35,391 nucleotides of DNA, from NCBI GenBank assembly GCA_016792685.1, contig JAEULQ010000016.1, positions 1 to 35,391 on the forward strand, given 5' to 3'. The DNA is from Tabrizicola sp. (GTDB lineage: Bacteria; Pseudomonadota; Alphaproteobacteria; Rhodobacterales; Rhodobacteraceae). Under the pieces are notes generated by a model that worked only from the letters and a program-made list of their open reading frames with translations, was not told where the DNA came from and made no database searches. This document shows positions 1 to 35,391 of the stretch, piece by piece. Each line of letters opens with the position of its first letter. The first letter of the stretch is position 1. Made by a program: the position numbers and the translations under genes.

Positions 1-755
1 CGGGCGCAGATCTTGTCGATCTCGTCCAGAAAGACGATGCCGTTTTCCTGCACTGCTTCCAATGCAGCCACGCGCACTGCCTCGTCATCAAGAAGCTTGT
101 CCGCCTCTTGCCCGATCAGCACGTCATAGCTTTGCAGGACAGTCATCCGCTTGCGGCTGGTCCGGCCCCCGAACGCCTTGAACAGGTCCTGCAACCCCTG
201 CATCTGCTGCTCCATCCCCGGCATGCCAAAACCCATCGGCATCGGTGAAGCATCGGGGACGTCGATCTCGATCATCGTGTCGTCGAGCTCGCCACGCTTC
301 AGCTTGGCGCGGAACATCTCGCGCGTCTGGTCGCGGGCATCCTTGCCGGCGATGGCCTCGATCACCCGATCCTCGGCGGCCTTCTGAGCGCGGGCCTTCA
401 CCTCGTCCCGCATCTGGGCGCGGGTGTCACTGATCGCCACATCCACCAGGTCGCGGATGATGCTGTCCACATCGCGGCCGACATAACCAACTTCGGTAAA
501 CTTGGTCGCTTCGACCTTCAGGAAGGGCGCGCGGGCCAGCTTGGCCAGACGACGGCTGATCTCGGTCTTGCCGACACCGGTCGGGCCGATCATCAGGATA
601 TTCTTGGGATAAACCTCATCGCGCAGGTCGTCGCCAAGCCGCTTGCGGCGCCAGCGGTTGCGCAATGCCACGGCAACAGCCCGCTTGGCGTCCTTCTGGC
701 CGATGATGAAGCGGTCAAGCTCCGAGACGATTTCTCGGGGGGTCAGGTCGGTCAT
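1..755 (-). CDS. hslU: ATP-dependent protease ATPase subunit HslU (3' part missing, runs off left edge)
   Basis: AAA+ unfoldase of the HslVU (ClpYQ) cytoplasmic protease, which feeds unfolded substrates into the HslV peptidase. About 251 residues are readable from the ATG at 755. They start [20 protein letters not shown], with Walker A GPTGVGKT at residues 57-64, then [14 protein letters not shown], the intermediate (I) domain rich in Met/Gly (PMGFGMPGM), and Walker B IVFLDEID near residues 240-247, just before the window edge. The family is about 435 residues, so the arginine finger and sensor 2 regions lie outside. The start overlaps the stop of the upstream DUF2157 gene by 4 bp (ATGA), so the two are probably co-transcribed and translationally coupled. 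hslV is on the same strand but about 1.5 kb away, with two other genes in between. Confidence 0.97.
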
Positions 756-1810
756 TCGGTCGATCCATAGGGCGGAAGTCGGGATTTGCCCGGAAAATCA
801 GGCAGGACGCGCATGACCCATGCGCGGAGTTGCACCCACCAGGTGCCGATACCGGTGATCAGGGCGCCAAGCGTGATGAGGATGAAGATCCAGCCGGTTC
901 CGCCCGCCTCTCCCATCACCCATCCGATGACGATGGCGATATAGGCAATAGCGGCAGTCAGGAAGGAGCGGCGGTCAATCACCAGGGCCAGAACGGTGAT
1001 CAACAGAAGCGCGATTGCCAGCAGACCCACGCCGCCACCGTTCAGAAGCGTAACGGCGACCGTGTTGACCAGCGCCGGTGCCGCAAGCAGGTGACACCAG
1101 AAGGCGGTGGCAGCGTGGCGTCCCAGCCGGTGCGGGTCGCGGGTGTCAAACCACATGCCAACCAGGAAGGCGCCGATTCCGAACAGCAGCGTGGCGGTCG
1201 CGAAGGCCGGGCTCTCGCCCAGATCGAAAAGCGCCTGATAGCCGTCCGAGCCCATCATCCCGGCCAGATTCGCGGCCGACGCGGTGATGGAATAGGTTGC
1301 GCCCAGAAGGAAGCCGCCCGTCAGGAAGGCCGAGAACGGCAGTCGGAACCGGCGATACCAGGCCATCATGCCAAGCGCTGAAAGCAGAAATCCCAGGATG
1401 GCGACCATCCGCTCGTCCAGCCCGGCATGCGCAAGGACGGTGAAGGCAAAGATCACCAGACCGATTCCGAAGGCGGTGGCGAGGACCATGGAGGGCAGGG
1501 TCATCCGGCGCTTGAGCGTGAAATATCCGGCCCACCACCAAGCGATCGCCGCCGTTGCCAGTGGGACAAGCGTCAGAAGCGCGAACCCGCCGAAGACGGC
1601 CAGCAGGGCGCTCACGCCAGACAAGAGAATGACCAGGCCGATCGAAATGAAGATTTCCGAAAATCCCCGGAAGAATTCAAAGGGCTCATCTTCTGCCGGA
1701 AGCGCGGCGCGCTTGCCCGACCGATCGTTTGCCAGCGCAGTCAACGAGGCGGCTTGGGCTTCGGTCAGGATACCGGCCGCTACGGCGGCGCGCAGGTCTT
1801 CTGGGGTCAT
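752..1810 (-). CDS. DUF2157-type multi-pass membrane protein
   Basis: 352 residues. The N-terminal about 45 residues form a soluble helical segment ([20 protein letters not shown]), followed by a run of about nine to ten hydrophobic segments interrupted by short polar loops (for example WYRRFRLPF and DTRDPHRLG). This layout, with a short N-terminal helical domain and many membrane spans, is what I know from DUF2157 proteins, whose function is unknown. It lies immediately upstream of hslU with a 4-bp stop/start overlap, which suggests an operon. It is divergent from the BrnA-like gene across a 202-bp AT-rich spacer. The assignment to DUF2157 rests on layout and general resemblance and is not certain; the membrane nature is clear. 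Confidence 0.82.
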
Positions 1811-1892
1811 GTTCGTACCTGTCTGGTAGAGGACGGCCCAGAGATAGGCTGTTTCGCCGCCTAAACCAAGGACCGGTATTGCATACTGCCAG

Positions 1893-1936
1893 TTGTATAT
1901 ACCCCTGGAAGGCTGTATATATGGTTGTATATATAC
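1893..1936. repeat. Cluster of three TGTATATA palindromic motifs between divergent genes
   Basis: Three AT-rich palindromes stand in the spacer between the DUF2157 gene and the BrnA-like gene: GTATATAC at 1895-1902, GTATATAT at 1915-1922 and GTATATATAC at 1927-1936. Each is preceded by TT or CT. They are spaced 12 to 20 bp apart. In a GC-rich genome such a cluster is likely to be a protein-binding region or promoter element. The same core occurs four times in the flavoprotein gene at 7555-8757. Confidence 0.6.
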
Positions 1937-1946
1937 GCTGCGTCTC

Positions 1947-1968
1947 GTAAGTTATTGAAAAAACTTAC
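1947..1968. promoter_or_regulatory. Inverted repeat upstream of the BrnA-like gene
   Basis: Perfect 7-bp inverted repeat: GTAAGTT (1947-1953), 8-nt spacer, AACTTAC (1962-1968), ending 44 bp before the proposed start of the BrnA-like gene. BrnA proteins of known systems are autorepressors that bind operators near their promoter, so this is a candidate operator; the role is inferred. Confidence 0.4.
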
Positions 1969-2001
1969 ATATGCAGAAATCGTTGTATTTTTCCGGCCTG
2001 T

Positions 2002-2006
2002 GGAGG
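2002..2006 (+). promoter_or_regulatory. Shine-Dalgarno that decides the brnA-like start
   Basis: GGAGG at 2002-2006, six bases before the ATG at 2013. No comparable site precedes the upstream in-frame ATG at 1971, so translation probably starts at 2013. Confidence 0.75.
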
Positions 2007-2012
2007 TTGTGC

Positions 2013-2297
2013 ATGTCCGACGAACCGCCGAAGCGTCTGAGCCTTGCTCAGAAGCGCGCATTGGCCCGGCCGCTGTACTTGGACGATGCCAGCCGGGTTG
2101 AAGCGGACGAAGAAGAAGACGCATTCCCAGAGGGTTGGACCAAGGCCGTCGCGCCGGACCAGATGCGCAAGAAGTTGATTTCGTTGCGGGTCGACCCGGA
2201 AGTACTGGAGTTCTTCAAGGCGCAGGGCCCGGGCTATCAGACGCGGATGAATGCCGTCCTTTACGCCTACATGCAGGTGAAGAAGGAAATCAGCTAG
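2013..2297 (+). CDS. BrnA-family antitoxin-like protein, without a neighbouring BrnT toxin
   Basis: 94 residues from the ATG at 2013 (an in-frame ATG at 1971 would add 14 residues but has no ribosome site). The N-terminal two thirds are charged and probably flexible ([15 protein letters not shown], then [13 protein letters not shown]). The C-terminus, [20 protein letters not shown] followed by [15 protein letters not shown], matches the ribbon-helix-helix DNA-binding end typical of BrnA antitoxins. BrnT normally lies directly upstream of brnA in a two-gene operon; the 202 bp upstream hold no such ORF and hslV converges downstream with an 8-bp overlap. It is therefore an orphan and may act as a stand-alone RHH regulator. 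A partner elsewhere in the genome cannot be excluded. Confidence 0.85.
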
Positions 2298-2850
2298 CCG
2301 CGATCCGCTCGATGGTCAGATTGCCGTTTGTGTAGACGCAGATATCAGCGGCGATGGCCATGGCCCGGCGGGCGATGTCCTCGGCAGGAAGGTCGGTGGT
2401 CATTAACCCACGGGCCGCCGCGAGGGCGAAGTTGCCGCCCGAGCCGATCGCCGCAACATCGTGCTCCGGCTCCAGAACATCCCCGGCCCCCGTGATGACA
2501 AAAAGCTCGCGGCCGTTGGTCACGATCAGCATGGCTTCAAGGTTGCGAAGGTACTTGTCCATCCGCCAGTCCTTGGCCAGATCGACGCAGGCGCGGGCCA
2601 GTTGCCCAGGGGCGGCCTCAAGCTTCTTCTCCAGCCGTTCAAGCAGAGTGAACGCATCCGCCGTCGATCCGGCGAAGCCCGCCACAACATCATGTCCACC
2701 CGGAGACAGGCGGCGGACCTTGCGGGCGGTGCCCTTGATCACCGTCTGGCCAAGCGAGACCTGTCCATCGCCGGCGACTACAACCTCTCCGCCACGACGA
2801 ACGGCCAGAATGGTGGTTCCGTGCCAGCCGGGAAACTTTTCGTCTGCCAT
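2290..2850 (-). CDS. hslV: ATP-dependent protease peptidase subunit HslV
   Basis: 186 residues, normal length for HslV (ClpQ), the proteasome-beta-like threonine peptidase that forms the proteolytic core of HslVU. The N-terminus contains [10 protein letters not shown]; the first Thr of this motif (residue 12) should become the N-terminal nucleophile after removal of the short propeptide. The sequence then has [25 protein letters not shown], with the Lys of the catalytic site, and the family block [16 protein letters not shown]. It follows rpsO on the same strand, but a terminator lies between. Its 3' end overlaps the convergent BrnA-like gene by 8 bp, and hslU is about 1.5 kb further downstream instead of adjacent. 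Confidence 0.97.
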
Positions 2851-2904
2851 GGTGCCCTCCGTTTCAACCTATATGGCCGGGGTGCGGCGATGGCTCAAGG
2901 CCAC

Positions 2905-2940
2905 AAAGCAAAACGCCCGCACCTTGCCAGGTACGGGCGT
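2905..2940 (-). terminator. Rho-independent terminator after rpsO
   Basis: Read on the minus strand, a 12-bp stem (ACGCCCGTACCT pairing with AGGTGCGGGCGT, one G-U pair) has a 4-nt loop and is followed by TTTTGC and further T residues. It lies 22 bp downstream of the rpsO stop and upstream of hslV, so it should separate rpsO from hslV. Confidence 0.85.
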
Positions 2941-2961
2941 CCCGAAAACACTTGGCCAGAC

Positions 2962-3231
2962 TTAGCGGCGCAGGCCCAGGCGGGAGATCAGCGTGGAGTA
3001 CCGCGCCTCGTCCGTCTTCTTCAGGTAGTCCAGCAGCTTGCGGCGCTGGGCGACGAGCATCAGCAGGCCACGACGCGAATGGTTGTCGTTCTTGTGGCCC
3101 TTGAAGTGCTCGGTCAGGGTAGCGATGCGCGACGAAAGGATGGCAACCTGCACTTCGGGCGAACCGGTGTCGCCTTCCTTGGTTGCGTATTCTTTGATCA
3201 GGCGCGCTTTTTCTTCGACAGTGATCGACAT
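2962..3231 (-). CDS. rpsO: 30S ribosomal protein S15
   Basis: 89 residues, the standard S15 length. S15 binds the 16S rRNA central domain and nucleates assembly of the small-subunit platform. Diagnostic segments are [28 protein letters not shown]-like ([20 protein letters not shown]), [18 protein letters not shown] and the terminal LISRLGLRR. It is flanked by a terminator downstream and by a 318-bp spacer upstream that contains a hairpin in the leader, a possible site for S15 autoregulation, which is common but structurally diverse in bacteria. Confidence 0.98.
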
Positions 3232-3296
3232 CGTGGTCTCCTGTGTTAGGGGTCATGGCGCAAGCCGGGATGTCGTCCAGCAGGGCCCTTGGAGTG

Positions 3297-3313
3297 TCCG
3301 CCTTTCGGGCGGA
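3297..3313 (-). promoter_or_regulatory. Hairpin in the rpsO 5' leader
   Basis: TCCGCC (3297-3302), 5-nt loop, GGCGGA (3308-3313): a perfect 6-bp stem about 65 nt upstream of the rpsO start. It could belong to an S15 autoregulatory leader; it lacks a T-run on either side, so it is unlikely to be a terminator. The role is inferred. Confidence 0.35.
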
Positions 3314-3471
3314 TGCGGGCCTATAAGCGGAATCGGGATGGATGGGAAGGGGATTCTCCCGCCAAGGCGAAACGCGAAATTAACGATGACGGAAGATTTT
3401 CACCCGTCCACATGGATCGACACTTTCCGTGTGGGCAGGGAAATGATAGAAATTGGGAGTGTTTCCTTTCG

Positions 3472-3486
3472 TTAACAAATGGTTAA
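3472..3486. promoter_or_regulatory. CtrA-type binding site (TTAA-N7-TTAA)
   Basis: TTAA at 3472-3475, seven bases, TTAA at 3483-3486, each followed by C. This is the exact full-site consensus of the alphaproteobacterial cell-cycle/differentiation regulator CtrA. It lies 63 bp before the start of the RTX protein gene and about 240 bp from rpsO, so the RTX gene is the likelier target. Confidence 0.65.
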
Positions 3487-3536
3487 CGGGTTCTGCGGCC
3501 ACTCGGACCAGAAGCGTCCCGGCGGACCGGTGCAGC

Positions 3537-3542
3537 AAGGAG
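3537..3542 (+). promoter_or_regulatory. Shine-Dalgarno that supports a TTG start for the RTX gene
   Basis: AAGGAG at 3537-3542 with 7 bases to the TTG at 3550. No ATG or GTG in frame gives a better-placed start. Confidence 0.7.
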
Positions 3543-3549
3543 TACAGGA

Positions 3550-4557
3550 TTGCTGGCATTGCTTGGTCTTTTGGGGGCCCTCGTGGCGGGGGTCGCGGCA
3601 GACGCCGTCCTGTTTCCGCGCGACAGTACGGATGCGGACGACACCGACGATCCCACACCGGATGACGAGGCTTCCCTCGACGACGGAAACATCCTGGACG
3701 ACATTCCGGTGGATGAGGGCGTACCGACTTCGGACGACATCGCAGATCCGGTCGATCCGTCGACAACACGCATCGGGGGCGACGGCGCCGACATCCTTTC
3801 GGGCCGGAACTCCGGCGATCAGATCCGCGGTGAGGGCGGCGCCGACCTGATCGACGGTCGGGGCGGTGACGACCACATCGATGCCGGCGCGGGCAATGAC
3901 GCGGTCTGGGCGGGCGCCGGTGATGACAGTGCCTATGGGCAGGATGGCCACGACAGTCTGCACGGCCAGGACGGCGATGACCTGCTTGACGGCGGCGCTG
4001 GCAATGACTCCCTGACGGGCGGTGAAGGGGATGACAGCCTGCATGGCGGAACCGGCAATGACACGCTGATGGGTGGCGCCGGAAACGACCTGATTGACGC
4101 CGGTGCCGGCAATGACTGGCTAGCCGGAAGCGCCGGGGACGACAGCCTGTCCGGCGGCGCGGGTTCGGACATTCTGGATGGCGGCGCCGGCGCCGACTGG
4201 ATGTCGGGTCTTCAGGGCGATGTCGATGACTTTGGGACCGATTATCTGAATGGCGACGACGGCGACGATACTCTTGTGCTGGGCTCGGGTGACTTTGCGA
4301 CAGGCGGGGCGGGCAATGACGAATTCATCCTGCACGAATGGATGTCGGAAAATGCGCTGACGCAGATCTCGGACTATGATGCCACGAAGGATCAGCTGGT
4401 CATCGTCTATGACGTGACCGTGCACGGCGACCCGGCGATCACCGTGGAAGCCAGTGATGATGGCGCATCGCAGACTGTCTATCTTGATGGCATGAAGGTC
4501 GCCATCGTGCGTGGCGGCATTCTGGATGCGGCGGATATCCGGTTGGTTCCGGCGTAA
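3550..4557 (+). CDS. RTX-type calcium-binding repeat protein (surface or secreted)
   Basis: 335 residues from a TTG start. Residues 1-21 are a hydrophobic segment (MLALLGLLGALVAGVAADAV) that can act as a membrane anchor or secretion signal. Residues 25-72 are a strongly acidic linker (DADDTDDPTPDDE and similar). From about 76 to 260 there are around 16 glycine/aspartate nonapeptides of the GGxGxDxUx type (GGAGNDSLTG, GGTGNDTLMG, AGAGNDWLAG), which form Ca2+-binding beta-rolls. The last 75 residues form a non-repetitive C-terminal cap. RTX proteins commonly leave by type I secretion, but no exporter genes are nearby, and the hydrophobic N-terminus is not typical of type I substrates, so a membrane-anchored form is possible. 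A CtrA box lies upstream. The ligand or function is unknown. Confidence 0.88.
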   Translation: MLALLGLLGALVAGVAADAVLFPRDSTDADDTDDPTPDDEASLDDGNILDDIPVDEGVPTSDDIADPVDPSTTRIGGDGADILSGRNSGDQIRGEGGADLIDGRGGDDHIDAGAGNDAVWAGAGDDSAYGQDGHDSLHGQDGDDLLDGGAGNDSLTGGEGDDSLHGGTGNDTLMGGAGNDLIDAGAGNDWLAGSAGDDSLSGGAGSDILDGGAGADWMSGLQGDVDDFGTDYLNGDDGDDTLVLGSGDFATGGAGNDEFILHEWMSENALTQISDYDATKDQLVIVYDVTVHGDPAITVEASDDGASQTVYLDGMKVAIVRGGILDAADIRLVPA

Positions 4558-4566
4558 CACCTTCGA

Positions 4567-5085
4567 TCAAAGCCAAGGTTCCGGCTGCGTCGCATAGCCG
4601 ACATAGAGCGGATGGCGCGGCTGTCCCTGGCCAGTCAGCCCAAACTGCAGGAGCGGCCGTCCAGAACTGCGCAGCAGTGCCTCGACCCGGGCGCCCCGGT
4701 CAAGATGAAGCCCGTGATTTCCCCAGGCACAAATGATCCGATCCGCCCAATCGGCGCTCTCGGCAATTGCCGCGTCGTTACCGGGGCCGATCGGGTCAAC
4801 CTGCGCCCGCATCACCCGCGGATCGGTGGCGCGGAAGGCGAAAATGTTCGTCACCCGAAAGGCTCCGAATCCCAAGGACCTGGCTCTTCGCTCGCAGCGC
4901 TCGACGGTCGGGTCATTCTGGAATTCCGTCGCGGTTGACGGGTTCAGCATGACGAACAATGCTTTCGGACCGTCTCCCCAAACCCGGGTCAGAAGGTAGC
5001 GGTACCTCTCGCAATCGGAATAGACGGCCTCCGATCGCGTGTCCCCCTTGTCAAAAGACCTCAGTATCAAGTCCGCACTCCGCAT
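4567..5085 (-). CDS. DUF1643 domain-containing protein
   Basis: 172 residues covering a whole DUF1643 domain. The recognisable signature is ALFVMLNPSTATE followed by DPTVERCERRA and FGAFRVTNIFAFRATDP; the C-terminus has GLTGQGQPRHPLYVGY, also typical. The family is widespread, often in accessory regions, and has no established function. It converges with the RTX gene (9 bp between the stops) and diverges from the methyltransferase. The start at 5085 is the first ATG; its ribosome site is weak, so the exact N-terminus is uncertain. Confidence 0.88.
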   Translation of the reverse strand: MRSADLILRSFDKGDTRSEAVYSDCERYRYLLTRVWGDGPKALFVMLNPSTATEFQNDPTVERCERRARSLGFGAFRVTNIFAFRATDPRVMRAQVDPIGPGNDAAIAESADWADRIICAWGNHGLHLDRGARVEALLRSSGRPLLQFGLTGQGQPRHPLYVGYATQPEPWL

Positions 5086-5240
5086 TGCCCAGCAATCTTC
5101 GCCCCGATCGTCCTCGGCACGAAATCAGCCCGCGCGATCCATGGCAAGCGATGGACCATAGCCGGGCAAATGCGGCATACAAGACGCAGGACGGCCCGCA
5201 ACACCCGCCGCCCGTGCCAGAAAAGGAAAGCCGAACCCTC

Positions 5241-5957
5241 ATGACCCCGTCGCGCCACTTTCAGTCCTTTCCGGCCCGGACCGGCAACCGCACCCTTTTC
5301 AAGATGGAGCACTATCTTGAAATCTATGACGAGATGCTGGCCCCATATCAGGGCAAAGACCTGAATTTTCTTGAAATCGGCATCTACAAGGGCGGTTCGA
5401 TCCCAATGTGGCAGGGCTTCTTTGGCCCGACCGCAAAGCTCACCTTTCTTGACATTGACCCTGCATGCCGCGCGCTCCAAACGCCGGGAACCACGGTCGA
5501 AATCGGCGATCAGTCGGACCCTGTCTTCCTGAACAGGATCGGACAGTCTCATGGGCCCTTCGATTTGATCGTCGATGACGGCGGCCACAAGATGCACCAG
5601 CAGATCACCAGCTTCCAGCACCTCTGGCCCAGTCTGAAGGATCGCGGGCTCTACATCGTCGAGGATACCCACACCAGCTACTGGCCCGGATTCGGTGGCG
5701 GCTTCCGGGAACCGCGCAGTTTCATCGAATTCGCCAAGGACCTCATCGACAGGATGCACAGCTGGTACACCGAAGACGACATCGGCTTTCCCCTGCATCC
5801 AATGGCACGCGAAATCGGTGGCATCCGCTTTCACGACTCGATGGTCGTGATCGAAAAGCGGTTGAAAGAGCCCCCCGTCGCGATCACGGCAGCGAATGGC
5901 CAGACCAATCGGTCTCGCCGGATGCTGGAAGTCAGGGGTCGCCGATCGATCTTCTGA
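5241..5957 (+). CDS. Class I SAM-dependent methyltransferase, MycE-like
   Basis: 238 residues from the ATG at 5241. The reading frame stays open for a further 282 bp upstream, with another ATG at 5151, but similarity to the family begins only after 5241. SAM-binding motif I is LEIGIYKGGS (44-53), the acidic end of strand 2 is TFLDIDP (68-74), and DLIVDDGGH (108-116) with YIVEDTHTSYW (138-148) carries acidic residues. In the macrolide sugar O-methyltransferase MycE these last two blocks bind the catalytic metal. A metal-dependent O-methyltransferase acting on a sugar or small molecule is therefore likely; the substrate is unknown and no biosynthetic cluster surrounds it. Confidence 0.85.
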   Translation: MTPSRHFQSFPARTGNRTLFKMEHYLEIYDEMLAPYQGKDLNFLEIGIYKGGSIPMWQGFFGPTAKLTFLDIDPACRALQTPGTTVEIGDQSDPVFLNRIGQSHGPFDLIVDDGGHKMHQQITSFQHLWPSLKDRGLYIVEDTHTSYWPGFGGGFREPRSFIEFAKDLIDRMHSWYTEDDIGFPLHPMAREIGGIRFHDSMVVIEKRLKEPPVAITAANGQTNRSRRMLEVRGRRSIF

Positions 5958-6019
5958 CCCCCGATCTTGCATCGCAAGGCCTTCGCCGCTAGCAGAGGGG
6001 CGAGCTTCAGGAGACGAGA

Positions 6020-7102
6020 ATGGACGGGATCGACGCGCTTAAGGCAAAGTATCTTGCCGCCGTGGCCAGTGCTGCGGACGAGGCGGCGCTGGAAGACGTG
6101 CGTGTCGCGGCCCTGGGCAAGAAGGGCGAGATCAGTGCCCTGATGGCCGGTCTGGGCAAGATGGAACCCGAAGCGCGCAAGGCGGCCGGGGCCGGACTGA
6201 ACGCAATGAAGGATGAGATCGACGTTGCCCTTCGCGCCCGAAAGCAGGCTCTTGGCGACGCCGCGCTGGATGAGAGGCTGAAGGCCGAATGGCTGGATGT
6301 CACCTTGCCGGGGCGTCCGCGGCCGCAAGGGACCGTCCACCCGGTCAGCCAAGTGATGGAAGAGCTGACCGCCATTTTCGCCGACATGGGGTTCTCGGTC
6401 GCCGAAGGGCCGCAGGTCGAAAGCGACTGGTACAATTTCGACGCTCTGAACATCCCGCCGGAACATCCCGCGCGGCAAGAGCATGACACGTTCTTCATGC
6501 ACCGGGCCGAAGGCGACGACCGTCCGCCACATGTGTTGCGCACCCATACGTCGCCGGTCCAGATCCGCGCGATGATGGCGCAGGGGGCACCGATCCGGGT
6601 GATCGCTCCGGGCCGCGTCTACCGCATGGACATGGACCAGACCCATACGCCGATGTTCCATCAGGTCGAAGGCCTGGCGATCGACCGCTCGATCAGCATG
6701 GCGAACCTCAAATGGACGCTGGAAGAGTTCTGCCGCGCCTTCTTCGAGGTGGACAAGGTCGAGCTTCGGTTCCGGGCAAGCCATTTTCCCTTCACCGAAC
6801 CCTCGGCGGAAGTGGATATCCGCTATTCCAACGTCGGCGGTCAGCTGAAGATCGGCGAGGGCGACAAGTGGATGGAGATTTTGGGTTCCGGCATGGTGCA
6901 CCCAAAGGTGCTTCAGGCGGCCGGGGTGGACCCCGACAAGTGGCAGGGCTTTGCTTTCGGCATGGGGATCGATCGCATCGCGATGCTGAAATACGGTATC
7001 CCCGACCTTCGGGCCTTCTTCGAGGCCGACCTGCGCTGGCTGCGGCACTATGGGTTCAGCGCGTTGGACGTGCCGGACCTGGCGGGCGGCCTGTCCGCAT
7101 GA
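6020..7102 (+). CDS. pheS: Phenylalanine--tRNA ligase alpha subunit
   Basis: 360 residues, full length. Catalytic class II subunit of the (alphabeta)2 enzyme that charges tRNA-Phe. The N-terminal coiled-coil region (to about residue 90) is followed by the class II core: [44 protein letters not shown], motif 2 [18 protein letters not shown] (near 204-221) and motif 3 [15 protein letters not shown] (near 312-326). AGGAGACGAGA precedes the ATG, a good ribosome site. The beta subunit gene pheT is not next to it; a small hypothetical gene follows after 12 bp and the next gene is on the other strand. Confidence 0.98.
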
Positions 7103-7114
7103 TGGGGTGCGGCG

Positions 7115-7558
7115 ATGTCTGATCCGTTCGACGAAGACCTCGCCGCCCGCAAGCATACCGCCGCGCATGACCCGCTTTTTCCTGAACGGCGGGAAGAAGC
7201 CTATGGCCGCGTCATCACCGCGATAGATCAGGCACTGGTACCGCTTGGCTACCAGCAGAAGGGCTCGACCTGGAGCCGTATGTCCGAACACGGCAAATCA
7301 GCCGTTCACCTGCAGCGCAACCGCTATGGCTGGGAGGTGCAAATCCTGTTGCGTTTTGTCACCCCCGATGGGCAACCCCCGGCCACATGGGATGATGACG
7401 AGATGACCATGGAACGGTTTGGCGACGCAGGTGACGATCCCGGGCGGCTGGCGTTTCTGGACGTGCTCGACAATCCCGCAACTCTATCGCGCGCGATCAG
7501 TCTTCTGGTGGATGAGGCTCACCCCTGGCTGGAAGAACTGCATTTTCCGCAGGATTAG
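7115..7558 (+). CDS. Conserved small protein, possibly DUF4304-like
   Basis: 147 residues, acidic, no signal peptide or membrane segment. After about 25 charged residues comes ITAIDQALVPLGYQQKGSTW, then WSRMSEHGKSAVHLQRNRYG and WEVQILLRFVTPDG. The pattern 'LxPLGY.xKGxTWxR...vhlQRnrYg...i' resembles DUF4304 proteins, but I hold this loosely. It starts 12 bp after pheS, so it is probably in the pheS transcript. Its stop overlaps by 4 bp with the convergent flavoprotein gene. Function unknown. Confidence 0.75.
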   Translation: MSDPFDEDLAARKHTAAHDPLFPERREEAYGRVITAIDQALVPLGYQQKGSTWSRMSEHGKSAVHLQRNRYGWEVQILLRFVTPDGQPPATWDDDEMTMERFGDAGDDPGRLAFLDVLDNPATLSRAISLLVDEAHPWLEELHFPQD

Positions 7559-8757
7559 TGACGAATCCGCCGCGCGGCCGCCCGTCCCGCCCAACGTCCC
7601 GTAGCCCAGCAGGCGGTAAGCAGGTAGCCGCCCGTCGGCGCCTCCCAGTCCAGCATCTCTCCGGCGACAAAGACATTGGGAAGCGCTTTCAACTCCAGCT
7701 CCCCGGTGAGCGCCTCCGCGCCAATGCCGCCAGCGACCGAGATCGCTTCGTCCAGCGGCCGGGGGCCATCAAGTGGTATATACAGATGCTTCAGATGGGC
7801 GAAGGGCGCTTCGCGGGCGAACTCCATGACAAGCGCGATCTGGGCGCGGTCGAGCCCAAGCTTCCGCAAGCGGTTCGCAGTGCTTTCGCCCGGCTTCATC
7901 CTGGCGAGGCGACGCGCGATCTCGGTCTCAGAGAGATCCGGGAGAAGGTCGAGCGCCAGCGACGCGCCTTCGCGCAAGTGCTTGTATATACTGTATATAC
8001 CACCGCCTTCGACGCCAGTCCCGGAAAGGACGAATTCCCCGCGCAGCTGATTCATAACACGCGGTTGATCGGTTCCACGGTCTTCCATGGCACCTGAAGC
8101 GCAGGCCTTCAAGACAACGCCCTTCACAGGCTGGCCGAAATGCGGTGACATCTTTGCCGACCAGTTGACCCGAAACCCCATGTTCGCGGGCTTCCAGGGG
8201 GCGATGATCACGCCCTTCTCCTGCAACCAAGGCACCCAGGTCGCATCCGAGCCCAGCCGCTGCCAACTTGCCCCGCCAAGAGCCAGAACCGTGGCGTCTG
8301 GCTTCAGAACCTGCGGACCGTCAGGTGTGTCAAACCGAAAACCGTCGGCAAAGCCCGTCCAGCGCCAACGGGTACAGATATCGACACCAAGACCAAGAAG
8401 CCGTTCCACCCAGGCCCGAAGCAGGGGCGAGGCCTTCATCGCCACAGGGAAAACCCGTCCGGACGAGCCTGTATATACCTCCTGGCCCAGATTTCGGCAC
8501 CAGTCCTGGACCTCTGCGGGGCCAAATTCGGAAAGCATTGGGTGCAGCCAGGGGGCGTCGTAGTGCGGAAGGATACTGACCAGGGGCTCGTCCTTGGTCA
8601 CGTTCAGACCGGATTTCCCGGCCATAAGGAACTTGCGGCCGATCGTGGGTTTGGCTTCGCAGACCACAACCCGGATCCCGGCCCTTGCCAGCTCTTCCGC
8701 GGCCATCAGGCCGGCGGGTCCCGCCCCGATGACAAGGGCCTCAGGCGCTGGGCGCAT
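7555..8757 (-). CDS. FAD-dependent oxidoreductase, TIGR03862 / HI0933 (BaiN-like) family
   Basis: 400 residues. The N-terminal Rossmann FAD motif is VIGAGPAGLMAAEELARAG (GAGPAG at 11-16), followed by CEAKPTIGRKFLMAGKSGLN, diagnostic of the HI0933/YhiN flavoprotein group. The C-terminus has VFVAGEMLDWEAPTGGYLL and ATGRWAGRAAA, the second FAD-contact block. The catalysed reaction is not known for this subfamily. It is the last gene of a compact minus-strand unit, its start overlapping the MscS gene by 17 bp. Oddly, it carries four copies of GTATATAC, encoding Ile-Tyr, Val-Tyr and Tyr-Ile with rare ATA/GTA codons. Confidence 0.9.
   Translation of the reverse strand: MRPAPEALVIGAGPAGLMAAEELARAGIRVVVCEAKPTIGRKFLMAGKSGLNVTKDEPLVSILPHYDAPWLHPMLSEFGPAEVQDWCRNLGQEVYTGSSGRVFPVAMKASPLLRAWVERLLGLGVDICTRWRWTGFADGFRFDTPDGPQVLKPDATVLALGGASWQRLGSDATWVPWLQEKGVIIAPWKPANMGFRVNWSAKMSPHFGQPVKGVVLKACASGAMEDRGTDQPRVMNQLRGEFVLSGTGVEGGGIYSIYKHLREGASLALDLLPDLSETEIARRLARMKPGESTANRLRKLGLDRAQIALVMEFAREAPFAHLKHLYIPLDGPRPLDEAISVAGGIGAEALTGELELKALPNVFVAGEMLDWEAPTGGYLLTACWATGRWAGRAAARRIRH
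7774..8480. repeat. Four GTATATAC palindromes inside the flavoprotein gene
   Basis: GTATATAC occurs at 7776-7783, 7984-7991, 7993-8000 (the middle two as a 9-bp tandem) and 8471-8478. CTGTATATACCA occurs identically at 7991-8002 on the plus strand and at 7774-7785 on the minus strand; CTGTATATACC recurs at 8469-8479. The copies fall in three different codon phases of the host gene. Confidence 0.8.
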
Positions 8758-10033
8758 TGCGAAGCTCGACGACCCGATGCGGATAGGGCATTTCGATCCC
8801 CGCTTCCCTCAGCGCGTTCCAGATCGCGAAGAGCACGGGCGAGCCATATTTGTTTTTACCGTCGTCGATTCCGGCCACCCAGTATTCGACAGCAAAATCG
8901 ACACTACTCTCGCCAAAACCACGCAATTCGCAGTCAGGACCGTCGGGTTCCTTCAGGACGAAGGAAAGTGCGCCAACGGCGGCTTCGATGATCTCGGGAA
9001 CCCGATTGATATCGGTGTCATAGCTGACCGAGAACAGCGCTTCATACCGGTTGGCGCTGCCCTGGTCCGAGTAGTTCACCACGCGCGAGGTGATGAAGTG
9101 TTCGTTCGGAACGACGATCCACTTGCCGTCAAAGGTCTCAAGAATGCAGGCGCGGGCTGTCATCTTGACGATGGTGCCCTTTTCGCCCCCATCAAGCTCG
9201 ACATAATCGCCGACAGTGGTCTGGCCTTCGAGCAGCAGAATGATGCCCGATACGAAGTTTGCAGCGATCTGCTGCAAGCCAAGGCCAATACCAACGCCCA
9301 ATGCGCCGCCAATGACAGCGATGGCGGTCAGGTCGATCCCCATGATCGACATCAGAAGCAGGAAGGCCGCGCCGAAGATGGCGACCTCGCTCGCCTTGAT
9401 CGCAAGTTCACGCGTGGCGGGGCGAAGGTCCTGCTGTGCCTTGATGTAGCCGGAAGACTGCCGGTTCGACCAGGATCCCAACCAGAACAGCAACGAACCG
9501 GCGATCAGGCCCCGGATGAGCGCGAGGGCAGTGAACTGGATGTTGCCGAGGTTGACCTGCGCCGCATCAAGATACGCCGTGACTTCGTCCAGAACACCCA
9601 GCGCGTTCAGTCCCATGACGGGAAGCAGGGCGTATCGACCCATGAGTTTCAGGAAACCCGGCGGCAGGACCCTCCTTACGAATTCAAAGGCGGCAAGGAA
9701 CAGGAAGACGCGCTTTCCGAAGGCGATGACGTCGCCGGAACCGAAGGTGGCACGGGTCAGCCCCTCGCCCAACGCTGTCAGGGCATAGGCAAGCAGAGGA
9801 AGAAGCAGAGGCAGGAACTGCAGGACGAACCGGCGCAGGCGCGCAAGGAGATGAACCGCCTCAGGGCTAGGCGTCAACCTGCGTTCAAGCTCGGGCGCGA
9901 ACCGGCGCGCGAGAAGCCGGGCGGCGACATATGCAACGACGAGAAGGCCGAACTGCGACAGCGCGGCAGGAGAGGAGAGCCAGCCCAAAGCAGTATCATA
10001 TGCGTCACTAATCCAGCCTTTTAGCTGCTCCAA
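8741..10033 (-). CDS. Mechanosensitive ion channel protein, MscS family
   Basis: 430 residues, from a TTG start at 10033 placed 3 bp after the speB stop (speB reads on the same strand upstream). About five to six membrane helices precede the pore helix, ending in TAIAVIGGALGVGIGLGLQQ, the Gly/Ala-rich TM3 of MscS channels. The beta domain follows (NFVSGIILLLEGQTTVGDYV, then GEKGTIVKMTARACILETFDGKWIVVPNEHF) and an alpha/beta C-terminal domain ends near PYPHRVVEL. It acts as an inner-membrane tension-gated channel in hypo-osmotic shock. The extra N-terminal helices make it longer than E. coli MscS (286 residues). It overlaps the flavoprotein gene by 17 bp. Confidence 0.93.
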   Translation of the reverse strand: MEQLKGWISDAYDTALGWLSSPAALSQFGLLVVAYVAARLLARRFAPELERRLTPSPEAVHLLARLRRFVLQFLPLLLPLLAYALTALGEGLTRATFGSGDVIAFGKRVFLFLAAFEFVRRVLPPGFLKLMGRYALLPVMGLNALGVLDEVTAYLDAAQVNLGNIQFTALALIRGLIAGSLLFWLGSWSNRQSSGYIKAQQDLRPATRELAIKASEVAIFGAAFLLLMSIMGIDLTAIAVIGGALGVGIGLGLQQIAANFVSGIILLLEGQTTVGDYVELDGGEKGTIVKMTARACILETFDGKWIVVPNEHFITSRVVNYSDQGSANRYEALFSVSYDTDINRVPEIIEAAVGALSFVLKEPDGPDCELRGFGESSVDFAVEYWVAGIDDGKNKYGSPVLFAIWNALREAGIEMPYPHRVVELRNAPSA

Positions 10034-10036
10034 GAC

Positions 10037-10984
10037 CTATCTCCGGGCATTGTGGGCAATGCGCCCGATGGTGTTCAGCAGGATCTGCGCCGCCAGGATC
10101 GTCGTGGTTCCGGTATGGTCATAGTCTGGCGCGACTTCGACGAGGTCGATCCCGACAATGCGGCCTTGTTTCGTCAGCCCGTCGATCAGCTCCAACACCT
10201 CATAGTAGAGGAACCCGCCATGGGAAGGGGTACCCGTTCCAGGCGCGATGGAGGGATCAAAGCCGTCGATGTCCAGTGTGAGATAGTAGTCCACATTCTT
10301 GGGAATGCGGGCCAGCACCGCCTCTACCCCCAGTTTGCGAACCTGGCGGACCGACAGGATGTCGGACCCCATGGCGCGGGCAGCCTCATAGCCCTCCCGG
10401 GCGGTCGAGCTGACATTGCGGATGCCAAGCTGGCTCAGTCCGGTGACATGATCCTGCTCTGCGGCCCTGCGCATCGGGTTGCCGTGGCCGTGCCGGACCC
10501 CATGACGCACGTCGACGAAATCGAGGTGGGCATCGATCTGGACGATATGGATCGGGCGGCCCTGAAAGGCCCGGATACAGGGGATGTTGATCGAATGGTC
10601 GCCGCCAAGAACCACCGGAACCGCCCCGGCCGCAAGAATCGCGCGGACGCCGGCTTCGATATTCGCGTGGCTTGTCTCGGTGTCGGTGTGGACGATGTCG
10701 GCATCGCCGATGTCGACGATACGGACGCCTTCCAGATAGGTAACGTCGTCCTCATGATCGTAGGCCCCGGCATGGCCGAAGGAGAAGAGCGTCGATGCCT
10801 CCCGGATGCCGCGCGGCCCGAATCGGGCCCCGGCGCGCCATTGGGTACCGAAGTCGAAAGGCGCACCGAGGACCGCAAAGTCTGCGTCGATGGCCGTCCA
10901 GTCCGGTTGATAAGGGTTCTTGCCGAAGGTCGAAATGCCGACAAAGGGCAGATTCAGGCGCCCGCTTTCGTAACCGTGGCTCAC
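10037..10984 (-). CDS. speB: Agmatinase-family ureohydrolase
   Basis: 315 residues from a GTG start at 10984; an upstream extension to 11065 is open but would overlap the crotonase gene and add a non-family sequence. Two-Mn hydrolase fold: GGDHS (His130), DAHLDFVD (Asp151, His153, Asp155) and DIDGFDPSIAPGTGTPS (Asp238, Asp240) supply the metal ligands. Agmatinase turns agmatine into putrescine and urea; in this branch guanidinobutyrate or related guanidines are also possible substrates, because agmatinases usually have DAHTD where this one has DAHLD. The start overlaps the crotonase stop by 4 bp (GTGA) and has a good ribosome site. Confidence 0.88.
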   Translation of the reverse strand: MSHGYESGRLNLPFVGISTFGKNPYQPDWTAIDADFAVLGAPFDFGTQWRAGARFGPRGIREASTLFSFGHAGAYDHEDDVTYLEGVRIVDIGDADIVHTDTETSHANIEAGVRAILAAGAVPVVLGGDHSINIPCIRAFQGRPIHIVQIDAHLDFVDVRHGVRHGHGNPMRRAAEQDHVTGLSQLGIRNVSSTAREGYEAARAMGSDILSVRQVRKLGVEAVLARIPKNVDYYLTLDIDGFDPSIAPGTGTPSHGGFLYYEVLELIDGLTKQGRIVGIDLVEVAPDYDHTGTTTILAAQILLNTIGRIAHNARR

Positions 10985-11607
10985 AGGACCTCTCCTTGCG
11001 TCATTCGTTTCAGGGCCAGCACATGCGCTTGATCGGCCGCAAGCGCATCGGCGGCAAGTGCCCACGCCTCGGTGGCCAGGTTTTCAGAGGGCACGATCCT
11101 GTCGATCAAGCCCCAGGCAAGCGCCTCTTCAGCGCCGATCCTCTGTCCGGCGAGCAGGATCATGCGCGCCCGGGACGGGCCGACCAATGCCGCCAGCCGA
11201 CCGGGATCCGAAGGCTGCGGGCGGTATCCAAGCCGCATCACCGGATAGAAGAACTGGGCCTGCGGAACCGCGATGCGGATGTCGCAAGCCAGCGCAATTC
11301 CGGTCGCCCCACCTGCAAGCGTTCCGTTCAGCGCCGCGATCGTCAGGCCGGGAAAGGCGGAAATCGCCCCGGACGCCGCCTCCCAGGCTGGTGAGTGGCC
11401 TAGGCCGACCCTCATCTCGTCAAGATCAGCCCCTGCCGAGAATACCTTTCCTTCGCCTGTAAGGATCATGGCCTTCGCGCCAGATACCGAAGCCTGCGCA
11501 ACTGCCTTTGCCAGACTGTCCAGCATGTCGGCTGTCAGCGCATTCGCCTTTTCCGGACGCGAAAGGCAGATCACGCAGCAATTGTCCCTGGTTTCCACCC
11601 TAAGCAT
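10981..11607 (-). CDS. Crotonase-fold protein lacking both hydratase glutamates
   Basis: 208 residues, shorter than the usual about 260 of enoyl-CoA hydratases. Crotonase features are RPEKANALTADMLDSL, the CoA/oxyanion-hole segment KVFSAGADLDEM (55-65) and the second oxyanion block ALNGTLAGGATGIALACD. The two catalytic Glu of enoyl-CoA hydratase (Glu144 and Glu164 in the rat enzyme) are replaced by Gly103 (GGATG) and Val123 (FFYPVMRLG). It should therefore not be a hydratase; a different CoA chemistry or a non-catalytic role is more likely. It is the first gene of a four-gene minus-strand unit with speB (4-bp overlap), the MscS gene and the flavoprotein gene. Confidence 0.85.
   Translation of the reverse strand: MLRVETRDNCCVICLSRPEKANALTADMLDSLAKAVAQASVSGAKAMILTGEGKVFSAGADLDEMRVGLGHSPAWEAASGAISAFPGLTIAALNGTLAGGATGIALACDIRIAVPQAQFFYPVMRLGYRPQPSDPGRLAALVGPSRARMILLAGQRIGAEEALAWGLIDRIVPSENLATEAWALAADALAADQAHVLALKRMTQGEVL
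10992..10997 (-). promoter_or_regulatory. Shine-Dalgarno that decides the speB start
   Basis: AAGGAG read on the minus strand, seven bases before the GTG at 10984. It lies inside the crotonase gene end and supports the 315-residue form of SpeB. Confidence 0.75.
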
Positions 11608-11713
11608 CGTCCCTCCGTCGGGGTTTCCCCACCCGCGCCCTGGAATCCCTTGACGCCCCTCCGAGGAGATAGAAAGGTTACCGGTGCAAATTCAACCCGA
11701 AAGGCTTGGTCCA

Positions 11714-13225
11714 ATGTCCCGCGCTCTCAGGTGTTCTTCAGCGATTGCCCTTGTTCTGCTTGCCAGCGGTGCTTCCGCCGACGTGACACCACAAGAAGTC
11801 TGGGAGAGCTGGCAGGCGATGGCCACCTCGGCCGGTCAGGAAATCACGATCGGCGGCACCGCCCAAACTGGTGACACGCTTGAGGCGACGGAAGTCGTCA
11901 TCACCTACAAGGACGAACTGGGCGGAAGCGCGTCAGTGGTCTTCGACAAGCTGACCTTCGCGGACAACGGCGATGGCACAGTCACGGTGACCATGCCTGA
12001 CAGCTATCCGATTTCCCTCGCCTTCCCGTCGGATGCGGCTGAAGGTCCCGGGTCGCTGAAAATGACGGTTACCCAGCCGGGCATGCGGATCGTTGCCGCG
12101 GGCAGCGCAACCGAAACAAGCTACGACTTCTCGGCCCCCTCGGTCGCCGTGACGCTGGACGAAGTGAAGGACGAAACCGGCACGGTCCTGGACACCAAGG
12201 GAAGTCTGACCCTGTCCGAGGTGACCTCTGCCTACCTCGTGGCTCGCTCGAATGACACCACGGCCCTGGACATGAGCTTTGGTTCCAAGTCCATGGCGTT
12301 CGATCTGTCCGGAACCGGCCCCGATGATGAGGGAAGCGGTGCCTTCAGCCTGACGATGAGCGACATCACCGGGTCGACCAAAGGCAACCTTCTGGGCGCT
12401 GATCTGATGGCCAACATGGCGACGGCGCTGCGCGAGGGGTTTACCACCGACAGCAGTTTCTCGTTCGGGGCGATGTCGGTGAAAGCCGATGTGACCGACA
12501 GCACCGGACCGTTCAGCCTGTCCGGCTCGGCGACGGGCGGAGGTCTTGTCCTGGCTGTGAACAAGGACCGGATGGTCTATGGCACGTCGCTTCAGGGCGC
12601 CAAGTTCACTGCGTCCGGGGCTGACATCCCGTTCCCGCAGGTCGATCTGGCGGTTGGTGAATATGCCCTTAAGTTCGATATGCCGGTGATGAAGTCTGAT
12701 GCGCCGCAGGATTTCGCATTCCTGGCGAAGCTGGTCGATTTCACCGTCTCCGAAGATATCTGGGGCCTCATCGATCCGGCCGCCTCGCTTTCCCGCGAAC
12801 CGGCGTCCTTCATTCTTGATCTGAAGGGAACCGGCTTCTGGACTCAGGATATCATGGACCCTGAAGCCAGCATGGACGGGGTCGAACCTCCGGGCGAGCT
12901 GCACAGCCTGGATCTGACGCAGTTCCTGACCAAAGGCGCCGGGGCCGAGGTTTCGGCGACCGGTGGGCTGAAGTTCGACAATTCCGACCTCGCCAGCTTC
13001 GGCGGGGTGCCGCGCCCGGAAGGGCTGATCACGGTCAACATCAAGGGCGTCAACAAGCTGATCGAGAACCTGATCGCGCTGGGCGTTCTGACCGAGGACG
13101 ACGCAATGGGCTTCCGGATGGGACTGGCCATGTTCGCACGGCCCGGTGCCGGACCGGATGAACTGACCTCGGAGATCGAATTCAAGGACGGCGGGCTCTT
13201 CGCCAACGGTCAGCAACTGCAATAG
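11714..13225 (+). CDS. DUF2125 domain-containing exported protein
   Basis: 503 residues from the ATG at 11714; a GTG at 11684 would add ten residues ahead of the signal peptide and is less likely. The N-terminus MSRALRCSSAIALVLLASGA ends in ASA-D near residue 22, a good signal peptidase I site. The rest is rich in beta-strand patterns with alternating Asp/Thr/Ser (for example TLEATEVVITYKDE and FDLSGTGPDDEGSG) and no cysteine after the signal. This is the long DUF2125 protein found in Rhodobacterales; the role is unknown, the location probably periplasmic or outer membrane. It is divergent from the crotonase gene. Confidence 0.85.
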   Translation: MSRALRCSSAIALVLLASGASADVTPQEVWESWQAMATSAGQEITIGGTAQTGDTLEATEVVITYKDELGGSASVVFDKLTFADNGDGTVTVTMPDSYPISLAFPSDAAEGPGSLKMTVTQPGMRIVAAGSATETSYDFSAPSVAVTLDEVKDETGTVLDTKGSLTLSEVTSAYLVARSNDTTALDMSFGSKSMAFDLSGTGPDDEGSGAFSLTMSDITGSTKGNLLGADLMANMATALREGFTTDSSFSFGAMSVKADVTDSTGPFSLSGSATGGGLVLAVNKDRMVYGTSLQGAKFTASGADIPFPQVDLAVGEYALKFDMPVMKSDAPQDFAFLAKLVDFTVSEDIWGLIDPAASLSREPASFILDLKGTGFWTQDIMDPEASMDGVEPPGELHSLDLTQFLTKGAGAEVSATGGLKFDNSDLASFGGVPRPEGLITVNIKGVNKLIENLIALGVLTEDDAMGFRMGLAMFARPGAGPDELTSEIEFKDGGLFANGQQLQ

Positions 13226-13234
13226 CCCGAAGGA

Positions 13235-13265
13235 CAAGGCCGGGGGGAAGCCCCTCCCGGCCTTG
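13235..13265 (+). terminator. GC-rich hairpin after the DUF2125 gene
   Basis: CAAGGCCGGG (13235-13244) pairs with CCCGGCCTTG (13256-13265) around an 11-nt loop, 10 bp after the DUF2125 stop. There is no T-run, so it may be a terminator of weak type or a 3'-end stabiliser. Confidence 0.55.
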
Positions 13266-13317
13266 CACCAGGGCCCGGGTGGGGCTACCTCATCCTCAGA
13301 CCTTATGGGACTGAACG

Positions 13318-14661
13318 ATGACCCCCAATCTTTCGGATCTAAGCCATGCCCTTCTCGACGCCGCGCGAAAGGCTGGCGCGGACAGCGCAGATGCGCTGGC
13401 GGTGACGGGAACCTCCGTCTCGATCGAGATTCGCAAGTGTGCGCTGGAGCAAGCGGAGCGCTCTGAGGGGATTGAGATCGGGCTGCGGGTGTTCCTGGGC
13501 CGCAGACAGGCCTGCGTTTCCGCCTCGGATACGTCGCCAGCGACGATCCAGGCATTGGCCGAACGCGCCGTGGCCATGGCCCGCGAGGCCCCGGAAGACC
13601 CGAATGCCGGCCTCGCCGACCCCGGCCAACTGGCCCGCAACTGGGATCTTGCCGCCTTGGACCTTGCCGACCCTGCGCCGGAACCGGGGGCTTCGGTGCT
13701 GGAAGCCTCGGCCCGCGCGGTCGAGGCGGCTGCGTTGGAGACAGCTGGGATCACCCAGGTCGAGGCTGCCGCCGCCTACAGCCGCCGTGCGTTGCATCTG
13801 GCTGGAACCAATGGCTTTTCAGGGGGTTATGGCCGGACGTCGACCTCGCTTTCCGCCGTGGCATTCACGGGCCAAGGCACCGAAATGCAGCGCGACTATG
13901 CGGGAGAGGGGCGGGTCTATGCCTCCGACATGCCGGGGGCCACAGAGATTGGTCACCTGGCGGCCGAACGGACCCTGGCCCGTGTCGGCTCGGTCAAGCC
14001 GCGGACCGGGACCTATCCGGTGGTCTATGACGAACGCGTCGCGGCCTCGCTGGTGGGCCATCTCCTGTCGGCGATCAATGGCACCTCGATCGCCCGCGGC
14101 TCGTCCTGGGCACGGGATCTGCTGGGCAAGCAGGTGCTGCCTGCCGGAATCTCGCTGGTCGAGGACCCGCATCGGGCAAGAATCGGCTCTTCGCGTCCTT
14201 TCGACGGAGAGGGTCTGGCGACCCAACGGCGCGAAATCGTCGCGGACGGGGTGCTGACCGGCTGGGTCCTTGACCTCGCTACCGGGCGCAAGCTGGGAAT
14301 GCCGTCCACCGCCAATGCCTCGCGCGGGACGGGTGCGCCGCCGTCGCCTTCGACCACGAACCTGGATCTGACCCAGGGCGCGCTTTCCCGAGACGACCTG
14401 ATTGCCCAGATGGGAACCGGGCTGCTGGTCACCTCGATGATCGGTTCGACCATCAACCCGACGACCGGCGACTATTCGCGCGGAGCATCAGGATTCTGGA
14501 TTGAAAACGGGCAGTTGGCCTATCCGGTCCATGAATGCACCATCGCCGGAAACCTGAAGGACATGCTCTTGCGGATCATCCCGGCGAACGACGCGCGGCA
14601 GCATCTGTCGACCCGGGTGCCTTCCATCCTGATTGACGGGATGACCCTTGCCGGAGCGTGA
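13318..14661 (+). CDS. pmbA: TldD/PmbA-family protein, PmbA (TldE) subunit
   Basis: 447 residues, full length. PmbA/TldE partners with TldD in a metalloprotease that processes microcin B17 and CcdA in E. coli. Family signs are an N-terminal domain with DSADALAVTGTSVSIEIRKC and GLRVFLGRRQACVSASD, a central block VAFTGQGTEMQRDY, and the C-terminal half with YPVVYDERVAASLVGHLLSA, SSRPFDGEGLATQRREIVADG and GDYSRGASGFWIENGQLAYP. As expected for the PmbA side, the HExxxH zinc motif of TldD is absent. tldD itself is not in the window. The cysQ-like gene begins before its stop (14-bp overlap), so they form an operon. Confidence 0.93.
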   Translation: MTPNLSDLSHALLDAARKAGADSADALAVTGTSVSIEIRKCALEQAERSEGIEIGLRVFLGRRQACVSASDTSPATIQALAERAVAMAREAPEDPNAGLADPGQLARNWDLAALDLADPAPEPGASVLEASARAVEAAALETAGITQVEAAAAYSRRALHLAGTNGFSGGYGRTSTSLSAVAFTGQGTEMQRDYAGEGRVYASDMPGATEIGHLAAERTLARVGSVKPRTGTYPVVYDERVAASLVGHLLSAINGTSIARGSSWARDLLGKQVLPAGISLVEDPHRARIGSSRPFDGEGLATQRREIVADGVLTGWVLDLATGRKLGMPSTANASRGTGAPPSPSTTNLDLTQGALSRDDLIAQMGTGLLVTSMIGSTINPTTGDYSRGASGFWIENGQLAYPVHECTIAGNLKDMLLRIIPANDARQHLSTRVPSILIDGMTLAGA

Positions 14662-15427
14662 TCTGGCCCTTTTGACCGACGCCGCGCGTGACGCGGGGCG
14701 GATCGCCTTGCGCTATTGGCGGCGGGAACCGAAGGTCTGGGACAAGGGCGGTGAGCATGGGCCGGTGACCGAGGCCGACCTTGCCGTCAATGACATGCTG
14801 AAGACCCGGCTTCTGACGGCGCGGCCGGAGTATGGCTGGCTGTCGGAGGAGACTCCGGACGATCCGGCGCGGCTGGCTTGCGATCATGCCTTCATCATCG
14901 ACCCGATCGACGGCACTCGGGCCTTTGTCGCGGGGGAGGAGACCTTTGCCCATTCGCTGGCGATTGCCCAGGGGGGCCGGGTGACGGCGGGTGTCGTCTT
15001 CCTGCCCGCGCTTGATAAAATCTATGTCGCATCAGAGACTTCGCTCCCGCTGAAAGACGGACAGCCGATTGCTGCCAGTCAGAGGGAGCGGCTGGAGGGG
15101 GCGGATATCCTGACCACCAAGGCCAATCTTGTCCCCGAGAAATGGCCGGGCGGGGTGCCCGAGATCCAGCGCCATTTTCGCGCCTCGCTGGCTTATCGGC
15201 TGTGTCTTGCGGCGGAGGGGCGGTTCGACGGGATGCTGACCCTGCGCGAGGCCTGGGAATGGGACATCGCGGCGGGAAGCCTGATCGCCGAACGGGCGGG
15301 GGCGGTGGTCAGTGACCGCAATGGGTCGGTCCTGCGGTTCAATACGGCCAGCGCGAAGGCGGAGGGGGTGGTTGTCTTGCCGCGGGGACCGCATGCCGAG
15401 GCGGTGCGTCGGCTGCGTTCGGCCTGA
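14648..15427 (+). CDS. cysQ: Inositol monophosphatase-family phosphatase, CysQ-like
   Basis: 259 residues from a TTG start inside the pmbA end; no ATG or GTG in frame fits better, and the start is uncertain. Metal-binding motifs of the family are all visible: TEADLAVND (41-49), WLSEE (64-68), IIDPIDGTRAFV (83-94) and EAWEWDIAAGSLIAERAGA. CysQ removes the 3'-phosphate of PAP formed in sulfate assimilation; some members act on inositol phosphates. The spacing and the DGTRAF loop fit CysQ better than SuhB. Confidence 0.86.
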   Translation: MPERDLALLTDAARDAGRIALRYWRREPKVWDKGGEHGPVTEADLAVNDMLKTRLLTARPEYGWLSEETPDDPARLACDHAFIIDPIDGTRAFVAGEETFAHSLAIAQGGRVTAGVVFLPALDKIYVASETSLPLKDGQPIAASQRERLEGADILTTKANLVPEKWPGGVPEIQRHFRASLAYRLCLAAEGRFDGMLTLREAWEWDIAAGSLIAERAGAVVSDRNGSVLRFNTASAKAEGVVVLPRGPHAEAVRRLRSA

Positions 15428-15496
15428 GCGTCTCGCGGGTCAGGACGGTTTTCAAGTTGAGCGCCTTAGCAGGCGCAAGTCTTTCCTCTCGCCTCT

Positions 15497-15513
15497 GCGC
15501 GCCGAAGGCGCGC
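15497..15513 (+). terminator. Hairpin downstream of cysQ-like gene
   Basis: GCGCGCC, loop GAA, GGCGCGC: perfect 7-bp stem about 70 bp after the stop of the cysQ-like gene. No clear T-run follows. It stands directly before an intergenic repeat element (15544-15567) and may belong to it. Confidence 0.4.
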
Positions 15514-15543
15514 GCAACCGGCTCGGAGATGCGCGCCGCGCGG

Positions 15544-15567
15544 GGATATTTGGGCAAATGTGAAAGG
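15544..15567 (+). repeat. Intergenic repeat, copy 1
   Basis: Matches 20 of 24 positions, without gaps, with 30614-30637. The shared core is GGATRTTTGSGCAAA, followed after two variable bases by TGAAAGG. Both copies lie downstream of a plus-strand gene and a hairpin. I recall similar elements in many Rhodobacterales spacers, but cannot verify this here. Confidence 0.6.
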
Positions 15568-15579
15568 CAGGGTAGCGGC

Positions 15580-15604
15580 GCCCTCCCCTTGGTGTGGGGA
15601 GGGC
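15580..15604 (-). terminator. Hairpin at the end of the DEAD-box helicase gene
   Basis: GCCCTCCCC (15580-15588), 7-nt loop, GGGGAGGGC (15596-15604): perfect 9-bp stem, 7 bp beyond the helicase stop on the minus strand. No T-run follows on the minus strand, so strength is uncertain; it could serve both convergent genes. Confidence 0.55.
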
Positions 15605-15611
15605 CGTTTGC

Positions 15612-18044
15612 TTACTTCCGCGGGCCCTTCGGCGGGACGAAGCGTTTGGACGTGTCGCGGGCGTCGGTCTTCGGCTTGGCGGGGCGATCGGAAGCCCCGG
15701 CCTTGTCGAAGGGACGCTTGCCGCCTGCGGCATGGCTCTTGAACCCGCCCGCCTTGCCAGCGCTATCGCGTTTCACGAAGGGACGCGCGTCGTCGCCCCG
15801 GGGTGCATAGGTCTTTTTGGCCGGGCGCTCGCCATCCTCGCGCGGCTTGAAGCCTTCACCCCGCGGGGCATAGGGCTTTTTCGCCGGAAGGTCGCCGTCT
15901 TCGCGGGGCTTGTAGCCCTCGGACCGGGGTTTGTAGCCTTCGGTCTTGGCGGCATAGGGCTTGCGGGCCGGGGCTTCACCCTCGGCGCGCGGCTTGTAGC
16001 CCTCGCTGCGGGGTTTGTAACCCTCGCTCTTGCCCTTGTAACCCTCGCTGGCGTGGCTTTTGTAGCCCGTGGCCCGGGCGGGTTTGTCGGGCGAACCGCC
16101 GTGGCTTTTGAACCCGGTCGAGCGGGGGGCCGATTTCTGGTCGGGCGACCAGCGCGGTTTGCGCGGGCGGTCGTCGCTGGCCTCGGCCTCGGCGCGCGGC
16201 GCGCGCTCGGCATAGGGCTTGGCAGGACGATCGCTTTCCTCGCGCCGCTGGTAGGGACGCTCTTCGCGCTTTTCCTTCCAGTCGGGGCGGGCTTCCGTGG
16301 GCGTCACCCGCGGGCGGTCTTCATATTTCGGCTTGGGCTTCGGCTCATAGGTCTTGCGCGGCGCTGGGGCCACTTCGCCCTCCTCGACCACGCGGGGCGG
16401 TTTCGGCGTGTAAGCGGGCTTTTCGCGGCGTTCGGGTTTGGCGAAACGCGGCTTGTCGAAGTCGGGCTCGCCCTCGATGCGGTCCATCATCAGGCCCTTG
16501 TCGAGTTCAACCTGAGTGCCAAAACGGGGGGCCAGCGCTTCGGCGATCTGCACGAAGGTTTCGTCCTCGCGCACCCGGATCGCGCCGATACCGTCCTTGG
16601 CGATGCTGCCCGCATCGCAGATCTTCGGCAAAAGCCAGCGCGCCTCGGCCCGGCCAGCGCGGCCGACCGAGATGCGGAACCAGACCGAGGGGCCGAACTC
16701 ACCACGCTCGCGCGGGGCGGAGGGCGGGGGCACGGGGAGGTCGGTCGACAGGACCTCGGGGGCCGAGCGGCCTTCGCGCCAGAGCCGGACGAAGGCGGCG
16801 GCGAGGGCTTCGGGGCCAAACTGTTCGAGAAGATCGGCGGCGATGCCGGATTCCTCGCCGATGGGGGCCGTCAGCGCGGGGTGTTCCAGGATGCGCAGGT
16901 CGTCCTTGGCCTGCACGTCATCGGCCCCCGGGGCCGCGCCCCATTCGGCCACGACCTTGGCACCCGAGAGCAGGCGCTGTGCCTTCTTGTATTCGGCAGG
17001 CGTCACGATCAGGGCCGAGACGCCCTTCTTGCCCGCGCGGCCGGTGCGGCCTGAGCGGTGCAGCAGCGTCTCAGAGTTCGAGGGCAGGTCGGCGTGGATC
17101 ACCAGCTCCAGCCCCGGCAGGTCGATGCCGCGCGCGGCGACATCGGTCGCGATGCAGACCCTGGCGCGACCATCGCGGAGCGCCTGCAGGGCATGGGTGC
17201 GTTCCTGCTGCGAAAGTTCGCCTGAGAGGGCCACGACCTGGAAGCCCCGATTGCCCATCCGGGCCAGAAGGTGGTTCACGTTCACCCTTGTCTTGCAGAA
17301 GACAATTGCGGTGCGGGCATCGTGGAAACGCAGGATGTTGAAGATCGCATGTTCGCGGTCGCGGACCGCCACGCTGAAGGCGCGGTATTCGATGTCGACA
17401 TGCTGCTTGGCCTCGCCCTGGGCCTGGATGCGCAGTGCGTCTTTCTGGAATTCCCCGGCGAGCTTTTCGATCTCCTTCGGCACAGTGGCCGAGAACATCA
17501 GGGTGCGGCGCCCCTCGGGGGCGGCGGCGAGGATGAATTCCAGATCCTCGGCGAATCCGAGGTCGAGCATCTCGTCCGCTTCGTCCAGCACCACGGCGCG
17601 GAGGCCGGAAAGGTCAAGCGAGCCACGTTCGATATGGTCACGAAGACGGCCGGGGGTGCCGACGACGATATGCGCGCCGCGTTCGAGCGCCCGGCGTTCG
17701 GTCCGGTAGTCCATGCCGCCGACGCAGGTGGCAAGCTTGGCCTGCGCGCCGGCGTAAAGCCATTCCAGTTCGCGGGCGACCTGCAGGGCAAGCTCGCGGG
17801 TTGGGGCGATGGCCAGCGCGATGGGCTTGTCGGCATAAAGAAGCACGTCCTGGCCGTTCAGGATCTCTGGCGCGATCGCCAGGCCGAAGGCCACGGTCTT
17901 GCCTGAACCGGTTTGCGCCGAAACCAGCATGTCGCGCCCGGCGACGCCTTCGGCGAGGACAGCGTCCTGCACGGAAGTCAGGCTCTCATAGCCCTTGTCA
18001 GCCAATGCCTTCGCCAGCGGCGCGGCCACGTTATCAATCGTCAT
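15612..18044 (-). CDS. DEAD-box RNA helicase with long basic repetitive C-terminal tail
   Basis: 810 residues from the ATG at 18044. The frame is open further upstream through the tRNA gene, but that part is not coding. Helicase motifs in order: AQTGSGKT (43-50), PTREL (81-85), DEAD (154-157), SAT (185-187), [12 protein letters not shown] (299-310) and [10 protein letters not shown] (329-338). Residues about 452-520 ([20 protein letters not shown]) look like a DbpA/CsdA-type RNA-binding domain. Residues about 520-810 are a disordered Lys/Arg/Pro/Gly tail with repeats of [18 protein letters not shown] and GFKSHG. CsdA/DeaD-like helicases act in ribosome assembly and mRNA decay, mainly in the cold; the tail probably binds RNA non-specifically. 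Confidence 0.93.
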
Positions 18045-18189
18045 GATGTCTTTCCAAAGGGGGGCGCAGCTTGCACCCGATGTGCCATACGGCCCCTGTC
18101 CCTTTGGTGCGGGCCTCCTCGCCCACAGTTCCGGAATCTCGACCGTGGGGGGCCAGTATCTGAAAGCCCGGGGGCTGTACAGGCCCAGA

Positions 18190-18227
18190 AAACCGAAGGC
18201 CACGCCCCTTTTCGGGAGCGCGGCCTT
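18190..18227 (-). terminator. Terminator of the tRNA-Leu gene
   Basis: On the minus strand, AAGGCC (18227-18222) pairs with GGCCTT (18201-18196); inner bases pair with two mismatches around a GAAAA-type loop, and the stem is followed by CGGTTTTC. It lies 6 bp after the encoded CCA end. Confidence 0.7.
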
Positions 18228-18232
18228 GGGAA

Positions 18233-18317
18233 TGGTGCCCAGAAGAGGACTCGAACCTCCACGCCTTGCAGCGCTGGTACCTGAAACCAGTGCGTCTACC
18301 AATTCCGCCATCTGGGC
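18233..18317 (-). tRNA. tRNA-Leu (anticodon CAG)
   Basis: 85 nt including an encoded CCA end. The acceptor stem GCCCAGA pairs with TCTGGGC. The D-arm contains GCGGAATTGGTAGACGC, typical of tRNA-Leu. The anticodon stem CTGGT/ACCAG encloses the loop TTCAGGT (anticodon CAG, reading CUG). A long variable arm (class II tRNA) and the T-loop GGTTCGAGTCC follow. CUG is the dominant leucine codon in this GC-rich genome, which fits a dedicated tRNA. Confidence 0.97.
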
Positions 18318-18327
18318 ACTGATGGGC

Positions 18328-18356
18328 GATGTAACGACGCGATTTGGCAGAGTCAA
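18328..18356 (-). promoter_or_regulatory. Sigma-70-type promoter of the tRNA-Leu gene
   Basis: On the minus strand: -35 TTGACT (18356-18351), exactly 17 bp, then -10 TACATC (18333-18328), ending 10 bp before the tRNA 5' end. A 12-bp palindrome GCGAAATTTCGC (18367-18378) stands just upstream. Confidence 0.7.
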
Positions 18357-18468
18357 CGGCCCCTTGGCGAAATTTCGCAGCGCTGCTTTTGCCTTGCCCG
18401 TGCGGGGCGGCGGGGATATTCAATCGGCGAGTTTCCGGTGCCCGTCGGGCGCCTGTGGAGGGATGCGC

Positions 18469-19455
18469 ATGAGCAAGCTTGTCACCATCTTCGGCGGTTC
18501 GGGCTTTGTCGGCCGGTATATCGCCCGGCGCATGGCGAAAGAGGGCTGGCGGGTGCGCGTGGCCTGCCGCCGCCCGAACGAGGCGCTGTTCGTCCGGCCC
18601 TATGGCGTGCCGGGACAGGTGGAGCCGGTCTTCTGCAACATCCGCGATGATGCCAGCGTTCGGGCGGTGACCCGGGGTGCGGATGCGGTGGTGAACTGCG
18701 TGGGAACCTTCCAGCGCGGCGGCAGGAACAACTTTGATGCGGTTCAGACGGAAGGTGCGGGCCGGATTGCCCGGATCGCCGCCGAAGAGGGTGTCGGACA
18801 TCTGGTCCAGATCTCGTCCATCGGGGCGGACCCGGCTGGCGACAGTGACTATGCCCGGACCAAGGGCGAGGGCGAGGCAGCCGTTCTGGCGGCTTTCCCG
18901 ACGGCAGTGATCCTGCGGCCTTCGGTGATCTTCGGGACCGAGGACGGCTTCTTCAACCGCTTTGCCGCGATGACCCGGTTTGGGCCGGTGCTTCCTGTCG
19001 TTGGGGCGAATACCAGGTTCCAGCCGGTGCATGTGGATGACGTCGCCCAGGCGGCCGTGAAGGGCGCGTTGGGTCAGGCCGCGCCTGGCGTCTATGAACT
19101 TGGCGGGCCGGAGGTTGTTACGTTCCGCGGCCTGATGGGCCGGATGCTGACGCTGGTGAAGCGTCGCCGCGCAGTGGTGAACCTGCCCTTCTTCATCGCT
19201 CGGATCATGGCGTCCGGGTTTGATGCCGTGCAGGCGGTGACCCTGGGTCTGATCGAGAACAAGGTCCTGACCAGAGATCAGGTCACGAGCCTGCAGCATG
19301 ACAACGTGGTGGGCGCGGATGCAAAGGGCCTCGCCGACCTTGGCATCAGCCCGACGTCGATGGAGGCAGTCCTGCCGGAGTACCTCTGGCGCTATCGCCC
19401 CTCGGGTCAGTACGCGGCAATCAAGGATTCGGCCAAGAACCTGAAGAAGGCCTGA
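18469..19455 (+). CDS. Complex I NDUFA9-subunit-family atypical SDR protein
   Basis: 328 residues from the ATG at 18469, with GGAGGG six bases upstream; the ATG at 18463 touches that site and is too close. The NAD(P)-binding motif is [17 protein letters not shown] (GGSGFVG at 9-15), followed by [24 protein letters not shown], a [10 protein letters not shown] block with Tyr/Lys, [10 protein letters not shown] and [12 protein letters not shown]. The order and motifs match NDUFA9-like atypical short-chain dehydrogenases; in mitochondria NDUFA9 is a complex I accessory subunit, and in alphaproteobacteria the homologue is probably associated with complex I or quinone synthesis. No nuo genes are in the window. 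It is followed 4 bp later by uppP. Confidence 0.9.
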
Positions 19456-19459
19456 GCGG

Positions 19460-20260
19460 TTGGACACAACCCTGACGGCGGCGCTCCTTGGACTGCTGGA
19501 GGGGCTGACAGAGTTCCTTCCGGTCTCGTCGACCGGCCACATCCTGTTGGCCGGGCATTTCCTGGGATTTGAATCCAAGGGAAAGACCTTCGAGGTTGTC
19601 ATCCAGCTTGGGGCGATCCTGGCGCTCTTCTCGGTCTATGCCACGCTTCTGATGCGTCTGGTTCTTGGCGCAAGGCGGGACGAGGCGTCACGACGCGCGC
19701 TTGTCTCGCTCTTGCTTGCCTTTCTTCCGGCTGTCGTTGTCGGGGTCCTGGCGCATGAGTTCGTCAAGACCGTGCTTTTCGAGACGCCGCTGCTGATCGC
19801 CGTCATGCTGATCCTTGGGGGCGTGATCCTGCTGGTGATCGACCGGATCGCACCGGAGCCTGGCCATCACGATGCCCTGAAGCTGCCATTTGGCAAATCG
19901 CTGGTCATCGGGCTTTTTCAGTGCACGGCTCTGGTGCCGGGCGTTTCCCGGTCCGGGGCGACCATCGTCGGTGCGCTTCTGCTTGGGGTCGAGAAGCGGG
20001 CGGCGGCGGAATTCTCGTTTCTGCTGTCCCTGCCGACAATGGGCGCGGCGGTGGCCTATGACCTCTTTCAGAATCGGGCTGTTCTGGATTTCGGGGCCTT
20101 GTGGGAAATTGCGATCGGCTTTGCCGTGGCATTCATCACCGCGATCCTGGTGGTACGCTGGGTGCTGAACTACATCAGCCGCAAGGGCTATGCCCTGTTC
20201 GGATGGTGGCGAATCATCGTTGGCAGCGTGGCTCTCGTGGCGCTTTTGCTGGGGTTCTAG
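19460..20260 (+). CDS. uppP: Undecaprenyl-diphosphate phosphatase
   Basis: 266 residues from a TTG start, 4 bp after the preceding stop. Integral membrane enzyme (BacA/UppP) that recycles the lipid carrier of peptidoglycan and O-antigen synthesis and gives bacitracin resistance when abundant. Both active-site motifs are present: EGLTEFLPVSSTGH (14-27) and PGVSRSGATI (near 161). About eight hydrophobic segments are visible. Translational coupling to the NDUFA9-like gene is likely from the spacing. Confidence 0.97.
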   Translation: MDTTLTAALLGLLEGLTEFLPVSSTGHILLAGHFLGFESKGKTFEVVIQLGAILALFSVYATLLMRLVLGARRDEASRRALVSLLLAFLPAVVVGVLAHEFVKTVLFETPLLIAVMLILGGVILLVIDRIAPEPGHHDALKLPFGKSLVIGLFQCTALVPGVSRSGATIVGALLLGVEKRAAAEFSFLLSLPTMGAAVAYDLFQNRAVLDFGALWEIAIGFAVAFITAILVVRWVLNYISRKGYALFGWWRIIVGSVALVALLLGF

Positions 20261-20419
20261 CAGGTCTGGAAACTATACTGACCTATTTAACCAAAAGAAG
20301 GGCAGAAATCCTGCCGCTTCTGGCAAGAAACTCGCAAATAGGTAAACTGTACTGACTTTTATTGAATCCTGAACCGCGCTACGACATCGCTCCCGGAAGA
20401 CTCGTTGGGAGGCGCAGCC
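20261..20419. promoter_or_regulatory. AT-rich leader between uppP and gltD with repeats
   Basis: 159 bp without a gene. It holds two imperfect copies of AAACTRTACTGACY at 20270-20283 and 20344-20357, 74 bp apart, and a small hairpin GGCAG/CTGCC (20301-20315) between them that might end the uppP transcript. This spacer should contain the promoter of the gltD-gltB cluster; I cannot fix a -35/-10 pair with confidence. Confidence 0.5.
20407..20412 (+). promoter_or_regulatory. Shine-Dalgarno that decides the gltD start
   Basis: GGGAGG at 20407-20412, seven bases before the ATG at 20420; this rules out the upstream TTG at 20405. Confidence 0.8.
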
Positions 20420-21856
20420 ATGGCCACGCAGAAGATGCTGAAATTCGTCACTGTCGGCAAAGAGATGCCGGAAAAGCGTGACGCATCCTCGCGCGCGCAG
20501 GATTTCCACGAGATTTACCAGGAGTTCGCCCATCGCAAGGCAGCCGAGCAGGCCAGCCGCTGCAGTCAGTGCGGCGTGCCCTATTGCCAGTCGCATTGCC
20601 CCTTGCACAACAACATCCCCGATTGGCTGAAGCTGACCGCCGAGGGACGCCTGCAAGAGGCCTATGAGATCAGCCAGGCCACCAACACCTTCCCCGAGAT
20701 CTGCGGCCGCATCTGCCCGCAGGACCGGCTGTGCGAAGGCAACTGCGTCATCGAGCAATCCGGCCACGGCACGGTCACCATCGGCTCGGTCGAGAAATAC
20801 ATCACCGACACCGCCTGGGAGGAGGGCTGGGTCAAGCCGATCCGTCCTCATGCCGAACGCGCGGAATCGGTCGGCATCATCGGCGCGGGACCGGGCGGTC
20901 TGGCGGCGGCGGATGTGCTGCGGCGGCAGGGCGTGCAGGTCACGGTCTATGACCGCTATGACCGCGCGGGGGGCCTGCTGACCTATGGCATCCCCGGCTT
21001 CAAGCTGGAAAAAGATGTGGTCGAGCGGCGGAATGCGCAGCTGGCCGAGGGCGGAGTGAACTTTGTCCTGAATTGCACCGTGGGGCAGGACATCAGCTTT
21101 GATGCGATCCTTGGACAGCACGACGCGGTCCTGATCGCGACCGGGGTCTACAAGGCGCGCGACATCGAGGCGCCGGGTGTGGGCGCGCGCGGTATCGTGA
21201 AGGCGCTGGACTATCTGGCCGCCTCGAACCGCAAGGGCTTTGGCGACGAAGTGCCGGAGTTCGAGAGCGGCGAGCTGAACGCCAGCGGCAAGCGCGTGGT
21301 GGTGATCGGCGGCGGCGACACGGCGATGGACTGCGTCCGTACGGCAATCCGTCAGGGGGCCCTGTCGGTCAAGTGTCTGTACCGCCGCGACCGGGCGAAC
21401 ATGCCGGGCTCGCAGCGCGAAGTGCAGAACGCTGAGGAAGAAGGCGTTGAATTCGTGTGGCTTTCCGCGCCCAAGGGCTTCACCGGCGGCACGGAAGTCG
21501 AAGGCGTGATGGTGCAGAAGATGCGCCTTGGCGCGCCGGATGCCACGGGCCGCCAGTCGCCGGAAGTGATCGAGGGCGCGGACTATTTCGAACCCGCCGA
21601 TCTGGTGATCCAGGCGCTGGGCTTCGAGCCCGAAGAGCTGCCGACGCTCTGGGGCGTGCCCGAGCTGAAAGTGACCCGCTGGGGCACGATCAAGGCCGAT
21701 TTCCGCACCCATGCGACCAGCCTGCCCGGCGTCTATGCGGCGGGCGACATCGTGCGCGGCGCCTCGCTGGTGGTCTGGGCGATCCGCGACGGGCGCGAAG
21801 CGGCGGATGCGATCCTGGGCTATCTTTCCCAGACCGGGGCGGTGGCGGCGGAATAG
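20420..21856 (+). CDS. gltD: Glutamate synthase (NADPH) small subunit
   Basis: 478 residues. The beta subunit of GOGAT takes electrons from NADPH through FAD and passes them via Fe-S clusters to GltB, where glutamine plus 2-oxoglutarate give two glutamates. The N-terminal cluster domain has CSQCGVPYCQSHCPLHNNIP and CGRICPQDRLCEGNCV. FAD- and NADPH-binding Rossmann motifs are VGIIGAGPGGLAAADVLRR and VVVIGGGDTAMDCVRTA. The C-terminal AGDIVRGASLVVWAIRDGR is typical of the family. It is the first gene of the cluster; gltB follows after three other genes instead of preceding it. Confidence 0.97.
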   Translation: MATQKMLKFVTVGKEMPEKRDASSRAQDFHEIYQEFAHRKAAEQASRCSQCGVPYCQSHCPLHNNIPDWLKLTAEGRLQEAYEISQATNTFPEICGRICPQDRLCEGNCVIEQSGHGTVTIGSVEKYITDTAWEEGWVKPIRPHAERAESVGIIGAGPGGLAAADVLRRQGVQVTVYDRYDRAGGLLTYGIPGFKLEKDVVERRNAQLAEGGVNFVLNCTVGQDISFDAILGQHDAVLIATGVYKARDIEAPGVGARGIVKALDYLAASNRKGFGDEVPEFESGELNASGKRVVVIGGGDTAMDCVRTAIRQGALSVKCLYRRDRANMPGSQREVQNAEEEGVEFVWLSAPKGFTGGTEVEGVMVQKMRLGAPDATGRQSPEVIEGADYFEPADLVIQALGFEPEELPTLWGVPELKVTRWGTIKADFRTHATSLPGVYAAGDIVRGASLVVWAIRDGREAADAILGYLSQTGAVAAE

Positions 21857-21873
21857 TGAACGGTGGGTTAAGC

Positions 21874-21913
21874 GTCTGGCATGTGTCTGGCACCTGTCTG
21901 GCAAGCGTCTGGC
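21874..21913. repeat. Four GTCTGGC repeats in exact 11-bp phase
   Basis: GTCTGGC at 21874, 21885, 21896 and 21907, each exactly 11 bp apart, with variable bases between (ATGT, ACCT, AAGC, then GACT). The array starts 17 bp after the gltD stop and ends 65 bp before the next start. Confidence 0.8.
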
Positions 21914-21978
21914 GACTTTGACCGACCCGAGAGTTTGAAACGTCAGGACCTGTGACCTGATCCCAAGGTGCAACGGCA

Positions 21979-22674
21979 ATGCAAAAGCTTCTGATCCTTG
22001 CCTGTCTGACCGTCCCTGCGGCCCCGGCCTTTGCCGGGACCTGGACCGCGCCCGAGGGCTGCGAGGTCTTCCTGACCGTGCAGGCCAAGGCTTGCCGGGT
22101 TTCGCACTACTATACCTGCAGCGCGGATGCGCCCGGCGACCAGTGGCGGGTCGATATGGACCAGGAGGGGGAGTTCTTCTTCTCGCGCGTCGACAGCGAG
22201 GCGCAGTGGGTGGAGAGCTATGACCCGGTCAAGCAGGTGCTCGACCCCGCCCCCGCGGACCCGGCCAGCTTCTCGGAGCTGATCGCTGAGGGCATGGATA
22301 CCTGGGACTTCAGTCTGTCGAAGGAGGACGGCACCGGCAGCCGGGCCTCGGGCTATGATCGGCTGACGGGCGCGACGGTGGTGATCGACGGGATCACGCT
22401 GCAGGAAACCGAGGTGGATTTTACTGAATACGGCCGCGATGGCACGGTCCTGCGGCGGTCGCGGGGGAATGAATATGTGCATCCCGAATGGCGGCTGTTT
22501 TTCGCCGGGCCGGGTGAGACCGATCTGGGCGATGGCCAGTGGCTTCCGATTGATGGCTCGCCCGTGGAGTTCAACTTTCCGGGCGAGAAAGGGTTCCTTG
22601 CGACCCAACCGATCTATGACTGCGACGCGCTGACGGCCGAACTGCCGGTCTGGAGGGTCAGCCATGAGCCCTGA
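21979..22674 (+). CDS. Exported protein of unknown function in the glt cluster
   Basis: 231 residues. The signal peptide MQKLLILACLTVPAAPAFAG has a cleavage site AFA-G near residue 19. The mature protein is acidic with four cysteines (GCEVFL, KACRVSHYYTC, YDC), which could form disulfides in the periplasm, and no membrane segment. It contains ASGYDRLTGATVVIDGITLQ and EYVHPEWRLFFAGPG, which I do not recognise as a named domain. It lies between gltD and the other cluster genes, and the GFA-family gene starts inside its end (11-bp overlap). Link to glutamate synthesis is only by position. Confidence 0.83.
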   Translation: MQKLLILACLTVPAAPAFAGTWTAPEGCEVFLTVQAKACRVSHYYTCSADAPGDQWRVDMDQEGEFFFSRVDSEAQWVESYDPVKQVLDPAPADPASFSELIAEGMDTWDFSLSKEDGTGSRASGYDRLTGATVVIDGITLQETEVDFTEYGRDGTVLRRSRGNEYVHPEWRLFFAGPGETDLGDGQWLPIDGSPVEFNFPGEKGFLATQPIYDCDALTAELPVWRVSHEP

Positions 22675-23107
22675 GCGGGAAGGTGGCTGCCTTTGCGGGG
22701 CGGTACGGTTCAAGGCGCGGCTGACGGGGACGAATTTCGGCGTCTGTCACTGCCCGATGTGCCGGAAGTGGACCGGCTCGGCTTTGCTGGGGATCACGGT
22801 TCCGGCTGGGAACGTGGAATGGACTGGAGCGGAGCATATCGCCAAGCGCCAATCCTCGGGTTGGGGTGAGCGGGCGTGGTGCGCGGACTGCGGCTCTCCG
22901 GTCTGGTTCCGGGTCACGGTGGATGGGCCCTATGCGGGGAACCTGGAGCTGCCGGTGGGCACGTTCGACGACGCGAACGGGCTGATCATGACGAACGAGA
23001 TCTACATCGACCACAAGCCCGACAGCTATGCCTTTGCAGGCGAGGGTCGGAACGTTTTGACGCGAGCGCAGTGCATCGCCAAGTTCCCGATGCTAGGCAG
23101 CGCGTGA
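22664..23107 (+). CDS. GFA-family (CENP-V/GFA domain) zinc protein
   Basis: 147 residues, one GFA domain. Zinc ligands are visible as CLCG (Cys9, Cys11), CHCPMCRKW (Cys28, Cys30, Cys33) and CADCGS (Cys73, Cys76). The family is named for glutathione-dependent formaldehyde-activating enzyme, but most members have no proven activity. It starts 11 bp before the end of the upstream gene and ends 7 bp before the hydrolase gene, so it belongs to the same transcript. Confidence 0.9.
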   Translation: MSPEREGGCLCGAVRFKARLTGTNFGVCHCPMCRKWTGSALLGITVPAGNVEWTGAEHIAKRQSSGWGERAWCADCGSPVWFRVTVDGPYAGNLELPVGTFDDANGLIMTNEIYIDHKPDSYAFAGEGRNVLTRAQCIAKFPMLGSA

Positions 23108-23114
23108 GGCAGAG

Positions 23115-23876
23115 ATGACCCTCGAGCCCTACCTTGTCGAGCCGCCGCTCTATATCGACTACCTGCCGGGTACCAGCCGATTGCTGGTGCTTGCGTTCAG
23201 CGGTGTCGGCGACAGGCACAATCCGGTTCCAATGCCCGAAGGGACAGTGCTGACGGGGTGGGATGGGGTAAATCATGTGCTGTTTATCCGGGATGCAAGC
23301 CGCAGCTGGATGAATGCTCCCGGCATGATCGAAGCCTTGCAGGCAGCCGTCGCGCGGGCGGTCGAGGCGATCATGCCATCGCGGATTGTCGCCTTCGGCA
23401 ATTCAATGGGCGGCACGGCGGCACTGATCTATGCCAGCCTGAGCCGCCTGGACGCCGTGCTGGCCATTGTGCCCCAGTATTCGGTCAAGTCCGACCTCGT
23501 TCCCGAGGAGCGCCGCTGGAAGCATTTCAGCCGCAACATTGCGGAATGGCGGTTCCCGGCGGTGCCGACGCTTGAGGGTGTGAGCGGGGACGTGATGATC
23601 CTGCACGGCGGAGATGCGTTCGAGATGATCCATGCGCGCCGGTTCCGGACCGGGCCGAAGGTCGACCACTACGTCCTGCCGCAATACGGGCACTCGCTTG
23701 CGAGTGAACTAAAGAACAAGCAGGTCCTGCGGCCGCTGATGACGCAGGTTCTGGAAGGAAACATGCCCGAGGCGCGCGCGGTGGTGGAAGCCGCCGGCGG
23801 CCTGCGGTTTGCCGAATACTGGCAGCAACGCAAGATTGCCAAGAGAGAGAGACAGAGAAATGCCGCAGCAGTTTGA
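23115..23876 (+). CDS. Alpha/beta-hydrolase-fold protein
   Basis: 253 residues. The nucleophile elbow is FGNSMGG (Ser97), with probable acid at HGGDAFE (Asp167) and catalytic His in PQYGHSL (His193); these fit the alpha/beta hydrolase order. A conserved-looking middle block, VPQYSVKSDLVPEERRWKHF, follows strand 6. The substrate is not recognisable. The end of the gene overlaps the gltB start by 17 bp, so expression is likely coupled to gltB. The last residues (RKIAKRERQR) are strongly basic. Confidence 0.83.
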   Translation: MTLEPYLVEPPLYIDYLPGTSRLLVLAFSGVGDRHNPVPMPEGTVLTGWDGVNHVLFIRDASRSWMNAPGMIEALQAAVARAVEAIMPSRIVAFGNSMGGTAALIYASLSRLDAVLAIVPQYSVKSDLVPEERRWKHFSRNIAEWRFPAVPTLEGVSGDVMILHGGDAFEMIHARRFRTGPKVDHYVLPQYGHSLASELKNKQVLRPLMTQVLEGNMPEARAVVEAAGGLRFAEYWQQRKIAKRERQRNAAAV

Positions 23877-26800
23877 TGAAGCCTGGGCCGCTGAATACGT
23901 CCGGTCCGAGGAAGGAAAGCGCGCCTGGCTGGATGCGAAGGGGCTTTACAAGCTTCAGGATGAGCATTCGTCCTGTGGTGTGGGGCTGGTGGTCTCGATC
24001 AGCGGCAAGCCGTCGCGCAAGGTCGTGGAGAACGGCATCAACGCACTGAAAGCCGTGTGGCATCGGGGGGCGGTCGATGCCGATGGCAAGACCGGGGACG
24101 GGGCGGGGATCCATGTGCAGATCCCGGTCAAGTTCTTCTATGACCAGGTCCGCCGGACGGGGCATGAGCCGGATACGGGCAAGCTGATTGCCGTGGGCCA
24201 GGTCTTCCTGCCGCGGACGGACTTTGGCGCGCAGGAGCGGTGCCGGACCATCGTGGAAACCGAAGTCCTGCGGATGGGGCATTACATCTATGGCTGGCGG
24301 CATGTGCCGGTGGACACCTCGGTCCTGGGCGAAAAGGCCAATGCGACACGGCCGGAGATCGAGCAGATCCTGATCCGCTGCGAAAAGGACGTGGATCAGG
24401 AGCAATTCGAGCGCGAGCTTTACATCATCCGGCGGCGGATCGAGAAGGCGGCCACGGCGGCGGGCATCCAGGGGATGTATCTCTGTTCGCTGTCCTGCCG
24501 GTCGATCATCTACAAGGGGATGATGCTGGCCGAACAGGTCGCGACTTTCTACCCGGACCTGATGGACGAGCGGTTCGAGAGCGCCTTCGCGATCTATCAC
24601 CAGCGCTATTCGACGAACACCTTCCCGCAGTGGTGGCTGGCGCAGCCCTTCCGGATGCTGGCCCACAACGGCGAGATCAACACGCTGAAGGGCAACGTCA
24701 ACTGGATGAAATCGCACGAGATCCGCATGGCCAGCGCCAACTTCGGCGAGGCGGCGGAGGACATCAAGCCGATCATTCCGGGGGGAACCTCGGACAGTGG
24801 CGCGCTGGATGCGGTGTTCGAAGTGCTGGTGCGGTCGGGGCGGTCGGCGCCGATGGCCAAGACGATGCTGGTGCCGGAAGCCTGGTCGAAGCAGACGGTG
24901 AACATGCCCAAGGCCTGGGCGGACATGTATTCCTACTGCAACTCGGTCATCGAGCCATGGGACGGTCCGGCGGCCTTGGCGATGACCGACGGGCGCTGGG
25001 TCTGCGGCGGGCTTGACCGCAACGGGTTGCGGCCGATGCGCTATGTGGTCACCGGTGACGGGCTGCTGATCGCGGGGTCTGAGGCCGGGATGGTGCCGGT
25101 CGACGAATCGACGATCCGCGAGAAGGGCGCGCTTGGGCCGGGGCAGATGCTTGCCGTCGATATGGTGGAGGGGAAGCTCTACCACGACGTTGAAATGAAA
25201 GACAAACTGGCGGCGGCCCAGCCTTACAGCGAATGGGTCGGCAAGATTGTCGATCTGAACGCGCTGCTGAAGGACATCCCCGAGACGCAGACCTTCACCG
25301 GAGGCGAGCTTCGCAAGCGGCAGATCGCGGCGGGCTTCACGCTGGAGGAGCTGGAGCAGGTTCTCGCGCCGATGGCCGAGGACGGCAAGGAAATGGTCGC
25401 CTCGATGGGCGATGACACGCCGCCTGCGGTGCTGTCCTCGGTCTACCGGCCGCTCAGCCACTACTTCCGGCAGAACTTCAGCCAGGTGACGAACCCGCCC
25501 ATCGACTCGCTGCGGGAAGGCCGGGTGATGTCGCTGAAGACGCGCTTCGGCAACCTCCGGAACGTGCTGGACGAGAACAACAGCCAGTCCGAAATCCTGG
25601 TCCTGGAAAGCCCCTTCGTTGCGAACCGCGAGTTCGAGGTGATGGTTGAGCGGTTCGGCGATCAGGTTGCCTTCATCGACTGCACTTTCCCCGTGGGCGA
25701 GGGGCTGGACGACTTGCGCCAGGGGCTGGAGCGCATTCGCGCGGAAGCTGAGGACGCGGTGCGGTCGGGTGCCGGGCAACTGGTCCTGACGGACGAGCAT
25801 CAGGGGCCGGACGCGGTGGGGATGCCGATGATCCTTGCCACCTCCGCCGTGCATAGCTGGCTGACGCGCAAGGGGCTGCGGACCTTCTGTTCCATCAACG
25901 TGCGGTCGGCGGAATGCATCGACCCGCACTACTTTGCCGTGCTGATCGGCTGCGGGGCGACGACCGTCAACGCCTATCTGGCGCAGGATTCGATCGCCGA
26001 CCGGATCGACCGGGGGCTGCTGGATGGTTCGCTCACCGACGCGATGCGGCGGTATCGGGATGCCATCGACGCGGGCCTGCTGAAGATCATGTCGAAGATG
26101 GGGATTTCGGTGATCTCCTCCTATCGCGGCGGGTTGAACTTTGAGGCGGTGGGTCTCAGCCGCGCCATGGTGGCCGAGTATTTCCCGGGGATGCAGTCGC
26201 GCATCTCGGGCATCGGTCTCACGGGCGTCGAGCAGAAGCTGGAGGAGGTCCACAAGCGCGGCTGGCTGGGCGGCGCGGATGTGCTGCCGATTGGCGGTTT
26301 CTACAAGGCGCGGCGCTCGGGCGAGAAGCACGCCTGGGAAGCCCAGACGATGCATATGCTGCAATCGGCCTGCGACCGGGCGTCTTATGACGTGTGGAAG
26401 CAGTATTCGGCTGCCATGCGGGCGAACCCGCCGATCCATCTGCGGGATTTGCTGGACATCAAGGCGCTGGGCAAGCCGGTGCCGATTGAGGAGGTGGAGT
26501 CGATCACCTCGATCCGCAAGCGGTTCGTGACGCCGGGCATGTCTTTGGGCGCTCTCAGCCCCGAAGCGCACAAGACGCTGAACGTGGCGATGAACCGGAT
26601 CGGGGCGAAGTCCGACAGTGGCGAGGGCGGCGAGGATCCGGCGCATTTCGTGCCAGAGCCGAACGGCGACAACCCGTCGGCCAAGATCAAGCAGGTGGCC
26701 TCGGGGCGCTTTGGCGTGACGGCGGAATACCTGAACGCCTGCGAAGAGCTGGAGATCAAGGTCGCGCAGGGCGCCAAGCCCGGTGAGGGCGGCCAGCTGC

Positions 26801-28413
26801 CGGGGATGAAGGTCACGGCGCTGATCGCGCGCCTGCGCCATTCGACGCCGGGGGTGACGCTGATTTCCCCGCCGCCGCACCACGACATCTATTCGATCGA
26901 GGACCTGGCGCAGCTGATCTATGACCTGAAGCAGATCAACCCGCGGGCCAAGGTGACGGTGAAGCTGGTGTCGTCCTCGGGCGTGGGCACGATCGCGGCG
27001 GGCGTTGCGAAGGCCAAGGCCGACGTGATCCTGATCTCGGGCCACAACGGCGGGACGGGGGCTTCTCCGGCCACGTCGATCAAGTACGCGGGTCTGCCGT
27101 GGGAGATGGGCCTGACCGAGGCGCATCAGGTGCTGGCGATGAACAACCTGCGTGAGCGGGTGACCTTGCGCACCGATGGGGGCCTTCGGACCGGGCGGGA
27201 TATCGTCATGGCGGCGATGATGGGGGCAGAGGAGTACGGCATCGGCACCGCCGCGCTGATCGCGATGGGCTGCATCATGGTGCGCCAGTGCCAGTCGAAC
27301 ACCTGCCCGGTGGGTGTCTGCACGCAGGACGAACGGCTGCGGGCGAAGTTCACCGGCAGCGCGGACAAGGTCGTGAACCTGATCACCTTCTACGCCCAGG
27401 AAGTGCGGGAAATCCTCGCCCAGATCGGCGCGCGGTCGATGGATGAGATCATCGGCCGGGCGGATCTGCTGACTCAGGTTTCCCGTGGGGCGGCGAACCT
27501 TGATGACCTTGACCTGAACCCGCTGCTGATCACCGTCGATGGGTCGCGGTCGATCACCTATGATCGCTCGAAGCCACGGAACGCCGTGCCGGATACGCTG
27601 GATGCCGATATCATCCGCGACGGGCACCGGTTCTTCGAAGAAGGCGAGAAGATGCAGCTGTCCTATGCGGTGCGGAACACGCACCGGACCATCGGGACGC
27701 GGGCCTCTTCGCATATCGTGAAGAAATTCGGAATGCGGAACGCGCTGCAGCCCGACCATCTGACAGTGAAGCTGACCGGGTCTTGCGGCCAGTCGCTGGG
27801 GGCGTTCAGCGTGCGCGGCCTGAAGCTGGAAGTGCAGGGCGATGCCAACGACTATGTCGGCAAAGGTCTGTCGGGGGGCACGATCACCGTGCGGCCGCTG
27901 ATGTCCTCGCCGCTGAAGGCGGAAGAGAACACGATCATCGGCAACACCGTGCTTTACGGGGCGACCGACGGGTTCCTGTTCGCCTCCGGTCGCGCTGGCG
28001 AGCGCTTTGCGGTGCGGAACTCGGGCGCTTCGGTGGTGGTGGAAGGCTGCGGCTCCAACGGCTGTGAATACATGACCGGTGGCGTCGCGGTAATCCTGGG
28101 CCGGATCGGGGCCAACTTCGGCGCCGGGATGACCGGGGGCATGGCCTATGTCTACGACCCGCAGGGCGTGGCCGAGGACTTCATGAACCTCGAATCGATC
28201 CTGCCTTGCGCTGTCGGCCACCCGCATTGGGAGATGCAGCTGAAAGGCCTGATCACCCGCCACCACGAGGAAACCGGTAGCCGTCTGGCCGAGCGCATCC
28301 TGGCGAACTGGGAAAGCGAGCGGCTGAACTTCCTGCAGGTCTGCCCGAAGGAAATGGTCGATCGCCTGCCCTATCCGCTGTCGGACGAGGTGGCCAAGGT
28401 TCCGGCCGAATAA
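23860..28413 (+). CDS. gltB: Glutamate synthase (NADPH) large subunit
   Basis: 1517 residues from the ATG at 23860, full length. Residues 1-38 look like the propeptide; Cys39 in DEHSSCGVGL becomes the N-terminal nucleophile of the glutamine amidotransferase domain (to about 430). The central and FMN-binding domains follow, with SGHNGGTGASPATSIKYAG and the 3Fe-4S motif CIMVRQCQSNTCPVGVC near 1138-1154. The C-terminal beta-helix (GXXGXXXG) domain has GDANDYVGKGLSGGTITVRP and GGVAVILGRIGANFGAGMTGG. The ribosome site is a weak AGAGAGAGA run within the end of the hydrolase gene. It forms GOGAT with GltD, the main ammonia-assimilating route with glutamine synthetase. Confidence 0.98.
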   Translation: MPQQFDEAWAAEYVRSEEGKRAWLDAKGLYKLQDEHSSCGVGLVVSISGKPSRKVVENGINALKAVWHRGAVDADGKTGDGAGIHVQIPVKFFYDQVRRTGHEPDTGKLIAVGQVFLPRTDFGAQERCRTIVETEVLRMGHYIYGWRHVPVDTSVLGEKANATRPEIEQILIRCEKDVDQEQFERELYIIRRRIEKAATAAGIQGMYLCSLSCRSIIYKGMMLAEQVATFYPDLMDERFESAFAIYHQRYSTNTFPQWWLAQPFRMLAHNGEINTLKGNVNWMKSHEIRMASANFGEAAEDIKPIIPGGTSDSGALDAVFEVLVRSGRSAPMAKTMLVPEAWSKQTVNMPKAWADMYSYCNSVIEPWDGPAALAMTDGRWVCGGLDRNGLRPMRYVVTGDGLLIAGSEAGMVPVDESTIREKGALGPGQMLAVDMVEGKLYHDVEMKDKLAAAQPYSEWVGKIVDLNALLKDIPETQTFTGGELRKRQIAAGFTLEELEQVLAPMAEDGKEMVASMGDDTPPAVLSSVYRPLSHYFRQNFSQVTNPPIDSLREGRVMSLKTRFGNLRNVLDENNSQSEILVLESPFVANREFEVMVERFGDQVAFIDCTFPVGEGLDDLRQGLERIRAEAEDAVRSGAGQLVLTDEHQGPDAVGMPMILATSAVHSWLTRKGLRTFCSINVRSAECIDPHYFAVLIGCGATTVNAYLAQDSIADRIDRGLLDGSLTDAMRRYRDAIDAGLLKIMSKMGISVISSYRGGLNFEAVGLSRAMVAEYFPGMQSRISGIGLTGVEQKLEEVHKRGWLGGADVLPIGGFYKARRSGEKHAWEAQTMHMLQSACDRASYDVWKQYSAAMRANPPIHLRDLLDIKALGKPVPIEEVESITSIRKRFVTPGMSLGALSPEAHKTLNVAMNRIGAKSDSGEGGEDPAHFVPEPNGDNPSAKIKQVASGRFGVTAEYLNACEELEIKVAQGAKPGEGGQLPGMKVTALIARLRHSTPGVTLISPPPHHDIYSIEDLAQLIYDLKQINPRAKVTVKLVSSSGVGTIAAGVAKAKADVILISGHNGGTGASPATSIKYAGLPWEMGLTEAHQVLAMNNLRERVTLRTDGGLRTGRDIVMAAMMGAEEYGIGTAALIAMGCIMVRQCQSNTCPVGVCTQDERLRAKFTGSADKVVNLITFYAQEVREILAQIGARSMDEIIGRADLLTQVSRGAANLDDLDLNPLLITVDGSRSITYDRSKPRNAVPDTLDADIIRDGHRFFEEGEKMQLSYAVRNTHRTIGTRASSHIVKKFGMRNALQPDHLTVKLTGSCGQSLGAFSVRGLKLEVQGDANDYVGKGLSGGTITVRPLMSSPLKAEENTIIGNTVLYGATDGFLFASGRAGERFAVRNSGASVVVEGCGSNGCEYMTGGVAVILGRIGANFGAGMTGGMAYVYDPQGVAEDFMNLESILPCAVGHPHWEMQLKGLITRHHEETGSRLAERILANWESERLNFLQVCPKEMVDRLPYPLSDEVAKVPAE

Positions 28414-28450
28414 GTTCCGGCTGCGCCGGATGGCCAGAATGTGCTAACCC

Positions 28451-28478
28451 GGAACCGCCGCGGCCCTGCGGCGGTTCC
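28451..28478 (+). terminator. Strong hairpin after gltB
   Basis: GGAACCGCCGC (28451-28461), 6-nt loop, GCGGCGGTTCC (28468-28478): perfect 11-bp stem 37 bp after the gltB stop, followed by AGTCTT. It probably ends the glt transcript, although the T-run is poor. Confidence 0.7.
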
Positions 28479-28496
28479 AGTCTTCAGGAGCGGTGG

Positions 28497-29015
28497 ATGT
28501 CTGACATCGTGGTTCTTGCCTATCGCAAGCAGGAGGCCGCCCTGGCTGCGGGCGTCGCCATGGCCCGCCTGCAGGCCGAGGCCGGGGTCTCGCTGGAGGA
28601 TATCGTCGTGGTGACCCGCGACGAGGCGGACAGCGTGAATGTGAACCATCTGATCGACCGCTCCTCGGGTCGGACGCTGGCCGGGGGGGAATGGGGCATG
28701 GTCATCGGCATGCTCTTCCTTGCCAACGATGCGAAACATGCCAAGGGCGGAAGCCTTGCCGCGCGGTTCCTGGAGGCAGGGGTCGAGGCGAAGTTCCTGG
28801 ACGAGGTCACCCGGTCGCTTGAAAAGGGCGGAGCCGCTGTCGGTCTGCGGCGGCGCTTTCTGGACCTGGCCCAGATCGAGGCACGGCTGAAATCCCTGCC
28901 GGGGAACGGCAAACTGATCCGGACCAGGCTGAGCCCCGAAACGGAAGAGCGGCTTATGGATCTGCAGGACCAGATTCCGCCCGAGGTTCTGGCCCATGTG
29001 CAGGCAGATGGCTGA
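28497..29015 (+). CDS. DUF1269 domain-containing protein
   Basis: 172 residues. The opening MSDIVVLAYRKQEAALAAGV followed by LEDIVVVTRDEADSVNVNHLID matches DUF1269, a family of unknown function. DUF1269 proteins usually have a central glycine-rich hydrophobic hairpin; here only a short one remains (GEWGMVIGMLFLANDAKHAKGG), so it is probably soluble or loosely membrane-associated. The final third (FLDLAQIEARLKSLPGNGKL) is charged. It starts after the gltB terminator with CAGGAGCGGTGG upstream of the ATG. Confidence 0.78.
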   Translation: MSDIVVLAYRKQEAALAAGVAMARLQAEAGVSLEDIVVVTRDEADSVNVNHLIDRSSGRTLAGGEWGMVIGMLFLANDAKHAKGGSLAARFLEAGVEAKFLDEVTRSLEKGGAAVGLRRRFLDLAQIEARLKSLPGNGKLIRTRLSPETEERLMDLQDQIPPEVLAHVQADG

Positions 29016-29071
29016 CGGGGCCGGATCCGGCACACTTGACGGCGCGACGGGGCCCGCGTCTATGGTCATCC

Positions 29072-29839
29072 ATGACCGAAAAGAGCGCTGAGAAATCGGC
29101 CGAAAAGGCCAGCCCGACGCCGCGGAAACGCAAGGCCAGATCTGCGGACACCCCCGCAGCCAAACGCTCGCGCCTGCGGGGCGTGCTGACCTGGACGGTC
29201 CGGGGGCTGGGGGCAATCGCCGGCCTCTACGCCTTTCTGGTGCTTTTGTTCAGCTTCGTGCCGCCCGCCATCAACCTTTATCAGATGGGCGAAGCCTGGC
29301 GGCTTGGCGGGATCGAGAAGGATTGGGTGGCTTGGGAAGAGATCGCTCCGGTCATGGGTCGATCCGCCGTTGCGGCGGAGGATGCGAATTTCTGCAACCA
29401 CTGGGGCTTTGACATCGCGGCGATCCGCGAGGCGATCGAAGAGGGCAGCAACCGCGGCGCCAGCACCATCAGCCAGCAGGTGGTGAAGAACGTCTTCCTA
29501 TGGCATGGCCGCAGCTACCTGCGGAAGGCGATGGAGGCCGTGCTTACCCCGGTTGTCGAGCTGGTCTGGTCCAAGCAGCGCATCCTTGAGGTCTATCTGA
29601 ACGTGGCCGAATTCGACGAGGGTGTCTTCGGCATCCAGGCCGCCGCGCAGCACCATTTCGGGGTCGACGCCAAGGACCTGACCGCCCTGCAGGCCGCGCG
29701 GCTGGCTGCCGTTCTGCCAGACCCCAAGGGCCGCAGCGCCAGTGAACCGTCGAGCTTTGTAAAGCGGCGGACCCGCAGCATCATCTCGGGCGCCGAAACC
29801 ATTGCGGCAGACGGTCGTTCCGCCTGTTTCGAAGGGTGA
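29072..29839 (+). CDS. mtgA: Monofunctional peptidoglycan glycosyltransferase
   Basis: 255 residues from the ATG at 29072; the upstream TTG at 29036 is less likely. A basic cytoplasmic N-terminus (to about 37) is followed by one membrane helix (about 38-65, GLGAIAGLYAFLVLLFSFVP) and a GT51 domain that polymerises lipid II. Motifs: AAEDANFCNHWGFD (catalytic Glu103), GASTISQQVVKNVFLW (129-144) and KQRILEVYLNVAEF (168-181), then GIQAAAQHHFG. There is no transpeptidase domain. The N-terminus, with KSAEKSAEKAS and PRKRKAR, is longer than in E. coli MtgA. Confidence 0.95.
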   Translation: MTEKSAEKSAEKASPTPRKRKARSADTPAAKRSRLRGVLTWTVRGLGAIAGLYAFLVLLFSFVPPAINLYQMGEAWRLGGIEKDWVAWEEIAPVMGRSAVAAEDANFCNHWGFDIAAIREAIEEGSNRGASTISQQVVKNVFLWHGRSYLRKAMEAVLTPVVELVWSKQRILEVYLNVAEFDEGVFGIQAAAQHHFGVDAKDLTALQAARLAAVLPDPKGRSASEPSSFVKRRTRSIISGAETIAADGRSACFEG

Positions 29840-29909
29840 TGCGGCAGCAGGGATTGAATTCCCGGGCCCGTGGCGGCAATGAAGAATACAGACTGGAGAC
29901 CGCCACCCG

Positions 29910-30575
29910 ATGAACCGCCTGTACCACGTCCCCCTCTCGCCTTTCTGCCGCAAGGTGCGCCTGACGCTGGCCGAGAAGAAGATCGAGGTGGAACTGGTCG
30001 AGGAACGCTATTGGGAGCCCTCGCCCGATTTCCTGCGCCGCAATCCGGCGGGGAAAGTGCCGATCCTGAAGATGGGCACCCGCACGATGAGCGAAAGCCA
30101 GGCAATCTGCGAATTCATCGAGGAAATGACTCCGGAACCGCCGCTGATGCCGAAGGGCGCGGATGGGCGGTATGAAGTGCGCAGGCTTTGCGCCTGGTTC
30201 GACGACAAGTTCCACAACGAGGTGACGTCGAAGCTTCTGTACGAGCGGGTGAACAAGAAGGTCACCGGTCAGGGCTATCCGGATTCGAAGAACGTCAAGC
30301 TTGGTTCGACCCGGATCAAGTATCACCTCGACTATATGGCCTGGCTTCTGGACCAGCGCCGGTGGCTTGCGGGGGATGTGATGACCCTGGCCGATTTCAC
30401 GGCGGCGGCGCATCTGAGCTGCCTGGATTACATCAGCGACGTCGACTGGCACCGGCATGCCGTGTTGAAGGACTGGTACGCCAAGATCAAGTCGCGGCCG
30501 TCGTTCCGGCCGCTGCTGGCCGACCAGATCTCGGGCTTTCCGCCGGCAGCGCATTATGCCGACCTGGATTTCTGA
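29910..30575 (+). CDS. fzlA: GST-fold protein, probable FtsZ-binding protein FzlA
   Basis: 221 residues. Thioredoxin-like N-terminal domain with LYHVPLSPFCRKVRLTLAEK and AGKVPIL, and a helical C-terminal domain containing RRLCAWFDDKFHNEVTSKLL and WLAGDVMTLADFTAAAHLSC. The conserved C-terminal end PPAAHYADLDF is what I know from FzlA, the essential GST-like protein of alphaproteobacteria that binds FtsZ filaments and activates septal wall synthesis. A generic glutathione S-transferase cannot be fully excluded, although the S/C position in SPFCRK and the tail favour FzlA. The neighbouring mtgA also acts on cell-wall growth. Confidence 0.82.
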   Translation: MNRLYHVPLSPFCRKVRLTLAEKKIEVELVEERYWEPSPDFLRRNPAGKVPILKMGTRTMSESQAICEFIEEMTPEPPLMPKGADGRYEVRRLCAWFDDKFHNEVTSKLLYERVNKKVTGQGYPDSKNVKLGSTRIKYHLDYMAWLLDQRRWLAGDVMTLADFTAAAHLSCLDYISDVDWHRHAVLKDWYAKIKSRPSFRPLLADQISGFPPAAHYADLDF

Positions 30576-30583
30576 TCCGGCCG

Positions 30584-30604
30584 CCGGGGGTTTCACACCC
30601 CCGG
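30584..30604 (+). terminator. Hairpin between fzlA and queG
   Basis: CCGGGGGT (30584-30591), loop TTCAC, ACCCCCGG (30597-30604): perfect 8-bp stem 8 bp after the fzlA stop, without a T-run. It directly precedes intergenic repeat copy 2, so it may be part of that element or terminate fzlA. Confidence 0.55.
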
Positions 30605-30613
30605 ACCCACGTG

Positions 30614-30637
30614 GGATGTTTGCGCAAAGATGAAAGG
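30614..30637 (+). repeat. Intergenic repeat, copy 2, containing the queG start codon
   Basis: Matches 15544-15567 in 20 of 24 positions. Its GATGAAAGG end supplies the queG start ATG at 30630, and no purine-rich ribosome site is visible between the hairpin and the start. Confidence 0.6.
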
Positions 30638-31655
30638 GCTGTCGAAAGAGCAGCTTGTGGCGCGGGCCCTTGAGGAAGGGTTCGTGAAACTCGGCGTCTG
30701 TCGGCCCGGTGCGGTGCCCGAGGCGGCGGGGCGGCTGCGGGCCTTCCTTGCCGAAAGGCGGCACGGGCAGATGGGCTGGATGGAGGAGCGCGAGAACTGG
30801 CGCGGCTCGGCTGCGGCGCTGTGGCCCGAGGCACGGTCGGTGATCATGCTGGCCGAGGCCTATACGCCCGAAAGCGACCCGATGGCGGGGCTGTCCCAGC
30901 CCGAGCGGGGGGTGATCAGCTGCTACGCGCAAGGCAAGGATTACCACGATCTGGTCAAACGACGGCTGAAGCGGCTGGGGCGCTGGCTGATTGATCAGGC
31001 GGGCGGAGAGATCAAGGTCTTCGTCGACACCGCCCCGGTGATGGAGAAACCCTTGGCCCAGGCCGCAGGGCTGGGCTGGCAGGGCAAGCACACCAACCTT
31101 CTGGGCCGGGATCTGGGGTCCTGGGTCTTTCTGGGGGCGATCTTCACGACGCTGGAGCTTGATCCGGATCTGCCCGAGATCAGCCATTGCGGGACCTGCA
31201 CCGCCTGTCTGGATATCTGCCCGACCAGGGCTTTCCCTGCGCCCTACCAGCTGGATGCCCGGCGCTGCATTTCCTACCTGACCATCGAGCACAAGGGCCC
31301 GGTAGACGAGGAATTGCGCGGCCTCATGGGCAACCGGATCTATGGCTGCGACGATTGCCTGGCGGTCTGCCCCTGGAACAAGTTCGCGGTCGCGGCAGCC
31401 GACATCGGCTATCAGCCCAAGGTCGGATTGCCCGAGCTGGCCGAGCTTGCGGCGCTGGATGACGCCGGATTTCGCGCGCGTTTTGCCGGATCGCCGATCA
31501 AGCGGATCGGACGGGACCAATTTGTGCGCAACGTGCTTTACGCGATCGGGAATTCGGGGGTGCCGACGCTACGGTCGGTGGCTGAAAGACTGACGGACGA
31601 TCCCGACCCGGCCGTTTCGGACGCGGCGCGCTGGGCCGTTGCCCGGCTGGGCTGA
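30630..31655 (+). CDS. queG: Epoxyqueuosine reductase
   Basis: 341 residues, full length. QueG is a cobalamin- and Fe-S-dependent enzyme that makes the last step of queuosine synthesis in tRNA with GUN anticodons. Motifs: [20 protein letters not shown] (with the catalytic Asp of DTAPVMEK), WQGKHTNLL, the first cluster [16 protein letters not shown] and the second [15 protein letters not shown]. The C-terminus (to 341) contains HEAT-like helices ([21 protein letters not shown]). No other que genes are adjacent. The start ATG lies inside a repeat, so an alternative start is possible, but [18 protein letters not shown] fits the family. Confidence 0.97.
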
Positions 31656-31715
31656 CGCGGGCGTTGCGGTAAGCCCGGTGCGCCCCTAGTCTGATGCGAA
31701 GAACAGGGGAGCCAG

Positions 31716-32714
31716 ATGTCGAACGCGCATTGGGTATACAATCAGACCGTCAAGACTTTCGCCGCCGGGGCCGAGCCGCCCTTCGAGGCGGAGAGCGAGC
31801 TTCTTTCGACCTGGGGTGCGGTCTGGGGGGTGGACAATGACGTCGGGCGCATCCGGTCGATCCTGATGCATGCGCCCGGGCCAGAGATGGGGGTCGTGGA
31901 CGCCGCCAAGCGCCTGCCCGAGATCGGCAGCTTCGGTGATCCGAAGGTCGGGTGGTATTTCCAGTCCGACACACCGCCCGACGTGCCGCTGATGCAGGCT
32001 CAGCATGCTGCCTTTGTGGCCAAGCTGCAGGCCGAGGGCGTCGAGGTGCATTTCATGGATGGCGAAGCGGGGATCCGCCTCAAGCAGTGCTACACCCGCG
32101 ATCCGTTCATCATGGTCAAGGGTGGCGCCATCGTCTGCCGCATGGGCGCGCGCATCCGGCGGGGCGAGGAACTGGCGGTTACCCGGACGCTGGCCCGGAT
32201 CGGGGTACCTATCCTGCGGACGATCTCGGGCGCCGGGGTGATGGAGGGCGGGAGCTTCGCCTGGCTGAACGACAAGACCTGCGCCATCGGCGTGGGGGTG
32301 CGGGTCAACCGCGAGGGTGCCGCGCAGGTGGGCGAAGTGCTGGCGCGGCAGGGGGTCGAGCTGCTGGTCGTGGACTTGCCGGGCTATGACATCCACCTGG
32401 ATGTGAGTTTCCTGATGATCGACCGCGACCTGGCGCTGATCAATCCGCAGGGCCTGCCCTTCAGCTTTCTGGAGGAGCTGTCGAAGCGCGGCATCCGCGT
32501 GATCGAGATCGATCCGGGCGACGATCCCTGGATCGTCAATTCGCTGGCGATTGCGCCGGGCAAGCTGATCATGGCCGAAGGGGCGACGAACCGGACCCTG
32601 GACCGGCTGGCCGCTGCCGGGGTGAGCTGGATCACCCAGCCCTTCGCGGCGATGCACAAGAACGGGGGCGGTCTGCATTGCTCGACCACGCCCTTGCGGC
32701 GGGATCCGATCTAG
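31716..32714 (+). CDS. Amidinotransferase-superfamily hydrolase (DDAH/arginine-deiminase-like)
   Basis: 332 residues with the five-bladed propeller fold of guanidine-modifying enzymes. Catalytic features are GAGVMEGGSFAWL (acidic residue), YDIHLDVSFLMID (His near 225) and the C-terminal nucleophile GGGLHCSTTPLRRDP (Cys near 322). KQCYTRDPFIMVKGG is another family block (TRD substrate contact). Members hydrolyse or transfer the guanidinium of arginine, methylarginines or related compounds; which one applies here cannot be read. Its Shine-Dalgarno is AGGGGAG. The SDR gene follows 9 bp later in the same direction. Confidence 0.88.
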   Translation: MSNAHWVYNQTVKTFAAGAEPPFEAESELLSTWGAVWGVDNDVGRIRSILMHAPGPEMGVVDAAKRLPEIGSFGDPKVGWYFQSDTPPDVPLMQAQHAAFVAKLQAEGVEVHFMDGEAGIRLKQCYTRDPFIMVKGGAIVCRMGARIRRGEELAVTRTLARIGVPILRTISGAGVMEGGSFAWLNDKTCAIGVGVRVNREGAAQVGEVLARQGVELLVVDLPGYDIHLDVSFLMIDRDLALINPQGLPFSFLEELSKRGIRVIEIDPGDDPWIVNSLAIAPGKLIMAEGATNRTLDRLAAAGVSWITQPFAAMHKNGGGLHCSTTPLRRDPI

Positions 32715-32723
32715 GGGGCGAAA

Positions 32724-33488
32724 ATGGACAGGCTGAAGGGCAAGATTGCGATCATTTCAGGCGGAGCGACCGGAATGGGCGCGGCCTCGGCGCGGCTTTT
32801 CGCGGCGGAAGGGGCTGCGGTCGGGGTGATCGACCGCAATGCCGAGGCGGGGGCGAGTTTGGTCGCAGAGCTGACCGCTGCAGGCCACAAGGCACATTTC
32901 GCGCGGGCGGATGTGTCGTCAAAGGCCGAGGTCGAAGCGGCTGTCGCGAGTGTGACCACGGCGCTGGGCCCGGCGAACGTGCTTTTCAACCATGCGGGGA
33001 CGATTGTCATCAAGCCGTTCCTGGAGACGGAAGAGTCCGACTGGGACTTCCTTTTCGACGTCAACGTCAAGTCGATGTACCTGATGACCCGCGCGGTTCT
33101 GCCGGGGATGCTTGCGCAGGGCGGGGGGTCGATTGTCTGCACCTCCTCGATCTCAGCCGTCTATGCGACGCCGAACGAGGTGCTTTATGACGCGACCAAG
33201 GGGGCCTGCCACATGTTCGCCCGGGCGATTGCGGTCGAGTTCCGCGACCGGGGCATCCGTTGCAATGCGGTCTGCCCGGGCTTCATCGAGACGCCGCATG
33301 GCAATCGCGAGGTCGAGGGGCTGACCAAGTACGGGGTCGATGTTTCGGACGCGGCGATTCGGGCGGCGCAGGGGCGGATGGGCAAGCCCGAGGACGTGGC
33401 GAGGGCGGCGCTGTATCTGGCCTCCGATGAGGCGGAATTCGTGAACGGGGCGCAGCTTTTCGTCGACAACGGCTTCTCGGCGGTTTGA
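32724..33488 (+). CDS. Short-chain dehydrogenase/reductase
   Basis: 254 residues, classical SDR. Cofactor motif GGATGMGAA (13-21), with Asp37 (VIDRN) at the end of strand 2 indicating NAD(H). NHAG (89-92), Asn114 (FDVNVKS) and the catalytic Ser142/Tyr155/Lys159 (SSISAVYA, VLYDATKG) follow, then CPGFIETP and the C-terminal GAQLFVDNGFSAV. Substrate unknown; the 9-bp spacing to the amidinotransferase-like gene suggests they share a pathway. The start is preceded by AGGGGGCG. Confidence 0.95.
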   Translation: MDRLKGKIAIISGGATGMGAASARLFAAEGAAVGVIDRNAEAGASLVAELTAAGHKAHFARADVSSKAEVEAAVASVTTALGPANVLFNHAGTIVIKPFLETEESDWDFLFDVNVKSMYLMTRAVLPGMLAQGGGSIVCTSSISAVYATPNEVLYDATKGACHMFARAIAVEFRDRGIRCNAVCPGFIETPHGNREVEGLTKYGVDVSDAAIRAAQGRMGKPEDVARAALYLASDEAEFVNGAQLFVDNGFSAV

Positions 33489-33560
33489 CGCCGGGTACGG
33501 CGTGCGACGGGGTTGGTGGAACGGCGATTCGGGCGCATGATGGTCGTGCTGCATCACCTT

Positions 33561-33567
33561 GGGAGGG
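33561..33567 (+). promoter_or_regulatory. Shine-Dalgarno of the small ORF
   Basis: GGGAGGG at 33561-33567, four bases before the ATG at 33572; an unusually strong site for a sequence otherwise regarded as intergenic. Confidence 0.5.
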
Positions 33568-33571
33568 AAGC

Positions 33572-33739
33572 ATGAGCCGACACCTTGCGGATCATCGAAG
33601 CCGGACCACCGGGGGCCGGTTGAAGCATTTCCTGCGGCTGGCGCGGACCCCGCGCGAAACCTGGCAGCGGCCGCGTGGCAAGGCGGGGTCGGGGCGGTTG
33701 GTCCAGTTCCTTCGGATCGAGCGGGGGCGGACGGCCTGA
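33572..33739 (+). CDS. Possible small basic protein (55 residues)
   Basis: ORF of 55 residues from the ATG at 33572 with a strong ribosome site. It is highly basic (about 15 Arg/Lys) with an internal near-repeat: GGRLKHFLRLARTPR and GSGRLVQFLRIERGR. No domain is recognised and no signal peptide is seen. Support comes from the ribosome site and the internal duplication only, so it may be a chance ORF. If real, the charge would fit nucleic-acid or ribosome binding. The reading frame extends 29 codons upstream, but without a better start. Confidence 0.42.
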   Translation: MSRHLADHRSRTTGGRLKHFLRLARTPRETWQRPRGKAGSGRLVQFLRIERGRTA

Positions 33740-33809
33740 GGCTGTCCACGGGGGACAGTCTTGCCGAATGAACGAAATCAACGGTTTGGCCGTTGGCGTT
33801 AACTGGACG

Positions 33810-34241
33810 TCAGGCCTTTCCCGGTTTCAGCCGGTCGCGCAGCGTGGTCAGGATATCCCGGAGATCGGAGAGTTCCGATTGCTGGAACCCGGTCTTTTCG
33901 GCAAATGCGCGGGGGACGCTTTCCGCGCGATGGGCCAAGGCGTGACCGGCCTCGGTCAAGCTTAGGCGCACCTGGCGTTCATCCTTGCGGTCGCGGCTCC
34001 GGGTCAGCCAGCCTGACGCCTCCATCCGTTTCAGGAGCGGAGTGAGCGTGTTCGATTCCAGCCGCAGGTCGCTGCCCAACTGGCTGACGGTCTGGTCGTC
34101 GCGGGCGGAAAGCGCCGATAGAACAAGGTATTGCGGATAGGTCAGGCCCAGGGGTTCGAGCAAGGGCGCGTAGGCGGCATGCACCGCATGGGCGGTGGAA
34201 TGCAGCGCAAAGCAGAGCATGTCGGTTGGGGCAAGGGCCAT
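33810..34241 (-). CDS. ohrR: MarR-family peroxide-sensing repressor OhrR
   Basis: 143 residues from the ATG at 34241; the frame extends upstream but that part crosses the operator. The sensing cysteine is Cys10 in DMLCFALHSTAHAVH, followed by YAPLLEPLGLTYPQYLVLSA. The winged helix-turn-helix contains VSQLGSDLRLESNTLTPLLK and LTRSRDRKDERQVRLSLTEAGH. These are hallmarks of OhrR, which represses ohr until organic hydroperoxides oxidise the cysteine. No other cysteine is present, so it is a one-Cys type, as in Bacillus subtilis. It is divergent from ohr with a shared palindromic operator between. Confidence 0.93.
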   Translation of the reverse strand: MALAPTDMLCFALHSTAHAVHAAYAPLLEPLGLTYPQYLVLSALSARDDQTVSQLGSDLRLESNTLTPLLKRMEASGWLTRSRDRKDERQVRLSLTEAGHALAHRAESVPRAFAEKTGFQQSELSDLRDILTTLRDRLKPGKA

Positions 34242-34279
34242 GGCGCTTTTTAGATCGCGAGCGATGGAAACGCAAGCGA

Positions 34280-34308
34280 TTGACAGCAATGCGTCTCGCC
34301 TATATGTA
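34280..34308 (+). promoter_or_regulatory. Likely ohr promoter
   Basis: -35 TTGACA at 34280-34285 and -10 TATGTA at 34303-34308 with 17 bp between. The -10 overlaps the OhrR operator, as expected for repression. Confidence 0.6.
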
Positions 34309-34334
34309 TCGTGCACGATACAATCGTGAACGAT
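34306..34334. promoter_or_regulatory. OhrR operator: two tandem palindromes
   Basis: GTATCGTGCACGATAC (34306-34321) is a perfect 16-bp palindrome; ATCGTGAACGAT (34323-34334) is a second copy of the same core. They lie between divergent ohrR and ohr, immediately upstream of the ohr ribosome site AGGAGA. Confidence 0.75.
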
Positions 34335-34345
34335 AGGAGACTCGA

Positions 34346-34774
34346 ATGACCGTTGATGCAAAGTACTGGGCGGAAGCCAAAGCAACAGGTGGCGGGCGAA
34401 ATGGCGTGTCGGGGTTGGTGAATGGCCAGCTGACGGTGACGATGACCAGCCCGAAGGAGCTGGGAGGCTCCGGCCTGGGGCACAACCCGGAAGAGCTTTT
34501 CGCCGTGGGTTATGCCGCTTGCTATCTTGGCGCGATGCGCTTTGCAGCAAGTTCGGAAAAGCTGGCCACCGTGCCTGAGACCGCCACGGTGAACGCCCAT
34601 GTCGGCATCGGCCCCCGGACGGAAGGCGGGTTCGGCCTGAAAGTCAGGCTGGACGTCTCATTGCCCGGGATCGACCGGGCCGTGGCGCAGAAGATCGTTG
34701 AACGCGGCCACTTCATTTGCCCCTATTCGAATGCGACCCGGGGCAACATCGAGGTCGAGACCGTGCTCGTCTAA
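34346..34774 (+). CDS. ohr: Organic hydroperoxide resistance protein (Ohr/OsmC family)
   Basis: 142 residues, normal length. Thiol peroxidase that reduces organic hydroperoxides with lipoylated proteins as donors. The redox pair is Cys59 (AVGYAACYLGAM) and Cys125 (GHFICPYSNATRGN). The N-terminal TGGGRNG has the conserved Arg of the catalytic triad and HNPEELFAVG the Glu. AGGAGA precedes the ATG. Regulation by the divergent OhrR is indicated by the operator. Confidence 0.96.
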   Translation: MTVDAKYWAEAKATGGGRNGVSGLVNGQLTVTMTSPKELGGSGLGHNPEELFAVGYAACYLGAMRFAASSEKLATVPETATVNAHVGIGPRTEGGFGLKVRLDVSLPGIDRAVAQKIVERGHFICPYSNATRGNIEVETVLV

Positions 34775-34817
34775 GTGACGAGTGCCGAAGAAGGGCGCGG
34801 CCGCCTCTGCGGCCGCC

Positions 34818-35391
34818 TCAACCCAGATCGGGATCGGCAGGTGAACCCGGGGAGGAGCCCCGGCGGGCAAGGCGATCGAAAATCGTGTAGGCTGGCGGGG
34901 CGAGGGTCAGTGCAAGGGCGTAACTAGCGACGAGCATCTCGCCGCCATCTTCGAGCAGGGCAAAGACCGAAGAGAACAAGGTTCCGCCACCCTTGCTTTC
35001 AAGAATGTGGGTAATCACCTGATGTATGGCGTCGATGCCGACGCCAAAGAAGCCAAGACCGAGAAGAACGCCGTAGTAGCGCGCGCTGATTTTTCCGGTT
35101 TCGCGGCTGCTTCGGAAGAGCAGAACCACCGTGAGGATCAGCGCAATCGCGCCCATGGCCAGGAAAACAAGAATCTCGCCAAAGTCGTTGCCGAAAAGGA
35201 AGAATGCAGACTGCAAGTTGAGCTCAACCGAAATCCTTTCGCCAAAGCCCTCATGAAGCTGGAACGAGTCGTCGATCAGGATCATGGCGAAGACAATCGC
35301 CCAGAGCACCGCGGGCAACCAGCGGTCGCGCAGGCCGATCCAGAGTAGTGCGACCACCATCACCGCCCACTTGAGATAGTTGAAGTCTTCC
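34818..35391 (-). CDS. Multi-pass membrane protein of unknown function (5' end beyond right edge)
   Basis: At least 190 residues; the frame is open to the window edge through EDFNYLKWAVMVVALLW, so the true start is probably outside. Four to five hydrophobic segments are seen: VVALLWIGL, LPAVLWAIVFAMILIDDSF, FGEILVFLAMGAIALILTVV, YGVLLGLGFFGVGIDAI and MLVASYALALTLAPPAYTI. Charged/His-containing loops (DDSFQLHEGFGERIS, IDAIHQVITHI) lie between spans. I recognise no named family. It is convergent with ohr, 43 bp apart. Confidence 0.72.
   Translation of the reverse strand, partial: EDFNYLKWAVMVVALLWIGLRDRWLPAVLWAIVFAMILIDDSFQLHEGFGERISVELNLQSAFFLFGNDFGEILVFLAMGAIALILTVVLLFRSSRETGKISARYYGVLLGLGFFGVGIDAIHQVITHILESKGGGTLFSSVFALLEDGGEMLVASYALALTLAPPAYTIFDRLARRGSSPGSPADPDLG

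Follow-up and report, generated by a model that had tools for sequence, protein, structure and literature searches.

In the Sulfolobales, the SegAB system includes SegB, an RHH-domain protein whose operon is preceded by imperfect palindromic sites. It has many further sites, mostly intragenic, which include a dense group close to the SegB locus; the cited extract associates it with DNA compaction and loops (PMC12284271). Enterobacterial MatP carries a central RHH domain, and its matS sites, according to the excerpt cited, occur more than 20 times in the Ter region, which MatP and matS organise (PMC12756933). The RHH protein CdbA of Myxococcus xanthus is described in the cited portion of its study as needed for nucleoid organisation, with peaks mostly within structural genes (PMC7156744). 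ZapT of Caulobacter crescentus is an alphaproteobacterial terminus-binding protein whose ChIP sites, in the cited part of that work, fall mostly in ORFs (PMC7188993). In addition, the BrnAT complex of Brucella acts as a repressor at its own promoter, to which it binds, as stated in the cited section of a review (PMC5086665).

Here, we describe a locus of Tabrizicola sp. where the gene for a BrnA-type protein has hslV, a membrane-type ORF and hslU as neighbours. Its likeness to SegB lies in the own-promoter sites combined with many intragenic ones, the Tabrizicola protein being putatively RHH by family; in contrast, SegB, as portrayed in the extract cited above, is archaeal, works with the ParA-type ATPase SegA and has an unrelated motif. 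No ParA was noticed among the three neighbours of the Tabrizicola gene. In the account cited for MatP, the protein marks Ter only and also has a four-helix bundle and a coiled coil, whereas the Tabrizicola sites mark the origin region too. With BrnT-BrnA systems, the locus shares a Pfam BrnA_antitoxin protein, and the same locus holds brnT-brnA pairs in other genera; it differs from them in that no toxin gene was found alongside the Tabrizicola gene and in having sites far from its own promoter. CdbA binds c-di-GMP and has 569 ChIP peaks over the chromosome, with no origin or terminus clusters described in the cited portion (PMC7156744), while ZapT belongs to the MerR family and is biased to the terminus only, and no consensus motif was found for it, again within the part cited (PMC7188993). 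No report of the present system was found in the literature searched. We propose, with a probability of about 0.72, that GTATATAC is an old BrnA operator, that the toxin was lost, and that the orphan BrnA binds the origin and terminus domains, probably organising the chromosome.

Results

A Repeated Word in the Window and Its Home Genome

The window, i.e., the whole stretch of 35,391 nucleotides analysed here, contains five copies of the 8-mer GTATATAC: four in a flavoprotein gene and one in the promoter of the BrnA-type gene (Table 1). An earlier note had reported the four copies, and these were found at the positions it gave, all inside a single ORF as it had claimed; the fifth lies beyond the interval that it covered. 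It was also right that three codon phases are used. Its estimate of about 0.1 copies for a window of this size is of the right order, judging from a hand calculation at 63.9% GC, and none of 100 dinucleotide shuffles of the window produced a copy. The names hslV and hslU were recognised from the sequence, and we take the two genes to be these.

Table 1. Positions of the features in the window.
Feature	Position	Strand	Support or conservation
BrnA-family (PF14384) antitoxin-like protein, 94 aa, proposed GTATATAC binder, without BrnT partner	2013..2297	+	Pfam 4.7e-18; orthologues
Promoter copy 1, GTATATAC, 118 bp upstream of the BrnA ORF start	1895..1902	.	
Promoter copy 2, GTATATAT, one mismatch	1915..1922	.	
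Promoter copy 3, GTATATATAC, two words (from 1927 and from 1929) that overlap, each with one mismatch	1927..1936	.	
TIGR03862 / HI0933-like flavoprotein gene with four intragenic sites	7555..8757	-	
Intragenic GTATATAC, Tyr-Ile	7776..7783	.	In 3/13 aligned gene-bearing genomes (G000, G018, G023)
Intragenic GTATATAC, Ile-Tyr, half of a 9-bp tandem pair	7984..7991	.	Exact at the orthologous place in 5/6 mapped gene-bearing genomes
Intragenic GTATATAC, Ile-Tyr, other half of the 9-bp tandem	7993..8000	.	Exact at the orthologous place in 2/6 mapped
Intragenic GTATATAC, Val-Tyr-Thr	8471..8478	.	Exact at the orthologous place in 5/6 mapped gene-bearing genomes
hslV, convergent with the BrnA ORF, syntenic anchor	2290..2850	-	tblastn synteny
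hslU, N-terminal part, cut by the contig end, other syntenic anchor	3..755	-	Synteny

The home genome (G000; 3.58 Mb in 136 contigs, 88.9% complete, 63.9% GC) holds 14 copies of GTATATAC, a total close to the zero-order expectation by hand calculation. The word is infrequent but clumped, with five copies on the window's 35-kb contig and five within 6.3 kb of contig C18. The terminus-type sites of this genome (L003-L006, C18:12480-20045) sit in genes that, from their translations, we take to be gyrA and trmFO. A near-expected total and a word that is a TA-repeat core would be in line with chance or compositional clumping, for instance by local AT-rich mutation; the placement of the copies, described below, bears on this explanation.

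The BrnA-Type Protein and Its Own Promoter

The 94-residue protein belongs to PF14384 (BrnA_antitoxin), scoring 65.8 bits against a cut-off of 26.1. BrnA and a weak DUF3022 match were all that the Pfam scan returned; membership of the MatP family was rejected on this result and on the presence of sites beside parS as well. Its N-terminal stretch is conserved, with the consensus PKRLSIAEKRAL. BrnA proteins have a ribbon-helix-helix fold, arranged as strand-helix-helix; in this fold, a dimer places a two-stranded sheet in the major groove. Single-chain models of the present protein showed helices at residues 62-70 and 75-93, with a 10-residue mean pLDDT of 86-92 over residues 61-90, and no strand, and no solved (PDB) structure matched it by profile or fold; the ribbon-helix-helix assignment is therefore a putative one, based on the Pfam family.

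When two BrnT queries were used in tblastn at 1e-4, no hit was obtained in the 15 loci that carry the gene, nor in 30 hslV loci of the genus; weak BrnT hits (E 0.05-0.45, other strand) were seen in 3 of the 15. Because no toxin gene was found beside the BrnA-type gene, we do not regard the locus as a BrnT-BrnA type II toxin-antitoxin system. In the promoter, as would suit an autoregulatory operator, GTATATAC was present 109-120 bp upstream of the ORF in all 15 orthologues, and 14 of them had a one-mismatch copy 12-22 bp from it, the commonest spacing between neighbouring copies being 13 bp.

Copy Number and Gene Presence in the Genus

An orthologue of the BrnA-type protein (E<1e-30) was found in 15 of 32 genomes of Tabrizicola and close kin, and all 15 hold 14-28 copies of GTATATAC. 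Among the 17 genomes without the gene, 16 contain 0-8 copies; the remaining one, G010, has 12, but this genome is 59% complete and likewise yielded no hslV. The control word CATATATG occurred 0-5 times in gene-bearing genomes and 0-8 times in those without the gene. The association of GTATATAC count with gene presence gave a Mann-Whitney p of 7e-7 over the 32 related genomes, uncorrected for relatedness, and such p-values overstate independence because the counts come from related genomes. The earlier note would have given up the word if its genome-wide frequency were ordinary; the total of 14 is indeed not high, but the clumping and the split between gene-bearing relatives and low-count genomes, which are of the same base composition class, speak for it.

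In named genome records, 18 loci were found. Thirteen of them are close relatives, with 65-75% identity over nearly the whole protein, and all 13 are titled Tabrizicola, Rhodobacter, Rhodobacteraceae or Rhodobacterales, including the environmental isolates Rhodobacter calidifons and Tabrizicola flagellatus as well as T. thermarum and Rhodobacter sp. SY28-1. Most genomes of the genus, whether the sites are present or absent, also encode distant BrnA-like proteins (E about 1e-5 to 1e-8), so a paralogue could also bind. We nevertheless consider with high confidence, on these comparisons of sequence, that the BrnA-type protein is the binder of GTATATAC. This would suit the first candidate of the earlier note, which was binding by a nucleoid protein or regulator yet to be named; the product of the ORF at 2013-2297 is now proposed as the binder.

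Chromosomal Positions of the Sites

The best-assembled relative, G023 (largest contigs 1.81, 1.02 and 0.99 Mb), was used to place the copies on the chromosome, and 26 of its 28 fell into two stretches, with two elsewhere. The first (C1:262-380 kb) holds 16 copies beside two parS-type sites at 309 and 311 kb, in a region near a sign change of the GC skew, which is noisy elsewhere. The second (C3:381-548 kb) holds 10 copies around a dif-like site at 532 kb, where the strand bias of GGGNAGGG turns from 13:1 to 1:13 between neighbouring 20-kb stretches. The parS-bearing contig also carries a cluster in G001, G009, G025 and G031, with 14, 6, 11 and 12 copies, respectively. On the terminus side, copies lie 2.5-2.9 kb from the dif-like site in G025, G009, G031 and G005, and the nearest copy is at 6 kb in G000 and 12 kb in G023; these dif-like sites were located by pattern search and have 1-3 mismatches outside G023, and the same pattern search found none in the G001 stretches. 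Repeated sites that are concentrated in a domain and conserved in place would be expected of a site-specific chromosome-domain organiser like MatP or SegB, and both properties were observed here.

When 28 sites were placed uniformly in 20,000 draws, no 117-kb stretch received more than 8, against the 16 observed. Moreover, GTATATAC had the lowest enrichment p among 8-mers with at least five copies, in the origin set and the terminus set alike, and the other 8-bp palindromes and most one-mismatch variants showed no enrichment in these sets. Added to this are the retention of rare codons described below and a copy number that tracks one gene across the genus. We thus regard chance or compositional clumping as already refuted, with next to no probability left to it, and it is near certain that the clusters are real.

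The parS-type sites were found as two separate sites (0-1 mismatch) in each of the eight genomes searched, and GTATATAC differs from them; an identity with ParB-parS was rejected. A palindromic 8-mer could also serve as a restriction-modification or other methylation word, as the earlier note had suggested. This idea fits poorly with copies that are confined to two chromosome regions and track an antitoxin-type gene, and we hold it to be very improbable.

In a sample from G023, a second word, GTAGATAC/GTATCTAC, was enriched in the same two regions, being seen nine times near the origin, three times near the terminus and twice elsewhere; it is absent from the window. GTAGATAC looks like a second-class word, perhaps a weaker site.

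Sites Within Genes

In six genomes, 114 copies were listed. Called ORFs contain 106 of these (51 in phase 2, 31 in phase 1 and 24 in phase 0), a count that excludes four own-promoter copies first assigned to spurious ORFs and in which other ORFs may be weak too. This bears on the possibility that the protein is an ordinary transcription repressor whose regulon happens to be near the origin and terminus, the intragenic sites acting as roadblocks or internal operators. The clear operator array in its own promoter is in line with such a role, as are the few sites at or near ORF starts (e.g., MAVYTF). However, sites inside ORFs in all three phases, the unrelated kinds of the genes recognised so far, and the centring on parS and dif are unexpected for a regulon, and we judge this explanation unlikely.

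Copies recur at matching intragenic places across species in all codon phases, and 17 sites were exact in at least three of six mapped genomes. Nine of the 17 are intragenic sites of the origin side and six belong to the terminus side; the other two are the copy in the gene's own promoter and a site whose orthology is doubtful. In one gene, which we take to be trmFO, a site is exact in 6/6 genomes and a second, 518 bp away, in 5/6. There is also turnover, since among sites exact in at least three of the six, G009 retains 7 of 12 comparable ones and G031 10 of 13, and several terminus-side copies of G009, G031 and G023 are without a counterpart. These fixed places matter for another explanation, a titration timer, where early origin and late terminus sites would soak up an autorepressor, so that the amount left unbound would tell how far replication has gone and would control one or a few targets. 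The operator array of the own promoter and the clusters near the first and last replicated regions would fit it; in contrast, such a timer needs a number of sites and not fixed places, and many sites keep their orthologous ones, which makes it less probable still than a regulon.

At the codon level, partner species retained the rare codons ATA, GTA and ACA within the word in 55 of 76 cases, as compared with 29 of 119 elsewhere in the same genes; this count was taken over 22 G023 ORFs with a site, and the partners are related, the cases not being independent. The earlier note had foreseen that a meaningless word would be freely replaced by synonymous codons, and this is not what was found. In 13 codon-aligned gene-bearing orthologues of the flavoprotein gene, Ile was encoded by ATA in 17/17 codons at GTATATAC and in 9/191 elsewhere in the gene; the first figure arises by construction because the word spells ATA in two phases, and the informative one is 9/191. 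One site of this gene reads VYTGS in 10 of 13 gene-bearing genomes vs VFTGS in 10 of 11 genomes outside the clade, and the word therefore seems to have changed the protein too. These codon comparisons indicate that the DNA word is what is kept.

Secondary Loss of the Gene and Possible Decay of Its Sites

A tree was built from flavoprotein and hslV codons, with the site codons masked, in 30 rows. G016 and G022 are sisters (100/100) within a clade of 16 rows (96/99), of which the other 14 carry the gene; in both, the BrnA-type gene is absent and GTATATAC has two copies. The tree requires three changes in gene presence, and the window's genome stands on an unresolved branch outside this clade. 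At four widely exact sites not of the terminus side that could be compared in each, none was exact in G016, G022 or G007, and within one mismatch two were found in G016 and none in the other two. The near-misses GCATATAC and GTCTATAC of G016 are at two flavoprotein sites, and in a wider set G007, which is outside the clade, had one near-miss in six sites. This makes a thin case that sites may decay after the gene is lost.

Related Loci in Other Genera

A family-wide profile search gave BrnA-type matches (E<=1e-12) in 27 of 394 genomes. With two BrnT queries, both Pfam-confirmed, a BrnT hit was obtained in 19 of 28 loci examined outside the genus (L254-L281) and none in nine. Sixteen loci of other genera (L254-L269) are at hslV and/or hslU, both being seen in 13, and BrnT lies beside BrnA in 11 of them and is absent in five. 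Within 650 bp upstream of brnA, the word was found with at most one mismatch in 9 of the 11 loci with BrnT and in all five without it, and was exact in seven and three, respectively. Altogether, there were 21 such words in the 16 x 650 upstream positions vs 4 in the other 40,839. Among the other 12 loci (L270-L281), eight hold the word within one mismatch (six exact) somewhere in about 3 kb. Because these words stand upstream of brnA in other genera, GTATATAC looks like a general operator of this BrnA type.

The orphan genomes G420, G187, G296 and G172 have 3, 2, 2 and 7 copies genome-wide, and one copy adjoins the gene in G420 and in G187; G339 has seven copies, of which four share a 65-kb stretch by the gene. 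From these comparisons, the two arrays look like a later addition in the Tabrizicola clade.

We also observed that L271, L273, L277 and L280, which are BrnT-BrnA loci of other genera away from hslV/hslU, have an exact GTATATAC; the operator may thus be common to this BrnA type throughout the family.

Discussion

According to the reading that we prefer, GTATATAC would be the DNA site of the orphan BrnA-type protein encoded between hslV and hslU. Its original role would have been that of the operator through which brnT-brnA pairs with this type of BrnA regulated themselves. One clade of Tabrizicola would have retained the antitoxin and its operator array while the toxin gene went from the locus, and additional sites, from about a dozen to 27 in number and mostly intragenic, would have come to occupy two domains, one next to parS and the origin and one around dif and the terminus. 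The flavoprotein alignment suggests that intragenic sites arose by substitution without change of length. The protein is expected to act on single sites or on sites 9-13 bp apart, either as a dimer or in a larger cooperative assembly. Its most likely role is to bridge or mark the two domains and thereby to organise, condense or position them as the chromosome is replicated or segregated or the cell divides. Comparison of sequences shows the sites, their two clusters, their occurrence together with the gene, its secondary loss, and an operator in common with brnT-brnA pairs. The protein's physical binding, its dimerisation and its architectural function are inferred here, and we have moderate confidence in an architectural role; by analogy, the orphan BrnA would probably work like SegB, MatP and CdbA. 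The fuller account, in which a domesticated antitoxin has arrays at origin/parS and terminus/dif that were built into existing genes, with rare codons and amino-acid changes as the price, and disappeared along with the protein, seems to us somewhat better than an even bet.

If this is true, a toxin-antitoxin module has supplied a sequence-specific protein, the toxin was lost and sites accumulated, giving a new chromosome-organising system. The apparent steps can be seen in living relatives: the full pair with its operator, the orphan with few sites, the orphan with two arrays, and secondary loss. One protein with conserved arrays at both replication ends would be a new layout, and it would provide the alphaproteobacteria with a sequence-defined marker of origin and terminus, given that for ZapT, in the part cited, no motif was found (PMC7188993). 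It also makes testable why a chromosome would mark both replication ends with one word.

Other Features of the Locus

The membrane-type protein of the window (755-1810, minus strand; 352 aa) lies beside hslV and next to hslU and has no Pfam match. Its ORF is present at 26 of 30 hslV loci of the genus, whether the BrnA-type gene is there or not; at the other four, where it was not seen, the view is interrupted by extra DNA. In G012, G008, G006 and G031 (L191, L193, L194 and L208), the BrnA-type gene and hslV are separated by an additional 1.2-1.3 kb or so. Finally, an ORF at 3550-4554 of the window (plus strand) has an acidic, D-rich start, and its G023 counterpart continues with G/D-rich repeats of RTX-like appearance.
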